Shown here: positions 1 through 64,000 of the stretch, piece after piece
Position numbering within the stretch: position 1 is the first letter of the stretch
How the letters are laid out: each line of letters begins with the position of its first letter
From: Thermococcus sp. MAR1
Lineage (GTDB): Archaea; Methanobacteriota_B; Thermococci; Thermococcales; Thermococcaceae
Length of the DNA: 64,000 nt
NCBI RefSeq assembly: GCF_012027305.1
Contig: NZ_SNUF01000001.1
Span: 620,001 to 684,000, forward strand
Reading direction: 5' to 3'
Program-made: the position numbers and the translations under genes
The notes under the pieces: model-generated
What the model was told of the DNA's origin: nothing
Database searches by the model: none
Seen by the model: only the letters and a program-made list of their open reading frames with translations

Positions 1-857
1 CAGTACAGCGGGAGAAGCCTTCCTCTCTCCATGAAATCGTACAGTTCGGTTATCTCCCCTATGCCAGTCTCTCGGAGGTTCTTCTCCAGCAGGGGGCGCA
101 TCGGGCCGTCTCCTATCATTATAAGCTTAACCTTGGTTTTCGGAACCTCGCTCCGTTTGAGTGCTTCCTTCATCATTATCGGTATCCGGTGCGCCTGCTT
201 GCGCTCGGTCATCCTTCCGAGGTACAGCACCACTATCTCGTCCCTCACCCCGAGGTTTCTCCTGGCTTTTTCCCTCTCCTCCGGCTCTGGCGGGCGCCAT
301 TTTTTAACGTCTATTCCGTTTGGAACCACAAGGACTGGACGGCCGTTGAGCTTATTCCCCAACAGATTTCTAGTATCCTCGGCGACGGGTGTGCTGACGG
401 CGACGAAGGTGTCTATTCGTTTGAGGTGGTGTCTGATGAATGGCCCCATCAGGAAACCCAGGGAGGGCCTGCCGTAGAAGGAGTGGTTGGTGGCTACGAC
501 AGGAACGTTCCGAATTCCTCTTGATATTTTTGACACCGCCACTGCCAGGGGTGAGTATATGCTGTGAATGTGGGTTATGTCGAATCCTGTCTTCTTATAG
601 AACTCGTTTATTCTCCATAACTGTGAAAATCCCACGCTGGAGTGGTATTTTTTGAAGTAAAGCGTCGCTGGGAACCTAACGACAGGATAAGGGAAGCTGT
701 CAACGTAGGGTTTCATGTACCTGTAGTCGTGGGTTAGGACGTAGGGCTCGTGCCCCATAAGAAGAAGATTGCGGGCCAGTTCATCGATGTGGGACTCTAT
801 TCCCCCTATCTTCGGGTAGAACCAGTCGCTTGCTATTGCGATCTTAAGGCTTTCCAT
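1..857 (-). CDS. Glycosyltransferase, GT4-like (3' end outside window)
   Basis: I translated the minus strand from the ATG at 857: the frame stays open to the window edge (about 285 residues seen), so the C-terminus is missing. The N-terminus reads SDWFYPKIGGIESHIDELAR, the GG(I/V)xxH signature of retaining GT-B glycosyltransferases (GT4). A later stretch, VLYLGRMTERKQ, is the usual start of the C-terminal Rossmann domain. It probably transfers a sugar from a nucleotide sugar onto a lipid or glycan at the cytoplasmic membrane face. It overlaps the end of the upstream flippase-like gene by 25 bases, so the two are probably translated together. Substrate cannot be told. Confidence 0.85.
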   Translation of the reverse strand, partial: MESLKIAIASDWFYPKIGGIESHIDELARNLLLMGHEPYVLTHDYRYMKPYVDSFPYPVVRFPATLYFKKYHSSVGFSQLWRINEFYKKTGFDITHIHSIYSPLAVAVSKISRGIRNVPVVATNHSFYGRPSLGFLMGPFIRHHLKRIDTFVAVSTPVAEDTRNLLGNKLNGRPVLVVPNGIDVKKWRPPEPEEREKARRNLGVRDEIVVLYLGRMTERKQAHRIPIMMKEALKRSEVPKTKVKLIMIGDGPMRPLLEKNLRETGIGEITELYDFMERGRLLPLY

Positions 858-1720
858 ATCTCGACCCCTCCGGACGTCAGGAGAACCGCTAGCCCCACTA
901 GACTGCTGGCGACGTACGAGACAAAGCGCTCCAAGAGGGTTATCGAAACCGCGAGCGCCATTGGGATGCCGAAGTACGTGAGTGTTCCAACGAGGCCCCC
1001 CTCGATTATTCCCACACCTCCGGGGGTGAAGGCGATGAGGCCAAACAGCAGGTTGGCTATTGAGATAACCGCTATGAAGCTCCACGCCAGGTTGAGGCCA
1101 AAGGCGAGGGCTATGAGTTTCAATCTGACGACATCGAGGAGCCACACGGTGGAGCTGAGCAGCACCGCAGCCATGTTGAGGCTGTGCATGCTCCGGAGTG
1201 CAGTTATCTTTCGCATCTCTTCATCCGTCACGGGGGTTCGGAAAAGCCTGAGTGAGAGCCTCACGAAGGCATCCCACTTAATCCATACCAGGATCACGCC
1301 GGCTATACCGAGGATTATGAACGGGAGGGGTTCCCCGGATGAGAAGTACATCATACCAACTAAGAACAGGGCGAATATGGGGATGGTTTCCAGTATGCGC
1401 TCGTAGACTATGCTGACCGCGGAAACTCCCGTGGGTATGTTCGCCCTTTTAGAAACCCATGCCATTCTGAGCAGTTCTCCCCCGCTCCTGCTCATTGGAG
1501 TGACGTTGTTCATGAAAATCGAAGCTAGGATAGCCTTGATGAGCTCATGCAGGGGTGCGTCTCTACCGACGCCCCTCAGAACGAGCTTCCAGCGGATGCC
1601 GTAGAGAACGACGCTCACGTAGTACGTGAGAAAGGCTAAGATGAGGTACTTGAGGGACGCGCTAACGACCACTGAAAAATACTGCTGCGCCGACGTTGCG
1701 ATACTCTCCAGCATAGTCAT
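833..1720 (-). CDS. Flippase-like membrane protein (UPF0104 / LPG synthase TM family)
   Basis: A 295-residue protein with about seven to eight hydrophobic segments, for example YLILAFLTYYVSVVLYGI near residue 25 and LLFGLIAFTPGGVGIIEGGL near residue 225. The PGGVGIIEGG loop is the hallmark of the UPF0104 family, related to the transmembrane half of lysylphosphatidylglycerol synthase. Family members are thought to move lipids or lipid-linked precursors across the membrane; the substrate is unknown. It sits between thiL and a glycosyltransferase on the same strand, 34 bases after thiL and overlapping the transferase. That neighbour suggests a role in lipid-linked glycan export (inference). Confidence 0.8.
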   Translation of the reverse strand: MTMLESIATSAQQYFSVVVSASLKYLILAFLTYYVSVVLYGIRWKLVLRGVGRDAPLHELIKAILASIFMNNVTPMSRSGGELLRMAWVSKRANIPTGVSAVSIVYERILETIPIFALFLVGMMYFSSGEPLPFIILGIAGVILVWIKWDAFVRLSLRLFRTPVTDEEMRKITALRSMHSLNMAAVLLSSTVWLLDVVRLKLIALAFGLNLAWSFIAVISIANLLFGLIAFTPGGVGIIEGGLVGTLTYFGIPMALAVSITLLERFVSYVASSLVGLAVLLTSGGVEIWKALRSQ

Positions 1721-1754
1721 GACCTACCTTAAATCGGCCCAGGATTTTAAAACG

Positions 1755-2720
1755 TTATCGGAACATCTCTCTATACGTCCCTTTTGCTCCCTGGGCAAGG
1801 TGTTCCCAGCCTAGAACGGGCATCTTCTGTCTTTTTCCGTCGATGGTAATGTACACACCGTCCCCCCTCTCGACCCGTCCTATCACGGTGAACTCCATCT
1901 GGAGATCATCTACCCTTCCCTCGGGTACTGTGAAAACGAGTTCGAACTCCTCCCCGCTCGCGAGGGCAATTTCAATTGGATCCAGCCCAAGGGCCTCGGC
2001 CACTTCCCTGACCTCCCCCCCGATCGGCAGCTTTCGGGCATCGATCTCTATCCTCACACCGCTCATCCCGGCCAGTAGGTGCAGTTCTTTACTCAGGCCG
2101 TCGCTTATGTCTATTGCTCCGTTTGCAATCCTGCTCAGTTCGATTCCCTCGCGAACCCTTGCCCGGGGTTCAAGAAGCTTTTCATAGAGCGCTTTTTTTG
2201 TGGAAGGGGGAACGTTGAGCCCGTGCTTCCAGACGAGAAGGCCCGCCAGAGCCCTGCCGATGTCGCCGGTCACGCAGACCAGGTCACCCGGCTTTGCCCC
2301 GCTCCTCGTGAGGAGTCTCTTCGTCCTTCCAAGGGCGATTCCGTCTATTATCAAATCGTCCGCTTCGTTCGTGTCGGCGCTGAGAACTGGGACTTCATAA
2401 AACTCAAGGGCCTTTCCTATCCCCTCCGCAATGCCCTCGAGATAGTCCATCTCAATATCCCGCGGAACACCCAATGAGAAGAGAAATCCCAGGGGTTTCG
2501 CTCCCATGGCAGCAACGTCGCTCACGTTCATGGTGACTATCTTGAAGCCTACCTGCTCGGGCGTCATTATATCCGGCACGTCCGTTTTTCTCACCAGCAT
2601 GTCGTTGGTTGCTACCAGCCATTCGTCGCCGAGCTTGATTGCCCCGGCGTCGTCACCCAGAGATAAATCGCCCTGAATTCCGAGGTGCCTCGTAAAGAGC
2701 TCGATTATCTCCCTCTCCAC
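1755..2720 (-). CDS. thiL: Thiamine-monophosphate kinase
   Basis: A 321-residue protein. ThiL phosphorylates thiamine monophosphate to thiamine diphosphate using ATP. The N-terminal GDDAGAI, the TNDMLV stretch, MNVSDVAAMGAKP around residue 85, and AIDISDGLSKEL around residue 205 are the conserved metal- and nucleotide-binding segments of the PurM/ThiL fold. Length is normal for the family. The start is a GTG at 2720, preceded by GAGGGATAAAG. It is first in a minus-strand group with the flippase-like protein and glycosyltransferase; I see no functional link among them. Confidence 0.93.
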   Translation of the reverse strand: MEREIIELFTRHLGIQGDLSLGDDAGAIKLGDEWLVATNDMLVRKTDVPDIMTPEQVGFKIVTMNVSDVAAMGAKPLGFLFSLGVPRDIEMDYLEGIAEGIGKALEFYEVPVLSADTNEADDLIIDGIALGRTKRLLTRSGAKPGDLVCVTGDIGRALAGLLVWKHGLNVPPSTKKALYEKLLEPRARVREGIELSRIANGAIDISDGLSKELHLLAGMSGVRIEIDARKLPIGGEVREVAEALGLDPIEIALASGEEFELVFTVPEGRVDDLQMEFTVIGRVERGDGVYITIDGKRQKMPVLGWEHLAQGAKGTYREMFR

Positions 2721-2802
2721 CTTTATCCCTCACTCCCAGTTGGGCCATTGGATTTAAAGCCTTCGCCAAGCTTTTATGCTCTTCCGCAAATCCAAGTTAG
2801 TG

Positions 2803-3792
2803 ATGGAGATGAGGGAGCTGAGGTACAATCCCCTGACCGGTCAGTGGGTCATGGTCTCCGCGGTGAGGAGGAAACGCCCGTGGCGACCGAAGAACTTCTG
2901 CCCCTTCTGTCCCGGGAGCGAGGAGACCGGCTACGGCTGGGAGGTTCTCCTACTTCCGAACAGGTTCCCCATGCTGTCCTTCGATGCCCCCAGGACCGAG
3001 CGAGGTGGGTTTTACAGGAAGGCACGGGCTCTCGGCCAGTGCAGCGTGATAGTTGAAACGCCTGAGCACGACGTCAAAGACCTCGACGGGCTTTCCCTCG
3101 ACGCTATGGCCCGGGTTGTTGAATTATGGAAAAATATAACCGCAGAACTGAAGAAAAATCCTGGAATTGCCTACGTCTCAATCTTTAGAAACAAGGGCGA
3201 GGAGATAGGTGTTAGCCTGACCCATCCCCACGGCCAGCTCTACGCGATGCCGTTTATACCCCTCAAGGTTCGCCTCAAAATCGGGAACTCGAGGGGATAC
3301 TTCAAACGCACCGGCGAGTGCCTCTTCTGCAGGATTCTAAGAGAAGAGATGGAGGGTGAGAGGGCAATCTACGAGAACAGAAGCTTTGCAGTCTTTTTAC
3401 CCTTCTTCGCGAACTGGCCCTTTGAGATCCATATCTATCCTAAAAGGCACGTTCAGTGGCTCACCCAGTTGGCGGAGGAAGAGCTCATGGATTTGGCCGA
3501 CGCTCTCAGAACTGCGACAGGAACCCTCAACACTGTCCTGGAGAGGGACATGCCGTACACTATGATGGTCTACCAGGCACCGTTCAAGGGGAGTTACGAT
3601 TTCTACCACCTCCACATCGAGTTCTACCCAATCCTGAGGGACAACGGGAAAATCAAGTACGCCGCAGGGATAGAGATGGGAACCTGGGATTTCACCTACG
3701 ATGGAGTTCCAGAGGAGAATGCGGAGAAGCTTAGAAAAGCGTGCAGAAAGGTGATAAAAAGAACCGGCTCGAGGGGAAGGTGCTTTACTTAG
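2803..3792 (+). CDS. galT: Galactose-1-phosphate uridylyltransferase
   Basis: HIT-superfamily nucleotidyl transferase of the Leloir pathway: exchanges UMP between UDP-glucose and galactose 1-phosphate. The sequence has an early zinc-type CPFCPG motif, a second FCRI cysteine pair around residue 180, and the HPHGQ motif in SLTHPHGQLYAMP, whose last histidine should carry the UMP intermediate. A later HLHIEFYP is also typical. The frame is open from an ATG at 2776, but that segment covers a TATA-like stretch. The ATG at 2803, preceded by AGTTAGTG, begins the conserved MEMRELRYNPLTGQWV, so I place the start there (329 residues). Its stop overlaps the convergent EndoQ gene by 8 bases. Confidence 0.88.
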   Translation: MEMRELRYNPLTGQWVMVSAVRRKRPWRPKNFCPFCPGSEETGYGWEVLLLPNRFPMLSFDAPRTERGGFYRKARALGQCSVIVETPEHDVKDLDGLSLDAMARVVELWKNITAELKKNPGIAYVSIFRNKGEEIGVSLTHPHGQLYAMPFIPLKVRLKIGNSRGYFKRTGECLFCRILREEMEGERAIYENRSFAVFLPFFANWPFEIHIYPKRHVQWLTQLAEEELMDLADALRTATGTLNTVLERDMPYTMMVYQAPFKGSYDFYHLHIEFYPILRDNGKIKYAAGIEMGTWDFTYDGVPEENAEKLRKACRKVIKRTGSRGRCFT

Positions 3793-5059
3793 CCTTCCAG
3801 CTTTCCCCGAGGAACTTCATGAGGCTCGTCTGCCTCGGCCGGTATTCCTCCTTTGGAACCTCAACCTCAAGGGCTTCGAGGTCTTCTATTCCGGCCTTTC
3901 TTATCTCCTCTGGCAATCTTATCTCGCCGTATTTTCCTCCGCCTCCCGGGATTACTATCAGCTTGCCCTCCCTGTAGGCCCATACCGCCTTTGCGACCTC
4001 CTCGTGAACCTCCGCCAGGCTCTCAAGGGGGACATCGACGAGAACCCTTATCTCGCTCCCGAACTCCTTCAAAAAGCGCTCCCAGATTACGCGCACTGCC
4101 TTCGTCTCAACCCCTTTCCCTATCACCATCGCGATTATCTCAGCGAGCGGAGCCAAGTGAAGGTAGGGCGGCCTGTCCTTTGGCCTCTCATCGGTGTCTG
4201 CCAGCTCAAGAATTCTGTCGTGAACGCCCTTCTTTATCCTGCCCCCGCATTTTGGGCACTTCCACCTAAAAGCTCTGGCCTCCTCCAGCGAATATTTCGT
4301 ATAACAGCGGGAGCATGCGGTAAGGTGGTACTTACCAAGACGGGGGTCAAGGCCGGCGTTGAGGACGATTTTTCTCCCCCCGCGCTTCAAAATGGCCTTC
4401 CGTATCTCCTCGAAGGTGACCTCTTTAACCTCAAAGCGGTTGAACTCCCTCCCGAGGCGGTGGGGCATCGGTGAGTGAGCGTCGCTGTTGCTGAGGTAAG
4501 TCAGCGGGTGGTGGGCTTTTATCCTATCGGCCATCTCGCTGTCTGCAGAGAGGCCCAGCTCAAGAAAATGAATTTTAGCGTTTCCATAGGCCTCCTTCAG
4601 GCTGTCGTACTCCTTGTAGAGGCTCGTCCACGGGGTAAAAGCGTGTGCGGGCCCGAGTAGAATTCCCAACTCGTTCGCCATCTCGGCTATCTCCGCCGCG
4701 GAAAGGCCAACCCTCGGTCTCCCCTCGGTCTCTATGTCGCCAGAGTACTTTTTCAGCTCCTCCCTCATCTCCCGGACGGCCGAGATGCTTGGAAAGATAA
4801 GGACGTGGTGAACGCGCCGGTTATCCTCAACCTCGGCTGTGAGGATGAAGCGAATCCCTTTCCTCTCGTAGGTCCCCTCGTCCACCTTTTCGGTGTACTT
4901 CAGCAGCTCCCCTTCCCACTTAGGGTTGAGTATATCACCGGTTCCGACTACGCCGAGGCCCTTGAACCTGGCGTTCTCGGCGAGATTTGGGATGGTCATG
5001 GCTTTCGAGACAGCCTTGGAGTAGCGCGAGTGTATGTGAAGGTCGGCATCAACCTGCAT
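3785..5059 (-). CDS. nucQ: Endonuclease Q, PHP-domain DNA repair nuclease
   Basis: A 424-residue protein matching the length and layout of Thermococcales endonuclease Q, which nicks DNA 5' of deaminated bases (uracil, hypoxanthine, xanthine) and abasic sites. The N-terminal PHP domain shows ADLHIHSRYS, GTGDI, GPAHAFTPW and YLSNSDAHS, which supply metal ligands. A zinc site follows around residues 250-275 (CSRCYTKY and CPKCGG). The C-terminal part carries VIPGGGGKYGE. It follows the ClC channel gene by only 9 bases with a good GAGGTGG ribosome site, so the two are probably one transcript. The assignment rests on recalled family features; the PHP fold is certain. Confidence 0.85.
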   Translation of the reverse strand: MQVDADLHIHSRYSKAVSKAMTIPNLAENARFKGLGVVGTGDILNPKWEGELLKYTEKVDEGTYERKGIRFILTAEVEDNRRVHHVLIFPSISAVREMREELKKYSGDIETEGRPRVGLSAAEIAEMANELGILLGPAHAFTPWTSLYKEYDSLKEAYGNAKIHFLELGLSADSEMADRIKAHHPLTYLSNSDAHSPMPHRLGREFNRFEVKEVTFEEIRKAILKRGGRKIVLNAGLDPRLGKYHLTACSRCYTKYSLEEARAFRWKCPKCGGRIKKGVHDRILELADTDERPKDRPPYLHLAPLAEIIAMVIGKGVETKAVRVIWERFLKEFGSEIRVLVDVPLESLAEVHEEVAKAVWAYREGKLIVIPGGGGKYGEIRLPEEIRKAGIEDLEALEVEVPKEEYRPRQTSLMKFLGESWKAK

Positions 5060-5068
5060 GAAACCACC

Positions 5069-6790
5069 TCAGTCTATGTACATTCCCTCCAGGCCGCGGT
5101 AGTAGGCGCGGTATATGTCCCTTTTGGTCACTACCCCGATGAGTTTTGGCTCTTCCTCTGAACGGACCACGGGAAGCAAGTTCAGGTCGTACTCCATAAG
5201 CTTTTCAAAGGCATCTTCTGCTGTTTCCGTTGGGTACGTGACGGTAAATGGCCTTGATTCCAGGAACCTCTCGACCCGGATTCTCTTCAGCGAAGTTGGC
5301 TTTTTCAGGATGTCCTTTATTCCCACAACTCCGACTACGTTCATATCGTCATCGACAACGGGAAAGCAGTCGTGGGCAGTCTCGCTTATCAGATGCTCAA
5401 CATCGAGAAGCGTCGCGTCTTTGTGGACGTAAACCGGCTCCCTCGTCATTATCTCTCCGACGGAGATAGTCTCGAGTATGACCGGTTTGCCCGTCGTTAC
5501 ATGGTAGCCCTTCCTGATGAGCTTGAGGGTGTAGATGGACTCCCCCTTGAGGAAGAACCTGGCCGTTAGGAAGCCTATGGTCGCGGAGGTCATCACCGCG
5601 GGTAGAACGGCGTAGCTCCTCGTCAGCTCCGTGACCATGAGTATCTGGGTTAGCGGTGCCTGCGTCATGCCGCTGAAAAAGGCCGCCATTCCGGCCAGGG
5701 CGTAGACTGCTGGGTTCGAGCCGAGATCGGGGAAGAGGAACCTCACAACCTGTCCAAAGGCAGCTCCGAACATGGTTCCAATGTATAGGCTCGGGGCGAA
5801 GACGCCGCCGCTCTGGCCTGAGCCAAGCGTCAGGGCGGTGGCCAGCATCTTGACCAGCCCTAGAGTCACGAGCAGTCCAATCGCCAGCTCGCCGTAAAAC
5901 GCCATCCTCATGCCCTCGTAGCCTATTCCGAATATGCCATAAGCTGGAAACAGCATTCCAAGAACGCCGACTCCGAAGCCGCCCATCGCGGGTTTTATGA
6001 CTTCGGGCACGTTGGCCTTCGAGAACCCGTCAACTACACGGTAGAGGAACCGCGCGTAGAATGCCGCCAGGAGGCCGAGGCTTAACCCAAGGAGAAAGAA
6101 CAGGGGGAGCTCCGGTAGTGTGTGCCCGATACCACCGGGTATCTCTATCTCGACTGCCCTGTTCAGCACTGCCAGCGTCAGGGCATTGCCCGTAACCGCG
6201 GCTATGAATATGGGTACCAGGTTTATGGAAAACGCGCCCATGTAAACGACCTCAAGGGCGAACATCGCCCCCGCGAGTGGGGTGTTGAAGGTGCCGGCTA
6301 TACCTGCCGCCAGACCGCAGGTGACCAGGAGCTTTTTCATCTCCCTCGATAAGTTGAACCAACGTGCCAGAATGGAGGTCAGGGAAGCCCCGATGAATCC
6401 TATCGGTCCCTCACGTCCCACGCTGCCGCCGGAGCCTATGGTTATCGCCGTGGCTATCGTTTTCAGAACCGCGAACTTTCCGGGGATGTTGCCGCCCTTG
6501 AATATGACGGCCTCTATGACCTCCGGGATGCCGTTCCCCTTAATCTCGGGACACTTGATGACAAAGAGTGTGACCACCAACGCGCCGAGCGTTGGCAGGA
6601 GTATGTAACCGAGATTAAAGCTTCCCACCTCGTAGGAAACCCGGGGGAGAAGCCACTCGAAGAAAAACCTGTGAACCACTCCTATGAATACCCTAAAGAC
6701 TATCGCCCCCAAACCACCAACTAGGCCGGCCAGGATTGAAAAGGCGATGACAATTCCCCACTTTCTGAGGTACTGCCTTTTTGACACCAT
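5069..6790 (-). CDS. ClC-type chloride channel/antiporter with CBS pair
   Basis: About 573 residues. The first 430 form a ClC membrane domain: GSGGSVGREGPIGFIGA around residue 120 is the canonical GREGP selectivity segment holding the gating glutamate, and GSGQSGGVFAPSLYIG around residue 330 is the matching GxFxP loop. Two CBS motifs follow (residues about 450-570: IMTREPVYVHKDATLLDVE and FTVTYPTETAEDAFEKL), which usually bind adenine nucleotides and regulate transport. The keeping of the gating glutamate fits either a chloride/proton exchanger or a channel. Start: the ATG at 6790; the open frame begins with a TTG one codon earlier. Confidence 0.93.
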   Translation of the reverse strand: MVSKRQYLRKWGIVIAFSILAGLVGGLGAIVFRVFIGVVHRFFFEWLLPRVSYEVGSFNLGYILLPTLGALVVTLFVIKCPEIKGNGIPEVIEAVIFKGGNIPGKFAVLKTIATAITIGSGGSVGREGPIGFIGASLTSILARWFNLSREMKKLLVTCGLAAGIAGTFNTPLAGAMFALEVVYMGAFSINLVPIFIAAVTGNALTLAVLNRAVEIEIPGGIGHTLPELPLFFLLGLSLGLLAAFYARFLYRVVDGFSKANVPEVIKPAMGGFGVGVLGMLFPAYGIFGIGYEGMRMAFYGELAIGLLVTLGLVKMLATALTLGSGQSGGVFAPSLYIGTMFGAAFGQVVRFLFPDLGSNPAVYALAGMAAFFSGMTQAPLTQILMVTELTRSYAVLPAVMTSATIGFLTARFFLKGESIYTLKLIRKGYHVTTGKPVILETISVGEIMTREPVYVHKDATLLDVEHLISETAHDCFPVVDDDMNVVGVVGIKDILKKPTSLKRIRVERFLESRPFTVTYPTETAEDAFEKLMEYDLNLLPVVRSEEEPKLIGVVTKRDIYRAYYRGLEGMYID

Positions 6791-6866
6791 CAACCTTGAA
6801 TGGGTGTGGCCAATAAAAAGCTTAAGCCTTTTATAGTCCTAGCTGAAACCAGTTTCGGTGGAAACT

Positions 6867-7334
6867 ATGAAGGTTGAAGGATTCGTTGCTTCCCTTAGAA
6901 ACGCCGAGACAATCGGCGGGCTGTTTAAGATACTCGCGGAGAAAGGGCCAATCGTCGAGCTCGACGGGAAGAGGTTTCTCATCGTCGTTGAGGGTGACTT
7001 CGAGGGCAGAAAGTTCTGGACCGAGATAAACGGCGAGAAGGCCAACCAAGCTTTGGGTGATGCGATGCTCAACTCCTCAAGCTTCCCATTCAAGTGCAGG
7101 AAGCCCTACACCGGCGGAAACGTCATCTTCGTGGAGTTCGATGACATTGAGGTCGAAGAGTTCCTCATTGCGTACCGCGACCCCGAATACGGCATCTTCT
7201 ACCGTGTCAGGAACGGAGGGGCTGAGGAGATAACAAAGGAAGAATACGAGAAACTGCTTCCCGAGATGCCCGAGTTCAAAATAAAGTCCATGAGCGAGGA
7301 GGAAATGAGCGCCATGGGGGCGTTCTTCGGCTGA
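6867..7334 (+). CDS. Conserved hypothetical acidic protein
   Basis: A 155-residue soluble protein I do not recognise. It has no signal peptide or membrane segment, and it alternates short charged strands and helices (for example VELDGKRFLIVVEGDFEGRKF), ending in a helical acidic tail EFKIKSMSEEEMSAMGAFFG. The ATG at 6867 lies eight bases after GGTGG; the frame is also open to a GTG at 6858. It is transcribed away from the ClC gene with about 75 bases between them, too little room for more than one promoter each way. No function is proposed. Confidence 0.75.
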   Translation: MKVEGFVASLRNAETIGGLFKILAEKGPIVELDGKRFLIVVEGDFEGRKFWTEINGEKANQALGDAMLNSSSFPFKCRKPYTGGNVIFVEFDDIEVEEFLIAYRDPEYGIFYRVRNGGAEEITKEEYEKLLPEMPEFKIKSMSEEEMSAMGAFFG

Positions 7335-7351
7335 GACTTACCTTCCATTTT

Positions 7352-8944
7352 CTATCTCTTCCCTTTAAGTTTCCTCAGGATGAACGGGATTAGGGCTAAC
7401 CCCAACAGCAGGGCGGGACCGCATATGGTCGCCTTCTCCCCACCGGTACCTGAGGCTGTGCCTTCTCTTCCTTCCGAAGTCGTCGTAGGGGTGGTTGTTG
7501 ACGAAGTGGGCTTTGACGGTGTTGTGGTCGAGGAACTAACGGTGCTGGTGGAGGAGGTGGCGATAGATGAGGCCGTGGACGAAGGAGAAACCGTTGATGT
7601 CGTTGATGTGGTCGTGACGGGAGTGCAGGACGCGTTTTCGGAGACCGGCACGAGAGGCAGATAGTCTCCACCGTGCAGAATGTTCCCGCCGGCGGTATAT
7701 GGCAACATGGTGTTCCCAAAGCCATCCCCGTCAGTATCCCTTCCGGAGTAGTCGCTCCAGTAGTTTCCCCCGAGACACGGGCCGCCGACTATGTTTGTGC
7801 CAGCTGTTTTTTCAATGTTCCACCTGTTTTCCCCATTGTCTTGGGCGTTCTTAGTGTTGTTCAGGTAGTTGTCGTAGATTAGGTTGTCGTTGGAATTGAA
7901 AAGGAACACTCCGTATCTGTTGGAGCCCACGTTATTGTGAGCAATGATGTTTCTGTTTGAGGAGTCGATAGATATTCCCGCATCCTTGTTAGCCCTTATT
8001 GTGTTGCTGGCCACCGTGTTGGAGCCACTGGATTTCCAGAGGGAGACTCCGCGGAAACGGTTTTCGAGTATTGTGTTGCCGGATATTACATTCTGGGACG
8101 CTGAGTGGAGGACAATTCCATCCTGCCTGTTCAGCGCTACATAGTTGTCGGTTACGATGTTTTGCCTGCTTGAGTAGAGGTTAATCCCGTGATATCCGTT
8201 TGAGATTACGTTGTTTTTTGTTATCGTGTTTCCCCCGGCCTCCTGCAGGAAGATACCTTCATGAATGTTTCTCCCTATATAGTTCATGGATACTGTGTTG
8301 TTGTTTGAATACGTTACAGTGATTCCCCTGTTGGTGTTTGAGCTTGCGTTGTTATCCAGTACCAGGTTTGAATTGCTGGAGGCGCTGAGGGAAATCCCCT
8401 CGGTATTAAAGCTCACGCTGTTATCTGAAATCGTGTTGTCGCTTGAATTGTGAAGGAATATCCCCGGACAGTAATTAGAATCCACGGCATTTCCAGTTAT
8501 CGTGATGTTGCGGGATTGAGACAGAAAAATACCGAATCCGAAGTTTTTTGTGATCATGCTGTCTTCTATGAGCCCTCCAATGACATTCTCATAACGTATT
8601 CCATGGAACCACTCTTTAACTGTTAGATTCCGGACCGTAACGTTTGTGAGGGTTGTTGAGCCTTTGACATATATCCCGATAGTGTGGTAGTTCCCCAGAC
8701 CTTCGATAGTGTGCCCCGCTCCATCAAGGACAACGTTGCTGACGGTTATCATAATGCACATCATACTTTCGCTGGCATTTATGTCTCTGGTGAGTATGTA
8801 ATATCCCGACTGGTTTATGAGTGCACACGAGCTTATGTTAACGGGCTGAGAAGGGGCGTTTGAGATGTTAGCCCTAGACAGGTTTGGTAAAATAATCAAA
8901 ATTATTGCGATGAATAGCAAAGTTATTCTTGCTATTTTTCCCAT
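7352..8944 (-). CDS. Surface right-handed beta-helix protein (NosD-like) with CGP-CTERM anchor
   Basis: A 530-residue exported protein. Residues 1-25 form a signal peptide (ITLLFIAIILIILPNLSRA). From about 75 to 370 there are many tandem units of roughly 23 residues of the type N-x-V/I-x-x-N-x-x-x-x-N-x-x-G-I-x-L, the pattern of NosD/pectate-lyase beta-helices; SSDNTISDNSVSFNTEGISL is one. A Ser/Thr-rich stalk of about 60 residues follows, then a terminal ICGP-hydrophobic-RKLKGKR tail. That Cys-Gly-Pro signal plus helix is the CGP-CTERM sorting domain of Thermococcales, implying processing and lipid anchoring at the cell surface. Ligand unknown; periplasmic carbohydrate or copper roles occur in relatives. 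Confidence 0.85.
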   Translation of the reverse strand: MGKIARITLLFIAIILIILPNLSRANISNAPSQPVNISSCALINQSGYYILTRDINASESMMCIMITVSNVVLDGAGHTIEGLGNYHTIGIYVKGSTTLTNVTVRNLTVKEWFHGIRYENVIGGLIEDSMITKNFGFGIFLSQSRNITITGNAVDSNYCPGIFLHNSSDNTISDNSVSFNTEGISLSASSNSNLVLDNNASSNTNRGITVTYSNNNTVSMNYIGRNIHEGIFLQEAGGNTITKNNVISNGYHGINLYSSRQNIVTDNYVALNRQDGIVLHSASQNVISGNTILENRFRGVSLWKSSGSNTVASNTIRANKDAGISIDSSNRNIIAHNNVGSNRYGVFLFNSNDNLIYDNYLNNTKNAQDNGENRWNIEKTAGTNIVGGPCLGGNYWSDYSGRDTDGDGFGNTMLPYTAGGNILHGGDYLPLVPVSENASCTPVTTTSTTSTVSPSSTASSIATSSTSTVSSSTTTPSKPTSSTTTPTTTSEGREGTASGTGGEKATICGPALLLGLALIPFILRKLKGKR

Positions 8945-9082
8945 ACATCATCACCGTTACTTTTTGATATGCAGGCTAGGCGTATAAATATTTCCAGGAC
9001 TGTTGTGTTTCACCAGGTTGAAAATTGACCTGGGGCTATAACCACGTTAAAATAGACTCTGAAGGAAAATAAAACGAAGGTT

Positions 9083-10402
9083 TCAATGGGAGCCCTTTAT
9101 TTCCCTTATCTTCTCTTTGGTTGCCTGGATTCTCTCCACCTTTGCACTGGCCTTCTGTGCCCTCGTTGTCTCTATCTCTTCCTTAAACGCCCACTTGAGG
9201 AGTGGCGGCGTTATCAGCACCGAGACCGTTATGAATATCAGGGTCGCCGCTATGAACTCCGGAGCGTGCTCGGGGCTTATCGCTCCCCCGTGTATCGCCA
9301 CCATCAGGTCAACGAGCGCGACCTCTGTCCTCGGAACCGAACCAATGCCCATCTGGAGCGACATCCAGAAGTTCTTCTTGGTGAAGAGGAAAGCCCTTCC
9401 GCGTCCCCAAGCGGTTATCCACGCTCCCAGTCCCCTTCCGAAGACCTTTCCGAAGACAGCAACGGTAGTGAGGACCGCGGCAAGGATAAGGGCGTTGGCG
9501 TTCTCGAAGACCGTAAGGTTGAGCATCGCTCCCGTGTGGACAAAGAAGAACGGTATCAGCAGGCCGTAGCCGATGGCCTTCACGTCCTCCATGAGGCGCT
9601 TTCCTTCTGGCAGTTTTGAGAGGACGAGGCCCATCATGAACGCACCCTCTATTGCAGCCGCGAACCAGCCTTCAGCTAAAGCCGCGAAGAGGAACATCAT
9701 CCCGAGAACCACTCCGAGGATTCCCTTCTCCACGTGAAGCCTCTCGGCGAATTTTATGTAATAATCGACGAGGAACCACCAGATGACCCCGGTGAGAATG
9801 AAGAACGCCACGATTTTAACCGAGAGCTCCAGAAGGCCGCCGCTTCCGACGGCAAAGATGACGAGGGCTATGCCCAGAAAATCGTCCATGACGCTCGCGC
9901 TCAGGGAGGCAGCACCAACCTCACTCTTGAGAACGCCCAGATCCATCATCACCCTGACGGTCAGGCCGATGCTCGTCGCGGTCAGCAGGACACCACCGGC
10001 AAAGGCTTCTCTGCTCGGGTAACCCATCTCCATGAGGGCGAACCAGCCGAGGACGAGGGGAACAAAGACACCGAGAACCGTCGAGACCGTTGCGGTAACT
10101 CCCGTCTTCTTGAGCTGTTCAAGGTCTGCATCGAGGGCACCGAGAAACAGGAGGAATATTATACCCAGCTTGGCGAGGAAGTTGGCCACCACGGTCATGT
10201 CCGTGGCAAACCCCTCGCCGCTGACTATCGGCAGGTACTGGGGCGCAACGATACCGAAGTAAACCAGGTTTCCGAGTATCATTCCCATCAGCAGCTCTCC
10301 GAGGACTCCCGGGAGCTCGTAGCGTTCGATGATGCTGTCCCCTATCTTCGCGAGGATGAGCGAAATTCCAAGGGCGAAGAGCAGCCATGTCACGCTTTCC
10401 AT
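9083..10402 (-). CDS. Cation/proton antiporter, CPA2 (KefB-like)
   Basis: A 439-residue protein with about 12 hydrophobic segments. ERYELPGVLGELLMGMILGN near residue 30 and SASVMDDFLGIALVIFAVGS near residue 165 are typical of CPA2 Na+/H+ or K+/H+ exchangers; the latter carries the paired aspartates expected at the ion site. A short charged tail after residue 410 is predicted coiled. It overlaps the upstream CBS-domain gene by 13 bases, so expression and probably activity are linked: the CBS protein may be a detached regulatory domain (inference). Ion specificity cannot be read from sequence. Confidence 0.9.
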   Translation of the reverse strand: MESVTWLLFALGISLILAKIGDSIIERYELPGVLGELLMGMILGNLVYFGIVAPQYLPIVSGEGFATDMTVVANFLAKLGIIFLLFLGALDADLEQLKKTGVTATVSTVLGVFVPLVLGWFALMEMGYPSREAFAGGVLLTATSIGLTVRVMMDLGVLKSEVGAASLSASVMDDFLGIALVIFAVGSGGLLELSVKIVAFFILTGVIWWFLVDYYIKFAERLHVEKGILGVVLGMMFLFAALAEGWFAAAIEGAFMMGLVLSKLPEGKRLMEDVKAIGYGLLIPFFFVHTGAMLNLTVFENANALILAAVLTTVAVFGKVFGRGLGAWITAWGRGRAFLFTKKNFWMSLQMGIGSVPRTEVALVDLMVAIHGGAISPEHAPEFIAATLIFITVSVLITPPLLKWAFKEEIETTRAQKASAKVERIQATKEKIREIKGSH

Positions 10403-10884
10403 TGGGCACCACCTACCCGGAGCAGTCTCAGGAGTTCGTCTATCAGTATGCGCAGACTCACCTCTCCCACCAGCCTGCCGTCCTTTACGACCGCCAGCAC
10501 CTGAATCCGGTATTTACGCATCTTTGTGAGAGCATCAAGGACTGTGGCGTCTTCCTCCACCGTCAGCACGTGCCTCTCCGCAACGTCCTCCGCCCTTGTG
10601 GCCCCGCCGAGCATCGATTTCATGGTTTTGCTCGTCATTCCCAGCTTGAACCTGTGAGCTTCAGGCGGCAGAAGGACGTCTATGACGTCTATGTAGCGGA
10701 TAACCCCTACCAGTTTCATGCTCTCCCTGCTCTCTACCACCCAAACGTGGTGTCTGGTTCTGAGTATCTTGAGGACGCTGAGGATGTCAGAATCGGCCGT
10801 TACCACAGGCATCGTTTCGAATCTCGGCATTATGTCGGCCAGTTTAAGTGAGTGGAATCTCTCAAGGGCGGACTCGACTTCCAC
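10390..10884 (-). CDS. CBS-domain regulatory protein
   Basis: A soluble protein of about 164 residues made essentially of two CBS motifs: MPVVTADSDILSVLKILRTR with WVVESRESMKLVGVIRYIDV, and VLTVEEDATVLDALTKMRKY with VLAVVKDGRLVGEVS. CBS pairs usually sense AMP, ATP or S-adenosylmethionine. The start is ambiguous: ATG at 10890 or GTG at 10884. I prefer 10884 because it gives the GGTGAT-four bases-start spacing repeated across this window. Its end overlaps the antiporter start, so it probably tunes that transporter. Confidence 0.85.
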   Translation of the reverse strand: MEVESALERFHSLKLADIMPRFETMPVVTADSDILSVLKILRTRHHVWVVESRESMKLVGVIRYIDVIDVLLPPEAHRFKLGMTSKTMKSMLGGATRAEDVAERHVLTVEEDATVLDALTKMRKYRIQVLAVVKDGRLVGEVSLRILIDELLRLLRVGGAQWKA

Positions 10885-11046
10885 GGCCATCACCAATTCT
10901 GACTGATGAAAAAAGTTCTATTTAAGGCTTTGTGGGCTGAACGCGACACCGGGGCAACGTTTAGAACATTGTACCAATAAGGATAACAAAAGAAGCCCTC
11001 GGCATGCTTATTAACCTTGAGGGCAAACTCAATTGGAGGAATAGCA

Positions 11047-12393
11047 ATGTCTGTAACGGGTGCATCGAATGTCCTGGTTCCAACCGTTGATCTGATGGTC
11101 TATGTATTCTTCGTCGTTCTAGCCGTGGGGCTGGTTTCCCTTCTCGTGAGCAAGAGGTTTAACGTGTCATACATTCCCCTCTTCATGTTCCTCGGCATAC
11201 TAGTCGGTCCTGTTCTTGGTCTCTTGAACAGGGGGCTCGCCAACGAGCTGTTCAACTACGTTCGTGTCTTTGGCCTGGTGATGATACTCTTCACGGAGGG
11301 CCACACACTCAGCTGGAAGATGTTGAAGAGAAACTCAAAGACGATACTGACCCTGGATACCTTGGGACTCCTCATCACCGCGCTCATCATCGGCGGAATC
11401 TTCTCGTGGCTCTTCCATGTACCATTCATCGTCGGGTTCCTCTTCGGGGCGATCGTAGCCGCCACTGACCCTGCAACCCTCATCCCGCTGTTCAGACAGT
11501 ACCGTGTCCGCGAAGACATCGAGACCATAATCGTGACTGAGTCAATCTTCAACGATCCCCTCGGCATAGTCCTCACATCCGTTGCAGTTGCGATGCTGGT
11601 TCCAGAGGCGTCCAGCGCAAGGTTTCTGGAGACCATAGCGGGCTATATCGGCCTCTACCCAGCGGCCGTCGTTTTCTTCCTGTACCAGATGGGTGCATCG
11701 ATACTGATCGGAATCGTCCTCGGAGTCGTTGGATATGGCATTCTTAAACGGACCGAGGTGGAGGACTTTCCTGAGATAGTAATATTTTCCCTCGTGATGG
11801 CATTTGGGGGTTTTCTCCTGGGAGAGCTGGTTCAGGCCTCTGGCTATCTGGTGGTGACGGTTACGGGCATAGTTCTGGGCAACCACAAGGTTTTCTTCAG
11901 GGATGACATTCCCGTGGTCAAGAGGGTTATGAGGGCGGTTGAGAGGGAGGTTCACTTCAACGAGAGCCTTTCGGCAATATTCACGATATTCATCTTCACC
12001 CTCTTAGGAGCGAGCCTGAACCCGGAGATAATAAAGGGCCACATCGTGCAGGGCGTTATCATAGCGTTCGTCCTGATGCTGGTAGCCAGGCCAATGGCTT
12101 CACTCCCGATACTGAAATGGCGCCCCTTCAAGGAGTACCTCTTCATATCGCTTGAGGGCCCGAGAGGTGTAGTTCCTGCGGCCCTGGCCAGCCTCCCTCT
12201 GACGCTCGGAATTACGTACAACAACCCTGACCTGATTCAGTGGGGAGAAATAATCCTCAGCGTCACCATAATCACCGTTCTTGTTACGGTTCTCGTGGAG
12301 ACCCTCTGGGTTCCGGTACTCAGAAGAGAACTGCTCGAGGTGAGGAGCATCGAGAGGGAGATGAAGCGGGCTGGTTACAAACCTCCTTCTTAG
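11047..12393 (+). CDS. Sodium/proton antiporter, CPA1 (NhaP-like)
   Basis: About 448 residues, 12-13 membrane helices. Key segments: FGAIVAATDPATLIPLFRQY around residue 140 and IIVTESIFNDPLGIVLTSVA around residue 170. The latter is the ESxxNDxxx ion-binding motif of CPA1 exchangers. The ATG at 11047 is seven bases after a strong GGAGGA, whereas the longer open frame begins at a TTG at 11017. It is transcribed away from the CBS/CPA2 pair, so two unrelated antiporter classes sit back to back. This is probably a sodium or pH homeostasis locus. Confidence 0.92.
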   Translation: MSVTGASNVLVPTVDLMVYVFFVVLAVGLVSLLVSKRFNVSYIPLFMFLGILVGPVLGLLNRGLANELFNYVRVFGLVMILFTEGHTLSWKMLKRNSKTILTLDTLGLLITALIIGGIFSWLFHVPFIVGFLFGAIVAATDPATLIPLFRQYRVREDIETIIVTESIFNDPLGIVLTSVAVAMLVPEASSARFLETIAGYIGLYPAAVVFFLYQMGASILIGIVLGVVGYGILKRTEVEDFPEIVIFSLVMAFGGFLLGELVQASGYLVVTVTGIVLGNHKVFFRDDIPVVKRVMRAVEREVHFNESLSAIFTIFIFTLLGASLNPEIIKGHIVQGVIIAFVLMLVARPMASLPILKWRPFKEYLFISLEGPRGVVPAALASLPLTLGITYNNPDLIQWGEIILSVTIITVLVTVLVETLWVPVLRRELLEVRSIEREMKRAGYKPPS

Positions 12394-12529
12394 GTCTCCC
12401 TTCAACACTTACCACCAAAATGGTTCTTGTTTAGGCTCTTTTTAGTTCGGATATGGTCTATTTTTGGCCGGCAAGTATATAAAGCCCGACGGATTATGAA
12501 ATTCCGTGGGGTGGACTTTGGTGGTTTGA

Positions 12530-13228
12530 ATGCGGGCGTGGGAGAAAGGAGTGATAATGGGTGCCAGGGTCATCGTTTTTCTTGGCCTGATCAGCGCTCT
12601 AAGTTACGGAAAAACGGATCAAATCTATGCCGCCGCGACTGGCTTCGTCTCACTCTTTGTACCCAGCTTTGTCAGATGGGTTTATCCCAAGCCAAGCCGA
12701 AAGATATGGCCATGGGTAAGCCCCTTCTACAACGACGGCATCTATACCCTCTTTTCCATATTCATGGCCGCCCATATAACGTTTCTCAACGTCCCTTTTC
12801 TCCATCTTGACCTCTACAACCAGTTCTGGAAGGCCGCAGATATACCCAGTCACTACCTGGGAGGTCTTGTCACGTGGGTTATATTCAACGAGGTGGTCTT
12901 GGAATCGTCGAGGACGTACAACCTCCAGTGGAGCTCGCTGAAAATTGTGTCCATAAGCCTGTTTGCCCTTGTTTTAGTGGGCGTCTTGTGGGAGCTCATG
13001 GAGGTTGCCCTCCAGCCAGAGATGCCTTGGCTTCACGAGAGTCTAAGGAACAAGGCCCAAGATGTTGTCATGGAGATTCTCGGATTCGTGACAGGAATAC
13101 TGTTGGTTGGCAGGAGGGAGTACCCGTACTCCATGAAGAAGCCCCTAGAGAATGCCCCCTTGGGGTTTGGTGAGGCTTCCGTTGATGCACTCTCCCAGCC
13201 AGAACAGCCGACCTCCTCCTCGCCCTGA
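12530..13228 (+). CDS. Hypothetical integral membrane protein
   Basis: A 232-residue protein with five to six hydrophobic segments, for example VIVFLGLISALSYG, IYTLFSIFMAAHITFLNVPF and IVSISLFALVLVGVLWELME. The arrangement ADIPSHYLGGLVTWVIF then WELMEVAL then DVVMEILGFVTGI loosely resembles the YjdF/DUF2238 type, where a histidine and acidic residues face each other in the membrane; I am not sure of that link. Two starts are possible, ATG 12530 (after GGTGG) and ATG 12557 (after GGAG). The last 20 residues (polar, Pro/Ser-rich) run up to the IS element, so the original C-terminus may have been altered. Confidence 0.7.
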   Translation: MRAWEKGVIMGARVIVFLGLISALSYGKTDQIYAAATGFVSLFVPSFVRWVYPKPSRKIWPWVSPFYNDGIYTLFSIFMAAHITFLNVPFLHLDLYNQFWKAADIPSHYLGGLVTWVIFNEVVLESSRTYNLQWSSLKIVSISLFALVLVGVLWELMEVALQPEMPWLHESLRNKAQDVVMEILGFVTGILLVGRREYPYSMKKPLENAPLGFGEASVDALSQPEQPTSSSP

Positions 13229-13243
13229 CACCGGGGAACCCCC

Positions 13244-14554
13244 TTAACCTAAAGGCGGGGAGGTTTGAGGGGTTCTCATCAGTGCAACCCTTAAAATGGG
13301 TTCTTCGAACCCCTCTGGCCCGGTCTTAGGCCAGTTACCCCTACCCACCGTCAAGCCCGGCAGGCTCGGGGTTATGGTTTTTATTGCCTTCTTCAAAATG
13401 TTGAAGGCACCAACCAAGTCTGCATTGAAAACAAGCCCCGTTGCGGGACACTTAAACAATCCACGAACAAAGCGAGCCCCATCGTGGGGCTTCCCGCAAA
13501 CGGGACAAGTTTTCGAAGTAAAAGCCTCATTCACGACTTCAACAACAATACCATACTCCTCAGCAACCTCGGTTAAGCGCTTGATGACAGTATTGAACCG
13601 CCACACGTGAGAGAGGAGGAAATTCTGCTTTTTGCCCTTCTCAGAGTTTCTACTGATGCCCTTGAGATAACCGACGACAATCTTAGAAACACCCAAATTG
13701 TAAAGCCTTCTAACCGTTTGCCTGACTGCAGTGTTAATGTAATGCCTGGCCTGAAGCTTGGCCTTCTCGTGCATTCTTTTTAACTTCTTGCTCGTTTTGG
13801 CTCCAGACTTGTTGAGTTTCGACTGGTAATCGGCAATCTTCTTCCTCCAGTAAAAATCAATGCTCTTCAACGGCCTTCCGTTCACGAGGAAGCTTTCGCC
13901 GTTTTCAACGTAAACAGCCATCAAATTGTTCACTCCCAAGTCAATTCCCGCGGAGAGACTTCCTTTAGGAGTTTTCGGGAGTGGAACCCATTCTCCACCT
14001 TCGAGTTTTTCCTCTACCGTGAGGCTTAGATGAGCATACCACTTCCGCTTTACCGAGTCGTAAGTGATTTCTAAGCGTCCTTGCTTGCCCTTCAAGTGTA
14101 TTCTACCCTTGAACTGGATTTCAAGGCGTTTGAATTTACCAAGGCCTTTGAGAATGAGCTTGTTTCCATCAATTGTGTATTGGTCGTTCCTGAGGACGAT
14201 TAAGGGTTTTCTCTTTCCATATTCTTTGAGGTAGTTTGGTGGTTTCGGTTTTAGCCAAGAGGGGAGTTCATCGTTCCGCTTCTTCCGAAGGAAGGAGAAG
14301 AATGAACGCCACGCTTCTGCGTTCTTCCGGCAGATTTGTTGGACGGTAGCAGAACCAATTTCCCGCTTGAACTCTTCATAAACTGTCTTTTCAGTTTTAT
14401 TAAAGTCCACGATTTTGTCCTCGAAGAATTGTTGTCTTCTCAAATAATTTACCCGGTTCCAGACTTTTGCTCCTAAGTCTGCTAACTCGGAGAGTGTTTT
14501 TGCCTGCTCCTTGCTCGGCTGGAGTTTAACCGTTACCGCCCTTTTCGTTTTAAC
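13244..14554 (-). CDS. tnpB: TnpB, RuvC-like RNA-guided nuclease of IS605 type; start codon missing
   Basis: About 437 residues if read from the first codon after an in-frame stop (14554). RuvC-I is AGIDLGVNNLMAVY; RuvC-III is NADLVGAFNIL; a zinc finger lies at TCPVCGKPH...FKCPATG, with the fourth cysteine replaced. The expected RuvC-II E-x-L is instead VVGYLKGI; a glutamate in NEAFTSKTC could stand in. The family N-terminus is present (AVTVKLQPSKEQAKTLSELA, about 14539-14480), yet no ATG, GTG or TTG occurs in frame before a TTG at 14443. Codon 14554 is GTT, one base from GTG. The frame is -1 to tnpA and overlaps its last seven codons. Confidence 0.85.
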   Translation of the reverse strand, partial: VKTKRAVTVKLQPSKEQAKTLSELADLGAKVWNRVNYLRRQQFFEDKIVDFNKTEKTVYEEFKREIGSATVQQICRKNAEAWRSFFSFLRKKRNDELPSWLKPKPPNYLKEYGKRKPLIVLRNDQYTIDGNKLILKGLGKFKRLEIQFKGRIHLKGKQGRLEITYDSVKRKWYAHLSLTVEEKLEGGEWVPLPKTPKGSLSAGIDLGVNNLMAVYVENGESFLVNGRPLKSIDFYWRKKIADYQSKLNKSGAKTSKKLKRMHEKAKLQARHYINTAVRQTVRRLYNLGVSKIVVGYLKGISRNSEKGKKQNFLLSHVWRFNTVIKRLTEVAEEYGIVVEVVNEAFTSKTCPVCGKPHDGARFVRGLFKCPATGLVFNADLVGAFNILKKAIKTITPSLPGLTVGRGNWPKTGPEGFEEPILRVALMRTPQTSPPLG

Positions 14555-14967
14555 TCACGCTCCCATTGGGTTTCAACGTAGTGCTTAACAATCTCGTCCG
14601 TCACGTAGCCAACTGTAGTGACAAAATAGGAGCGTGACCATAAGCGACCGTTGGTTGTCTTTGTTCTTAATTCTGGAAATTCTTGGAGGAGTTTTCTTGC
14701 TGTCTTGCCCTTCAGGTGGTTAATTATTTTGGCTGGTGAAAGGTTTGGCTTTGCCCTGAGGAAAACGTGAACGTGGTCGGGCATTACTTCTAGGGCAATA
14801 ACCTCACAGTCGATTTCCTCGGCGTACTCTTTGAGCATTTGTTTGAGCCTTTCGGCGACTTCTCCAGTGAGAATGTCCCTCCGGTATTTCGGTATCCAGG
14901 CGAAGTGATAGGCTAAGTAGTGTTTTACGTGTCTTGTTCTTGAGAAAATTGGGATTTCTTGCTTCAT
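14533..14967 (-). CDS. tnpA: TnpA, IS200/IS605 tyrosine (Y1 HUH) transposase
   Basis: A 144-residue protein of normal length. It has MPDHVHVFLRAKP, the HUH metal-binding motif, and a C-terminal helix VTDEIVKHYVETQ with the catalytic tyrosine. It cuts and rejoins single-stranded DNA at the element ends. Nothing is broken, so the element could in principle still move. Its last bases overlap the tnpB frame. Confidence 0.95.
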   Translation of the reverse strand: MKQEIPIFSRTRHVKHYLAYHFAWIPKYRRDILTGEVAERLKQMLKEYAEEIDCEVIALEVMPDHVHVFLRAKPNLSPAKIINHLKGKTARKLLQEFPELRTKTTNGRLWSRSYFVTTVGYVTDEIVKHYVETQWERELKRKGR

Positions 14968-15041
14968 TGTGAACCCCTTAATGTATGATCTACGTTATGG
15001 CTTAAATATTTTGTGCTTTCCGGTTTAAAGGAATAAAACCT

Positions 15042-15905
15042 TCAGTACACCCTTCCAGCGGCACCTATGAAGTAAAATAGAAGCTTCGCCGCGGTTAGGG
15101 CGGTTATATCCCCGAGTTCGCTTCCAGCCACTTCCATTATATCAAAACCGGCTATCCTCTTGTTCTCCACGAGCCACTCAACGGCCTCGATAACGTCCCA
15201 GAACCCTAAACCACCGGCCTCAGGAGTCCCCGTTGAGGGAACCAGTGAGAGGTCAAACGCGTCTATGTCAACCGAGAGGTAGATAGGCTCCGGGAGAGGC
15301 TTCACCAGCTCAACGAATGCATCAAAGTCGTAGTCCCTCGCGTGCACCCACGCTATACCCTCCCTCTCCGCGTACTCGACTTCCTCCCTCGTACCGCTCC
15401 GTATTCCAAACATGGCTTCCCTGACTCCCAGTTCGCTTATTCTCCTCCCCACACAGGCGTGGTTGTAGGGGTTGTCCTCGTAACTCTCGCGCAGGTCGAG
15501 GTGGGCATCGAAGACGACGTAGCTTTTTGGGTTGAGCGCCTCAACCGCACCCAGTGTCTGGGAGTGCTCGCCGCCCAGGAGTATCGGGATAACGTCGGGA
15601 TTGACGCGCTTGAGCTCCTTGATGGTCTCCCTCACTCTGTCCGCGGTCTTCCTAGGGTCGCCGGCGACAACGGCAACGTCCCCTATGTCCGCTATAGGGA
15701 GTTCTGCTATGTCAACGCCGTAGTCAATGATGTAGCTCTCTAGGTTGAGCGTTGCGTGCCTGATGAGGGTCGGCCCGAACCTCGCGCCGGGCTTGAAGCT
15801 GGTCGTTCCATCGAAGGGAATTCCCATGATTGCAAACCGTGCTTCCTCCGGCTCAACGAGAGGGAACTCCAGCTTGAGTGTCTCGTAGGTGTACAGGAAG
15901 TCCAT
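15042..15905 (-). CDS. speB: Agmatinase-family ureohydrolase
   Basis: A 287-residue arginase/agmatinase fold protein with all binuclear manganese motifs: LGGEHSQT around residue 115, FDAHLDLRE around 140, and SVDIDAFD around 215, then GTPEAGGL. In Thermococcales the enzyme acts on N1-aminopropylagmatine, releasing urea to give spermidine. The gene follows aIF5A by about 65 bases on the same strand. Spermidine donates the aminobutyl group for hypusine in aIF5A, so the pairing makes metabolic sense (inference). Specificity for agmatine or the aminopropyl form cannot be told from sequence. Confidence 0.9.
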   Translation of the reverse strand: MDFLYTYETLKLEFPLVEPEEARFAIMGIPFDGTTSFKPGARFGPTLIRHATLNLESYIIDYGVDIAELPIADIGDVAVVAGDPRKTADRVRETIKELKRVNPDVIPILLGGEHSQTLGAVEALNPKSYVVFDAHLDLRESYEDNPYNHACVGRRISELGVREAMFGIRSGTREEVEYAEREGIAWVHARDYDFDAFVELVKPLPEPIYLSVDIDAFDLSLVPSTGTPEAGGLGFWDVIEAVEWLVENKRIAGFDIMEVAGSELGDITALTAAKLLFYFIGAAGRVY

Positions 15906-15970
15906 AGTCGCACCTCCGCTGAGAATTGGAGCGTCCTCTTAAAAGGTTGCGGGAAATAGAAGAGAAAAGC

Positions 15971-16381
15971 TCACTCGCCCTTGAGCTTCATTATCTTGAT
16001 CCTGCCGAGGGTCTCCCAGTACTCGACGTTTATTCCTTCCTTGAGCTGGTCCTTGATCTCGTCGGCGACGCCGCCCTCGATCGGGACATCGTAGAGCTCG
16101 TAGGTCTCCATGTCCATAATCTGGACGGTGTCAGGGGTCATGGCGATGATCTGGGCAGTTCTCTTGTCAATGATCGGAACGTCAACCTCGGCGCTGGTGG
16201 GCTTGACGATGCTCCTGACCTTGCCGTCGAAGATTCCAACGGCCTCGATCCTGGCCTTGGCGGAGCCGTGCTTGCCAGGCGAGGAAACGGTTATGTTGCC
16301 TATCCTGCAGGGCTCGCCGTCGATAAGGATGTACCTTCCCGGCTTGAGCTTGCTAACCTGAACCTTGGTCTTGTCTCCCAT
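15971..16381 (-). CDS. eif5a: Translation initiation factor aIF5A
   Basis: A 136-residue factor that helps the ribosome through difficult peptide bonds. The loop [18 protein letters not shown] around residues 30-48 contains the lysine that is modified to hypusine or deoxyhypusine. The C-terminal half is an OB-fold. The size is usual for archaea. It is the first gene of the pair with the ureohydrolase downstream. Confidence 0.97.
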
Positions 16382-16455
16382 TTTTCAGACCTCCCATAAG
16401 CGTTCTAAAACCGATTGGGAAGGGTCTTTAAAAAATTTTTGAAAATGGAAAAAGT

Positions 16456-17835
16456 TCAGCGGCGGGTCTTCATCAGCATGCTGTTCATGAGCACCGGCAC
16501 GAAGAGGACGAGACCGAGCAGTGCCCCGATCTTGATCGGTGTTCCTGGGGCCCTGAAGGTGAAGTAGAGGCTCACAATGCCCGCCAGGAAGAGCAATACG
16601 ATTATGCTCCCAACGATCCCTTTGTTGTGTGCAAGCTCTCCCGAGAGGAGCGGGTAGGCCTCCACCGCCGCTATGAGGGCACCGACGCTGAAGGGGACAA
16701 CGACGAACATGGTTCTGATGTCGCTTACGACCATTGTTGCGGAGAGCACAAGGCCGAGGAATGCCACCAGCGTCAGGCTCTTGCTCCTCCCGAGCTGCAT
16801 GACCTCGGAGAGTATCTGACTGCCCATCTCGATGAGGACTATGATGGTGGTCAATCCGGCGAAGTAGAGCGACAGCATGAGCAGGTATATCAACCTGTCG
16901 GCGTTGGCGATATTGCCCCTGAGCACGTAGGGAATCGAGTAGAACACTTCAATCGAGTCCATCGGGCTCTTCTCACTATTGGTAGCGTACTCCTTGAGGT
17001 TCTGGAAGCCGAGGTAGAGCTTCATGGACTCCTCCGCGGGGATATTGGGGTTGTGGAATGCCTTTCCGAATCCCTGATATGCCGCGCCGAGGGAATAGGC
17101 GACGGTGAAAGCTGCCGCGAAGCTGAGTATTATCTGGAGGACGAAAACAGCAGCGAGAACCTTTTTGAGGTCAAGTTCCTCCGGGGTGAAGCTCCCGACC
17201 ACGTAGTAAACGCCCGCACCGAGTCCAAAGGAAACCAGGACCGATATGAGCATGTAGAGGATTCCCTTGATGGAAAGCGGCTGGTCGAAGGAAGTTATCG
17301 CCGAAACTGCGTTGTTCATGTAGTGGACGGCCTGCGGCGCGGTAACGGCACTGAGGGCCTGGTTTCTGACTATGATGGCTGAGAGGATTGCGAAGAGCAC
17401 GAAGAGCACCGAGAGCACCGAGATAACCTCGAGGGTCTTGCCCTTGGCGAGTAGGAGAAGGATCACAGAGAGGAGTATTGTTCCAAAGGCGATGGCCGGG
17501 ACGTACTTGGGCCCGATGCCAAAGATGTATATGAGACTGTACGAGGAGTAGTAGGTTGTTATTCCTAGGATCACGAGCAGGAACATGATAAGCACGAATA
17601 TCAGCGCCGGGGTGCGCGATATCTTGAAGAACAGCTCGTATATCAGGTATCTGGTGCGTTTGGTGCTCTCCGCCTCACTGTATATCAGGAACAGCGCTAC
17701 GAGCATCGGTATCAGCGATATCAGGAATCCCTTCAGTCCGAAGTTTATATAGTACTTGGGCAGAACCAGGAAGTTCCAGATTCCGAGGATATACCCGGTT
17801 ATCAAAAACGCCATCAGGAAGCTTATTTTTCTCAT
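16456..17835 (-). CDS. Sodium-dependent transporter-like membrane protein (NSS-like)
   Basis: A 459-residue protein with about 12 hydrophobic helices. The start MRKISFLMAFLITGYILGIWNFLVLPKYYI resembles the first helix of neurotransmitter:sodium symporters (G-x-G-N-x-W-RFP region), although the motif is degenerate. Later ILIEMGSQILSEVM and YVVGSFTPEELDLKKVLAAV fit LeuT-fold loops. Likely a sodium-coupled amino acid or solute carrier that has diverged from the standard family; I am confident only of a polytopic secondary transporter. It stands alone between aIF5A and nep1, all on the minus strand. Confidence 0.65.
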   Translation of the reverse strand: MRKISFLMAFLITGYILGIWNFLVLPKYYINFGLKGFLISLIPMLVALFLIYSEAESTKRTRYLIYELFFKISRTPALIFVLIMFLLVILGITTYYSSYSLIYIFGIGPKYVPAIAFGTILLSVILLLLAKGKTLEVISVLSVLFVLFAILSAIIVRNQALSAVTAPQAVHYMNNAVSAITSFDQPLSIKGILYMLISVLVSFGLGAGVYYVVGSFTPEELDLKKVLAAVFVLQIILSFAAAFTVAYSLGAAYQGFGKAFHNPNIPAEESMKLYLGFQNLKEYATNSEKSPMDSIEVFYSIPYVLRGNIANADRLIYLLMLSLYFAGLTTIIVLIEMGSQILSEVMQLGRSKSLTLVAFLGLVLSATMVVSDIRTMFVVVPFSVGALIAAVEAYPLLSGELAHNKGIVGSIIVLLFLAGIVSLYFTFRAPGTPIKIGALLGLVLFVPVLMNSMLMKTRR

Positions 17836-17939
17836 CGATTCACACCCCCTGGATGTTCAGCAGGCGTTGTATCCGGACGAAATCCGGGGAAAATAAAGGA
17901 GAACCAATATAAAAACATTGTGTAATCTTTCTACTCAAT

Positions 17940-19665
<1,726 letters not shown>

Positions 19666-19724
19666 ATCAACACCCCATGGGAGTTGTGGGAAGGTATATA
19701 TAAGCCCTGCTCCTAGTCTCTCCA

Positions 19725-20303
19725 ATGCCGTTTAAACTGCCTATCTTTCGGAAAAGGGTCCTTGAAGTGCTCGCTTCCTCCGATGAGACCAAGGTCATGC
19801 ACGTAAGCGACACTCCCGAGAGTGTCTACCGCTTCATCGGCGAGCTCATAGAAAAAACCCGACCCGATTACGTCATCCATACCGGCGACCTGGCCGACAA
19901 CGTAAAGCTGGAGAGACGGCCCGAGCTCAGACCCCGCTACCAGGGCGCAATAAGGAAGCTCGCCCATATCCTCAAGGGCTACGGGGTGAAACTCTACGTC
20001 GTTCCGGGAAACGAGGACGACCAGGAGCTGGTCAGGGAGTTCTTTGGGAAGGCCGTTGTCGATCCCGGGACGGTCGTGGAGATAGGGGGGAAGAGGTTCG
20101 CCCTCGGCCACACCTGGAGGGACGTCCTTGAGCTCGATGCGGATTTTAAGCTCTATGGCCATAACTTCAAGCTCATCGAGAGGGGCCTAAATGGCGTTCT
20201 CGGCGTTAACTTCGTCCTTCTGCCGAGCGGGAAGACCTACCGCGTTAAGTATCCCGGGGGGACTGATTTCGATAGGGGTTATAAGCTGTGGAGGGGTATG
20301 TGA
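19725..20303 (+). CDS. Calcineurin-like phosphoesterase (YfcE/MJ0936 type)
   Basis: A 192-residue metallophosphoesterase. Metal-binding motifs in order: VMHVSDTPES around residue 25 (D-x-T in place of the usual D-x-H), IHTGDLADN around residue 50, VVPGNEDD around 88 (GNHD replaced by GNED), LGHTWRD around 127 and LYGHNF around 145. Several standard histidines are replaced, so either metal coordination differs or the enzyme has altered activity. It overlaps the next gene by one base (TGATG), so the two are coupled. Confidence 0.85.
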   Translation: MPFKLPIFRKRVLEVLASSDETKVMHVSDTPESVYRFIGELIEKTRPDYVIHTGDLADNVKLERRPELRPRYQGAIRKLAHILKGYGVKLYVVPGNEDDQELVREFFGKAVVDPGTVVEIGGKRFALGHTWRDVLELDADFKLYGHNFKLIERGLNGVLGVNFVLLPSGKTYRVKYPGGTDFDRGYKLWRGM

Positions 20304-21277
20304 TGAAGGTTCTCCGGTTTGGTCCGTCCATAATCTTCCTCCGAACGCCCAGGGGGGAGGCCGTCAAAGCGGCAATCTCCCAGGTCTTTGGTGTTGAGGA
20401 GATGCCTACCGATGAGGCCATAAGGAACAGCAGCGAGTTCGAGACGATAGTCTTCGTCACCGATGAGTGGGAGAAGGAAACCATCCCGCCCGAAACGGCA
20501 TTCCTTTTGAGCTGTCACGCACCGGTCGTTCTGAGCACCGTCGTGAACAGAAAGCTCCCGGTGGAAAAGGTCCACGTGGAGAGCACGCTGATCCTCATGA
20601 GGGTTCCGGACAGGGTTCAGGAGGGGCTTGAACTTCTCGCCCAGAAGTACGGTGGGGAGATCATGGACATACGAACCGCCTTCGACGAGGGTGAAGCGGG
20701 GGACACGATAATAGGCGTGACGAGGAGAAAACTCAACTCCCCTATCGGACCCGAAGAGATCGAAGGAGCAGTTCTTATACACAGGGATTTTCTCAACGTC
20801 TACCGTGAGCTGAGCATCGACGCCCCAATACTCCTCCTCCGGCTGATGCCCGAGTGGAAGGAAATTACCATCAAAATCTACGATACGGAAAAGCACTACG
20901 ATGAGAACATAGAGAGGCTGATGATGGTCATAGAAGACCTCGACCTCGGCTTCGTCGTTGGCGAGGGCTGGGACTGGGACTACCCGAGGCCGTTCATGCG
21001 CGTTCCGGTTTACAAGCTCAAGCTCCTGACGTGGGAAGACCCGGTGCGCGTTAAGTTCCTGCTGAAGGGCATCGAGTACGTCGGCTACAAGAGGCTCTGC
21101 GACATCGACGTCTTCGTAGAGGGCAAGAAGATTCACTGGACCGCCCTCGGGAAGTACGATTCCAAGTTCGAGCTGGCCAAAAAAGCTCGGGAAGAGCTGG
21201 CGAAGAACCTCAGCGGGGACGTTTTGAAGAGGCTTAGGGAACTCGAAGAGAGGCTTGCGGCAGAATCGAAGGAATGA
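20303..21277 (+). CDS. Unknown protein coupled to phosphoesterase
   Basis: A 324-residue soluble protein I do not recognise. It has no signal or membrane segment. The N-terminal part (SIIFLRTPRGEAVKAAISQV; IVFVTDEWEKETIPPETAFL) looks like an alpha/beta domain; the middle is rich in aromatic and acidic residues (GEGWDWDYPRPFMR); the last 50 residues are a charged helical tail. The start at 20303 overlaps the previous stop as TGATG and has GAGGGG upstream; the open frame also reaches 20288. Coupling to a phosphoesterase suggests shared work on a phosphorylated substrate (inference only). Confidence 0.75.
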   Translation: MKVLRFGPSIIFLRTPRGEAVKAAISQVFGVEEMPTDEAIRNSSEFETIVFVTDEWEKETIPPETAFLLSCHAPVVLSTVVNRKLPVEKVHVESTLILMRVPDRVQEGLELLAQKYGGEIMDIRTAFDEGEAGDTIIGVTRRKLNSPIGPEEIEGAVLIHRDFLNVYRELSIDAPILLLRLMPEWKEITIKIYDTEKHYDENIERLMMVIEDLDLGFVVGEGWDWDYPRPFMRVPVYKLKLLTWEDPVRVKFLLKGIEYVGYKRLCDIDVFVEGKKIHWTALGKYDSKFELAKKAREELAKNLSGDVLKRLRELEERLAAESKE

Positions 21278-21289
21278 TCTGGAGGCCAA

Positions 21290-22219
21290 TCAAAGCTTTT
21301 TAATCTTTGCCACGAAGAAGCCGCTCGTGCCGTGCTTGTCGGGGTAGAAGCGCCTCGCCTTTCTTATCTCATCGCTCAGCTCGACTCCAAAGGGCATCGT
21401 TAGAGCCGGCTCGCCGTAGCGAAGGGGCAAAAGCTCAACGTCGAAGTTATCAAGAACCCACTGGATCACGAACTCGTTCTCCTCTGGCTCAAGGGAGCAG
21501 GTGGAGTAGACGAGGGTTCCACCCCTTTTGAGCACGCTTAGGCCCTTCTCAATGAGCCTCATCTGCAGTCCCTGGCAGAACTTTACATCCTCCATCGTTC
21601 TGTTGGACTTCCGCTCCGGGTTCTTGTGTATCGTCCCCGAACCAGTACAGGGGGCATCGAGGAGTATTCTGTCGAACTCGACGCCGAGTTCATCTATGTG
21701 GAGCGACGATTTGTGGAAGAGCACCGTATTTGTGACTCCAAGCCTTGAGAGGTTCAGGCGGGTTTCCCTCAGCCTATCTTCGCCAACGTCGAAGGCGTAG
21801 ATGATGCCCTCGTTCTCCATCAGCTGGGCGAGGTAAGAAGCTTTACCTCCCGGTGCCGCCGCCATGTCGGCAACGACCTCGCCGGGCTTCGGTTCGAGTG
21901 CCACCGGTGGATACATCGAGCTGGCCTCCTGAATGTAGAGGAGACCGCTGAGGTACTCGGGCGTTGAGGTTATCGAGAAGGGTTCCCTCGTCAGGCAGAA
22001 GCCCTCCCTCGCCCAGTGAATCCTCTTAAACTGAAAGCCCTTCTTGTTGAGGAGTTTGGTGAGCCTTGGAACTTCGATGCGAAGGGTATTTATGCGGAAG
22101 CACCTCGGCAGGGGCTTTTCCATCGCCTCGGCTATGCTTAAAGCCCTCTCGCCCCAGAGTTCATAATAGCGCTCCGCGAAGGTCTTCGAGTAGCCGAGGG
22201 AAAACAACTTTTCCAGCAT
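21290..22219 (-). CDS. NOL1/NOP2/Sun-family RNA cytosine-C5 methyltransferase
   Basis: About 309 residues. It transfers methyl from S-adenosylmethionine to C5 of cytosine in tRNA or rRNA. VADMAAAPGGKASYLAQLM is the cofactor motif; DAPCTGSGTIHKNPE and VYSTCSLEPEENE carry the two catalytic cysteines. The N-terminal YSKTFAERYYELWGERA helical part is common in archaeal members. The ATG at 22219 has no ribosome site but lies about 25 bases after TTTTAAA, so the message is probably leaderless. The frame stays open to 22270. The palindrome array lies just upstream of its promoter. Confidence 0.93.
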   Translation of the reverse strand: MLEKLFSLGYSKTFAERYYELWGERALSIAEAMEKPLPRCFRINTLRIEVPRLTKLLNKKGFQFKRIHWAREGFCLTREPFSITSTPEYLSGLLYIQEASSMYPPVALEPKPGEVVADMAAAPGGKASYLAQLMENEGIIYAFDVGEDRLRETRLNLSRLGVTNTVLFHKSSLHIDELGVEFDRILLDAPCTGSGTIHKNPERKSNRTMEDVKFCQGLQMRLIEKGLSVLKRGGTLVYSTCSLEPEENEFVIQWVLDNFDVELLPLRYGEPALTMPFGVELSDEIRKARRFYPDKHGTSGFFVAKIKKL

Positions 22220-22256
22220 GGTGGGGAGTTGGGGGAGGGGTTTAAAAGGTTCTTTG

Positions 22257-22378
22257 TTTTGTGAAAGCATACTTTCACAAAACGCCCATTTTATGAAAGT
22301 GCACTTTCATAAATTGTACCGTTTATGAAAGCCTGCTTTCATAAAATGGGCGTTTTGTGGGGATGCGCTCTCATAAAA
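22257..22378. repeat. Four palindromes at exact 32-bp spacing, nested in a larger dyad
   Basis: Four copies of TTTATGAAAG-N4-CTTTCATAAA (TTTTGTG variants at the ends) lie at 22257-22282, 22290-22313, 22322-22345 and 22353-22378. Their centres are 22269.5, 22301.5, 22333.5 and 22365.5, so the spacing is 32 bp each time, about three helical turns. The second is a perfect 24-bp palindrome. The whole block is itself a dyad about 22317.5: 22276-22299 is the exact reverse complement of 22336-22359, and linkers CGCCCAT and ATGGGCG mirror each other. The fourth copy is imperfect. It lies between the 3' end of the frameshifted island gene and the methyltransferase promoter. Likely a cooperative protein-binding site. 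Confidence 0.95.
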
Positions 22379-22433
22379 CGGCACTTCCTGAGGGCTCAGA
22401 TATAGTGAAGGGCTGTGGAGAAGGCGGGAAAAC

Positions 22434-23577
22434 TCAGAGGTGCCTTAAGGCTTTCTCCGCTTTTTCGAACTTCCCTTCCTTTATGTAGGACAGCGCAAGG
22501 TAGTACATGCCGAGTCTGCAGAGGTCTTCCAACGTGGGGTTTTCGAGCTCTATGATGTCCGTAATCTTCCTCTTGAAGTCCATCATGGCGTTGTTTACCG
22601 CCTCTTCGCTGTAGTTAAGGAGCTTCAGGGCCTGGAGCATGGAAAGGACTTCAAGCTTCGCACTGGGGAGGTCTGTGGATGTTCCAATAGTTCTTTCCTT
22701 CGTCTGTATTCTCTCAACTGGCTGTGCCCTCTTCTGAGCAATGGTCGGTTCCGGTTGCTTCAGTTTAACACCAGCGAATTCTTGGAGTATTTTCAGGTAC
22801 TCCTCGAACTCTTCCCACTTCTTTACTTCCTCGCTCGTTACAGTGGTTATTGGGTTGCCCCATTCATCGAAGCCGCCCCACCCGCTAACGAACTTGTCGT
22901 GTATCTTCATAGCAAGCGGATATACCCTATCAATCATTTTGTCGATCTCCTCCTCGTATGTTCTTACCCCTACATCTCTGAGTGCTACCCGCAGCCAACT
23001 CACAAACTCGTTCCTTTTCTTGGGGTCCTGGAGAACCTCTTCCAGCGGTGGGAGGAGGAAACCATCTTTTAGATCGTCTACTCTTTCCGGTTTTAAACTT
23101 GCGTTATGTAAATATGCCTTCGTGTCCGCGATCTTCACCCTGCTCAACGCTTCCTTTAGTGCCTTTATAAATTTTTCCCTGTAATCGAGATCACGTATCT
23201 TCCCAAACCCGTACTTTGCAATTATTGGCGTTACTAGCAGGTGGAGGAAGGTCGACCACTTCCCTGCTTCGTAGAACCCTCCCTTCATTCGCTCGTAGTC
23301 AGACGGCTCGTGCAGTTTTGGGTTCTTCACCACAGGGATGGGAGGATCTACCATCTCTGACCTGTGTGTGTGTTAGGGCAGCATCTATGGAAATCCGCCC
23401 ATCGAGATCCAGATCTAAACTCTCCTTTATTGCCTTTGCTAGTATTTTCGAACCTATTATGTCTGAAAAAGCTGGTTTATACTCCACATACTTCAGTTTT
23501 TTCTTCTCCTTTCCGAACCACCCCTTCGGCACCTCGTACTCAAATTCTCCCCATCCCATCTCTGCTATAGGCGCCAT
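22434..23577 (-). pseudogene. THTH-family island protein A, frameshifted at a CA repeat
   Basis: Two minus-strand frames make one gene: 23577 to about 23363 (MAPIAEMGWGEFEYEV...ALTHTQ) and about 23363 to 22434 (EMVDPPIPVV...EKALRHL). The break is in a (CA)5 tract at 23363-23372. One more CA unit would give THTH-RSEMVDPPIPV and join the frames. The paralogue at 26385-27506 has THTHWWEH at the same place. The last 75 residues (MLQALKLLNYSEEAVNNA...YYLALSYIKEGKFEKAE) match that paralogue closely and look like a helical repeat. Function unknown. It follows ATPase 1 by 55 bases. Start ATG 23577 has GAGGGGTG. A phase-variable gene or a recent mutation are both possible. Confidence 0.85.
23363..23372. 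repeat. (CA)5 dinucleotide tract at the frameshift
   Basis: Five TG units on the plus strand (CA on the coding strand) exactly where the reading frame of island protein A breaks. Six units would restore frame. The intact paralogue also has five units at 27301-27310, but is followed by CTGG rather than GG, so it stays open. Confidence 0.95.
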
Positions 23578-23632
23578 TTTTCACCCCTCACAGACTGTAG
23601 GTTAAAAACATATAAAACGGTTGTCTGCCGGC

Positions 23633-24919
23633 TCAGGTGGAACCCATTAAAAACCTCCACAGGGGTATCATATCTATGATAATGCCCTTCCCTTTTACCC
23701 TGCCCGCCACGTCCCACGTAATCAGCAGGGCGTTTTTAAAGCCGAATTCTCTCGAAGCTTTTCTGAGAGCGTTCACCTCACGCTTAAACGTTTCTTCTCC
23801 GCTGATATCGTAGCTCACCTGGATCAGCGTCTCCTCTTCAGGCAGGACGAAATCAACCTCCCAGTTCTTCCCGAGGGCATAATTAACTTCCTTTCTCCTC
23901 CGGAGGAGCTCGATGAAAACGGCGTTTTCCATAAGCCTCCCCATGTTCTCGCTGAACTTCACGCTCAGAAACGTCAAAAAGGACGTATCAACGAAGTATA
24001 TCTTTCTGGGGTGCTGCATCCTGAGCCTCACCTTGGGGGAATACACCTCAAGGGGAAATGCAAAGTAGCACTCCTCAAGGTACCTCATGTAGCTGGCGAG
24101 CGTTGATTTGGATATTGAGTAGCCCATGCTCCTCATTGTTTTGGCGGTTTTACTCAGGCTTACGTACTCGGAGTTAAGGAGAAGTCGGATGAAGGTTCTG
24201 AGCTCTTCCGGATTCCTGATTGAGTACCTCTCCACGACATCGAGGGCTATTACCGTGTTGAAGTAGTCCCGGACGATTAACCCCTTGACCCTCACGTCGC
24301 TGGTCAGAACGACCTCCGGAAAGCCTCCATAGAGGAGGTACTCCCTCAGCAGGTTGAGCAAGGCTGGCTTTTTTGGGCTGAAATCTAAATTCTCCGGCAC
24401 CTCAAAACCATTGAACCTCAGGAACTCCCGGAAGCTCAGGGGAAAAACCTCGAACGTCAGAGCCCTGCCCCTGAGTGAGGTGGGGATTTCTCTGCTGGAG
24501 AGCTTTGAGGATGAGCCGCTTAAGAAAAGCCTCACGTCTCTCCTCGAATCATGGACTCTCCTCACCCACGAGTCCCAGCCCGGAATGTTCTGTATCTCGT
24601 CCAGAAAGAGGTACAGCCTGTCCTTTTTCCCGTAGAGCTCCTCTATCGTTGGTATGAGCTCCGTTAGAGTTTCGGTTCTCTTTTCGAGCCTTTCATCTTC
24701 AAAGTTGATGTAGAATATTTCCTCCCTTGGAGCTTTTTTTGACAGCTCGTTGATGAGCTGGAACATCAGGTACGTTTTGCCTGACCTCCGACAGCCGGCA
24801 AAGGTTACAACCTTTTTCGGTTTATCCGGTATCAGGGAGACATCAAAGTCCCTCTCGACGAGCTCGGGCGTCCAGGTTTCCTGCCACTCCACCAAAACCT
24901 TGGCCAAATCCTCCCTCAT
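23633..24919 (-). CDS. Archaeal AAA ATPase with DUF4143 C-terminus (ATPase 1)
   Basis: A 428-residue protein. Walker A is FAGCRRSGKTYLMF at about residue 37; Walker B is LYLFLDEIQNIPGW at about 102; LFLSGSSSKLSSREIPTSLRGR near 130 is the sensor/arginine region typical of this group. The DUF4143 domain at about 210-400 ends in a nuclease-like core, WEVDFVLPEEETLIQVSY, where the usual E-x-K has become Q-V-S, so it is probably not catalytic. Proteins of this kind are expanded in Thermococcales; their role is unknown. It heads a two-gene unit with protein A and shares a divergent promoter region with ATPase 2. Confidence 0.88.
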   Translation of the reverse strand: MREDLAKVLVEWQETWTPELVERDFDVSLIPDKPKKVVTFAGCRRSGKTYLMFQLINELSKKAPREEIFYINFEDERLEKRTETLTELIPTIEELYGKKDRLYLFLDEIQNIPGWDSWVRRVHDSRRDVRLFLSGSSSKLSSREIPTSLRGRALTFEVFPLSFREFLRFNGFEVPENLDFSPKKPALLNLLREYLLYGGFPEVVLTSDVRVKGLIVRDYFNTVIALDVVERYSIRNPEELRTFIRLLLNSEYVSLSKTAKTMRSMGYSISKSTLASYMRYLEECYFAFPLEVYSPKVRLRMQHPRKIYFVDTSFLTFLSVKFSENMGRLMENAVFIELLRRRKEVNYALGKNWEVDFVLPEEETLIQVSYDISGEETFKREVNALRKASREFGFKNALLITWDVAGRVKGKGIIIDMIPLWRFLMGST

Positions 24920-24940
24920 GGGTACCAGTACTCCCTCATC

Positions 24941-24983
24941 ATTTATAAATCTTGTCCAATATACTGGACAGCCATTTATAAAT
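24941..24983. promoter_or_regulatory. Divergent promoter with central dyad between ATPases 1 and 2
   Basis: Two identical ATTTATAAAT boxes (24941-24950 and 24974-24983) flank TGTCCA-ATATAC-TGGACA (24953-24970). The left box is 22-31 bases before the ATPase 1 start on the minus strand, the right distance for a nearly leaderless message. The right box faces ATPase 2. A repressor on the central dyad could block both directions (inference). Confidence 0.6.
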
Positions 24984-25065
24984 TGCTGTTCTGCACGCTT
25001 GCCCTCATGGAAAATGCTGTAGAAAGATTATTATACTTTGCCAACATCATTTTAACGGTGGTCTC

Positions 25066-26388
25066 ATGTTCGTGGACAGGGAACGGGAGCTGGAGTTCCT
25101 CGAAAGAAAGTGGAAGGAGAAGAGCGCCCAGCTCATAATCATCTACGGGCGAAGAAGGGTTGGAAAGACAATGCTCCTGAAGGAGTTCTTGAAGGATAAG
25201 GGGGGCGTTTACTTTTTGGCCACCGCTGACTCAATGGGTGAGAACGTTAAAGGACTGGCTGAAAAGTTCGCGGAGCTGACGGGGAGGGAATACTTCAAGG
25301 AGGTAGAGGATTTTGGAAAGCTCTTCCGTTACCTTGCGGATGAGCTGAAAAACGAAAGGGTAGCCGTAGTTCTGGACGAGTTCCAGTATCTCATGAGCCT
25401 TAAACCAGGGATTCTGAGCGTTCTCCAAAAGGTCTGGGACGAGCATCTCAGGGATACCGGGATTTTCCTTGTCCTCTGCGGCTCCTCCATCGGGATGATG
25501 GAGAGGGTTATGGAATACAGAAGCCCGCTTTATGGGCGAAGGACTGGGCAGTGGAAGGTAGAGCCCTTCGACATAAGGGCGATAGCGGAGATGCTTCCCG
25601 ACAGGGGCATGGAGGAGCTTGTAAAAACCTATGCGGTCTTCGGCGGTGTTCCCTTCTACCTCGATATGGTGAAAGATTTGAGCGTGGAGGGGGCTATAAG
25701 GGAGAAGGTCTTGAAAAAGGGAGAAGTTCTCTACGAGGAGCCGGAGTTTCTCCTGAGAGAGGAGTTGAGGGAGCCGAGGGTTTACAAGCTCATCCTCAAG
25801 GGCATCTCCCTCGGGTACGAAACCCTCGGAGAGCTGGTTAATTTCACGGGACTTAACAGGGGAAACCTTTCAAGATACCTCGACACGCTTGAAAGGCTCG
25901 GCATAGTTGGCTACGAGCTTCCCTATGGAAAGAGAAAGAGGGGACGCTACTACATCAAGGACAACTTCTTCAACTTCTGGTTCCGCTTTGTCTATCCAAA
26001 TCTGGCCGACTTGGAGCTGGGGCTGGTCGATGAGGTCTGGGTCAGGGTTGAGAAAGACCTTAACGCCTACTACGGAAGAATGTTTGAGAGACTGATAAGG
26101 GAAATGCTTAAGATGAAGATACTCGACTTCGGGCAGAGAAGGGTCGCAAGGTGGTGGCACAAAGGGGAGGAAATAGACGCAATCCTTGAGCTCGATGACG
26201 GCCTGTTATTCGTCGAGGTGAAGTGGGGCAGGCTGAGGAGACGGGAGGCAGAGAGGATTCTTGGAGATTTGGAAAAGAAGGCGGAGCGCTTTGGGGGCAA
26301 AAAGAGGTTCCTGCTCATCGCCAGGAAAATCGATGAAAAAGGGGAGGGCATGATGGACCTGGAAGACATTGAGGCGCTTGTGCGCTAA
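25066..26388 (+). CDS. Archaeal AAA ATPase with DUF234 nuclease-like end (ATPase 2)
   Basis: A 440-residue protein. Walker A IIYGRRRVGKTMLLKEFL at about residue 25; Walker B VAVVLDEFQYLMS near 105; LCGSSIGMMERV and SPLYGRRTGQWKVEPF follow, as in the archaeal ATPase_2 group. A winged-helix segment lies near 245-295 (LGELVNFTGLNRGNLSRYLD). The C-terminal DUF234 part has RRVARWWHKGEEIDAIL and LLFVEVKWG, a full PD-(D/E)xK-type D...ExK signature, so nuclease activity is possible. It is convergent with protein B and overlaps its 3' end by four bases. Function unknown. Confidence 0.9.
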   Translation: MFVDRERELEFLERKWKEKSAQLIIIYGRRRVGKTMLLKEFLKDKGGVYFLATADSMGENVKGLAEKFAELTGREYFKEVEDFGKLFRYLADELKNERVAVVLDEFQYLMSLKPGILSVLQKVWDEHLRDTGIFLVLCGSSIGMMERVMEYRSPLYGRRTGQWKVEPFDIRAIAEMLPDRGMEELVKTYAVFGGVPFYLDMVKDLSVEGAIREKVLKKGEVLYEEPEFLLREELREPRVYKLILKGISLGYETLGELVNFTGLNRGNLSRYLDTLERLGIVGYELPYGKRKRGRYYIKDNFFNFWFRFVYPNLADLELGLVDEVWVRVEKDLNAYYGRMFERLIREMLKMKILDFGQRRVARWWHKGEEIDAILELDDGLLFVEVKWGRLRRREAERILGDLEKKAERFGGKKRFLLIARKIDEKGEGMMDLEDIEALVR

Positions 26389-27506
26389 AGCCCCCTGAAG
26401 ACGTCCTCAGCTTTTTCAAACTTCCCCTCCCTTATGTAGGACAGCGCGAGGTAGTACAGGCCGAGCCTGTAAACGTCCTCGGGCGTCGGATAATCGAGCT
26501 CCGTTATCTTCCTGATCTTCTTCTCAAGGTCTTTAACCGCGTTGTTCACGGCATCTTCGCCGTAGTTGAGGAGCTTTAGTGCCTGGAGCATCGTCAGGAC
26601 GTCCACCGTCAGCGAGCCGCCGCTTTCCTTCCCGTCCTTCCCCTTCTTCCCCTGGACTGCCTTCGGGCGCTTCACTTTCCTTTTGGCTCCGGTGAAGTCT
26701 TCGAGGAACCTGATGAGCTCGTGGTATGCGGGGTGCTTCATGACGCCCTTTTCGCTGGGGCTTGCCTGCATGATCTCCTTGAAACTCTCCTTGTCTGCAA
26801 ATTTCTTCACGATCTCGTAGGATTTTTTTAATGCGTAGGCGATGTCCTCCTTCGGTATGAGGATCTTGTATGCGTGGTAGAACTCGTTTTTTAATGCCTC
26901 CGCAAGTTTTTCCACGTTTTCCTCGTTCTCGAAGAGTTCGTCCGGCTCCGGTATGACGTATGCATTCGGCTCCGGACGTCTTTTGATATGTCTTGCCGCT
27001 TCTTCGTCATTCACGTCGCCGGGTATTGCGTGCACCTTCTTCTTCGCCACCTTCGTGAGCGCCCGCCCCGTGACGTGGTGCGGGTCTGGATCGTGCACGA
27101 ACCTGCCGAATATGCCGGTTTCCCTGTGCTTATACGTGGCGGCGAACGTGGCAAGCCCGATCGTTGCCCTCAGCAGTTCCAGTTTCCTGTGGTAGTCCCA
27201 TATCCTCCACGGCGGTATGTCTTCGCCCCCCTCGAGCACGAGATATACGCGCCTGTACTCATTCCTATTCGTTTTTTCCCTTATCGCGTGTTCCCACCAG
27301 TGTGTGTGTGTTATGGCAGTAATTGTGCCGCTCGGTAGGTCCAGGCCCCGGACGGCAGCCACCGCGATTCCATCACTCATTCTTTTGTATTTGCTTTCCG
27401 GATCCCTCACCACCACGTACTCCGCTTCCCACTCCTTTACCGGCCCGAACAGCCCCTTCTTCTCCCTGATCTTTACCTTCCTCGGCTCCTTCTTCATCAG
27501 TCTCAT
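26385..27506 (-). CDS. THTH-family island protein B (intact)
   Basis: A 373-residue protein of unknown function, paralogous to protein A. Shared parts: a tight THTHWWEH motif near residue 70 (possible metal site), and a C-terminal module of about 75 residues, MLQALKLLNYGEDAVNNAVKDLEKKI to YYLALSYIREGKFEKAED, which resembles a TPR-like helical pair. Between them is a basic, histidine-rich region (RFVHDPDPHHVTGRALTKVAKKK). A lysine-rich linker near 270-300 separates the domains. No signal or membrane segment. It follows ATPase 3 by 67 bases on the same strand, the same order as ATPase 1 and protein A. Start ATG 27506 after GGTGGTAATGAC. Confidence 0.85.
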   Translation of the reverse strand: MRLMKKEPRKVKIREKKGLFGPVKEWEAEYVVVRDPESKYKRMSDGIAVAAVRGLDLPSGTITAITHTHWWEHAIREKTNRNEYRRVYLVLEGGEDIPPWRIWDYHRKLELLRATIGLATFAATYKHRETGIFGRFVHDPDPHHVTGRALTKVAKKKVHAIPGDVNDEEAARHIKRRPEPNAYVIPEPDELFENEENVEKLAEALKNEFYHAYKILIPKEDIAYALKKSYEIVKKFADKESFKEIMQASPSEKGVMKHPAYHELIRFLEDFTGAKRKVKRPKAVQGKKGKDGKESGGSLTVDVLTMLQALKLLNYGEDAVNNAVKDLEKKIRKITELDYPTPEDVYRLGLYYLALSYIREGKFEKAEDVFRGL

Positions 27507-27525
27507 GTCATTACCACCGACCCCG

Positions 27526-27551
27526 CTGGGCCCGTAAATGTTTCGGCCCAG
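27526..27551. promoter_or_regulatory. Inverted repeat at the protein B promoter
   Basis: CTGGGCC (27526-27532) and GGCCCAG (27545-27551) form a perfect 7-bp dyad with a 12-base spacer. On the minus strand a TTTTATA box lies just upstream (27555-27561), so the dyad covers the expected start of transcription of protein B. It could be an operator, or a terminator behind ATPase 3. Confidence 0.55.
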
Positions 27552-27573
27552 AAGTATAAAACCGTTTCTTTTT

Positions 27574-28941
27574 TCAGGTTCCCTGAAAGTCCCTCAGGTC
27601 CCAAACCATCCAGCCGTCATCCATCAGCTCTTCCTTTCCTTCAACCTCCTTCGCCACGAGACCGTAGCCCTTCTCCCAGTCATCGAGACCGACAAGCCCG
27701 GCCTTCCGCTCCAGATCCTTCAGGATTTCTCTCGCCTCCCTCCCGCTAAGGTCTTTCCACTTCACTTCCACGAAGAGAACTTTTTTCTCCCTCTCATTCA
27801 GCGCCACAATGTCAATCTCCTCCCCTTTATGCCACCACCTTCCAATCCTCGTGAACCTGAAGGGTATCTTTTCAGCCCTGTTGAGCTCAACTAAGAACTG
27901 CCTCGCTATTTCCTCGAAAACGAAGCCAAGGTATTCATTAAACTTGGGCTTGATGTCTCCAACAACATCAAAGCCCATCTCGATCTCGCTTTTCCTCGGA
28001 TAGACGAAGCGGAACCAGAAGTTGAAGAGCCTGTCGGTTATTTTGTAGATGCCCCTTCCCCGTCCCACGAGGGGCTTTTCCTCGCTTATGTATCCCATCT
28101 CCTCAAGGACGTTGAGGTACTTGCCGAGCGAGTTAAGGTCAACCTTAGCTCTGTCGGCTATCTGGCCGAAGCGGTTGTAGCCGAGTGCTATCGCCCTCAG
28201 TATGGAGAAGTACCTCGAAACATCCCTCAGCTCCTGTTTAAGAAGGTATTTTGGCTCATCATAGTATTTTGCACCCTTCGACAGCAGAAGAACTCTTAGA
28301 TTGTCCCAGAAGTCAAGCTCTGGATTGTAATCAGCCCAGTACTGTGGGACTCCTCCAAAGACGGAATAGACGTGGACGGCCTCCTCGGTGCTTAGGGGGT
28401 GGAACTTCCTTACGTTGAAAAAGTCCATTTCCTCAACTTTCCACGCTCCGGTTCTTCTTCCGTATATCGGTGACTTTGCTGAAAGAACGCCCTCCATGAA
28501 CGAAACCAGCGAACCGCAGAGTATCAGCATTATCTTTGTATTAGAGAGATGCATATCCCAGTACTTTTGAAGGACGCTGAGAAAGTCCCTTTGGGCTTTC
28601 GCTATATATTGAACCTCATCTATCACCACGACGAGCCTTTCAGAGCTTTTTCCCGCGAGATAAGTGAAGAAAGCCCTCCAGTTCTGAAGTGGATTCTCCC
28701 TGAGGAACGGGTCTTTGAAATACTCGGCGAGCCTTTCGGAGAAGTCGTCGAGGATGGTCTCGCTCTCCTCGGCGAGCAGATAGACCCCATCAACTTCGGA
28801 AAGGAACTTCTGAAGGATGTATGTTTTTCCTATCCTCCTCCGTCCGTAGAGGATTATCAGCTCGGGCCTTTCAGAGTGGTATCTTTCACGCAGGAACTCA
28901 AGCTCTGACTCCCGGTCAATAAACTTACTCACGAGTATCAT
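27574..28941 (-). CDS. Archaeal AAA ATPase with DUF234 nuclease-like end (ATPase 3)
   Basis: A 455-residue paralogue of ATPase 2. Walker A IILYGRRRIGKTYILQKF near residue 30; Walker B LVVVIDEVQYIAK near 113; LCGSLVSFMEGVLSAKSP near 145; winged helix near 260-300 (FGQIADRAKVDLNSLGKYLN); C-terminal RIGRWWHKGEEIDIVALNE and VLFVEVKWKDL with an intact ExK. Start ATG 28941 lies about 26 bases after a TTATAAAC box, so the message is probably leaderless; an in-frame GTG at 28932 is an alternative. It heads the second ATPase/THTH unit. Confidence 0.9.
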   Translation of the reverse strand: MILVSKFIDRESELEFLRERYHSERPELIILYGRRRIGKTYILQKFLSEVDGVYLLAEESETILDDFSERLAEYFKDPFLRENPLQNWRAFFTYLAGKSSERLVVVIDEVQYIAKAQRDFLSVLQKYWDMHLSNTKIMLILCGSLVSFMEGVLSAKSPIYGRRTGAWKVEEMDFFNVRKFHPLSTEEAVHVYSVFGGVPQYWADYNPELDFWDNLRVLLLSKGAKYYDEPKYLLKQELRDVSRYFSILRAIALGYNRFGQIADRAKVDLNSLGKYLNVLEEMGYISEEKPLVGRGRGIYKITDRLFNFWFRFVYPRKSEIEMGFDVVGDIKPKFNEYLGFVFEEIARQFLVELNRAEKIPFRFTRIGRWWHKGEEIDIVALNEREKKVLFVEVKWKDLSGREAREILKDLERKAGLVGLDDWEKGYGLVAKEVEGKEELMDDGWMVWDLRDFQGT

Positions 28942-28957
28942 ACTTTAGAGTAAGTTT
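28921..28957. promoter_or_regulatory. 37-bp nested palindrome over the ATPase 3 start
   Basis: AAACTTACTC (28921-28930) and GAGTAAGTTT (28948-28957) are perfect mirror arms. Between them AGTAT-C-ATACT (28934-28944) is a second perfect dyad with the same centre, 28939. The structure covers the ATG and probably the transcription start, as a TTTATAAG box lies at about 28963-28971. It is placed where a bound repressor would shut off the gene, perhaps by the product itself (inference). Confidence 0.7.
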
Positions 28958-29012
28958 CTTTGTTTATAAGGGTTTCTTTGCTGAACTTCAAAACAGGAAA
29001 AATAGAATGGAA

Positions 29013-29960
29013 TCAGACCTTTATCCCGCCCATGACAAGGGCCATAACAGCTTTCTGGGCGTGGAGCCTGTTCTCCGCTTCATCGAAGACGACGCTGTTC
29101 GGGGAGTCAACGACGTCGTCCGTAACTTCTTCACCGCGGTGGGCCGGGAGGCAGTGCATGAAGATGTAGTCCGGCTTGGCGTGCTTGACTAGTTCCTTGT
29201 TCACCTGGAACGGCTGGAATATCTTCCTCCTCTCCTCGGCCTCGGCCTCCTGACCCATTGACGCCCAGACGTCGGTGTAGATGACGTCCGCATCTTTAAC
29301 CGCCTGAACCGGGTCGTGGAGGAGCTCGAAGCTGCCACCGCTCTCGGCCGCGTTCTGCTCTGCCCACTTGATGACCTTCTTGTCCGGCTCGTAGCCCTCT
29401 GGAGTTGCAACGACAACGTTCGCTCCAAGCTTGGTTCCGGCTATCATGAGTGAGTGTGCCACGTTGTTTCCATCTCCGACGTAGACGACCTTGAGGCCGG
29501 CTATGCGGCCCTTCTTCTCGAGAATGGTCTGGTAGTCCGCTAAAGCCTGGCACGGGTGAGAAAAGTCAGACAGACCGTTGATGACCGGGACGCTCGCGTA
29601 CTTTGCTAGGTCCTCAACGTCCCTGTGGGCGTAAACCCTCGCCATTATCCCATCAACGTATCTGCTAAGAACCCTCGCCGTGTCTGCTATCGTCTCGCCC
29701 CTCCTCAGCTGTAGGTCGTTCGCGTTGAGGTAGAGGCCGTAGCCGCCGAGCTGGTATATGCCGACCTCGAAGGAAATCCTCGTCCTGGTGGAGGGCTTCT
29801 GGAAGATCATGGCCAGCGTCTTCCCCTCAAGGACGCGGTGCGGCTTTCCTATCTTGTTCCATATCTTCATCATCTCGGCGGTTTTGAGAATAGTTTCAAT
29901 CTCCTCCCTCGTAAAGTCCTGAAGGCAGAGAACGTCCCTTCCAGCAAGGCTAACCACCAT
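29013..29960 (-). CDS. argF: Ornithine carbamoyltransferase
   Basis: A 315-residue enzyme making citrulline from carbamoyl phosphate and ornithine. Carbamoyl phosphate site: FQKPSTRTRISFEVGI around residue 55. HPCQALADYQTI near 135 and the ornithine-site HCLPAHRGEEVTDDV near 268 are canonical. The start is set at ATG 29960, four bases after GGTGAT, rather than at upstream ATGs in frame (29969, 29966). It stands alone; no other arginine genes are adjacent. In Thermococcales the enzyme also serves energy metabolism through citrulline. Confidence 0.96.
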   Translation of the reverse strand: MVVSLAGRDVLCLQDFTREEIETILKTAEMMKIWNKIGKPHRVLEGKTLAMIFQKPSTRTRISFEVGIYQLGGYGLYLNANDLQLRRGETIADTARVLSRYVDGIMARVYAHRDVEDLAKYASVPVINGLSDFSHPCQALADYQTILEKKGRIAGLKVVYVGDGNNVAHSLMIAGTKLGANVVVATPEGYEPDKKVIKWAEQNAAESGGSFELLHDPVQAVKDADVIYTDVWASMGQEAEAEERRKIFQPFQVNKELVKHAKPDYIFMHCLPAHRGEEVTDDVVDSPNSVVFDEAENRLHAQKAVMALVMGGIKV

Positions 29961-30194
29961 GTGCATCACCGATTAATGCTGGCGCTCCCTTTTAATAACC
30001 CTTTCGTCGGAAAAAATCGTAGCTAACTGAAATCTTTTGAGCATCAATGCACGCGGACTTTCCAAATGTAATGTGCATCGGTACCCTTTTAGTTCCATCG
30101 ATGCATTTCGGATGAAAAAGGGACGGCAGTTTTACAGTTTTGAGTAGAAACTCTTTTATAAAGAATCCATCCAATAAATGTCGAGGTGATTGGC

Positions 30195-30719
30195 GTGACG
30201 GATTTGAAGAATGCAAAGCTTATGGGTGGCATCGGCGCCATCTTGACCTTTGTTGGAGTTGGCTTCGTGGGCTTCATTCTAAAGCTTCTGGCAGTTAAGA
30301 ACATAGCCGAGGCCACCGGGAGGGAGGAGATATTCAGCAAGTACCTCTGGGCCGCGATACTCGGAATACTGGCCAGCCTTGTTTTCGTGGCGAGCTGGTG
30401 GGGGGCAATAACAGGGATGGGGGTTCATGGATCGCCTAGGATTGGCCTCGGCATGATGGGAGTAGGTGGCCTGCTTGCGGCAATACTCATGATTGTTGGG
30501 GCCTGGTTCATGAAGCAGAGCTACGACATGATTTCAGAGGAGACTGGGGTTGGAACCTTCCACACGGCGGCACTGCTGTACATCATAGGTGCGATACTGA
30601 TGATAGTAGTCATCGGTGCCTTCCTGATACTGATAGCAGCAATCCTGGAGATAATAGCCTTCTTCTCCCTGCCTGATAAGCTTGAGAAGCCCGGAGAAGA
30701 ACCCCTTCCTGTCGCGTGA
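30195..30719 (+). CDS. DUF996 membrane protein
   Basis: A 174-residue protein with four to five hydrophobic segments, glycine-rich at the start (LMGGIGAILTFVGVGFVGFI) as in DUF996 proteins of archaea and some bacteria. The tail (LPDKLEKPGEEPLPVA) is soluble. Start GTG 30195, preceded by GAGGTGAT at the usual distance. Upstream (30150-30160) lies CTTTTATAAAG, a good TATA box. Function unknown. Confidence 0.85.
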   Translation: MTDLKNAKLMGGIGAILTFVGVGFVGFILKLLAVKNIAEATGREEIFSKYLWAAILGILASLVFVASWWGAITGMGVHGSPRIGLGMMGVGGLLAAILMIVGAWFMKQSYDMISEETGVGTFHTAALLYIIGAILMIVVIGAFLILIAAILEIIAFFSLPDKLEKPGEEPLPVA

Positions 30720-30828
30720 ACTTTCTTTGCCTGTATTTTGAAATTTTTCTCTTCTCGCCCCGGGTAAGAAGGACGCCCCTCCGGGTAAACCTAATAAACC
30801 CGAGCCTCTTCTATCTTCGGTGGCGCGA

Positions 30829-31578
30829 ATGGGGGATGGGATTAGGGTTACCCTTGTCAATTATACAAAAAAGCCTCTGGAAACCGTCACATGGTCTGCC
30901 CTCATAAGCTACTGGGACGAATGGGAGACGGAAGCGTTCGGGCGGATGAACAAAGAAGACGTCGAGATGCATCTGCCGAAGGTTTTGGGCTACGGTCACG
31001 AGTCAATCCTAGAACACGCGGTTCTGACGTTTGCGATTGAGGGCTGTTCTCGTGTGTGTTCTCATCAGCTCGTCCGTCACAGGCTCGCAAGCTATACGCA
31101 ACAGAGCCAGCGCTACATCGTGCTAAATCCCGAAGACGTCGAGGAGACCTTCGTGATTCCGGAGGGCGTGAAGCAGAGGCCAGAGCTCTACGAGAAATGG
31201 AAGTGTCTCATGAAAGAAGCGATAAAGCTCTACGAGGAAAGCTACAAGGCAGGCGTCCACCAGGAGGATGCGCGCTTCATTCTTCCACAGGCGGTGAGGA
31301 CAAAGATAGTCGTCACGATGAACCTCCGCGAGCTGAAGCACTTCTTCGGCCTCCGTGCCTGTGAAAGGGCCCAGTGGGAGATTCGTGAGGTTGCCTGGAA
31401 GATGCTGGAGGAGATTGCCAAGAACGAGGAGCTGAGGCCGGTGATAAAGTGGGCGAAGCTTGGGCCGCGGTGCGTGCAGTTGGGCTACTGCCCTGAGGGT
31501 GAACTCATGCCTCCCGGCTGCTGGAAGAGGACAAGGGAGAGGTGGAATGCCCTGACGGGTTCCAAACCAACGGTTTAA
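30829..31578 (+). CDS. thyX: Flavin-dependent thymidylate synthase
   Basis: A 249-residue enzyme that makes dTMP from dUMP with methylenetetrahydrofolate or an archaeal pterin, FAD and NADPH. The ThyX motif RHR-x7-S is present as LVRHRLASYTQQSQRY near residue 80. GYGHESILEHAVLTFAIEG and LPQAVRTKIVVTMNLREL are also canonical. ATG 30829 follows GGTGG; the open frame reaches a GTG at 30820. There is no thyA in the window. Confidence 0.96.
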   Translation: MGDGIRVTLVNYTKKPLETVTWSALISYWDEWETEAFGRMNKEDVEMHLPKVLGYGHESILEHAVLTFAIEGCSRVCSHQLVRHRLASYTQQSQRYIVLNPEDVEETFVIPEGVKQRPELYEKWKCLMKEAIKLYEESYKAGVHQEDARFILPQAVRTKIVVTMNLRELKHFFGLRACERAQWEIREVAWKMLEEIAKNEELRPVIKWAKLGPRCVQLGYCPEGELMPPGCWKRTRERWNALTGSKPTV

Positions 31579-31625
31579 GAAACTTTTTTACATAGCTTTT
31601 CTTCACAAATCCTCGGTGAGTAATT

Positions 31626-32321
31626 ATGAAAATCCGGAGCTATGAGGTAGAATTGCCCCATTCATGGGAGAGCCTTCAGGTAATTCTCAGCGAACCGGAA
31701 AAGACCCTTCCGTTCTTCCCGTACTTCGAAAGCTTACACGGTGATACGGTCAGATTCAAAGTCCCCCGGTTCATCTTCGACTTCGGTTACGAGTTCAAGC
31801 TTGCCCTGGGCTTCAGAAAGAACAGTGCGGTCTATACCTTCACAGGGGACAAGGGTGTGCTCACGGTAATCTTTGAGATGCAGGGAAAAAGGCTTAAAGT
31901 TACCGCCAGCTGGTCCGGGTTCGGCGAGCTTCTCATGGGCAAGCCTCTTGAGACCTTTGCCAAAGGAATAGCCGAGGCCATTAGGGACTTCTGCAGTGCC
32001 CAGGTAAGCTGTCCCGTTGCCAGGATAAAGGGGAAGGAGGGGGTCGTGGAGAACGTAACACCAGAAACCGCGCCGGCCCTGATAAAGCGCTTTTCCTGGG
32101 AGCTGGAAGGGAGGGACTTCCTTCTGGAGGGCAGGGCCGAGGACGGCACCCGTCTGTCCGCGGAGGTCAGGGGAGGAAAGCTCGTCAGGCTGGTGGTGGA
32201 GGGTCCCTCCGGCAGAAGGAGCGTCATAGAGTCGGACGTTCCCGTTCTGGAGCTCGATGGAGAGGTGTTCAGAGGACTTCCCCTCGAAAAGAGGTTTGAG
32301 ATAAAGGTCAGGGAGCTTTAG
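31626..32321 (+). CDS. SRPBCC/START-like lipid-fold protein, unknown ligand
   Basis: A 231-residue soluble protein. The first 140 residues (YEVELPHSWESLQVILSEPE...LPFFPYFESLHG...GVLTVIFEMQGKRLKVTASW...LETFAKGIAEAIRDFC) have the strand-helix-helix-strands-long-helix order of the SRPBCC fold, as in archaeal DUF3211-type proteins. The remainder forms a second small beta-rich domain. Ligand and role unknown. It converges with the HIT gene with a 14-base overlap. Confidence 0.6.
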   Translation: MKIRSYEVELPHSWESLQVILSEPEKTLPFFPYFESLHGDTVRFKVPRFIFDFGYEFKLALGFRKNSAVYTFTGDKGVLTVIFEMQGKRLKVTASWSGFGELLMGKPLETFAKGIAEAIRDFCSAQVSCPVARIKGKEGVVENVTPETAPALIKRFSWELEGRDFLLEGRAEDGTRLSAEVRGGKLVRLVVEGPSGRRSVIESDVPVLELDGEVFRGLPLEKRFEIKVREL

Positions 32322-32817
32322 CCGCTCCCTCGCCGGTTATTTCATCTATCGCCGCCTTGAGTTCCTCGTAGGCTTCTTCCAGAGACTCGGGGATTACCTT
32401 GGTGTCCGCTATCACCGGCATGAAGTTTGTGTCCCCGTTCCACCTCGGCACTATGTGGAGGTGCACGTGGTCGTCTATGCCCGCTCCGGCAACGCGGCCG
32501 AGGTTCACGCCCATGTTGAAGCCGTGGGGGTTCATGGTCCTCTTCAGGGCCTTTATCATGAGCTGGGAGAGCTGCATCATCTCAAGAAGCTCATCATCGG
32601 TGAGGTCTTCCCACCTCCCGACGTGCCGGTAAGGTGCTATCATGACGTGGCCAGGGTTGTAGGGGTAGTTGTTCATGATGACAAAAGCGTGCTTCCCGCG
32701 ATAGAGGATGAGCCTCTCCCTGTCGCGGTTCTCCTTAGGGAAGTCGCAGAATATGCAGCCGTCGTGCTTCGGTGAGCGTATGTACTCGATGCGCCACGGT
32801 GCCCACATTATCTTCAT
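32308..32817 (-). CDS. HIT-family hydrolase
   Basis: A 169-residue HIT protein. HVHLHIVPRW near residue 110 is the HxHxHxx triad; CIFCDFP at the start is the zinc-like motif common in archaeal members. It probably hydrolyses an adenylyl compound such as AMP-NH2 or Ap4A; substrate unproved. It is transcribed away from apgM. Confidence 0.92.
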   Translation of the reverse strand: MKIMWAPWRIEYIRSPKHDGCIFCDFPKENRDRERLILYRGKHAFVIMNNYPYNPGHVMIAPYRHVGRWEDLTDDELLEMMQLSQLMIKALKRTMNPHGFNMGVNLGRVAGAGIDDHVHLHIVPRWNGDTNFMPVIADTKVIPESLEEAYEELKAAIDEITGEGAAKAP

Positions 32818-32945
32818 TCCCTCACCTCCAGTGGGAGAAAGGGGGAGGGGTTAAAAGCTTTTTTGAAACTCAAGGTGATGAAGCGGTTCAAATCCGGCCA
32901 ACAAAGCTTTTAACTCCATCTCTCTACTCACTCCAGGTGATAGGT

Positions 32946-34181
32946 ATGAAGCAGAGGAAGGGACTTCTCATAATCCTCGATGGCCTCGGGGACAGGCCGA
33001 TAAAAGAACTAGGCGGAAAAACCCCTCTTGAGTACGCAAACACGCCCAACATGGATGGACTCGCCAAGTTTGGGATACTTGGCCAGCAGGACCCCATAAA
33101 GCCTGGCCAGCCGGCTGGCAGCGATACGGCTCACCTCAGCATCTTCGGCTACGACCCCTACAAGGTTTACCGTGGAAGGGGCTTCCTTGAGGCTCTTGGC
33201 GTTGGTCTCGACCTCGACGAGGACGACCTGGCCTTCAGAGTTAACTTCGCCACCATCGAGAACGGTATTATAACTGACAGGCGCGCCGGAAGGATAAGCA
33301 CCGAAGAGGCCCACGAGCTGGCGAAGGCCATCCAGGAGAACGTTAAGCTTCCGGTTGAGTTCATCTTTGTAGGAGCTACAGGCCACAGGGCGGTTCTAGT
33401 CCTCAGGGGCATGGCGGCTGGCTATAAAGTCGGCGAGAACGACCCGCACGAGGCCGGAAAGCCGCCCCACGAGTTCACCTGGGAGGACGATGAGAGCAGA
33501 AAGGTTGCCGAGATTCTCAACGAGTTCGTCAAGCAGGCCCACGAGGTCCTTGAGAAGCACCCGGTGAACGAGAAACGCAGAAAAGAGGGCAAACCCGTGG
33601 CCAACTACCTCCTCGTTCGCGGAGCCGGCACCTACCCGGACATACCTATGAAGTTCACCGAGCAGTGGAAGGTAAAGGCAGCGGCAGTTGTTGCGGTTTC
33701 CCTCGTCAAGGGCGTCGCAAGGGCCATAGGCTTTGACATATACACACCAGAGGGGGCCACCGGAGAATACAACACCGACGAGATGGCAAAGGCAAGGAAG
33801 GTCGTCGAGCTGCTCAATGACTACGACTTCGTGTTCCTTCACTTCAAGCCGACCGATGCAGCGGGCCACGATAACAACCCGAGGCTCAAGGTCGAGATGA
33901 TAGAGAAGGCCGACAGGATGATCGGCTACATTATCGACAGCATCGATCTCGAAGACGTCGTCATCGCCATCACCGGTGACCACAGTACGCCCTGTGAGGT
34001 TATGAACCACAGCGGCGATCCGGTTCCGGTTCTCATCGCGGGTGGTGGCGTCAGGGCCGACCACACCGAGAGCTTCGGCGAAAGGGAGTGCATGCGCGGC
34101 GGCCTCGGCAGAATAAAGGGCCACGATATCGTGCCGGTGATGATGGACCTCATGAACCGCTCCGAGAAGTTTGGGGCTTAG
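32946..34181 (+). CDS. apgM: Cofactor-independent phosphoglycerate mutase, archaeal type
   Basis: A 411-residue enzyme of the alkaline phosphatase superfamily that interconverts 3- and 2-phosphoglycerate. IILDGLGDRP near the start, AGSDTAHLSIFGYDP near 60 with the catalytic serine region, HFKPTDAAGHDNN near 300 and TGDHSTPCEVMNHSGDPVP near 345 are metal-site motifs. The frame is open from 32772, but ATG 32946 after CAGGTGATAGGT gives the family N-terminus. Glycolytic/gluconeogenic role in the cytoplasm. Confidence 0.95.
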   Translation: MKQRKGLLIILDGLGDRPIKELGGKTPLEYANTPNMDGLAKFGILGQQDPIKPGQPAGSDTAHLSIFGYDPYKVYRGRGFLEALGVGLDLDEDDLAFRVNFATIENGIITDRRAGRISTEEAHELAKAIQENVKLPVEFIFVGATGHRAVLVLRGMAAGYKVGENDPHEAGKPPHEFTWEDDESRKVAEILNEFVKQAHEVLEKHPVNEKRRKEGKPVANYLLVRGAGTYPDIPMKFTEQWKVKAAAVVAVSLVKGVARAIGFDIYTPEGATGEYNTDEMAKARKVVELLNDYDFVFLHFKPTDAAGHDNNPRLKVEMIEKADRMIGYIIDSIDLEDVVIAITGDHSTPCEVMNHSGDPVPVLIAGGGVRADHTESFGERECMRGGLGRIKGHDIVPVMMDLMNRSEKFGA

Positions 34182-34471
34182 GTTGGTCTGCCCGTCGTTT
34201 CTTTTTTCACCATTAGGTAGATGGACATCGGGAGAAGGGTCAGCGCGAAGGCCCATATCACCGCGGCGTAGAGGCCCGCGTCGATTCTGCCCCGTCTCAG
34301 AAGAAAGGTTAGTGCCCCAAGGGTTACGAGGTAAGCGCCCAGCTCCAGCGTGAAGATCCAAGAAACCCTTGAGGTTTTTCCAGTATAGGATAGCTTCTGC
34401 CGGACTTCAGCCACAAGGTAAACAATGCCCATAACTACGGCCAGCAGGGCTGATATCTCTCCCCAGTTCAT
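34178..34471 (-). CDS. Small hypothetical membrane protein (three helices)
   Basis: A 97-residue protein with three hydrophobic segments: ISALLAVVMGIVYLVAEV, IFTLELGAYLVTLGALTFLL and LYAAVIWAFALTLLPMSIYL. Not recognised. It converges with apgM with a four-base overlap. Confidence 0.6.
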   Translation of the reverse strand: MNWGEISALLAVVMGIVYLVAEVRQKLSYTGKTSRVSWIFTLELGAYLVTLGALTFLLRRGRIDAGLYAAVIWAFALTLLPMSIYLMVKKETTGRPT

Positions 34472-34527
34472 CAGGTCTCCCCCTTACTGCCTGACCTTTT
34501 TTACTTAAAACGTTTCCCGACCAAAAA

Positions 34528-34571
34528 CTTTATAAACCAGGCGTGCATATGTAATATTGAACTTACACATG
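34528..34571 (+). promoter_or_regulatory. Promoter with operator-like dyad upstream of DUF2202 locus
   Basis: CTTTATAAACC (34528-34538) is a strong TATA box. CATATGTAA (34546-34554) and TTACACATG (34563-34571) form a dyad with one mismatch per arm and an 8-base spacer, covering the expected transcription start near 34555. GGAGAGGTG and ATG 34587 follow. Suitable for a winged-helix repressor; a frameshifted ArsR-type gene lies at the end of the cluster. Confidence 0.55.
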
Positions 34572-34586
34572 GAGAGGTGAAGAGAC

Positions 34587-35411
34587 ATGAGGAAAAAGAT
34601 TTGGGGTATCGCCCTGTTGGTGTTGGCTGCCCTGGGGTTCACACTGGGGAGCGTGGCAGCGTGGCACGGGACTCCAGGAGAGAACCCGTACGCCGGTCGA
34701 ACAACCGCACCCATGCTTAACAGCACTATGGAGACGTACTATTCCGACCTCAGCCAGGAGGAGATAGACGGCCTGCTGTACATGGCCGAGGAGGAGAAGC
34801 TCGCACGTGACGTTTACCTGACGCTTTACGAGCAGTGGGACCTTCCGGTGTTCAGCAACATAGCGAGGAGCGAACAGACCCACATGGACGCGGTTCTTTC
34901 ACTGATAGAGAAATACAACCTAACCGCTCCGGAAACTCTCGACCAGGTTGGAGTCTTCCAGAACGAGGAGCTCCAGGCCCTCTACGACCAGCTGGTTGAG
35001 ATGGGAAGCGCAAGCCAGGAGGACGCACTTAAGGTCGGTGCGCTGATAGAGGAGACCGACATAAAGGACCTAGAGGACTGGATAGCCCAGACCGACAACG
35101 AGGACATCAAGCAGGTTTACGAGAACCTCATGAGGGGCTCAGAGAACCACCTGAGGGCCTTCGCCGGCCAGCTTGAGGGCATGGGGATAACCTACACCGC
35201 CCAGGTGCTGCCAGAGGAGCAGGTGGATGAGATACTTATATCAGTTCCTAACCACGGCGCTGGAATGAAAGGCGCTGCCATGGGCACCATGAGAGCCCGC
35301 CACGGCGACGCGAGAACCCAGGGCGGTATCATCGATGGAATCGCCAACACCTTCAGACACGCCTGGGGCTGGATGAGGGGCTTTGCCAACAGGGTTGGAA
35401 TGCCCCTCTGA
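34587..35411 (+). CDS. Exported ferritin-like DUF2202 protein
   Basis: A 274-residue protein. A signal peptide (IWGIALLVLAALGFTLGSVA) is followed by a DUF2202 domain at about 50-205. This four-helix ferritin-like domain has likely di-metal ligands in MAEEEKLARDVYLTL, RSEQTHMDAVLSLIEKY, VGALIEETDIKDLEDW and GSENHLRAFAGQLEG. The tail is Gly/Arg-rich. It is first in a plus-strand cluster that includes a second DUF2202 protein at 36602. Its place outside the membrane and metal-type motifs suggest redox or metal handling, not proved. A good SD (GGAGAGGTGAAG) precedes ATG 34587. Confidence 0.88.
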   Translation: MRKKIWGIALLVLAALGFTLGSVAAWHGTPGENPYAGRTTAPMLNSTMETYYSDLSQEEIDGLLYMAEEEKLARDVYLTLYEQWDLPVFSNIARSEQTHMDAVLSLIEKYNLTAPETLDQVGVFQNEELQALYDQLVEMGSASQEDALKVGALIEETDIKDLEDWIAQTDNEDIKQVYENLMRGSENHLRAFAGQLEGMGITYTAQVLPEEQVDEILISVPNHGAGMKGAAMGTMRARHGDARTQGGIIDGIANTFRHAWGWMRGFANRVGMPL

Positions 35412-35448
35412 TGTTTTTCCTTTTCTAACTTTCCGGGAGGCGAACCTT

Positions 35449-35754
35449 ATGGAAGTCAAGTCCCGAGTTTGGCACTTAGTTGAGTATGGTGAGTTTCCGC
35501 TCGAAGAGATAGACGTTGAAGAGGTAAGGGAAGACGCCCTGACCCTGCTCAGGCGCGTTAAGGTGGAGCGCTACGAGACTTCGAGGGGGACGGTGCTCAA
35601 GCTACTCGATGAGTACGGCAACTACGTCGGCAAGGTGGTCGGCTGTGAGCTCTCCAGTGTCACCATAGGAAGCGCCTACCAGACGCCCTTCGGAGTCAAG
35701 GTCACTCTGGACTGTGGGGATAAAATCGTTGGCTGGCTCTACCTGGGGGTGTGA
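35449..35754 (+). CDS. Small hypothetical protein in DUF2202 cluster
   Basis: A 101-residue soluble protein, beta-rich (VERYETSRGTVLKLLDEYGN, SSVTIGSAYQTPFGVKVTLD), not recognised. Two cysteines (GCELS and LDCGD) may be structural. ATG 35449 follows GGGAGGCGAACCTT; an upstream open frame lacks a site. The next gene begins two bases after its stop. Confidence 0.65.
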   Translation: MEVKSRVWHLVEYGEFPLEEIDVEEVREDALTLLRRVKVERYETSRGTVLKLLDEYGNYVGKVVGCELSSVTIGSAYQTPFGVKVTLDCGDKIVGWLYLGV

Positions 35755-35756
35755 AG

Positions 35757-35930
35757 GTGCCGAGGGGATTCGGTCCTGCACTAGGTCCTATACATGGAAG
35801 GCGCGGCTGGGGATTCGGCTGGTGGGGCCTCGGGATATTTGCCATCTTTATCATGTTTGCAAGACTCGCATTCCTGCTGCTCCCGTTCCTGCTCCTGGGA
35901 GCGCTGCTATACGCAATAATGAGGAGATGA
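35757..35930 (+). CDS. 57-residue small membrane protein
   Basis: Read from GTG 35757 to TGA 35930: a Gly/Trp-rich start (RRGWGFGWWGLGIFAIFIMF) and one or two hydrophobic helices (LAFLLLPFLLLGALLYAIM) ending RR. The gene is too short for most gene callers but lies directly after the preceding stop and has the next small ORF with a perfect ribosome site behind it, so it is part of the cluster. Unknown role. Confidence 0.6.
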   Translation: MPRGFGPALGPIHGRRGWGFGWWGLGIFAIFIMFARLAFLLLPFLLLGALLYAIMRR

Positions 35931-35940
35931 GGTGATTGAG

Positions 35941-35988
35941 ATGAAAAAGAGCTGCAGCTTTAAGTGCCCACCGGAGGTGGGAGAATGA
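35941..35988 (+). CDS. 15-residue Cys-containing microprotein (leader candidate)
   Basis: ATG 35941 follows GAGGTGAT at the ideal distance and encodes MKKSCSFKCPPEVGE, with the stop TGA overlapping the next start (ATGA at 35985-35988). The C-x3-C pair could bind metal. Its own ribosome site and the coupling to the next gene argue it is translated, either as a microprotein or to couple translation. Confidence 0.45.
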   Translation: MKKSCSFKCPPEVGE

Positions 35989-36605
35989 GGGCTTCGGCCC
36001 TTGTCAGAGGAATAATCGATCTCCTGCTGGCGGTCGTGTTCGTCGTAGTGCTGGTGACTGGAATCGGGCTGTACCTTGCACCCAGCGGCAGAATCGCAGA
36101 GGCCATCGGCTGGACCTTCCTGGGCCTGGACAAGGAGGCACTCACCAACGTCCACACCTACTTCGGCTTCGTCATGGCAGGGCTCGTCACAATACACCTG
36201 GCGATAGGGCTGAAGAGCATGTGGGTGATGCTGAAGTCAGCTTTCAGGGGATCCAGGTTCAAGGCAGTTGTTGCCTTCGTGATTCCACTGCTCCTGCTCG
36301 CGGCCGGTTACCAGGCCTTTGCAACGTACGTCGTGGAGGAAGAAGGGGGCATCGACTACACCTACGAGGGCAACACCACCGTTTACATAACGGGCACGAT
36401 GATGAAGTACTACACCTTTGAGCAGCTCGCCCAGGAGTTCAACGTCTCGGTTATCGATCTGCTGGAAAGATTGAAGATGCAGGGAATCGAAGCCAGTCCT
36501 GACGACACGCTCGCTCGGGTGGAGTACGAGTACGGCCTTGACCGGGAGGAGTTCAAGGCCATCCTGGAGGAGGCAATAGCCGAACTGAGGGGTGAAGAGG
36601 GATGA
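35985..36605 (+). CDS. Membrane protein with DUF4405-like helices and soluble tail
   Basis: About 206 residues. Three hydrophobic helices: GIIDLLLAVVFVVVLVTGIG, VHTYFGFVMAGLVTIHLAIG (histidines spaced as in haem-binding DUF4405-type helices) and AVVAFVIPLLLLAAGYQAFA. A soluble domain follows with YITGTMMKYYTFEQLAQEF, a SLBB or HTH-like helical region. Start ATG 35985 after GGAGGTGG. Its stop overlaps the DUF2202 lipoprotein start (ATGA). A role as a membrane electron carrier or sensor for the DUF2202 proteins is possible but inferred. Confidence 0.75.
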   Translation: MRASALVRGIIDLLLAVVFVVVLVTGIGLYLAPSGRIAEAIGWTFLGLDKEALTNVHTYFGFVMAGLVTIHLAIGLKSMWVMLKSAFRGSRFKAVVAFVIPLLLLAAGYQAFATYVVEEEGGIDYTYEGNTTVYITGTMMKYYTFEQLAQEFNVSVIDLLERLKMQGIEASPDDTLARVEYEYGLDREEFKAILEEAIAELRGEEG

Positions 36606-37306
36606 AAAAGCTGGGTATCCTGGTAGTTGGCCTGCTCCTGCTTGCGGTCGCGGCATCAGGCTGCATAACCAGTGACTCAGCGACGGGAACTGCAACGGAA
36701 GCCCCTTCCAGAGCCGGTGACCCCCCGAAGGACAGGGGCTACGGGGCCGCTCCGCCCGTGGGCTCTGCTGATATTCCAGACGTCTCGACCATGCCATACC
36801 AGGAACTGAGTCGGGACGAAATTGACGCCATACTCTACATGCGCGAGGAGGAGAAGCTCGCCAGGGACGTCTACCTCGTGCTGTACAATAAGACTGGACT
36901 TCCGGTGTTCCAGAACATAGCGAGGAGCGAGCAGACCCACATGGATGCCGTATTGGGCCTCATAGAGAAGTACAACCTCACCGACCCGGTGGATGGAATG
37001 GGCATCGGGGAGTTCAACAGTACAGAGATGCAGAACCTCTACGAAGAGCTGGTCTCCAAGGGAAGTGTGAACGAGGTTGAGGCCCTCAAGATCGGCGCGC
37101 TGATAGAGGAGATAGACATCAAGGACCTTGAGGAGTGGCTGAAGAGAACCGATAACGAAGACGTAAAGGCGGTCTTCGAGAGCCTCATGAATGGCTCAGA
37201 GAACCACCTCAGGGCCTTCACAAGGCTGCTGGAGAACCGGTACGATGTAACCTATTCTCCCCAGGTTCTGAGCCAGGAGGAGTATCTCAGGGTAGTGGGT
37301 CGCTGA
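36602..37306 (+). CDS. DUF2202 lipoprotein
   Basis: A 234-residue lipoprotein: lipobox VAASGC with Cys at about 21, then a Pro-rich linker, then a DUF2202 domain (70-225) clearly homologous to the one at 34587 (MREEEKLARDVYLVL; RSEQTHMDAVLGLIEKY; GSENHLRAFTRLLE). It is probably anchored outside the membrane. Translation is coupled to the membrane protein upstream. Confidence 0.9.
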   Translation: MKKLGILVVGLLLLAVAASGCITSDSATGTATEAPSRAGDPPKDRGYGAAPPVGSADIPDVSTMPYQELSRDEIDAILYMREEEKLARDVYLVLYNKTGLPVFQNIARSEQTHMDAVLGLIEKYNLTDPVDGMGIGEFNSTEMQNLYEELVSKGSVNEVEALKIGALIEEIDIKDLEEWLKRTDNEDVKAVFESLMNGSENHLRAFTRLLENRYDVTYSPQVLSQEEYLRVVGR

Positions 37307-37337
37307 AACCTTTTTATCCTTTCCTGGTTTTTATTTG

Positions 37338-37662
37338 GTGCTTCAATTACACAGCATCAAGAGTGATAGCCAGTTACAGACGATCGAGGAGCTCGTGAGG
37401 GTGGGCGAAGCCCTCGGCAATCCCAGTAGGTAGGATACCCAAGCTGCTCTGCGAAAAGGAGTGGTACGTCTACGAACTCGCCAAAGAACCTGGAATATTG
37501 CGACAGCTCCTCTTTCTCCATCTCAAGAAGCTCGAAAAGGCCGGGCTGGTGGAGAGCGAGCTCCGCCTCGAACTCAATGATCCGAGGGCGAAGAAGTACT
37601 ACCGCGCGAAGCAGTTCAGGATAGTCATCGACAACGAGCTGTTGAAGAACCTAGAGGAATGA
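37338..37662 (+). pseudogene. ArsR-type HTH regulator, frameshifted
   Basis: GTG 37338 opens IEELVRVGEALGNPSR then hits TAG at 37431. Starting one base on, at AGG 37432, the frame continues RIPKLLCEKEWYVYELAKE...QLLFLHLKKLEKAGLVESELR...NELLKNLEE to TGA 37662. Joined, this is a winged-helix ArsR-like regulator of about 108 residues. Two bases appear lost in GGxxxAGG near 37430: (AGT AGG [GTT] AGG ATA) would read SRVRIPKLL. The end of the gene overlaps the ATG of the small membrane protein (TGA within ATGA). So the pair were once coupled. Confidence 0.8.
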
Positions 37663-37874
37663 AAATGCCGTGGGGAGATGGGTACATGTCAACGCCAAGT
37701 GGATGGATAAGCATAATACTCGGTTTGATAATCCTCGTCGTGCTCATATTCGCGTTCTATCAGGTGAACAAGATCCTGAACGAATTCAAGGTCGAGATTG
37801 AGAGGCTCAAGAACGCGCTTGAAGAAACGAGGAAAAACACAGAAGAGGTAAAGAGAAAGCTGGAGGAGGTTTAA
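37659..37874 (+). CDS. Small membrane coiled-coil protein
   Basis: A 71-residue protein: one transmembrane helix (ISIILGLIILVVLIFAFYQV) then a coiled coil (IERLKNALEETRKNTEEVKRKLEEV). Its ATG overlaps the stop of the broken ArsR-type gene, so it depended on that gene's translation. It may be a membrane partner of the regulator; unknown. Confidence 0.7.
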   Translation: MKMPWGDGYMSTPSGWISIILGLIILVVLIFAFYQVNKILNEFKVEIERLKNALEETRKNTEEVKRKLEEV

Positions 37875-38164
37875 CCGGAAAGCAGCTCCAGCTCCTTTCT
37901 GTATATCCTCCAGTTGGTCGCAATGTGGAGGATTATCAGGAACATCATGAGGAGCCCGTACCTTGCCCTAAGCCTCAGGAAATCGAGCTGATTCATCCCC
38001 AGGAAAGTGCCCTGCCTTGCCGAGATGAACGTTCCCACGGTTATGAATATCACGCCCAAAAAGGCAATCATCAGCACAGTGGTGAGGGCCGCCTTTATCC
38101 TGAGCTTTTTTCTAAGTTTCGGGTTGTTCTTTGCCTCTTCAATGGCCTTTGAGATTGGATCCAT
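37871..38164 (-). CDS. Small membrane protein, possible haem-helix type
   Basis: A 97-residue protein. Two helices: LTTVLMIAFLGVIFITVGTFI and YGLLMMFLIILHIATNWRIY, with the histidine-containing second helix reminiscent of the one at 35985. Start ATG 38164 is preceded by GGTGATACA. Transcribed away from the aldo/keto reductase. Unknown. Confidence 0.6.
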   Translation of the reverse strand: MDPISKAIEEAKNNPKLRKKLRIKAALTTVLMIAFLGVIFITVGTFISARQGTFLGMNQLDFLRLRARYGLLMMFLIILHIATNWRIYRKELELLSG

Positions 38165-38291
38165 TGTATCACCACCGGATGAAAAGCACTTGAAGTTAAA
38201 AAGCCTTCACTTCCCAGGTTTGTCCACTCATCTAAGCGTTAAGACGCAAACCTTAATAAGTTCGGAAACCTAAGGCTTTTAGGTGTCCACA

Positions 38292-39110
38292 ATGAAAGAC
38301 CTAAAGGTTATCGGTGACGATAGGGTAACTGCCATAGGAATGGGCACGTGGGGTATAGGCGGCTACGAGAGCCCCGACTACTCCCGGGATGAGGAGAGCG
38401 TTGAGGTTCTCAAGCATGGCCTTGGACTCGGTATAAACCTCATCGACACAGCTGAATTCTACGGGGCCGGTCACAGCGAAGAACTCGTTGGAAAAGCTGT
38501 AAACGGCTTTGAGAGGGAAGAACTTTTCATAATCAGCAAGGTGTGGCCGAGTCACTTCGGCTACAGCGAGGCGAAGAAGGCCGCAAGAGGGAGTATAAAA
38601 AGACTCGGCACCTACATAGACCTCTACCTTCTCCACTGGCCCGGCGATAGCTGGAGGAAAATAGAGGAGACGCTCCACGCTTTGGAGGAGCTCGTTGATG
38701 AAGGACTAATCAGATACATAGGCGTCAGCAACTTCGACCTTGAGCTACTCAAACGCTCCCAAGAGACGATGAAGAAGTACGAGATAGTCGCCAACGAGGT
38801 GAAGTATTCTCTTGGAGATAGATGGCCCGAAACGAGCGGACTGCTCGACTACATGAAGCGCGAAAAAATAGCGCTCATAGCATACACGCCCCTCGAAAAA
38901 GGCTCGCTCGCGAGGAACCCCTGCCTGGAGGAAATCGGAAAGAAATACGGGAAGACCTCTGCCCAGGTCGCTCTCAACTACCTAATCTGGGAGGAGAACG
39001 TTATTGCAATCCCCAAGGCCGGCAGGAAGGAGCACGTCGAGGAGAACGCCGGTGCGATGGGGTGGCGGTTGAGTAAGGAGGATAGGGAAAAGGCAAGGGG
39101 GTGCGTCTGA
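38292..39110 (+). CDS. Aldo/keto reductase
   Basis: About 272 residues, TIM-barrel NAD(P)H-dependent oxidoreductase. GMGTWGIGGYESPDY at the start, DTAEFYGAGHSEELVGKAV (Asp/Tyr catalytic) near 50, SKVWPSHFG (Lys) near 80, DLYLLHWPG (His) near 110. The stop overlaps the WOR4-like start by one base, so the two form an operon. Joint action, with WOR4 making an aldehyde or acid and this enzyme reducing it, is possible. Start ATG 38292 after AGGTG; GTG 38283 also in frame. Confidence 0.92.
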   Translation: MKDLKVIGDDRVTAIGMGTWGIGGYESPDYSRDEESVEVLKHGLGLGINLIDTAEFYGAGHSEELVGKAVNGFEREELFIISKVWPSHFGYSEAKKAARGSIKRLGTYIDLYLLHWPGDSWRKIEETLHALEELVDEGLIRYIGVSNFDLELLKRSQETMKKYEIVANEVKYSLGDRWPETSGLLDYMKREKIALIAYTPLEKGSLARNPCLEEIGKKYGKTSAQVALNYLIWEENVIAIPKAGRKEHVEENAGAMGWRLSKEDREKARGCV

Positions 39111-40966
39111 TGTTTGCCTACCACAACCGAATTGCCCGGATAAACCTGACGACAGGAAAGGTAACCTACGAGGAACTGCCCGATGAGGTAATCAGAAAGT
39201 TCATCGGCGGGAAGGGTCTTGGCTACTACCTGATTTATCGCGAGGTTCCTCCGGGAACTGAGCCATTGAGCGAGGCCAACAAGTTCGTTTTCGCCCCTGG
39301 CGGATTAACCGGCCTCGTACCTGGCTCAAGCAAGGTCATAGCGGTGAGCAAGAGCCCGGAGACGGGGCTTATCAGTGATTCAAGCGGTGGAGACGCCTTT
39401 GGCCCAAAGCTCAAGGGCCATTTCGATGCCCTCATCATCGAGGGAAAGAGTGAGGAGCTGGTTTACCTCTACGTCCACGATGGGAAAGTCGAGATTAGAG
39501 ACGCAAGCCATCTCTGGGGCAGGGGCAACTACGAGGTAGCCAGGGAGCTGTGGAAGGAACACCCGAAAGCGAGCATGGCCCTGATAGGCCCCGCAGGTGA
39601 GAGGCTCAGCAGGATAGCCAACGTCATCTACGACACCGAGAGAGCCAGCGGAAGGGGCGGTCTCGGAGCGGTTCTCGGAAGCAAAAAGGTCAAGGCCGTT
39701 GTCGTTGAACCAGGAGAGAAGCCCAAGGTGGCCAATCCAGAGGAGTTCCAGAGGCTCTGGCAGAGCTTTTACGACCACTTCGCCACCGACCCCAAGTACG
39801 AGCACACGAGGAACTACGGAACGAGCGACGCCTTAAGGAGCGCCGCCTCCCTGGGCATGAGTCCGGCCTACAACTTCTCAAGGCCCTACATCCCGGACGA
39901 GCTGGCGAGCAAGCTGGCAGGAGACGAGGTCAAGAAGTATGAGGTAACTCCTGAGTGGTTCGTTCACGGCAAGAGCTGTCCTATAAAGTGCGCCCGCTAC
40001 GTTGAGGTGGAATACAAGGGCAGGAAGATACGCGTCAAGCCCGAATACGAGAGCATAGCGATGCTCGGCGCTGCAACCGGCGTCTTCAACTTCCCTGTGG
40101 TGGCTTACTTTAACTGGCTCGTGAACGACCTCGGACTGGACAGCATAGCGACAGGAGCCACCATCGGTTGGTTCTTCGAGATGGTCGAGCGCGGGCTTGT
40201 GAGCGAAGAAGAAATCGGCTTCCCAGTCAAGGGCTTCGGCGACGAGGAGGCTGAGGAAAAGCTTATCAGGCTGATGGCGGAGAGGAAGGGCATCGGAGCG
40301 ATCCTTGCCGACGGTGTTAAGCGCGCCTGCGAGCGCTTGGGTAGGGGCTGTGAGTTCGCCGTCCACGTGAAGGGAATGGAGAGCCCCGCCTGGGACCCGC
40401 GCGGAAGGAGAACCTACGCTTTGAGCTACGCCACTGCCGACGTTGGTGCGAGCCACCTCCGCGGCTGGCCGAGGCCCCACCAGCTCCCGAATCAGGGACC
40501 GGCAAAGGAACTGGTGCCCTCGATGATAGAGGGCAGGGACGAGAGCTACATCACCGACATGCTCGGAACATGTAAGTTTGTCCCCTACAGGATGGAGGAG
40601 TTAGCCAGGCTCTACTCGCTCGCAACCGGTGAGGAGTGGACTGTTGAGAAGCTCAGGAAGGTCTCGCAGGTGGTGGAGAGCATTGCCAGGATACACGACG
40701 CCCTCGACTGGGTAACACCGCCGATGGACGACACCATACCACCACGCTGGTGGGAGCCAGAGCCAGAAGGCCCTGCAAAGGGCAATAAGGCCTTCATAGA
40801 CTACAACGACTTTCTTGAGGCTAGAAGGGAGTTCTACAGGCTGAGGGGCTGGCACGAGGAGCTTGGGATCCCACTGCCTGCGACCATGGAGGAACTTGGC
40901 TACCCTGAGTTCAGGGGCGATGCGGAGAGGGCGTTGGAGGTAGTGAAGAAGAGGATGGGGATTTGA
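39110..40966 (+). CDS. wor4: Tungsten aldehyde ferredoxin oxidoreductase family, WOR4-like
   Basis: A 618-residue AOR-family protein. GGKGLGYYLI near 30, SSGGDAFGPKLK near 90 and GPAGERLSRIANVIYDTERASGRGGLGAVLGSKK at about 160-195 are pterin/tungsten motifs. The first iron-sulfur stretch is HGKSCPIKC, so the usual first Cys of C-x2-C-x3-C is Gly here; the last Cys is in MLGTCKF. That absence matches the Pyrococcus WOR4 description of a three-iron cluster. An aldo/keto reductase gene lies just upstream, as recalled for the Pyrococcus wor4 locus. Substrate unknown. Confidence 0.88.
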   Translation: MFAYHNRIARINLTTGKVTYEELPDEVIRKFIGGKGLGYYLIYREVPPGTEPLSEANKFVFAPGGLTGLVPGSSKVIAVSKSPETGLISDSSGGDAFGPKLKGHFDALIIEGKSEELVYLYVHDGKVEIRDASHLWGRGNYEVARELWKEHPKASMALIGPAGERLSRIANVIYDTERASGRGGLGAVLGSKKVKAVVVEPGEKPKVANPEEFQRLWQSFYDHFATDPKYEHTRNYGTSDALRSAASLGMSPAYNFSRPYIPDELASKLAGDEVKKYEVTPEWFVHGKSCPIKCARYVEVEYKGRKIRVKPEYESIAMLGAATGVFNFPVVAYFNWLVNDLGLDSIATGATIGWFFEMVERGLVSEEEIGFPVKGFGDEEAEEKLIRLMAERKGIGAILADGVKRACERLGRGCEFAVHVKGMESPAWDPRGRRTYALSYATADVGASHLRGWPRPHQLPNQGPAKELVPSMIEGRDESYITDMLGTCKFVPYRMEELARLYSLATGEEWTVEKLRKVSQVVESIARIHDALDWVTPPMDDTIPPRWWEPEPEGPAKGNKAFIDYNDFLEARREFYRLRGWHEELGIPLPATMEELGYPEFRGDAERALEVVKKRMGI

Positions 40967-40972
40967 GGCCCC

Positions 40973-41020
40973 TCACTTTTCCTTTGCCTTTCACACCCTC
41001 CCACATTCTGGTATTACCCT
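40973..41020 (-). pseudogene. Duplicated 3' tail of the gene at 43450
   Basis: The plus-strand stretch TTTCCTTTGCC(T/C)TTCACACCCTCCC... at 40977-41020 matches 43457-43500 with only a few changes. On the minus strand it reads VIPECGRV-stop-KAKEK-stop against VISECGRVWKAKEKK in the gene at 43450. So a second copy of that gene once lay here and only its last 15 or so codons remain, cut short at about the start of the tnpB remnant. 40967-41301 holds this and the remnant and nothing else seen. Confidence 0.75.
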
Positions 41021-41120
41021 CCGAAAGCCTCGCCCTTTGGGGGATGAAGTATTCTTGAGTCAGCTGTTCAAAATCATTGAAAGCCTTTTAAGTTTCATGG
41101 GGAAGGGGGAGAGCTTTCAT

Positions 41121-41285
41121 TGTGTCCCTGCTAAAGCCCTCTTGGGCAGTTGGAGTTTGGGGGACTTTGAGGCGATAACCCCAAGCCTTTGTAGTAGGGT
41201 AATGGGGGCAAGACCGAGCCAGAGGGTTGAAGGCCCTCTTTGTTATAGGTCTAAATGGGAACCCCTCAAGCCTCCCCGCCTATAG
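41121..41285 (+). pseudogene. tnpB: Decayed 3' fragment of a tnpB, with right-end hairpin
   Basis: The plus strand aligns with the last 60 codons of the tnpB at 13244: GCGATAACCCCAAGCCT, then GCAAGACCGAGCCAGAGGG, then GAACCCCTCAAGCCTCCCCG. Shifts and substitutions break all frames. At the end CTCCCCGC-CTATA-GCGAGGAG (41272-41292) pairs 7 of 8 bases, like the right-end hairpin of such elements. Upstream 41021-41120 shows nothing recognisable. A remnant of an IS605-type element, or a mini-element with only the 3' end, which could still encode an omega-like RNA. Confidence 0.7.
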
Positions 41286-41301
41286 CGAGGAGTTAAACCG
41301 T

Positions 41302-41805
41302 TCAGCTTCTGGCGATACGACTTAACTCGCATTCTGTTCCAGTGCAGTTGAGGGTTAAAACAACCCTGGCACTGTGTGGAACAACTATACCTGTCCACCA
41401 CACGTCGTATGTCCTAATTGTGACCTCAAGTTTTGCCATGCCCGTAAAATCTGGGGGCACGTTTAGTATTAGATCCTCCCTAACGGCCTTGATGCGAAAT
41501 GGTTCCGATGAACTCGAGGAGAACTTGACCATAATTCCCCGGCTTACAGAGGGCTTTTCTGAGATAGCAAAGCGACACATAAGATATGGCCCGTTTACCG
41601 ACTCTCTGGTTGAATTCCAGCAATTTAGAGATCCCTCATAGGCTATCCCTTTTACGGGCAATTTGAGTGCCCCATGCAATTCGGCATCCTTACCACCTGA
41701 TATCAGGGACGACTGTGGAACAACCAGATTTAAAAGAATAACATAAAGAAGATAAACTGCAAGGAGTTCTTTGAAATTAGTGCGTGCCCAATCTTTGATA
41801 TTCAT
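41302..41805 (-). CDS. Exported or membrane-anchored orphan protein
   Basis: About 167 residues. One N-terminal hydrophobic segment (ELLAVYLLYVILLNLVVPQS) serves as anchor or signal, then a beta-rich domain with paired cysteines (NCWNS, LMCRFA, NCTGTEC). Not recognised. ATG 41805 follows GGGTGGCACATA; it follows the larger secreted protein by about 20 bases and is probably cotranscribed. The base composition is AT-rich relative to neighbours. Confidence 0.65.
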   Translation of the reverse strand: MNIKDWARTNFKELLAVYLLYVILLNLVVPQSSLISGGKDAELHGALKLPVKGIAYEGSLNCWNSTRESVNGPYLMCRFAISEKPSVSRGIMVKFSSSSSEPFRIKAVREDLILNVPPDFTGMAKLEVTIRTYDVWWTGIVVPHSARVVLTLNCTGTECELSRIARS

Positions 41806-41826
41806 TATGTGCCACCCCATAACATG

Positions 41827-43212
41827 TTACGGCCTCTGAAGTGCTATCCATATAGGTATCGTATAGTCCCTTGTGTATAAAGTATCAGTGGGTAAAGTGG
41901 GGTGAGGTAATGCAATTCCAGGCCTTACTGTGAGGCAGAACTTTATCATGTCCTCATCTAGAGTATAAGGAAGGTGTACAGTGTATGTGTAGTACTGGCC
42001 TATTTCGTCTACCCCAAGAGGGTATAATCTAACGTACCTCGAAGTTATAATCGATTTACCAGAGTACCTTCTCTCGAGGAGATTGATACTTCTCCCATTG
42101 CCATCTCTGGCCAGCAGTCCATTGAGTATAATACTTATAAACTCTCCTCTTTCAATGTAGTTAGAAACAAGATCTATGAGAGTTCTGTGAACATCAATAA
42201 ACTGTGTGCTGGTACGATGCCCACCTAAGGCCTCATAATTGAGTTCTATTGGGACATTTGGATATCCAGAACCGAAATAACCCCCACAAAACTCAAATTT
42301 AGTGTATAGTGAATGAAACCTCCCATATTTGGGAGCTACTGCATAGCCAACTGAAGTAAATCCTTCCATTCCGTCCTCGAGGTATGCGTAGTTGCTTCCT
42401 CTTTTTCTGCTTCCGTAGATTGCCACAACAGCTCTACCAACGACGTTGCCATCGTGGTCGTAGATGTCGAAATACCTTTTTATTGGATACCTAGCCGGTG
42501 ATGGGGTGTAGTAATAATATCCCATAGGGATTATCTTGTTAGCAGGGGCTCTTTGAATAGATATCTCAAACTCCCCGATATTGAGTGTTTCGTGTTGGGA
42601 TATGCTAAATGGCCCAAATATTAGAGAAATGCCTTGCCGAGTTATGATTGAGGATTTAAATTTTGAATATACTTCACCATATGACAAGGTAAATCTAATG
42701 TTATTGCTTTGGCCTATGATCGTTTGGGAAATTGTTCCGGTGGGATGAGCTTGCTTAGTGTTCACAGTGTCAAAATCTCTGAAGACAGGAGAATAAACAT
42801 TCCACAATATTGTTAGATTTGTCGTTTCTTTGGAACTAACGACAAGAATAGTTTTTAGTTTACCTCTTTCAACAAATATTATTTCTGAAACTAGTATTTT
42901 CCCCAGGTGATATTTTCTGATAATTTTTGTGGCTCCATGATCTCTCTTGATACTAATGTTTGCAGGCTCATGAGCCAAGTTGAATATTGTTCCATCGTCT
43001 GATAGCAATTTGAATTCTTGATTGAGTCCTATATATTTGAAAAATGAGATTTCCCCTAGACTGCTTGGCATAGAATTATTCTTTAGAGATACTAAGAACT
43101 TCCCCTCCTCCCTTATTGGAGGCGATATTGCGCTTGCCGTTCCTGCAGTCATTCCAAGCATCATCAATCCCAAAAGGACTGCTAACATAGGCTTCCATCT
43201 CAAGCTGTTCAC
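41827..43212 (-). CDS. Large AT-rich secreted orphan protein
   Basis: A 461-residue protein with a clear signal peptide (MLAVLLGLMMLGMTAGTASA). The rest is beta-rich with many Tyr/Ile/Lys codons ending in A or T, unlike the GC-rich neighbours, which suggests transfer. No domain recognised. Features: YDHDGNVVGRAVVAIYGSRK near 260, EFCGGYFGSGYPNVPIELNY near 310 and a late TYTVHLPYTLDEDMIKF. Upstream 43213-43449 is AT-rich with TATA-like boxes (TATATAAGC at about 43249) and no gene. Confidence 0.7.
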   Translation of the reverse strand: MNSLRWKPMLAVLLGLMMLGMTAGTASAISPPIREEGKFLVSLKNNSMPSSLGEISFFKYIGLNQEFKLLSDDGTIFNLAHEPANISIKRDHGATKIIRKYHLGKILVSEIIFVERGKLKTILVVSSKETTNLTILWNVYSPVFRDFDTVNTKQAHPTGTISQTIIGQSNNIRFTLSYGEVYSKFKSSIITRQGISLIFGPFSISQHETLNIGEFEISIQRAPANKIIPMGYYYYTPSPARYPIKRYFDIYDHDGNVVGRAVVAIYGSRKRGSNYAYLEDGMEGFTSVGYAVAPKYGRFHSLYTKFEFCGGYFGSGYPNVPIELNYEALGGHRTSTQFIDVHRTLIDLVSNYIERGEFISIILNGLLARDGNGRSINLLERRYSGKSIITSRYVRLYPLGVDEIGQYYTYTVHLPYTLDEDMIKFCLTVRPGIALPHPTLPTDTLYTRDYTIPIWIALQRP

Positions 43213-43449
43213 CTCCTGAAGGGTTCATAGCACTTATACACGTTTTAGTATATAAGCTTTTCCTTTTATTATTAGTAAATTATCTTTCTTTTTTTCGAGT
43301 ATAAATTTATTCAGAGTTGAGTTTTACGATGAGAACAGACCAAAAGAAAGGAGAGTAATCAGGTGAGCTATTGAATACATCGGGACAAAAAGCGAAAAGT
43401 TCACCTCGTTAAAACACCTAAGCGTTATGAGACATGGGTTTAGTCCCTT

Positions 43450-43881
43450 TTATTTCTTTTCCTTTGCCTTCCACACCCTCCCGCATTCCGATATTACTTC
43501 CTGGACGATGCTCCTATTTGCCGGCTCAAACCCGAGCACGCTCCAGTCGGTCGTGTTTATGACGACGCGGTAGTAGGTTCCGTTGACGGAATAACACGTT
43601 GAGCCGATGCATTTAATCGTGTAGTTGGCGTAGACGACGACCGTTGCTGTACCGTTGGGCCAGGCGCAAAGAGTAACCCCTCTACACCGCCAATCTGGGT
43701 TCTGCTGGTAGCAGTAATCAAGGGCCGTGGAGGCTATTTTATCCTGGAAAACTACGTAAGCGGGAAGAGAGATGTCCTGGTCGTTGTGGGTGTTGAAATC
43801 TTCCCAGAGCAAGCCTAATCTTAACGCCAGCAGCAAAAGAACAAAAAATGCAAGCAAGTGACTGCGTTTTGGGTTGTTCAT
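43450..43881 (-). CDS. Small exported orphan protein with six cysteines
   Basis: A 143-residue protein. A signal or anchor (LLAFFVLLLLALRLGLLW) precedes a domain with cysteines in pairs (DYCYQQNPDWRCRGVTLCAW; IKCIGSTCYSV; SECGRV), suggesting disulfides outside the cell. Two NxT/S sites. Not recognised. A broken copy of its end is at 40973. Confidence 0.65.
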   Translation of the reverse strand: MNNPKRSHLLAFFVLLLLALRLGLLWEDFNTHNDQDISLPAYVVFQDKIASTALDYCYQQNPDWRCRGVTLCAWPNGTATVVVYANYTIKCIGSTCYSVNGTYYRVVINTTDWSVLGFEPANRSIVQEVISECGRVWKAKEKK

Positions 43882-43933
43882 ACTCCTTCACTAGTGTTGT
43901 TCTTTTGGGTTTCTATGTCCCTTTAAGTCCCCC

Positions 43934-44410
43934 TCAGATTTTGACAACTGCCGGGACTATACAGGTGCCATTCTCGTTTTTTATCTCGATATCTTTACCG
44001 AAGGTGGATTTGACCGTGGAGTTGCAGGGGAACACTTTGCCATTGTGTTCCTCAAAAAACTGGAGATACTTCTTTATCTGCGTTTCGTTTGCCGGGACCA
44101 GCTTCACACTCATATTTTCGAGATCAAAGAAGGCCAGATAAGTCCGGTTTTTCACCTCTACTATACCCTCCATACGGAGTATCCTGCACTTCGGGCTGAG
44201 CTTCGTGCAGGTACTCCCATCAACCCAGTAAGTGAGCTGTGGCTTAAGGGAGAAGTTTCTCAGGTTTGCGTCGTAGAGCATGTTCAATGCGGTATCCGGG
44301 GCGAGGGTGGGGGAATTGGACTTTGGACCCCGTGTCTCGTGGCCTATGATATGGAATGCAAGAAGGAGCGAGGCCACAACAGCGATTAATACTAAGTATC
44401 TTTTTCTCAT
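43934..44410 (-). CDS. Small exported orphan protein
   Basis: About 158 residues. A signal anchor (LVLIAVVASLLLAFHIIGHE) then a beta-rich domain with cysteines (STCTKLSPKCRIL; VFPCNSTVK; NGTCIVP). ATG 44410 is in frame; GTG 44419 is possible. The layout resembles the preceding protein, so the two may be distant relatives of one secreted family. Confidence 0.65.
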   Translation of the reverse strand: MRKRYLVLIAVVASLLLAFHIIGHETRGPKSNSPTLAPDTALNMLYDANLRNFSLKPQLTYWVDGSTCTKLSPKCRILRMEGIVEVKNRTYLAFFDLENMSVKLVPANETQIKKYLQFFEEHNGKVFPCNSTVKSTFGKDIEIKNENGTCIVPAVVKI

Positions 44411-44461
44411 GGAGACCACAGTTACAACTTGGAAAAGGGTATTAAAAATGTGTCTGAAAAA

Positions 44462-45187
44462 TCACCCCTTTAAAAACGCCTCCACAAGGTTTCTCGTCTC
44501 GTTGAATGCCTCCAGCGGGATTCCCTTCGGAAGGCCGCCGATTTCCCCCTTGACATCTTTCAGGACGCCTTCTCCGGCACCGAGGAACATGCCCTCGCTG
44601 ACGATTCCGCGGAAGTTCGCAGGCGGAAGCAGGGCAACGGCGACGCGGTTTCCTTCCTTAACGCTCAAGTCGTTGGTGACAACCGTTATCGCTCTGTCGC
44701 CGATGTTCACGTTGGTAACCAGAAGCCTGTCGGCGTTCGGGTGCTTGCCGACGCTCATCACTTCCCCGACCTTGATGTCCACCGCGATGACCGGGTCATT
44801 TATCTTGCCGAGGGCCAGCCTCTTGTCGAGGCCGAGGATAGTGTTCAGGAAAAACCTGACCTTAGCCACCTGCTCCTCGACCTTTTCGCGCTCGCTCTTA
44901 TCCGCCAGGCTGATGAACTTGTGGTGCCAGTCCTCGCCACCAAGGGCCTCGATTATACCGCCGGCCTTCTCCTTCAAAGCTTTCATCTGCGGTGTCTCAA
45001 TCAGTTCCTTCGGCTCCACGTAGCTGTACCTCATCGCCTGTATCTCCGGGATCATCTCCTTCGCCAGCTGAATCGCTCCCTTCTTGTTCCACTTCCCCTT
45101 GAACTTCGCGTGCTCCACCGTCTTCAGGAACAGCTCCACGCTCTTCTCCGCCACCAGTAAGCGGTAATCCTTGCTCGTGTCCCACAT
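44462..45187 (-). CDS. tRNA-binding (EMAP/Trbp111-like) domain protein
   Basis: A 241-residue protein. A helical N-terminus (about 130 residues) is followed by a tRNA-binding OB domain: [29 protein letters not shown]...[34 protein letters not shown], as in the C-terminal part of methionyl-tRNA synthetase and PheRS beta. Probably binds tRNA in general; partner unknown. ATG 45187 follows GGAGGGTGAGAGTT. The TPR-like gene frame runs through its first 190 bases. Confidence 0.9.
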
Positions 45188-46229
45188 AACTCTCACCCTC
45201 CAGTGCCTCCAAAACGCGGTTCTTAACGCTTTCGTCCCTTATTCCCTCGGCTATCGAACGGGCCTTAGCTTTGTCACCCCAGCGGGCATAGGCTAGAGCC
45301 ACCTCGCCGAGGAGCTCCGAGGCTGTCCTGTCGTCCCGAATAACTCCTGCGAGGATAAGCGGCTCCTCCAGGAAGCCTATGCGGAGGAAACGCCTCGCTA
45401 TTCCATCAAGCTCCCTGTCAGTTGGCCTGAACTTACCCACAAAGACTATCTCAAGGGCATCGTCGAAGACCTTCCTGCCGAGCTTCGGCTGCTCGTGGAG
45501 GTAGAGCCAGTATGCCAGCTCGAGCATGGCTATTGCCCTTCCCTCAAGCGGGAGGAAGCGCATCATTGAGATAGCGAGCTCTACCTCCCCCTTCTCAAGG
45601 AGCTCCTCTACTGCTGTTTTCCCCCTCTTCAGGACGTCCTTCATCAGCTCCATCTTGTCCTCGATGTACTTTGCCTGGAGCTTGAAGAATATCGAGGCGT
45701 AAACATCCCTGGCCAATTCGTAGAAGTCAATGGCCATCTCATTGGGTATCTCGTCGGCGCTCTTCTCAATTAACCGGGCGACCTTTATCAGCGACGACGT
45801 TGCCGCCGAGGACAGTCCCCGTGAGGCCTGAAGAAGCTCCACAGCCTCCCTGAACAGCTCCAGGCCGTCCTTATAGCGGTCCGAGAGGACGAGGTTCCTC
45901 GCTATCCCTGCCAGGACCCCCCCTCTAACCCGCGGGGAGTCTATGCTCCCGGCGATACCTATGGCATTTTCAAAGTAGGCCTCCGCGTCCCTGTCCCTGT
46001 CGAGCGTGTAGAGGGCCCTGCCGAGGATAGAATAAGCTAAAGCCTTCTCCGGCGTTCCGCTTATGGATTCGAGCGTCTCCAGCATGTGGCTCAGGACTTC
46101 TTCCCTTGGAAAGGCCGTCAGTACCTCTGTTAACGCAAGAAGCCGCCGTATTTCATCTCCTATTTCCAGCGCGTTTCTCAGCGCGCTTCTGTAGTCGCCT
46201 TTTGAAAGGTAAAGCTCCACGGCCTCCAC
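44997..46229 (-). CDS. TPR-like helical repeat protein with run-on tail
   Basis: About 410 residues, GTG start at 46229. Residues 1-345 are helical repeats of about 35 residues ([62 protein letters not shown]). The same kind of repeat occurs in the gene at 61404. After VLEALEGES the frame runs on 60 residues inside the tRNA-binding protein gene. That tail ([20 protein letters not shown]...) has the look of an out-of-frame reading, so the natural stop was probably near 45187 and was lost. Protein-protein interaction role, partner unknown. Confidence 0.7.
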
Positions 46230-46279
46230 GAGAACCACCAACCGCTGGAAATAGGGAACGAAAGTAAAAAAGGCTATCG

Positions 46280-46606
46280 CTATCCCCTGACCTTTTTATC
46301 CCACTGTTCGAGCATTGTGTCGAGCGCTAAAAGGCTGTTGAGCCTAAGGCGAACCCTTTTGTTTTCCCAGTCTATTGATCCATTGAACTCGTTGAGGAGC
46401 TCGAAAACCTTTTCGGCCTCTTTTTCTGGAAGGTTCCTTCCGTAGAACTCCTCACCGCAGTGAGGACACTTGAAGACGAAGCCCTCGAAGGTTTGAACGA
46501 ACTTTTCACGGTCTTTGAAAACCTCCCCCGCGTTCTCAAGGGTTAGCATCTGCTCGATCAGTTCACCCCAGTCGAGGGGTTTACCGCAGAGCGGGCACTT
46601 TGCCAT
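46280..46606 (-). CDS. Zinc-ribbon hypothetical protein
   Basis: A 108-residue protein with CPLCGKPLDW at the start and KCPHCGEEFYGR near 48: two CxxC pairs, one zinc. The rest is helical and acidic. Unknown. GGAGGTGAGAAC before ATG 46606. Confidence 0.8.
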   Translation of the reverse strand: MAKCPLCGKPLDWGELIEQMLTLENAGEVFKDREKFVQTFEGFVFKCPHCGEEFYGRNLPEKEAEKVFELLNEFNGSIDWENKRVRLRLNSLLALDTMLEQWDKKVRG

Positions 46607-46747
46607 GTTCTCACCTCCAAGGTCTTGAGTAAAGCCTCATTAAAACGTTTATGGATCGAGTCATTTCAAAGATATATGAAACAATATTGGATAAAACCAT
46701 CCAAATGTTTATATATTCTGCATTTTAATAAACATTGGGGTGATTTT

Positions 46748-47683
46748 ATGGCCATTTTAGTTACTGGGGGCACGGGATTTATAGGTAGGGAAGTCGTTAA
46801 GGAGCTAGCAAAGAGGGGAGAGGAAGTCATCATTATTGGACGTCGTGAGCCCCAGGGGGAGCTGAAGGAAATCGCCAGATTTGTGAAGGGGGATATCTCA
46901 ATTCGGGGGCATGTTGAAAATGCCTTTAAGGAGTATCATCCCGACGGGGTCATCCATCTCGCTGCAATGCTCAGCCTAATGTGTGAAAGCGACCCCTGGA
47001 CCTGTCATGAGGTTAACTTCACTGGCACTTATAATATACTTGAAGCTGCAAGACTATTCAATGTAGAGAAAATCGCTTATGCGAGTTCCTTAGCATCTAT
47101 GATACACCCAGATTCGAGTCCTATAATCGCGGATACAAGCGTCCAAAGACCACGGCTTCTCTATGGGATATCCAAAGTCTATGGCGAGCTTATGGGTCTT
47201 TATTACAACCACAAATTTGGAATAGACTTCCGCGCCGTTAGATATCCTGAGGTCATCGGGCCAGGTGTCAAGCATCCTGGAATCGCCCAGTGCATACCGT
47301 GGGCAATAGAGCACGCACTCAAAGGAGAACCGTACTCCCTCTGGCTCCCGGGAGAGGCTAAGGTACCCATTATGTATTACAAAGACGCGGCAAGAGCGAT
47401 TGTAGAGCTGTATTACGCTCCAGAAGAGCGCATCAAGACAAGGACATACAACGTCGTTGGTCTTGAAGTTGTTGTGAAAGACTTCGCGGAGGAACTTAAG
47501 GAACTTATACCCGGTGCCGAGATTGACATCAAACCCGACCCTGAGATATTAAGGGCACTGGGTAACGTAAAGATAGAGAGGGTGGACGACTCTGGCGCAA
47601 GGAAGGAATGGGGATGGAAACCCAAATACTCAACCGTTAGCAGTATCGTGGCGGCGTTTAAAAAAGAGCTTGGCACGGGTTAA
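46748..47683 (+). CDS. NAD-dependent epimerase/dehydratase (extended SDR)
   Basis: A 311-residue protein. ILVTGGTGFIGREVVKEL is the cofactor site; YASSLASM then YGISKVYGELMGLYYNHKFG carries the YxxxK pair. GIDFRAVRYPEVIGPG resembles SDR-type L-threonine dehydrogenases as well as sugar epimerases. Substrate not determined. Codon use is more AT-rich than its neighbours. The frame extends upstream, but ATG 46748 begins the standard fold, after TTGGGGTGATTTT. Confidence 0.88.
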   Translation: MAILVTGGTGFIGREVVKELAKRGEEVIIIGRREPQGELKEIARFVKGDISIRGHVENAFKEYHPDGVIHLAAMLSLMCESDPWTCHEVNFTGTYNILEAARLFNVEKIAYASSLASMIHPDSSPIIADTSVQRPRLLYGISKVYGELMGLYYNHKFGIDFRAVRYPEVIGPGVKHPGIAQCIPWAIEHALKGEPYSLWLPGEAKVPIMYYKDAARAIVELYYAPEERIKTRTYNVVGLEVVVKDFAEELKELIPGAEIDIKPDPEILRALGNVKIERVDDSGARKEWGWKPKYSTVSSIVAAFKKELGTG

Positions 47684-47691
47684 GGTGTTGT

Positions 47692-48678
47692 CTACTTCTC
47701 AATTTCTTTTAAAAACCTCTCAATCTCCCGCAGGATGAGCTTTATTCCCCCGTCGAGGTTAGTCTTGCCGTTCGCCCCGGCGGCGCCGGCATGGCCTCCG
47801 CCCGAGCCGTCTATAATCGGTCCGACCTTCTCCATGATTTTGCCGAGGTGAAGGCCTTTCTTGACGAGGTTCTCCTTGGCCCTCGCGGAAATCCGAACCC
47901 CTTTCTTCTCACTTCCCACAACCGCTATGTCCGCGCCGAGGTTTAGAAACGTCTTGCATGCCAGGGACTCGTAGGCGGAAACCTTTGAGACCGCTATGAT
48001 ATACTTCCTGAACTTTTTGAGTTCAAGCCTCTGGCAGGCCTTGAGGATGGCCATGCGCTTCGCCTGATCGATGTTTTCGTCGCTGACCGGAGCGATGAGC
48101 TGGAAAATCTCGCCCATCTGAATCGGGAAACGCTCCAGCATCTCGCTTACTGCCTTGAAGGTCTTCGCGTTCCCAAAGCGGAAGTTGGCGGTGTCGGTGA
48201 CTATTCCGGCCAGGAGTGCCTTAACGGCGGTCTCATCGTAGAAGCCAAAATATTTGAACAGCTCCCAGACTATCTCGGCCGTGGATGTGCGTGAGGAGTC
48301 AACGACGGATATATCTGCCTTGATCGGCTTCTCCTTTTCTAAGTGGTGGTCTACGACGATTACGGTCTTACCGCGCGGAATCTCGATAGGTTCGAGCTGT
48401 TCCAGTGAGGAGGTGTCGAAGATCATGACAACATCTTCCCTAACAAGGGGGTCCTTCTCTAGCGGAACGGGTGAGAGCGTTAACAGTCTCTTCGCGTAGG
48501 AGGAGACGCTCTGGGCGACGCCTATTCTCACGCTTTTAACGCCCAGGGATTTGAGGTAGAGGGCAAAGGCTATCGCCGAGCCAAGGGAATCGGGGTCGGC
48601 GTTGTGGTGGCAGAGGAGGAGGAAGGATTTGTCCAGTGAGCGTTGCAGGAAGCGCTTAAGCTTGAGCTTTCCTCTCAT
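47692..48678 (-). CDS. DHH-family phosphoesterase (RecJ/NrnA-like)
   Basis: About 328 residues. CHHNADPDSLGSAIAFALYL near residue 25 is motif I; VVMIFDTSS, VDHHLEKEKP (the DHH motif) and GIVTDTANFRFG follow; DGSGGGHAGAAGA is the DHHA1 motif. Acts on phosphodiesters, as exonuclease or nanoRNase. It ends the DUF3194/prefoldin group, overlapping DUF3194 by 23 bases. Start ATG 48678. Confidence 0.92.
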   Translation of the reverse strand: MRGKLKLKRFLQRSLDKSFLLLCHHNADPDSLGSAIAFALYLKSLGVKSVRIGVAQSVSSYAKRLLTLSPVPLEKDPLVREDVVMIFDTSSLEQLEPIEIPRGKTVIVVDHHLEKEKPIKADISVVDSSRTSTAEIVWELFKYFGFYDETAVKALLAGIVTDTANFRFGNAKTFKAVSEMLERFPIQMGEIFQLIAPVSDENIDQAKRMAILKACQRLELKKFRKYIIAVSKVSAYESLACKTFLNLGADIAVVGSEKKGVRISARAKENLVKKGLHLGKIMEKVGPIIDGSGGGHAGAAGANGKTNLDGGIKLILREIERFLKEIEK

Positions 48679-48988
48679 CTGCAATCTCCCTCAGCTTCCT
48701 CTCGACGGCCGCGTAGGCCTTCTCAACGGCTTCATCTATTAGCCCCTCAACGTCCACCTTAACAAAGACCGGAACCTCAAGGTAGACCTCAACCTCAAGG
48801 TCGAGGGTTTCCTCTCGTTTTATCCTCATCGTGACCTCTATATCCTTGACATCACTTCTGTTGAGGACGTCGAAGACGTGCTTGATTATCGTCTCCTGAG
48901 CGAGCTCGCCGATTTCTATGAGCTGCTCCTCGCTCAGCTCCGGCAGACCGATGTTGATGACCCTCCTTCCGCTGGCTCCCTCGTCCAT
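48656..48988 (-). CDS. DUF3194 family protein
   Basis: A 110-residue archaeal protein always seen by me next to prefoldin beta. Acidic helix-strand pattern (LPELSEEQLIEIGELAQETI; VYLEVPVFVKVDVEGLIDEA). No known activity. Coupled to DHH phosphoesterase. Confidence 0.85.
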   Translation of the reverse strand: MDEGASGRRVINIGLPELSEEQLIEIGELAQETIIKHVFDVLNRSDVKDIEVTMRIKREETLDLEVEVYLEVPVFVKVDVEGLIDEAVEKAYAAVERKLREIADERKAQA

Positions 48989-49017
48989 CACTATCCCCCC
49001 AAATGAAAGAGAAGAGG

Positions 49018-49368
49018 TCAGCCCGCAGTGGGGCGGAGTGAACTCTGTATCTTTGCAGTCAGCTCCTTGAGCTTCTCGTTGAGCTTCTTTTCCTGCCTCT
49101 CAAGGGCACTGAGGCGAACCTCAAGGGTCTCGACCTTTTCTCTCAGCTCTTCTAGGGCCTTGGCCTTCTCCGTCTTGACAATGAGAGTCCCGACGGTCTT
49201 GTAGATAACCGTTCCATCCTCGACCTTCTCGATCTCCTCCAAGGCCTTCTTTGCCTCGGTGAGCTCAAGCTGAACCTTCTGCTTCTGCTGAATGACGAGC
49301 TGGAGCTGCTGCTGGTAGCTCTCGAGCTGACCGAGCATGGCCTGAACCTGGGGCGGAATGTTCTGCAT
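49018..49368 (-). CDS. pfdB: Prefoldin beta subunit
   Basis: A 116-residue coiled-coil chaperone subunit that delivers unfolded proteins to the thermosome. Long helices flank GTVIYKTVGTLIVKT, the hairpin that joins the beta barrel. ATG 49368 follows GGAGGTGTGTGTC. Confidence 0.94.
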   Translation of the reverse strand: MQNIPPQVQAMLGQLESYQQQLQLVIQQKQKVQLELTEAKKALEEIEKVEDGTVIYKTVGTLIVKTEKAKALEELREKVETLEVRLSALERQEKKLNEKLKELTAKIQSSLRPTAG

Positions 49369-49426
49369 GACACACACCTCCGTAATCGTAATGCCGGGTT
49401 AGAATAAGGGAGGGAGTTTAAGAAGG

Positions 49427-50212
49427 TTATGGGGTTGCACTGGGAGTGGGTTCTCGCTTCATGCGTTTTGTTCCCCACACCGCGAGGACCACAAGAACCA
49501 CGGCAAAGTTTATTATCAAGGAGTATAGGCTTCCCCACTGGGTTGCAGTTATTGGAAAGGCAAAGTGGCCCCAGTTTCCACTGGTGTGAAACAGTATTGC
49601 GGTCAAAACGCTTCCGTTGGTGTTGTTGAATATCCATGTGAAGAGTATGGAGAAGAGGATTGTCCCCGCGACGAAGCCTGGGAAAGGAACGTTCTTGTAC
49701 AGTTCATTGGTGGAGTAGAATAATGGAAGGTGCCATAATCCCCATATTATCCCCAGAATCAGGCTCGCCACTAGAGCATTGTACTTGGCCTGCAGTCTCT
49801 CAAGGGCAAAACCCCTCCATCCGAACTCCTCCGCTAGGGGACCTCCTAGGACTAAGATATAGAAAAACGCTGCAATAAGCGTTAGGGGATTTCCAGTGAG
49901 CGGCGTTTCGGGGAGGGGCTCCCCGCTCAGGACTACAAGTAGTAGTGACAGTCCGATTATGGTCGGCATCAAGAAAAGAGCCGGAATCAGCCAGACTTTG
50001 GAGAATCTGGGGCTAACCCCCTTTCCCAGTAGATTCCTTATGCCTCCTTTTCCGGATGTGAGGTAGGTGAAGAGGAAAGCCATGAGTGTGGGCCCAAAGG
50101 GTGCCAGAAGGTGGGCTATTCTGGTGTATCCTCCCAAACCCCAGAAGCCCCATGACCATGCAAACGTCAACAGAAAAAACGCTGAGAGTTCGAAGTTTTT
50201 GCTAAACTTCAT
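49427..50212 (-). CDS. CPBP-family intramembrane metalloprotease
   Basis: A 261-residue protein with about seven helices. The motifs EEFGWRGFALERLQ (near 128), GIIWGLWHLPLFY (near 155) and TSGNWGHF (near 215) supply the Glu/His active site. These enzymes cleave membrane proteins or peptides; some protect against bacteriocins. It lies between pcc1 and pfdB, a place normally gene-free in this conserved operon, and its flanks (50213-50313) are AT-rich, so it is probably inserted. Confidence 0.9.
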   Translation of the reverse strand: MKFSKNFELSAFFLLTFAWSWGFWGLGGYTRIAHLLAPFGPTLMAFLFTYLTSGKGGIRNLLGKGVSPRFSKVWLIPALFLMPTIIGLSLLLVVLSGEPLPETPLTGNPLTLIAAFFYILVLGGPLAEEFGWRGFALERLQAKYNALVASLILGIIWGLWHLPLFYSTNELYKNVPFPGFVAGTILFSILFTWIFNNTNGSVLTAILFHTSGNWGHFAFPITATQWGSLYSLIINFAVVLVVLAVWGTKRMKREPTPSATP

Positions 50213-50313
50213 GTTTACACCTTCGTCATCTGTAACAATTCAATCTGTATTCTTGAGTTATATAAATCTATCCCTGGATGTAGGAAAATTCAACAATCAA
50301 TGACCATCTAGAA

Positions 50314-50538
50314 TCAAGGTTCTATGGCATCTATGGCAACCTTAATCCATCTCAGATAGGAGTTCAGCGTACCTCTCAAAGCCGAGTTGTCCCGGGCGAG
50401 AAAGCGGATTATTATTCTGTCCCCCTCGCGGAGAAACTCTATCTTACTCCTTCGATAGGGCACGCTCTCGTGCTCGTAGAGGACGCTTTCATAAACTATT
50501 CTCGCAGTCTCCTCGTCGGGAAAGGAGAGCTCGATCAT
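50314..50538 (-). CDS. pcc1: KEOPS complex subunit Pcc1
   Basis: A 74-residue protein (MIELSFPDEETARIVYESVL...NSALRGTLNSYLRWIKVA) with the Pcc1 pattern: two strands, a helix, and the conserved SALRGTLNSYLRWI end. It is the dimerising part of KEOPS, which makes t6A in tRNA. The start overlaps the Brix stop as ATGA. The longer frame (to 50613) is unlikely. Confidence 0.9.
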   Translation of the reverse strand: MIELSFPDEETARIVYESVLYEHESVPYRRSKIEFLREGDRIIIRFLARDNSALRGTLNSYLRWIKVAIDAIEP

Positions 50539-51173
50539 TCCTTCGATTGACCAGGTTTTTTCTTTAGAAGAGCCTCTTTGTAGTCCCATCTCCGCCCGTC
50601 CTCCATTATCCATATCTTGACACTTATGAGCGGGCCAACGGCCTTCTCCTTATTAACGTCAAGACGATAGAAGTTCACCGCCATTCCGCGCGGGTGCCTC
50701 TCGATGACGCTCAGAACATCTGTGTTGTATCTGTCCGCTATTCCGAGGAGCGAGCGCTCCTTTCTTGGCACGAACTTCCCACCGGTAAGCTCGGCAAAGA
50801 CCTGGGCGAAGGCAACGTGGTCGAGGCCGACGCGCTTTGCTGTGGTCACAACAAGCGGCATCTCCTCGCGTATGGGCCTTATCTCCCTGAAACCAATCTC
50901 ACGCTGGAGCTTTATGCCGTGGAGGTACAGGTAGCCGAGGTAGCCCCAGTCCTCGGGGTCGACCTTGATAAAGGTCATCTTGAGCGGGTTCCCCTTCCAG
51001 ACGTTGACTATCAGGAGCCTCTCATAGTTCCTGTCGTAGGCCTCCATGAGTAAATCCTGTATCGTTTTCTTTCCCCTGGTCAGGTAGAGAGAGTTGGGGA
51101 AGACCTTCTCCAGGTCGTGGCCGAAGCTCCTCGTCCTTCTCGTGGGTCTGTGGGAAGTCGTTATCAGCATCAT
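50535..51173 (-). CDS. Brix-domain ribosome biogenesis protein (Imp4-like)
   Basis: About 212 residues. TTSHRPTRRTRSFGHDLEKVFPN begins the Brix fold; KVDPEDWGYLGYLYLHGI and HPRGMAVNFYRLDV are later parts. It is involved in rRNA processing. Lies between rpoP and pcc1. Confidence 0.92.
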   Translation of the reverse strand: MMLITTSHRPTRRTRSFGHDLEKVFPNSLYLTRGKKTIQDLLMEAYDRNYERLLIVNVWKGNPLKMTFIKVDPEDWGYLGYLYLHGIKLQREIGFREIRPIREEMPLVVTTAKRVGLDHVAFAQVFAELTGGKFVPRKERSLLGIADRYNTDVLSVIERHPRGMAVNFYRLDVNKEKAVGPLISVKIWIMEDGRRWDYKEALLKKKPGQSKE

Positions 51174-51225
51174 GGCCCTCACTCAAAATTCGTTTAATCG
51201 ATAAAAGGCTTTCGAAACGAAAGAA

Positions 51226-51375
51226 TCAGATCGCCTTTACGCGCCTGGCCACCCTGGGCCTGGGCTTGTAGAGTATCTTGCTGCCGCAGTAGGGGCAGCG
51301 AACCTCTCGGGTGTTCTCGAGGTCGAGCTCGACCTCCCTTCCACACTTTGCACAGCGGTAAACGGCCATCACCAT
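51226..51375 (-). CDS. rpoP: DNA-directed RNA polymerase subunit P (Rpb12/RpoP)
   Basis: A 49-residue zinc protein found by reading the minus strand from ATG 51375: VYRCAKCGREVELDLENT then VRCPYCGSKILYKPRPRVA. CxxC-x-CxxC holds one zinc. GGGTGATAACC gives the usual start spacing. Follows L37Ae by about 28 bases. Confidence 0.95.
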   Translation of the reverse strand: MVMAVYRCAKCGREVELDLENTREVRCPYCGSKILYKPRPRVARRVKAI

Positions 51376-51403
51376 GGTTATCACCCTAAACTAAATGAAA
51401 GAG

Positions 51404-51664
51404 TCAGGCCTTGGAGGCCGTGACACGCTTGGCGACCTTTCCGGCAGGAGTGGTCGGCAGGTAGGCACCGCCGGCGAAAGTGGCGCCGCACTTCTGGCAC
51501 TGCCATATGCCCGTGCTTATCCTTCTGACGGCCTTCCTTCCGCAGACCGGGCAGACGTGCTTCTGCTTCATCTTGGCCTCAACGGCCGCTACCCTTCTCC
51601 TGATCTTGAGACCGTACCTTGGACCGTATCTTCCGGCTGAACCAACTTTAGTAGTCCTTCCCAT
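51404..51664 (-). CDS. rpl37ae: Large-subunit ribosomal protein L37Ae
   Basis: An 86-residue protein: [20 protein letters not shown] start, then [20 protein letters not shown] and [15 protein letters not shown]. Zinc ribbon. First gene of the operon L37Ae, rpoP, Brix, pcc1. Start ATG 51664 is four bases after GGTGAT. Confidence 0.96.
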
Positions 51665-51720
51665 GAGCATCACCCCTAATTATCAACCGATTTTCACGAC
51701 TGGAGAGTGTTTCCGGGGAC

Positions 51721-51731
51721 GTTTTATAAAC
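51721..51731 (-). promoter_or_regulatory. TATA box of the L37Ae operon
   Basis: On the minus strand GGTTTATAAAACG lies 57-67 bases before the L37Ae start. This is the last good TATA box upstream and would start transcription near 51698. Confidence 0.55.
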
Positions 51732-51743
51732 CTTTGCCTGGAA

Positions 51744-52780
51744 ACTTTGGAGAGCAAAGTCCCATCAAAGTTCGCGGTTCCCTCAAACCCGCCGGTTGAT
51801 GGAGGATTCCCTTATAAAATTTATCCGAGCGCTGAAACTTTGCCTGGCAAAGTTTCATCAAAGTGTGTGATTGAAGCTTTTGGGAAAAGCTCCACCAAAG
51901 AAACTTTTCTTGCTAAAAGTTTCATCAAAGTTTGTGATTCCTCTTCCAAAAGGTGCAGTTGAAAAGGGTTTGCACTATCAAACTGCCATTTTAAGCTGGA
52001 ATTCACATTTCACAAGCCTCAAAACAGGGGTTTAAACCATCAAAGCGCTCCAACGGAGCGCGGAAGAAGCAAACCCACTTAAACAACGCAATTTCAAAAA
52101 GGAATTCTTCACCAAAAATCACACCCAACAAGGCAAACCATCTCAAAAACGAATCACCAACCTTGATCAAACTCTGCGGGACTGTCGTCCCTTGTGTCGA
52201 GCAAAGCTCGACATCGCGCAGGCGAACAAGCTTTAGGAAAGCTTGACCAAAGAACGTCCTTTCCCAGTCAAAGGAGCAAAAATAGGTTGTGCGCTGATGG
52301 ATTGGGCAATTCTAAGGCGAGTTTGACATTAAGTAGGAGCTTTTGAATAGTTTCAGTCCATTTTTGGCGTCCTTTGGACGCCGTTTGAAGAGTGAAACAC
52401 TCATAGGGGAGCAAATTGGAACGAAACTCCTTTCAGAAATTGCCAATTTTAGAACGAGCACTTCATTTTCCGCCAGCGCTGAAGCTTTTTGGAAAAGCTT
52501 CACCAAAAGTTTGTGGCTCCACTAAACTTGAACGTGCTTAAGTGTGATTATTCTAAGTGAAGAGCTTTCAACGCGGAATCCATTCGCTTTACAAGCTAAA
52601 AGGGAGTTCTCCCCCATTGACGCCCTCCGGGCGTTGGTTTAAAAACGAACTCCTCTAAAAAGAGCGTGCCTTAACGAATTCCAACATTCTAAGGCTTAAA
52701 CTCACACGATAATCACACTTTAGAAACAAGCCCTGAGGAGGAGCCACAAACCTTGATCAAACTTCGCGCAGGCGAAGTTT
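51744..52780. repeat. Field of hairpins each followed by A(T/C)CAAAGTTTGTG box
   Basis: Between L37Ae and 52917 there is no gene over 1.2 kb. At least eight stems of 6-9 bp are followed by a shared box. Plus strand: 51744-51760, 51835-51855, 51875-51891, 51901-51922, 52227-52245, 52481-52501. Minus strand: 52759-52780 and 52178-52191. The stem sequence changes in both arms (AAACTTTG, AAGCTTTT, AAACTTTT, CAAGCTTT, AAACTTCGC), but the following A(T/C)CAA(A/G)G-TTTGTG(A/G)(T/C)TCC is kept. Extra perfect hairpins without the box: 52045-52061, 52196-52212, 52366-52382, 52620-52634. Some are separated by low-complexity AT stretches. Function unknown. Confidence 0.85.
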
Positions 52781-52784
52781 GTAA

Positions 52785-52849
52785 GGGGGGCATTTGAGCT
52801 GTCGCCCCCCTGGGGGTCCCGACGTCATCGCAACCCGATACTCGTCGGG
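52785..52849 (+). other. GC-rich structured element before the 52917 gene
   Basis: GGGGGG (52785-52790) pairs with CCCCCC (52805-52810), which also can pair with TGGGGG just after; then CCCGACG (52818-52824) pairs with CGTCGGG (52843-52849) over an 18-base loop. It is followed by ATTTATATTG, a TATA-like box. It could be a terminator, an RNA gene fragment or part of the repeat field; I do not recognise a known RNA. Confidence 0.45.
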
Positions 52850-52916
52850 CAGATTTATATTGTGCCAAAAAGATAAAAGCCTTCTGGGATGAGCATCATT
52901 TAAGGGGGCAAACGGT

Positions 52917-53234
52917 ATGGAAAGGGTATGGGGTTCGGTGTTTCCGCTCGTTTACATAATCGTCTTCGCTCTAACAATGAAGCAGTACAGCCTACAGTTC
53001 ACTCCCCTTATTTCATGGGCTTTTGTCGGCGGGGTGGTTCTCTCTTCTTCGGCTGGCATTTACCTCGACGGCAGAATACCTCTAAGAAGTGTCTTCATCT
53101 TCGGACTTTTCACGCTGATATGGCTTCTTATTGGAATCAGGCACAGCTCACCGGGCAACTGGTATGTTCTGGGTGGCCTAGCCGGCTACTTTCTGCTCGC
53201 GATTCTCATGCAGAAGACGAGCAAACCCTTATAA
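52917..53234 (+). CDS. Small hypothetical membrane protein (four helices)
   Basis: A 105-residue protein with helices VFPLVYIIVFALTMKQYSL, PLISWAFVGGVVLSSSAGIY, SVFIFGLFTLIWLLIGI and VLGGLAGYFLLAILM. Unrecognised. Preceded by a TTTATATT box about 60 bases upstream and GGGGGC. Confidence 0.65.
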   Translation: MERVWGSVFPLVYIIVFALTMKQYSLQFTPLISWAFVGGVVLSSSAGIYLDGRIPLRSVFIFGLFTLIWLLIGIRHSSPGNWYVLGGLAGYFLLAILMQKTSKPL

Positions 53235-53265
53235 CTTCACTCCCAACTCCAATTAGGTGTAGAAC

Positions 53266-53766
53266 ATGGCTGGAACGATAAGCAAGATAATACACTTCAG
53301 AGACGAGGAAGAGTTCCTCGACGATATGACGGAGATAATGGAGCGCTTCTCATATCTGGCGAGCAAATACGGCCACAATCCGGTGGAGGGCGTTCTCCTG
53401 TGGGACTACATCGGCGTCCAGGACGAGGAGGGCGTCAAGATTTTCCGGGTCGGAGAGTTCCCATACTTTGAGGGGACGCTGAAGGTTGACCTTGAAACTC
53501 TCCGCGTAATGGAGCGCTACTTCGACGAGATGGAGAGCAAGTGGGACGAGCTCCGCGTGGAGGACATCGCCTACTTCGTGGAGATGCTGAATGAGGCCCT
53601 GGGCAGGGAAATCGTCTTCTACGAGGCCTACGACCTTGGCCTTGACAGGAACACCGCCTACATAATCATTAACATCGCGAACCTTCACTATCTGGAGAGC
53701 GTTCTCGAGGGGCGGGACAGGGAGATATTTGAGGAAGCCGTTGAGATGCTGATGAGATACCTTTGA
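53266..53766 (+). CDS. Conserved hypothetical soluble protein
   Basis: A 166-residue acidic helical protein (IIHFRDEEEFLDDMTEIMER; EDIAYFVEMLNEALGREIVF). No signal or domain recognised. Start ATG 53266 after AGGTGTAGAAC. Followed by a TATA-like region (TTAAATAAATG) before the next gene. Confidence 0.7.
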   Translation: MAGTISKIIHFRDEEEFLDDMTEIMERFSYLASKYGHNPVEGVLLWDYIGVQDEEGVKIFRVGEFPYFEGTLKVDLETLRVMERYFDEMESKWDELRVEDIAYFVEMLNEALGREIVFYEAYDLGLDRNTAYIIINIANLHYLESVLEGRDREIFEEAVEMLMRYL

Positions 53767-53832
53767 GCGCCCAATTGCTTAACTGCATAATTAAATAAAT
53801 GCGGAATTATGTAATTTTCCGGGGGTGATTGC

Positions 53833-54093
53833 TTGCTCTTCAAGAAGAGGGGAACCTTTACCGAGGAAGATGCCAGAAAGGTCATCGAAATCGTGAGCAA
53901 AAGGCCCAACGAGAGGGAGATAATCATCATGGCGGAGAGGATCACCGATGGGGCAAAGAGGCGCCTCTGGGACTACGCGAGGGGAGTTCAGCTGATGGCA
54001 GACATGACCGGCGAGGACAGGAGCGTAAGGGTCGAGATTCTTGAAGGCTACGTGAGCGAACACGTTAAGGGCGTTGATGTAGATGATCTGTGA
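53833..54093 (+). CDS. Small hypothetical protein before queE
   Basis: An 86-residue helical protein (FTEEDARKVIEIVSKRPNER; RRLWDYARGVQLMADMTGED). Unrecognised. Start is a TTG at 53833 after GGGGGTGATTGC, matching the spacing seen for ATG/GTG starts here. It ends nine bases before queE, so they are cotranscribed. Confidence 0.7.
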   Translation: MLFKKRGTFTEEDARKVIEIVSKRPNEREIIIMAERITDGAKRRLWDYARGVQLMADMTGEDRSVRVEILEGYVSEHVKGVDVDDL

Positions 54094-54102
54094 GGTGTTG
54101 GT

Positions 54103-54864
54103 ATGAAGCTCGTGATGGCCGAGGTCTTCAACAGCTGGCAAGGTGAAGGAGGGAGCGTTCCCGGAAGTGCCTTCGGCAGGAGGCAGATCTTCGTCCGCTT
54201 CGCCGGCTGTGACCTTCATTGTGAGTGGTGCGATTCCCGCGAGTATATCAACGCTTCCCGCGTTTCCCGCTGGAGATACGAGGTAGAGCCATTTACGGGG
54301 AAGTTTGAGTACAGACCTAATCCAGCGGGGCTCGACGATGTCGTTGAGGCCATTCTACGCCTCGATACCGGCGACATACATTCGATAAGCTACACGGGCG
54401 GCGAGCCCACGCTCCAGATAAGGGCGCTCAAGGCGCTTATGGAGAAAGTGAAAAGCCTCGGCTTCGACAACTTCCTTGAGACCCACGGCGGCCTTCCGGA
54501 GCTGGTTAGAGAGGTTGCCCACCTTACCGATTACGCGAGCGTTGACATAAAGGACGAAACGGCCAAGGCAACAGAGGACTGGAGGGCTTTGGTTCTCCGT
54601 GAGGTCGAGAGCATAAGGGTTCTGAAAGAAGCTGGCGCGAAGGCTTACGCCAAGCTCGTGGTCACCTCAGAAACGAAGCTGGAGAACGTTCGCTGGTACG
54701 CCGAACTGCTAAAGGGTTTAGCCCCCCTCGTAATCCAGCCGAGGGAGCCAATCGAGATAAGTCAGGAGAAGCTCATGGAGCTGTACCGCGAAGCCTCGCT
54801 CGTTATGGGCCGGAAGAACGTCGGCCTGAGCTTTCAGGTTCATAAGTACCTCAACGTGCTTTGA
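54103..54864 (+). CDS. queE: 7-carboxy-7-deazaguanine synthase
   Basis: A 253-residue radical SAM enzyme. The cluster motif is CDLHCEWCDS (C-x3-C-x2-C) near residue 35; SYTGGEPTLQ near 105. Makes CDG from carboxytetrahydropterin for archaeosine or queuosine. Start ATG 54103 after GAGGTGTTGGT. Confidence 0.94.
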   Translation: MKLVMAEVFNSWQGEGGSVPGSAFGRRQIFVRFAGCDLHCEWCDSREYINASRVSRWRYEVEPFTGKFEYRPNPAGLDDVVEAILRLDTGDIHSISYTGGEPTLQIRALKALMEKVKSLGFDNFLETHGGLPELVREVAHLTDYASVDIKDETAKATEDWRALVLREVESIRVLKEAGAKAYAKLVVTSETKLENVRWYAELLKGLAPLVIQPREPIEISQEKLMELYREASLVMGRKNVGLSFQVHKYLNVL

Positions 54865-55016
54865 GGGGGTTTTTAAAGCTCCTCCCCAACTTCTCCCGGC
54901 GATGATGAGATTGGCCTTTGGGGTGAGTGATGCCCGGGATCGACGGCCTGAGCCTCCGTCAAATTTTTAAATCTCCCCCTTTTAGTAACCCACGGAAAGA
55001 TTAAGGGGGTGGTGCC

Positions 55017-56339
55017 ATGCCAGTGATAGAGGAAGTGGCGCCAAGGAGCTTCGAGAGGATTGGAAGCCACTCCCACATAAGGGGCCTTGGCCTCGACGAG
55101 AACGGAAAGGCCAGGTTCATGGGAGATGGAATGGTCGGACAGGTCAAGGCAAGGGAAGCGGCTGGAATCGCGGTCGAGCTTATCAAGCGCGGCAAGCTCG
55201 CCGGAAAGGGAATCCTCCTCGTCGGCCCGACGGGGAGCGGTAAGACGGCGATAGCCATGGGCATAGCGAGGGAGCTCGGTGAAGATGTTCCCTTCGTTCA
55301 GATAGCGGGGAGCGAGATTTACTCCGCTGAGGTCAAGAAGACCGAGTTCCTGAAAGAAGCTTTGAGGAGGGCCATAGGCGTAAGGATAAGCGAGGAGAGG
55401 AAGGTCTACGAGGGTGAGATAAGGGAGATTAAAATCAACAGGACGAGGCACCCGTTCAACCCCTACGTCGAGATTCCTGAGAGCGTCATCATAACCCTCC
55501 GCACGAAGGATGACGAGAAGACGATTAGAGCCGGGAGGGAGATAGCCTACCAGCTGCTTGAGATGGGCGTCGAGGAGGGCGATGTCATACAGATTGACGC
55601 GGAAACAGGAAGGATTTCCAAGATAGGCACCACCAAAGAAGAAGAGGGGCTGTTCTTCAAGCGCAAGGTGAACCTGCCGAGCGGACCAGTTCTCAAGATA
55701 AAGGAGTTCACCTACACAGTAACCCTTCACGACCTCGACGTTGCCAACGCCCGCGGAAATATCTTCGGCCTGCTCTTCAGCACAGGGGCGGAGATAAGCG
55801 ACGAGATAAGGCAGAGGGTTGATGAGACGGTCAAGAAGTGGATCGAAGAGGGGAAGGCCAGCCTCGTGCCTGGGGTTCTCTTCATAGACGAGGTGCACAT
55901 GCTCGACATCGAGGCGTTCTCCTTCCTCGCGAGGGCGATGGAGAGCGAGCTGGCGCCGATCCTAATCCTCGCGACGAACCGCGGAAGGACGAAGATAAGG
56001 GGCACCGACCTCGAAGCCCCGCACGGCATTCCGATAGATATGCTCGACAGGCTGCTCATAATCAACACCGAGCCCTACAGGAAGGAGGAAATTCGCGAGA
56101 TAATCAAGATAAGGGCTAAGGAGGAGAAGATCGAGGTAAGCGAGGATGCCATCGAGTACCTCGCGGAGCTCGGCGAGAAGACCAGCTTAAGGTATGCAGT
56201 CCAGCTCCTCGCCCCGGCGAGCGTCCTGGCAAAGGGCGGAAGGGTGGAGAGGGAGCACATCGAAAAAGCTAAGGGGTACTTCGCCGACCTCAGGAGGAGC
56301 ATGGAGTTCGTGGAAAAGCTGGAGGGCATGCTTCAGTAA
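55017..56339 (+). CDS. TIP49/RuvB-like AAA+ helicase
   Basis: A 440-residue protein. Walker A VGPTGSGKTAIAMGI near 70; domain II insert (120-270); Walker B VLFIDEVHMLDIEAFSF near 295; sensor LATNRGRTKIRGTDLEAPHG near 325. Archaeal homologue of RuvBL1/2. Start ATG 55017 after GGGGGTGGTGCC. A 341-residue minus-strand open frame over it is only its shadow. Confidence 0.95.
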   Translation: MPVIEEVAPRSFERIGSHSHIRGLGLDENGKARFMGDGMVGQVKAREAAGIAVELIKRGKLAGKGILLVGPTGSGKTAIAMGIARELGEDVPFVQIAGSEIYSAEVKKTEFLKEALRRAIGVRISEERKVYEGEIREIKINRTRHPFNPYVEIPESVIITLRTKDDEKTIRAGREIAYQLLEMGVEEGDVIQIDAETGRISKIGTTKEEEGLFFKRKVNLPSGPVLKIKEFTYTVTLHDLDVANARGNIFGLLFSTGAEISDEIRQRVDETVKKWIEEGKASLVPGVLFIDEVHMLDIEAFSFLARAMESELAPILILATNRGRTKIRGTDLEAPHGIPIDMLDRLLIINTEPYRKEEIREIIKIRAKEEKIEVSEDAIEYLAELGEKTSLRYAVQLLAPASVLAKGGRVEREHIEKAKGYFADLRRSMEFVEKLEGMLQ

Positions 56340-56380
56340 AACTTTTAAGCTTTAATCTTTTAACTTTTCCCGGTGATAAA

Positions 56381-56974
56381 GTGTTGCCGGGGTTTTGGGG
56401 GAAGAGGCTCTTCGTTTTTCCGGTGGTTCTGGCACTTTTGGGGTTCCTTCCTTATGGTGGGCCCTCACTGACCTACATCCAGCTCAACGGAACTTTCTCC
56501 GGCGGTATCGTTGTTCCAGCAGCGATAGCAGGCGAGGTCGTTGATTACTTCGAAGGACTCAACGCCACCCTCTACTCGTTCGAGGCGGGAGTTACCGGGG
56601 ACGAGATGAACGCCAGCATAACCCTCTCTGCCCTGAGGCTTTCCCCACCGCACGAGCCGGCGGACTTCGAGGTTATCGTAAACGCCCGCCCGATAAAAGG
56701 CACCACCTACGTTCCCTACGCCGAGAGAATCCCGGTGTGCATCGAGTACGGTGGGCGCAGGTACAGGGCGTTTTTGACGGTAAATCCCGTGCATGAGGTT
56801 AAGGCTTCGGGAAACTGGAGCCAGGATTACCTCAACGGCGCCTCAAACTCTACCCTAATGGCATTGGGTGACCTGAGGCTGATTCTCAGGGTTGAAGAAT
56901 CGGGGCACTATGTCTTTTCGATCATGACCCCGGAGAACTTTGAAGTGGCCGCTGGTGGACTGGTGCTGGGGTGA
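56381..56974 (+). CDS. Hypothetical exported protein
   Basis: A 197-residue protein with an N-terminal hydrophobic segment (RLFVFPVVLALLGFLPYGG) and a beta-rich exterior domain (VPAAIAGEVVDYFEGLNATL; YGGRRYRAFLTVNPVHEVKA). GTG start 56381 after GGTGATAAA. Unrecognised. Next gene begins four bases after its stop. Confidence 0.65.
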   Translation: MLPGFWGKRLFVFPVVLALLGFLPYGGPSLTYIQLNGTFSGGIVVPAAIAGEVVDYFEGLNATLYSFEAGVTGDEMNASITLSALRLSPPHEPADFEVIVNARPIKGTTYVPYAERIPVCIEYGGRRYRAFLTVNPVHEVKASGNWSQDYLNGASNSTLMALGDLRLILRVEESGHYVFSIMTPENFEVAAGGLVLG

Positions 56975-56978
56975 AAAC

Positions 56979-57272
56979 ATGAGGCGCCTCCTCATTGCCC
57001 TTCCATTTCTCGTTTTGGGTCTTTTCTACCTGTTCATGGAACTCAGAATGGGCTACCTCATGGTGGTTCTCCTCGGCTGGCTCACCTTTGCCCTTGAATA
57101 TCGCTATGGCGGCGAGAGCAAGGAAGGAGAAGAGCTTGTTGCCTTCAGCGTCTCGGCCTCAATAGTTATTGCACCTCTCCACGTGGCATTCGCGGAAGTC
57201 TTTGCTGTCTTTATCTTCCTGATGGAGGTTGCCAGTCTGTTCGCAAAGTTCAAGCTGTTTAGCCGTTCATGA
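56979..57272 (+). CDS. Small hypothetical membrane protein
   Basis: A 97-residue protein with three helices (LLIALPFLVLGLFYLFMELR; MVVLLGWLTFALEY; VIAPLHVAFAEVFAVFIFLM). Paired with the gene at 56381. It converges with the PIN-like gene, overlapping its 3' end by 14 bases. Confidence 0.65.
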   Translation: MRRLLIALPFLVLGLFYLFMELRMGYLMVVLLGWLTFALEYRYGGESKEGEELVAFSVSASIVIAPLHVAFAEVFAVFIFLMEVASLFAKFKLFSRS

Positions 57273-58254
57273 TTTCCATCAGCTTCCTGCTGAGCTTCAG
57301 GTGGAACTCAAACTCGTGATATGCCCTGTTCTCCGTCGGGAAGACAAGCTTCAGCTCGTTCAGCCCCTGCTTTCCACCGAACTCACCGAACACCGTTATC
57401 CCGTTCACCTCGATGACGCCGAAGACCGCCGCGAGGTTGAAGATCAGCGTTCTGAGCTGGTAAGCGGTAACGTCGTGTCTCCCAAGCTCTTTGCGCGGAT
57501 ACTTGAAGAGGAAGTACTCAAGCCCCTCCATCTCGGCAACATCTGTTATCGCTATATCTGCTGTAAGAAAGACGAGCAGAGTGGGCGTCATGTTGTCGTA
57601 GTGCTTGAGGGACTTCACTATTATCTCGTCGTTGTTGTGGGCCGGCTCCTTGACGCTCTCCGCTATGATTATCCTGTCCTTCAGCCTCTCGAACTCCTTT
57701 AGGGCTATGTAGGCAGCTTTTCTGCTCTTTTTCGTCCTCCTGTTGCTGAACTCCCTCAACAAACTTCCGTTCCTCACCTCGCGTCTCATCTCCTCCAGCT
57801 CCCTGTGGCGGTACTTGTAGTTCATCGCGTTCTCTATCTCCTTCTTTACTCCCTCGGCCACGACTATCTGATACCTGTCGAGGGGCCGGAAGCCCGAGAT
57901 GAAGCGGTGGTAAAAGAGGTTCGTGTCCGGGGCAAAGGCGACGCCCTTTTTGAGCCTCTCGTAGAGCTCAAGGTTCTGGAGGAACTCGTCCACGTTGTCG
58001 TAGAGGATTATGCCCGAGGAGATAAAGCACTCGTAGAAGTCGGTGTAGGTGGGCAGTTCGTGGGAGAGGTACTCCGGAACCCGGTCGTTGAATTCCCTCC
58101 GGTTAACGGTGACTTCAACGCGGTAGCCCGTCTCTATCGGCTTAGCCCTCAGCAGGCGGAGACCGTACAGCGGGTAGCTCACTTCAACCTCCCCGAGAAC
58201 GTTCATAAGAACCTGAAGCTCCGGCTTTTCGATGAGTTCAGTAGGGCGGCGCAT
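57259..58254 (-). CDS. PIN-like nuclease domain protein
   Basis: About 331 residues. After a 100-residue N-terminal domain comes a PIN-like core: FAPDTNLFYHRFIS near 105 (first Asp), VVAEGVKKEIENAM near 130 (Glu), HNNDEIIVKSLKHY near 205 (Asp/Glu), VFLTADIAITDVAEMEGLE near 225 (Asp). Those four acidic positions match PIN RNases. The C-terminal 80 residues are beta-rich. The ATG at 58254, after GGTGATGGAA, overlaps the end of the CARF-like gene by 17 bases. It is the last gene of an operon with the sensor and a membrane protein. RNA is the expected substrate (inference). Confidence 0.7.
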   Translation of the reverse strand: MRRPTELIEKPELQVLMNVLGEVEVSYPLYGLRLLRAKPIETGYRVEVTVNRREFNDRVPEYLSHELPTYTDFYECFISSGIILYDNVDEFLQNLELYERLKKGVAFAPDTNLFYHRFISGFRPLDRYQIVVAEGVKKEIENAMNYKYRHRELEEMRREVRNGSLLREFSNRRTKKSRKAAYIALKEFERLKDRIIIAESVKEPAHNNDEIIVKSLKHYDNMTPTLLVFLTADIAITDVAEMEGLEYFLFKYPRKELGRHDVTAYQLRTLIFNLAAVFGVIEVNGITVFGEFGGKQGLNELKLVFPTENRAYHEFEFHLKLSRKLMEIMNG

Positions 58255-58720
58255 TTCCATCACCCAGGAAGTTCTTGAGGCGCTGCATGTGGGTGGGTAT
58301 CATCATGTAGGGCCTGTCCGGGAAGTCCATGTCGAGGAGGGCCATGTAGATTATCCTGTCCACCGGGAACTCCCTGAGCTGAACCACGGCAGCGGTGGCG
58401 AGGGCCTTTCGCCCGGAAGTTATGTCAAGCCCGATGGTGTACCCTTCCTTTTCGAGCCTCTGGAAGAGCTCCTTGAACTTTCTGTCGGCTTCAAGGAAGC
58501 TGTTGTCAGGGATTACGATGGCCTCGATCTCGGGAGTGAAGTTGTAGGCCCGCGATATTACTTTTAGTGCCTCCACAACTCTGGGGAGCTTTTTGCGGTA
58601 CGTCTCTTCCGTGAATATGAAGACCCGGTCCGGTTTTCTCCCCCTTGAGACTACCGCATAGTAGGTATTCACCAGTGCCCATTCCGAGCGGCCGAGCAGG
58701 GTTATGTAGGCAATCTTCAT
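58238..58720 (-). CDS. CARF-like ligand sensor protein
   Basis: A 160-residue Rossmann-like protein. MKIAYITLLGRSEWALVNTY gives strand 1 with a ligand loop, RVFIFTEETYRKKLP strand 2 and IGLDITSGRKALATAAVVQL strand 4 with the D-x-T-x-G-x-K loop of CARF domains, which bind cyclic oligoadenylates in type III CRISPR systems. No effector domain is fused; a PIN-like nuclease follows, overlapping. Start ATG 58720 overlaps the stop of the membrane gene (ATGA). There is no CRISPR array or cas gene in the window, so a non-CRISPR nucleotide signal is possible. Confidence 0.65.
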   Translation of the reverse strand: MKIAYITLLGRSEWALVNTYYAVVSRGRKPDRVFIFTEETYRKKLPRVVEALKVISRAYNFTPEIEAIVIPDNSFLEADRKFKELFQRLEKEGYTIGLDITSGRKALATAAVVQLREFPVDRIIYMALLDMDFPDRPYMMIPTHMQRLKNFLGDGNAPPY

Positions 58721-59166
58721 AAACCACGCCCCCACACGTACGCTAAAGCACTGTAGGCTATCGCTAATATGAATGGAGCCGCTGAGATTCGCCCCTTGGC
58801 GGTCCTGTATGCGAGCAGGAACGGAATCAGTGCCATCACGAAGTATTCAGCGCCCCATGTTTCGTAAATTCCAAAGCCTGTAACGGCAAAGAGGAAAAGC
58901 AGGGATGCAACCACCCCCGCGGGAACGGTTAAAACCGTGAGCATGAGGACATCAACCGCTTTGCCCGATTTTCCCTCCGGGATTAAGACCATCCAGAAGA
59001 GGAAGGCCAAAAAGGTGAAGTGGAGAAGCAGTTGCGGGAACTCCACGTCAAGGTTCGGCTCTCCCCTCGCGGGCAGGTAGTAGAAAAGAGCCGCCCCAAA
59101 GGCATAGACGAGCGTCATGATGAGCGAGATTCCCCACTTCATCAGGGAAGAGCTGTCCATTTTCAT
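58717..59166 (-). CDS. Four-helix membrane protein coupled to CARF-like sensor
   Basis: A 149-residue protein with helices WGISLIMTLVYAFGAALFYY, LLHFTFLAFLFWMVLIPEGK, VLTVPAGVVASLLFLFAVTG, YFVMALIPFLLAY and a last one FILAIAYSALAYVW. Unrecognised. Stop and CARF start share ATGA. It follows DUF2284 by 12 bases. Confidence 0.65.
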   Translation of the reverse strand: MKMDSSSLMKWGISLIMTLVYAFGAALFYYLPARGEPNLDVEFPQLLLHFTFLAFLFWMVLIPEGKSGKAVDVLMLTVLTVPAGVVASLLFLFAVTGFGIYETWGAEYFVMALIPFLLAYRTAKGRISAAPFILAIAYSALAYVWGRGL

Positions 59167-59178
59167 CCGTTTACACCT

Positions 59179-59640
59179 TCATTCAATTAGCACCATCCCG
59201 TACAAAACGCTTTCGGAGAAGTCGATTTTCACGAGCCTTCCAATCTCGATGCCGATAGCGTCTATGCTCGGCCTGGCCTTGGTTGGAAGCTTGCACGGCT
59301 CGCCCCTCTCGAAGGGGCAGTCGTCGCAGAGGTTGCAGTTTCCGGGAAACAGGGCTGTTGCATACATTTTTCCCTCCCGGAAGAACTCCTCCTCCCTCTT
59401 CAGCAGGTACAGGAGGGCTTTCCGCTTGTCCTCCTCAAAGCGCTCCATGTCTATCTCAAATTTTATTATCAAAGCCTTTTTGAAGTGTCGCACCCAATCC
59501 CTTGCCTCCCGCCAGTCCGGGACGTGCGGCGGACAGTTTAATCTTTTGCCGTACATTGGACAGGAGCGGCACTTCCAGACCGGTCTAGGCGAGACTACTA
59601 TCTCATCAGCCGGGATTTCCCTCTCCCACAGCACCTTCAT
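59179..59640 (-). CDS. DUF2284 cysteine-rich metal-binding protein
   Basis: A 153-residue protein. CRSCPMYGKRLNCPPHVPDW and CNLCDDCPFERGEPCKLP are DUF2284 motifs, likely a metal or iron-sulfur site. Unknown reaction. It lies 36 bases after the SDR gene and 12 before the membrane gene. Confidence 0.85.
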   Translation of the reverse strand: MKVLWEREIPADEIVVSPRPVWKCRSCPMYGKRLNCPPHVPDWREARDWVRHFKKALIIKFEIDMERFEEDKRKALLYLLKREEEFFREGKMYATALFPGNCNLCDDCPFERGEPCKLPTKARPSIDAIGIEIGRLVKIDFSESVLYGMVLIE

Positions 59641-59676
59641 GGGGCATCAAGGGAAAATGGAGAAGGAGCTTAAAAA

Positions 59677-60399
59677 TCAATCCATCAGCCTGCCGCCGTT
59701 GACGTCTATTACTTCGCCGGTTATGTGGTCGTTTTCGAGGAGGAATATCACGGCGTGGGCTATCTCCTCCGGTTTAGCTATTTCTCCCGTCAGCGAGAGC
59801 GAACGGAGCCTTTCCTTTATCTCCGGGCTTATCAGCTCTGTATCAACCGGTCCCGGGGCCACTGCGTTGACGAGGATGTTGGGAGCGAGATGCCTTGCGA
59901 GGTTGAACGTGAGGGCTATCAGTCCGCCCTTCGATGCTGCGTAGTGAGGCCCGACCGTTCCGCCGTCCTTCCCGGCTATTGAGGCTATGTTGACTATCTT
60001 TCCCTTCTTCATGTACCTGAGAACCTCCTGGGTAACTATGAAGGCCCCCTTAAGGTTGACGCCGAGAACAGCGTCCCAGTCATCGTCGGTGACTTCTATG
60101 GGCTTCAGGGCCTTTCCAAGGATTCCGGCGTTGTTTACGAGGATGTCTATCCTTCCGAAGTGGTTGATGACCTCTTTGACCATCCTTCTGACCTCTTCGC
60201 GGTTGCTTACGTCGGCCTTTACGGCAATCGCATCGACTCCGTAGGAGCGGCAGAGCTCGGCGGTCTCTTCTGCCTTTTCCCTGCTGTGGGCGTAGTTTAC
60301 GGCGACGTTCACTCCCTTCTCCGCGAGGGCTAGTGCTATTGCCCTCCCTATTCCCCTTCCGCCACCGGTGACGAGGGCAACCTTGCCGGCCAGCTCCAC
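59677..60399 (-). CDS. Short-chain dehydrogenase/reductase (FabG-like)
   Basis: A 240-residue protein. VALVTGGGRGIGRAIALAL cofactor motif, NNAGIL, the catalytic YAASKGGLIAL and the late VAPGPVDTELI. NAD(P)H-dependent; substrate unknown. Start GTG 60399 follows GGTGATTGCC. It heads the operon leading to the CARF and PIN genes. Confidence 0.92.
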   Translation of the reverse strand: MELAGKVALVTGGGRGIGRAIALALAEKGVNVAVNYAHSREKAEETAELCRSYGVDAIAVKADVSNREEVRRMVKEVINHFGRIDILVNNAGILGKALKPIEVTDDDWDAVLGVNLKGAFIVTQEVLRYMKKGKIVNIASIAGKDGGTVGPHYAASKGGLIALTFNLARHLAPNILVNAVAPGPVDTELISPEIKERLRSLSLTGEIAKPEEIAHAVIFLLENDHITGEVIDVNGGRLMD

Positions 60400-60485
60400 G
60401 GCAATCACCGGGTACTATTTTGTCGGCTGAACTTAATAAAGCCTAATGCCGAAATATTTTTACGTTTGAAAAGAGAGTTATTAAT

Positions 60486-61043
60486 ATGAAGAAGGCCCTG
60501 GTGGTATTGGTTTTGATCTTAGGGGTGTGCATCGCGGGATGCACGTCCCATGAAAAACCTAAAGGAGGTGTGGATATGGACCTCGAGATAGGTTCGGTGT
60601 TCCACAACGGGGAGTACATACCCGTTGAGTTCACGTGCGACGGGGAGAACGTTAACCCCCCGATATTCATAGGGCACATAGACCCCGATGTCAAGAGCCT
60701 GGTTATCATCATGGACGACCCCGACGCCCCCGGGGGAACCTTCACCCACTGGATAGCGTGGAACATCCCACCCCTTGGAGAGATACCTAAGGGGGTTCCG
60801 AGGCAGGCCGAAGTGGATGCTCCTGTTCATGTGATCCAGGGACGCAACGATTTCGGAATGGTAGGCTATGGTGGGCCGTGCCCACCGAGAGGCCATGGAG
60901 TGCATCACTACCACTTCAAGGTTTATGGTCTCGACACGACCCTCAACCTAAAACCCGGCTCAAGCAGGAAAGAACTGGAAAGGGCCATGGAAGGCCACGT
61001 TATCCAGTGGGGGGAGCTCGTCGGCCTCTACGAGAGGAAGTGA
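60486..61043 (+). CDS. PEBP-family (YbhB/YbcL) lipoprotein
   Basis: A 185-residue lipoprotein: lipobox CIAGC with Cys at 19. The PEBP core has MDDPDAPGGTFTHWIAWNIP near 80 and GPCPPRGHGVHHYHFKVYGL near 135. Ligand unknown; perhaps phospholipid or protease binding. A TTTTTACG-TTATTAATATG promoter lies between this and the divergent SDR. Confidence 0.92.
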   Translation: MKKALVVLVLILGVCIAGCTSHEKPKGGVDMDLEIGSVFHNGEYIPVEFTCDGENVNPPIFIGHIDPDVKSLVIIMDDPDAPGGTFTHWIAWNIPPLGEIPKGVPRQAEVDAPVHVIQGRNDFGMVGYGGPCPPRGHGVHHYHFKVYGLDTTLNLKPGSSRKELERAMEGHVIQWGELVGLYERK

Positions 61044-61045
61044 CC

Positions 61046-61303
61046 CTATCTTTTCTTTTCCATCAGTTTTACGGTGAGGTTTATAGCGCTCTGGAACGCC
61101 GCGAGGAAGTTCAGGGCGAAGAATATCCAGTCCCCTATCAGGTACGAGTACACCGTGAGCAGCGTCGAGGCCGTTACGTAGATCAGTATGAACTGCAGGT
61201 TGAGGGGGCATTTCCTGGTCTTTATGGTCTCCCACGTCTGGGGAACCCACGAGCTCACCAGGAGAAGCATTCCTATCAATCCGATTATCGCACCACCGTC
61301 CAT
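61046..61303 (-). CDS. PQ-loop (SemiSWEET-like) membrane protein
   Basis: An 85-residue protein with three helices; SSWVPQTWETIKTRKC carries the PQ motif. Half-sized transporters of this type dimerise to move sugars or other solutes. Start ATG 61303 after GGGTGAGAAA. Confidence 0.85.
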   Translation of the reverse strand: MDGGAIIGLIGMLLLVSSWVPQTWETIKTRKCPLNLQFILIYVTASTLLTVYSYLIGDWIFFALNFLAAFQSAINLTVKLMEKKR

Positions 61304-61403
61304 TTTTCTCACCCGGACGGGAAACGGGAAAACCTAAAAAAGCCTTGTGGATTGTTGCGTGTTAAATTTTTAAAAATGTCGCGGGAAAATAGGCAGATTC
61401 GAG

Positions 61404-61868
61404 CTAAAGCTGGCTGGCTAGTCTGGACATCGCCCACGTCTTAACATCGTCGTCCATGATGCCGTTAATTATCTCCATGGCCTCGGCAACCTTTCTCTCC
61501 TTGGCGAGGGCCAGCGCCACCTCCGCCTCGACCTTTGACTTGTTCGGGAGGTCGGTTATGTACTTGGATATTCTCATGGCCTCCTCAGGCTTTCCGAGGT
61601 TTAGGAATTCGAAGGCCAGGCTCATGAGAGCCTTTGTGCTCTCCTCGTGGTTTTCTATATCGAGGGCAGCCTTCACCGCTCTCTCCAAGGCCTTCCCGTA
61701 GTCCTGGCCCTTCCGCGCAACCTCAATGACTATATGCGAGAATGCCTTGGAGCGAATAACCCTGTCAGGTATCCCCTCCGCCATCTGAAGCGCTTCCTCG
61801 GTCTTTCCAGAGTTGACGAGTTTAAGAACCGCTTCATACAGTGCCCTGGAGCGGTACCACTCCTGCAT
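61404..61868 (-). CDS. TPR-like helical repeat protein
   Basis: A 154-residue protein of four to five helical repeats (VLKLVNSGKTEEALQMAEGI; SLAFEFLNLGKPEEAMRISK; ALALAKERKVAEAMEIINGI). Similar in style to the larger one ending at 46229. Partner unknown. Confidence 0.8.
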   Translation of the reverse strand: MQEWYRSRALYEAVLKLVNSGKTEEALQMAEGIPDRVIRSKAFSHIVIEVARKGQDYGKALERAVKAALDIENHEESTKALMSLAFEFLNLGKPEEAMRISKYITDLPNKSKVEAEVALALAKERKVAEAMEIINGIMDDDVKTWAMSRLASQL

Positions 61869-61989
61869 GATTATCCCCTAACATCCTTGACGCCAGAGGA
61901 TTTAAGCGTTCTGTTCGGATAGCTTCAACCGAGATTGAATGGGAGCAAGGTTTTATAACCTCCGGGGATAAGTTTAGACGGGTGATTTG

Positions 61990-62568
61990 ATGAAAAAATT
62001 TGGGGTAGTGCTCCTCCTCATTCTCCTCGTCGGCTTTGGGGCCGGCTGTATCTCAGACTCAGGCAGCTCGAATACGGGATCTTCAACTCAAACAACCTCT
62101 CCAGGCCAGGAATACGTGGTCGTGAACGGGACGAAGATATACCTCGACGATATTCATTTCTACATGTACGGCATGAAGACCTGCCCCCACTGTCACAGAA
62201 TGAGGGAGGAGATTCCCAAGGCTTACGGGAACGACAGCTTGACCTACTATGAGTTGGTTGGAAACGAAGAGAACACGAAGCTCTTCCAGCAGGTTTACCA
62301 GCTGACGGGAATTCAGGGGGTTCCGGCGATAGCGATAACGTACAACGGGACGATATACGCGATAATAGAGGGCGAGTTCAACGTGACCGCTACTCCCAAG
62401 ATAATAGCAACGGCGATGAAGAACAACGGGACTTTCCTGGTGGTTGGGGGCAAGGTCTATCTCCTTCCGTGGAACAAAGATGAGGCCAAGGAAACCCTTA
62501 ATAGGCTCCATGAAATCTTCGTCGAGCACAGAATGCCGTCATGGAATGCAAACTCCACTTCCGGCTGA
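61990..62568 (+). CDS. Thioredoxin-fold lipoprotein
   Basis: A 192-residue lipoprotein, lipobox GFGAGC at about 21. Thioredoxin-like domain with CPHC active site (MYGMKTCPHCHRMREEI) and cis-Pro in GVPAIAIT. It acts outside the membrane. CcdA follows 65 bases on, a natural electron donor, so the two probably form an extracytoplasmic thiol pathway. Confidence 0.9.
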   Translation: MKKFGVVLLLILLVGFGAGCISDSGSSNTGSSTQTTSPGQEYVVVNGTKIYLDDIHFYMYGMKTCPHCHRMREEIPKAYGNDSLTYYELVGNEENTKLFQQVYQLTGIQGVPAIAITYNGTIYAIIEGEFNVTATPKIIATAMKNNGTFLVVGGKVYLLPWNKDEAKETLNRLHEIFVEHRMPSWNANSTSG

Positions 62569-62633
62569 GCTACCTTTCGTTCTCAACTTTTTGTTTTAGA
62601 AAGCCACAAAAAGACCCGGGATAACTTTCTACC

Positions 62634-63362
62634 ATGAGAAGTGAGGTAAAGGGTCTGGCGATAATCCTTCTGGTCTCGTTTGGGGTTAGCTCCCTGGCGC
62701 TGTGGGCACTGGGCATGATGGACTTTATCCCCAAGTTCTTCGCTTTAGCTATGAGCGACTCGATAAACCCGTGCACCTTCGTCATATACACCATGCTTCT
62801 TATAGCCCTCTCGTTCAGGGAGATTTCCAAGAGACGGCTCTACCTCATAGGCGCTGCCTTCATCGCGGCGGTTTACATCTCCTATTACCTCCTTGGAGTC
62901 GGCCTCCTATACTTCGCCGGCTATCTTCCTCTCTGGGTTGCCGGAGTTGCCGCGATAGTCTTCGGGGCCTACACGATAATAACCGGCCTGATGGAGAAGT
63001 CGCGCGTCGGGGACAAGAGCAAGATCCGGAGAAAAATATTCAGCAGCGATGCAACGGCAGTTGGAGCTTTTACGCTCGGAGTTATAGTCTCGACCACGCT
63101 CCTTCCATGCTCGGCGGGGAGCTACCTCGTCTACGCGATAATAATCTCGAAAGGCGGTCAGGCCCTCGCTTTCCTCCTTCTGGCACTCTACAACCTCGTC
63201 TTCGTGCTCCCGCTGGTCGTCATACTGCTGGCGATGGGGAGCGTGACCGAGAGCAAGCGCTTCTCCCAGGCGATGGTGAGGAAAAGCCGGGAGCTTTCGA
63301 TGATAGCGGGGATACTGCTGATAGTCATTGGAATCTGGGTTCTTACGGGGGCTTCGCCGTAG
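62634..63362 (+). CDS. CcdA/DsbD-type thiol electron transporter
   Basis: A 242-residue membrane protein, six helices. ALAMSDSINPCTFVIYTMLL and VSTTLLPCSAGSYLVYAIII contain the paired P-C/C-S motifs; each cysteine lies in a helix, as in CcdA. It passes electrons from cytosolic thioredoxin to the lipoprotein upstream. ATG 62634 lacks a clear ribosome site. Confidence 0.92.
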   Translation: MRSEVKGLAIILLVSFGVSSLALWALGMMDFIPKFFALAMSDSINPCTFVIYTMLLIALSFREISKRRLYLIGAAFIAAVYISYYLLGVGLLYFAGYLPLWVAGVAAIVFGAYTIITGLMEKSRVGDKSKIRRKIFSSDATAVGAFTLGVIVSTTLLPCSAGSYLVYAIIISKGGQALAFLLLALYNLVFVLPLVVILLAMGSVTESKRFSQAMVRKSRELSMIAGILLIVIGIWVLTGASP

Positions 63363-63380
63363 AGGATTTTTCTCCCCAAT

Positions 63381-63767
63381 TCAGCCGAAAAGTTCAAGGC
63401 AGACCTTGCACTTGGCCGGATCGACCTCGGGGTCAATCTGTGAATGGAGCGAGCAGACGTAGCCTCTGCCGAGCATCTCGAGAGATATTTTAACGAGCTC
63501 TGAATGAATCTCGTACTCGGTTGGCCTCTCCCTAACTATTCTCTCGGCCAGCGCCATTACCATGGCGTCTATGTCTGGAAACCTTGAGACGTCTATCAGC
63601 GCCCCCCTGTCCATCCTCAGATAGCGCGAGACGGCCGACTGCGTGATGTGTAGAAGTTCTCCTATCTCCGTCTGCTTCAGGCTGCTTTCGTAGAGTATCT
63701 CAACGAGCCTCCGCCTTAGTGAAGGGTAAACATAGCGCGAGGCCACGTCAAAGGCGTTTGTCTTCAT
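63381..63767 (-). CDS. HTH transcription regulator with C-terminal cysteines
   Basis: About 128 residues. The helix-turn-helix is SSLKQTEIGELLHITQSAVSR near 32; a C-terminal part has GRGYVCSLHSQ and DPAKCKVCLEL, four possible metal or redox ligands. It converges with CcdA. A redox- or metal-sensing regulator of the adjacent thiol pair is possible (inference). The longer frame to 63869 adds no family sequence. Confidence 0.8.
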   Translation of the reverse strand: MKTNAFDVASRYVYPSLRRRLVEILYESSLKQTEIGELLHITQSAVSRYLRMDRGALIDVSRFPDIDAMVMALAERIVRERPTEYEIHSELVKISLEMLGRGYVCSLHSQIDPEVDPAKCKVCLELFG

Positions 63768-63837
63768 GGTATCTTTTATGACAGGTGGAATATTTAAGGT
63801 TTTTCCAAAATTGAATTCCGGGGAAGAAAAGAAAAAA

Positions 63838-64000
63838 TCACCGGACGAGCTTCTGTCTCTCGACCTCAAGCTTCACTCTATCGTTGAAGAGCCTGAGAAA
63901 CTGAACCAGGGCAATCGCGTTCTCGCGGGTGTAGCTGATTTTGATTTCCGGCATGAACCCGATGGTGAGTAAAGCGTGGTCATCGTAGAGGGTGAGCCTG
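63838..64000 (-). CDS. C-terminal end of an unknown protein (partial)
   Basis: The minus frame from the window edge reads RLTLYDDHALLTIGFMPEIK then SYTRENAIALVQFLRLFNDR and ends VERQKLVR before TGA at 63838. The start is outside the window. Not recognised. Confidence 0.6.
   Translation of the reverse strand, partial: RLTLYDDHALLTIGFMPEIKISYTRENAIALVQFLRLFNDRVKLEVERQKLVR

Follow-up and report, generated by a model that had tools for sequence, protein, structure and literature searches.

The phased palindrome array described here probably serves as the autoregulatory operator for a gene encoding an AAA_14–winged-helix–DUF4143 ATPase, cooperatively bound by the winged helix of the very protein whose expression it would control. 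This reading, which is built on the comparison of sequences, has the gene lost from, or replaced in, the genome of Thermococcus sp. MAR1 that provided the window (the whole 64,000-nucleotide stretch of DNA that was analysed). A search of that genome revealed no ortholog of the array-linked ATPase, so that the array stands as an orphan beside the promoter of an RNA methyltransferase gene. Reading it as an orphan accounts for the persistence of an isolated phased palindrome array without its gene.

The array itself is real. Flanked by the methyltransferase gene on one side and a frame-broken gene (22434–23577) on the other, it comprises three near-perfect 24-bp palindromes spaced exactly 32 bp apart and then a decayed fourth, as judged against the consensus TTTRTGAAAG-N4-CTTTCAYAAA with its 20 fixed positions (Table 1). 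The four centres (22269.5, 22301.5, 22333.5 and 22365.5) lie precisely where an earlier note on this DNA had placed them, and the 32-bp period that it gave is exact, although the fourth site, scoring 15/20 against 20/20 for the others, has to be seen as a degenerate site and not as an equal member of the array. This site is just as degenerate in the two nearest relatives (15/20 in G002 and 14/20 in G059). The region has a paired-dyad score of 21, compared with at most 17 in 300 dinucleotide shuffles, and the next-best matches to the consensus elsewhere in the 64 kb window do not exceed 15/20. The note had also described a global dyad containing a 24-bp perfect inverted repeat. It is present in the window (centred on 22317.5, 48 of 62 positions matching, longest perfect stretch 24) but not in the homologous arrays of the same two relatives, where the longest perfect runs are 8 (G002) and 10 (G059). 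The global dyad is thus incidental and the 32-bp register is the conserved feature.

Table 1. Coordinates of the array and of neighbouring features in the window
Feature	Position	Strand	Basis or remark
RNA m5C methyltransferase gene, NOL1/NOP2/sun-type (RsmB/F-like)	21290..22219	-	downstream of the orphan array
Methyltransferase TATA box (CCTTTTAAA)	22241..22247	-	sequence; core promoter shared by array-free relatives
Junction where G002 and G059 instead hold the ATPase gene, TATA and P0	22247..22258	.	alignment to G002 and G059
P1 palindrome (TTTGTGAAAGcataCTTTCACAAA)	22258..22281	.	20/20 to consensus; the site closest to the methyltransferase promoter
P2 palindrome	22290..22313	.	20/20; 32 bp from P1
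P3 palindrome	22322..22345	.	20/20; 32 bp from P2
P4, decayed fourth palindrome	22354..22377	.	15/20; left arm degenerate
Paralogous AAA_14–DUF4143 ATPase gene	23633..24919	-	PDC-S01 profile, E 5e-110; still in the window
Promoter dyads of this paralog (ACAGCaATTTATAAATgGCTGT, TGTCCAgtatatTGGACA, then TATA)	24941..24989	-	kept in G002, G059, G068 and G083

In relatives carrying the ATPase the array is tied to its gene. All 15 genomes with a full-length 439-aa ATPase gene have the array at the promoter of that gene, which in Thermococcus is located between argF and the methyltransferase gene while in other genera gene and array occur together at loci away from argF–methyltransferase. The protein has an internal winged helix besides its Pfam AAA_14 and DUF4143 domains and is COG1373-like; its residues 40–398 match the profile of the PADLOC candidate defence family PDC-S01 (E 4.4e-34), and its HTH segment exceeds the Pfam HTH_5 cut-off. 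An AlphaFold2 model based on six orthologs reached a pLDDT of 46, too low to be usable, and a sequence search for solved structures gave no match. The promoter is built into the array: TTATAA starts 2 bp past the 24-bp P1 site, so that the P1 homologue abuts the ATPase TATA box, and an extra palindrome in the 32-bp register, P0, lies between TATA and ATG, overlapping the end of the former and reaching the latter. This P1/TATA/P0 geometry was measured in one genome from each of four genera (G010, G061, G069 and G083) and does not differ between them, and 42 of 43 spacings in ATPase-carrying genomes are exactly 32 bp. An array that flanks a TATA box and puts one site between TATA and ATG, with a strict register aligning the sites on one helix face, fits well with the cooperative operator that the note had listed among its readings. 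The arrangement extends to a Thermoplasmatota ortholog of 47% identity (L209), which has three sites at 32 bp, a TATA box and P0 at the ATG, with the half-site TGTGATA in place of TGTGAAAG. The L209 genome (G095) is a 1.5-Mb MAG unusually dense in DUF4143 matches, of which it has 15. In another locus (L113 of G042) the ATPase is a pseudogene, the TATA box is lost and the P2 and P0 palindromes are fused, apparently by recombination between repeats. No relative was found in viral contigs, and plasmids yielded no close relative of the array's ATPase, only family members of less than 30% identity.

Across Thermococcales, two palindromes at 32 bp occur in 38 of 94 genomes, while a 31-bp-spacing version of the pattern, serving as control, matches only one genome and a reversed control pattern none. 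About 25 genomes besides that of the window share its ATPase-less arrangement, with one to five sites each. In the argF gene tree ATPase-plus genomes are scattered among array-only and array-free ones. Relatives with single, unphased palindromes, which the note had said would refute its reading, are limited to a small number of genomes that lack the ATPase, G057 among them, and the 32-bp spacing is kept in nearly all the rest; register breaks amount to 4/47 in ATPase-less genomes versus 1/43 with the ATPase. We had expected the array to decay once the ATPase was lost, and palindrome scores do fall slightly (from 18.65 to 17.92), but arm constraint is unchanged. Loops and spacers diverge about 4 times faster than the palindrome arms, the arm/spacer divergence ratio being about 0.25 with and without the ATPase gene alike in a sample selected by score. 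The constraint on the palindromes in ATPase-less genomes exceeds what is expected of a simple relic, and since it is unchanged in the arms we do not claim that these arrays are pure relics.

Such conservation would also be compatible with the array being a functional upstream element of the methyltransferase promoter, read by a trans factor other than the ATPase, with the ATPase gene sharing or hijacking it. In ATPase-less genomes the distance between P1 and the methyltransferase TATA box is indeed constant and P1 is well conserved, even as the sole site (G057). When anchored on this TATA box it scores 18–20/20 in 16 of these genomes, is intermediate in two and is gone from the rest. This bimodal distribution is less suggestive of slow decay than of maintenance or a refreshing of alleles. 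On the other hand, the methyltransferase core promoter (GAACCTTTTAAACC) is also present without any array in many Thermococcus genomes and hence does not need it, no known regulator is implicated there, and the array–ATPase unit lies away from the methyltransferase gene in other genera and is kept by the Thermoplasmatota ortholog. Moreover, exchange of alleles with ATPase-carrying strains could refresh the arrays: that of G006, which lacks the ATPase, agrees with that of G039, which has it, at every position over 88 bp within flanks that are 93% identical, which favours such exchange. We consider it rather unlikely that the array serves the methyltransferase gene, whether as its main or as a second role. 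The link to the methyltransferase promoter made in the note is correct in that the two adjoin today, but the array belongs to the ATPase gene missing from this genome.

What sets alleles with the ATPase apart from those lacking it is a clean cassette that starts at the edge of P1. Where G002 has a 1.8-kb segment the window reads 22253|22258, and where G059 has a 1.35-kb segment it reads 22247|22258, so that compared with both it passes straight from the methyltransferase promoter to P1. This difference might suggest that the array marks where a mobile cassette or recombination hotspot ends, its palindromes serving DNA exchange instead of transcription. G082 and G083 have array and ATPase in common and diverge immediately outside the array, the argF–methyltransferase interval accumulates AAA ATPase genes, and the cassettes of G069 (L098, 4340–5898) and G061 (L100) carry a methyltransferase gene fragment or promoter remnant on their 3′ side, from which we conclude that they were transferred out of the locus in Thermococcus. 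However, the far end of the cassette shows no repeats, no target duplication was seen, paralogs at unrelated loci have the same layout (see below), and a TATA box and start codon built into the array register are explicable only by promoter function. A role in DNA exchange is therefore improbable.

The operator reading is also supported by the rest of the family. We scanned the 110-bp upstream regions of 96 DUF4143 genes in 19 clusters, a sample that includes three genes for the array's own ATPase and the Thermoplasmatota ortholog, for two matched dyads with an allowed spacing of 28–39 bp. A score of at least 14, the cut-off, was obtained for 54 of the 96 genes in 14 of the 19 clusters, all 54 being spaced 32–35 bp (34 bp in 33 genes, 33 bp in 10, 35 bp in seven and 32 bp in four); in the remaining five clusters no dyad pair was detectable over the 28–39 bp scanned. 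Only two of 61 control promoters reach 14, both of them holding this array, against none of the 59 array-free controls. The paralog palindromes surround their own TATA boxes, with both sites upstream of TATA in several cases, and their sequence is private to each paralog, as in the operators TTGGTAATnnnATTACCAA, TTGATAnnnnnnTATCAA, TGTGGTTnnnAACCACA, TTTACCAGTATGGTGGTAAA and TGGTACGGTATAGTGTACCA. In a single genome as many as a dozen paralogs have this layout at their promoters. The window still contains one such case, that of the paralogous ATPase gene in Table 1, whose promoter dyads are unrelated in sequence to the array and overlap the TATA region of the paralog. These dyads adjoin a divergent gene for a DUF234-type ATPase; the matched-dyad layout was not found for the DUF234-type ATPases of the window (25066–26388 and 27574–28941).

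Outside Thermococcales, about four of the ten testable DUF4143 genes of one Thermoplasmatota genome have the layout, as do three archaeal plasmid copies at 32–33 bp, two of them haloarchaeal at 33 bp. The plasmid genes of Haloferax larsenii (L291, beside a Cas3′′ gene) and Haladaptatus (L292) show two to three TTGTRGG-N-CCTACAA palindromes at 33 bp, upstream of position 474 in each. Most of the longer haloarchaeal copies lack the layout at 32–35 bp (in L304 the one scoring pair is spaced 39 bp, beyond this range), and it was found in none of five bacterial copies tested (three plasmid copies and two from Thermus). A layout universal to the family is ruled out by these bacterial and longer haloarchaeal members. 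Being frequent in Thermococcales and missing from many distant copies, it is a rule common in the former and patchy beyond.

One family with one layout and private site sequences points to the protein itself as the reader, through its own winged helix. We propose that ATPase dimers would bind each palindrome by means of this internal winged helix and that the three-turn spacing would place them on one face of the DNA, allowing cooperative assembly. P0, between TATA and ATG, and P1, abutting TATA, would then shut the ATPase's own promoter, since by bracketing the TATA box they would exclude TBP/TFB or the polymerase, while the upstream sites P2–P4 could act as an anchor or titration reservoir. 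In this manner a candidate defence protein might be held at a set level until the complex is disturbed, perhaps by its nucleotide state or by invading DNA.

The proposed circuit resembles the autoregulation of toxin–antitoxin systems such as RelBE and HigBA, which involves cooperative operator binding (PMC4803016). The likeness, which is one of resemblance only, concerns the self-linked palindromic operators at the own promoter, the several phased sites and the conditional cooperativity to be expected. It contrasts with these systems in that a single gene is involved, a putative reader, a motor and a nuclease-like domain being combined in one polypeptide, and that there is no antitoxin gene. 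Archaeal repressors of the Lrp and TrmB families (PMC4158304), whose sites flank or overlap TATA, are a further parallel, since inverted repeats placed there would keep out TBP/TFB or the polymerase, except that here the linked gene encodes an AAA ATPase and not a dedicated regulator, and that paralogs share the spacing while their site sequences are private.

Other readings fare less well than that of an operator. That the array acts as an RNA hairpin (terminator or structured leader) rather than as a DNA site might be suggested by the very stable RNA fold of the array strand in the window genome (−63 kcal/mol, z −11.6). Yet it is the global dyad that makes the long hairpin possible, and this dyad is not conserved while the DNA register is; a strict 32-bp register with variable spacers would be meaningless for separate hairpins. 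In addition, the presumed start of a leaderless transcript is located at P0 or downstream of it, and the placement of both sites upstream of TATA in several paralogs is likewise at odds with an RNA element, which makes this reading very improbable. A centromere-like or iteron (replication) array, both of which the note had named, can scarcely be credited at all. Phased palindromes beside an ATPase gene bear a superficial resemblance to par loci, but there is a single chromosomal array per genome, which goes with ATPase promoters and which many complete genomes lack, and no Rep, ParB-type or other partition protein is linked to it.

PDC-S01-type ATPases are reported to be one of the most common families of putative defence proteins in prokaryotes, validation pending for most such candidates. 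The array-linked ATPase matches the profiles and domains of PDC-S01 (AAA_14 and DUF4143; COG1373-like), for which an anti-virus role is a candidate function only, and the private phased operators are the element that is new here compared with PDC-S01 as known. Judged by title and abstract, the literature found on DUF4143 and COG1373 holds nothing on regulation or promoters, and the family-wide operator regularity appears undescribed so far. A gene-specific operator with fixed spacing offers a direct handle on these ATPases, since it names a likely DNA ligand for each protein and predicts autoregulation, and recognition specificity becomes testable over dozens of natural protein–operator pairs. 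As a tentative extension, many archaeal PDC-S01 ATPases might be self-reading switches, with private palindromes forming two to five sites three turns apart around their own TATA box and the motor assembling on its own gene and sensing state through it, orphan arrays persisting as bound decoys or as regulators of neighbouring genes.

A few observations concern the surroundings of the array. The argF–methyltransferase interval (22434–29012) is an insertion hotspot, holding AAA ATPase genes in the window, the array only in G022, G006, G032 and G030, and other contents elsewhere. Within it, a "THTH" gene at 22434–23577 (minus strand) is frame-broken into ORFs of 306 and 92 aa and has an intact paralog at 26385–27506; neither gave a match in a Pfam search. 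Further away in the window, a TnpA-like ORF (14533–14967) and a TnpB-like ORF (13244–14443), named from their translations only, form an IS605/IS200-type pair.
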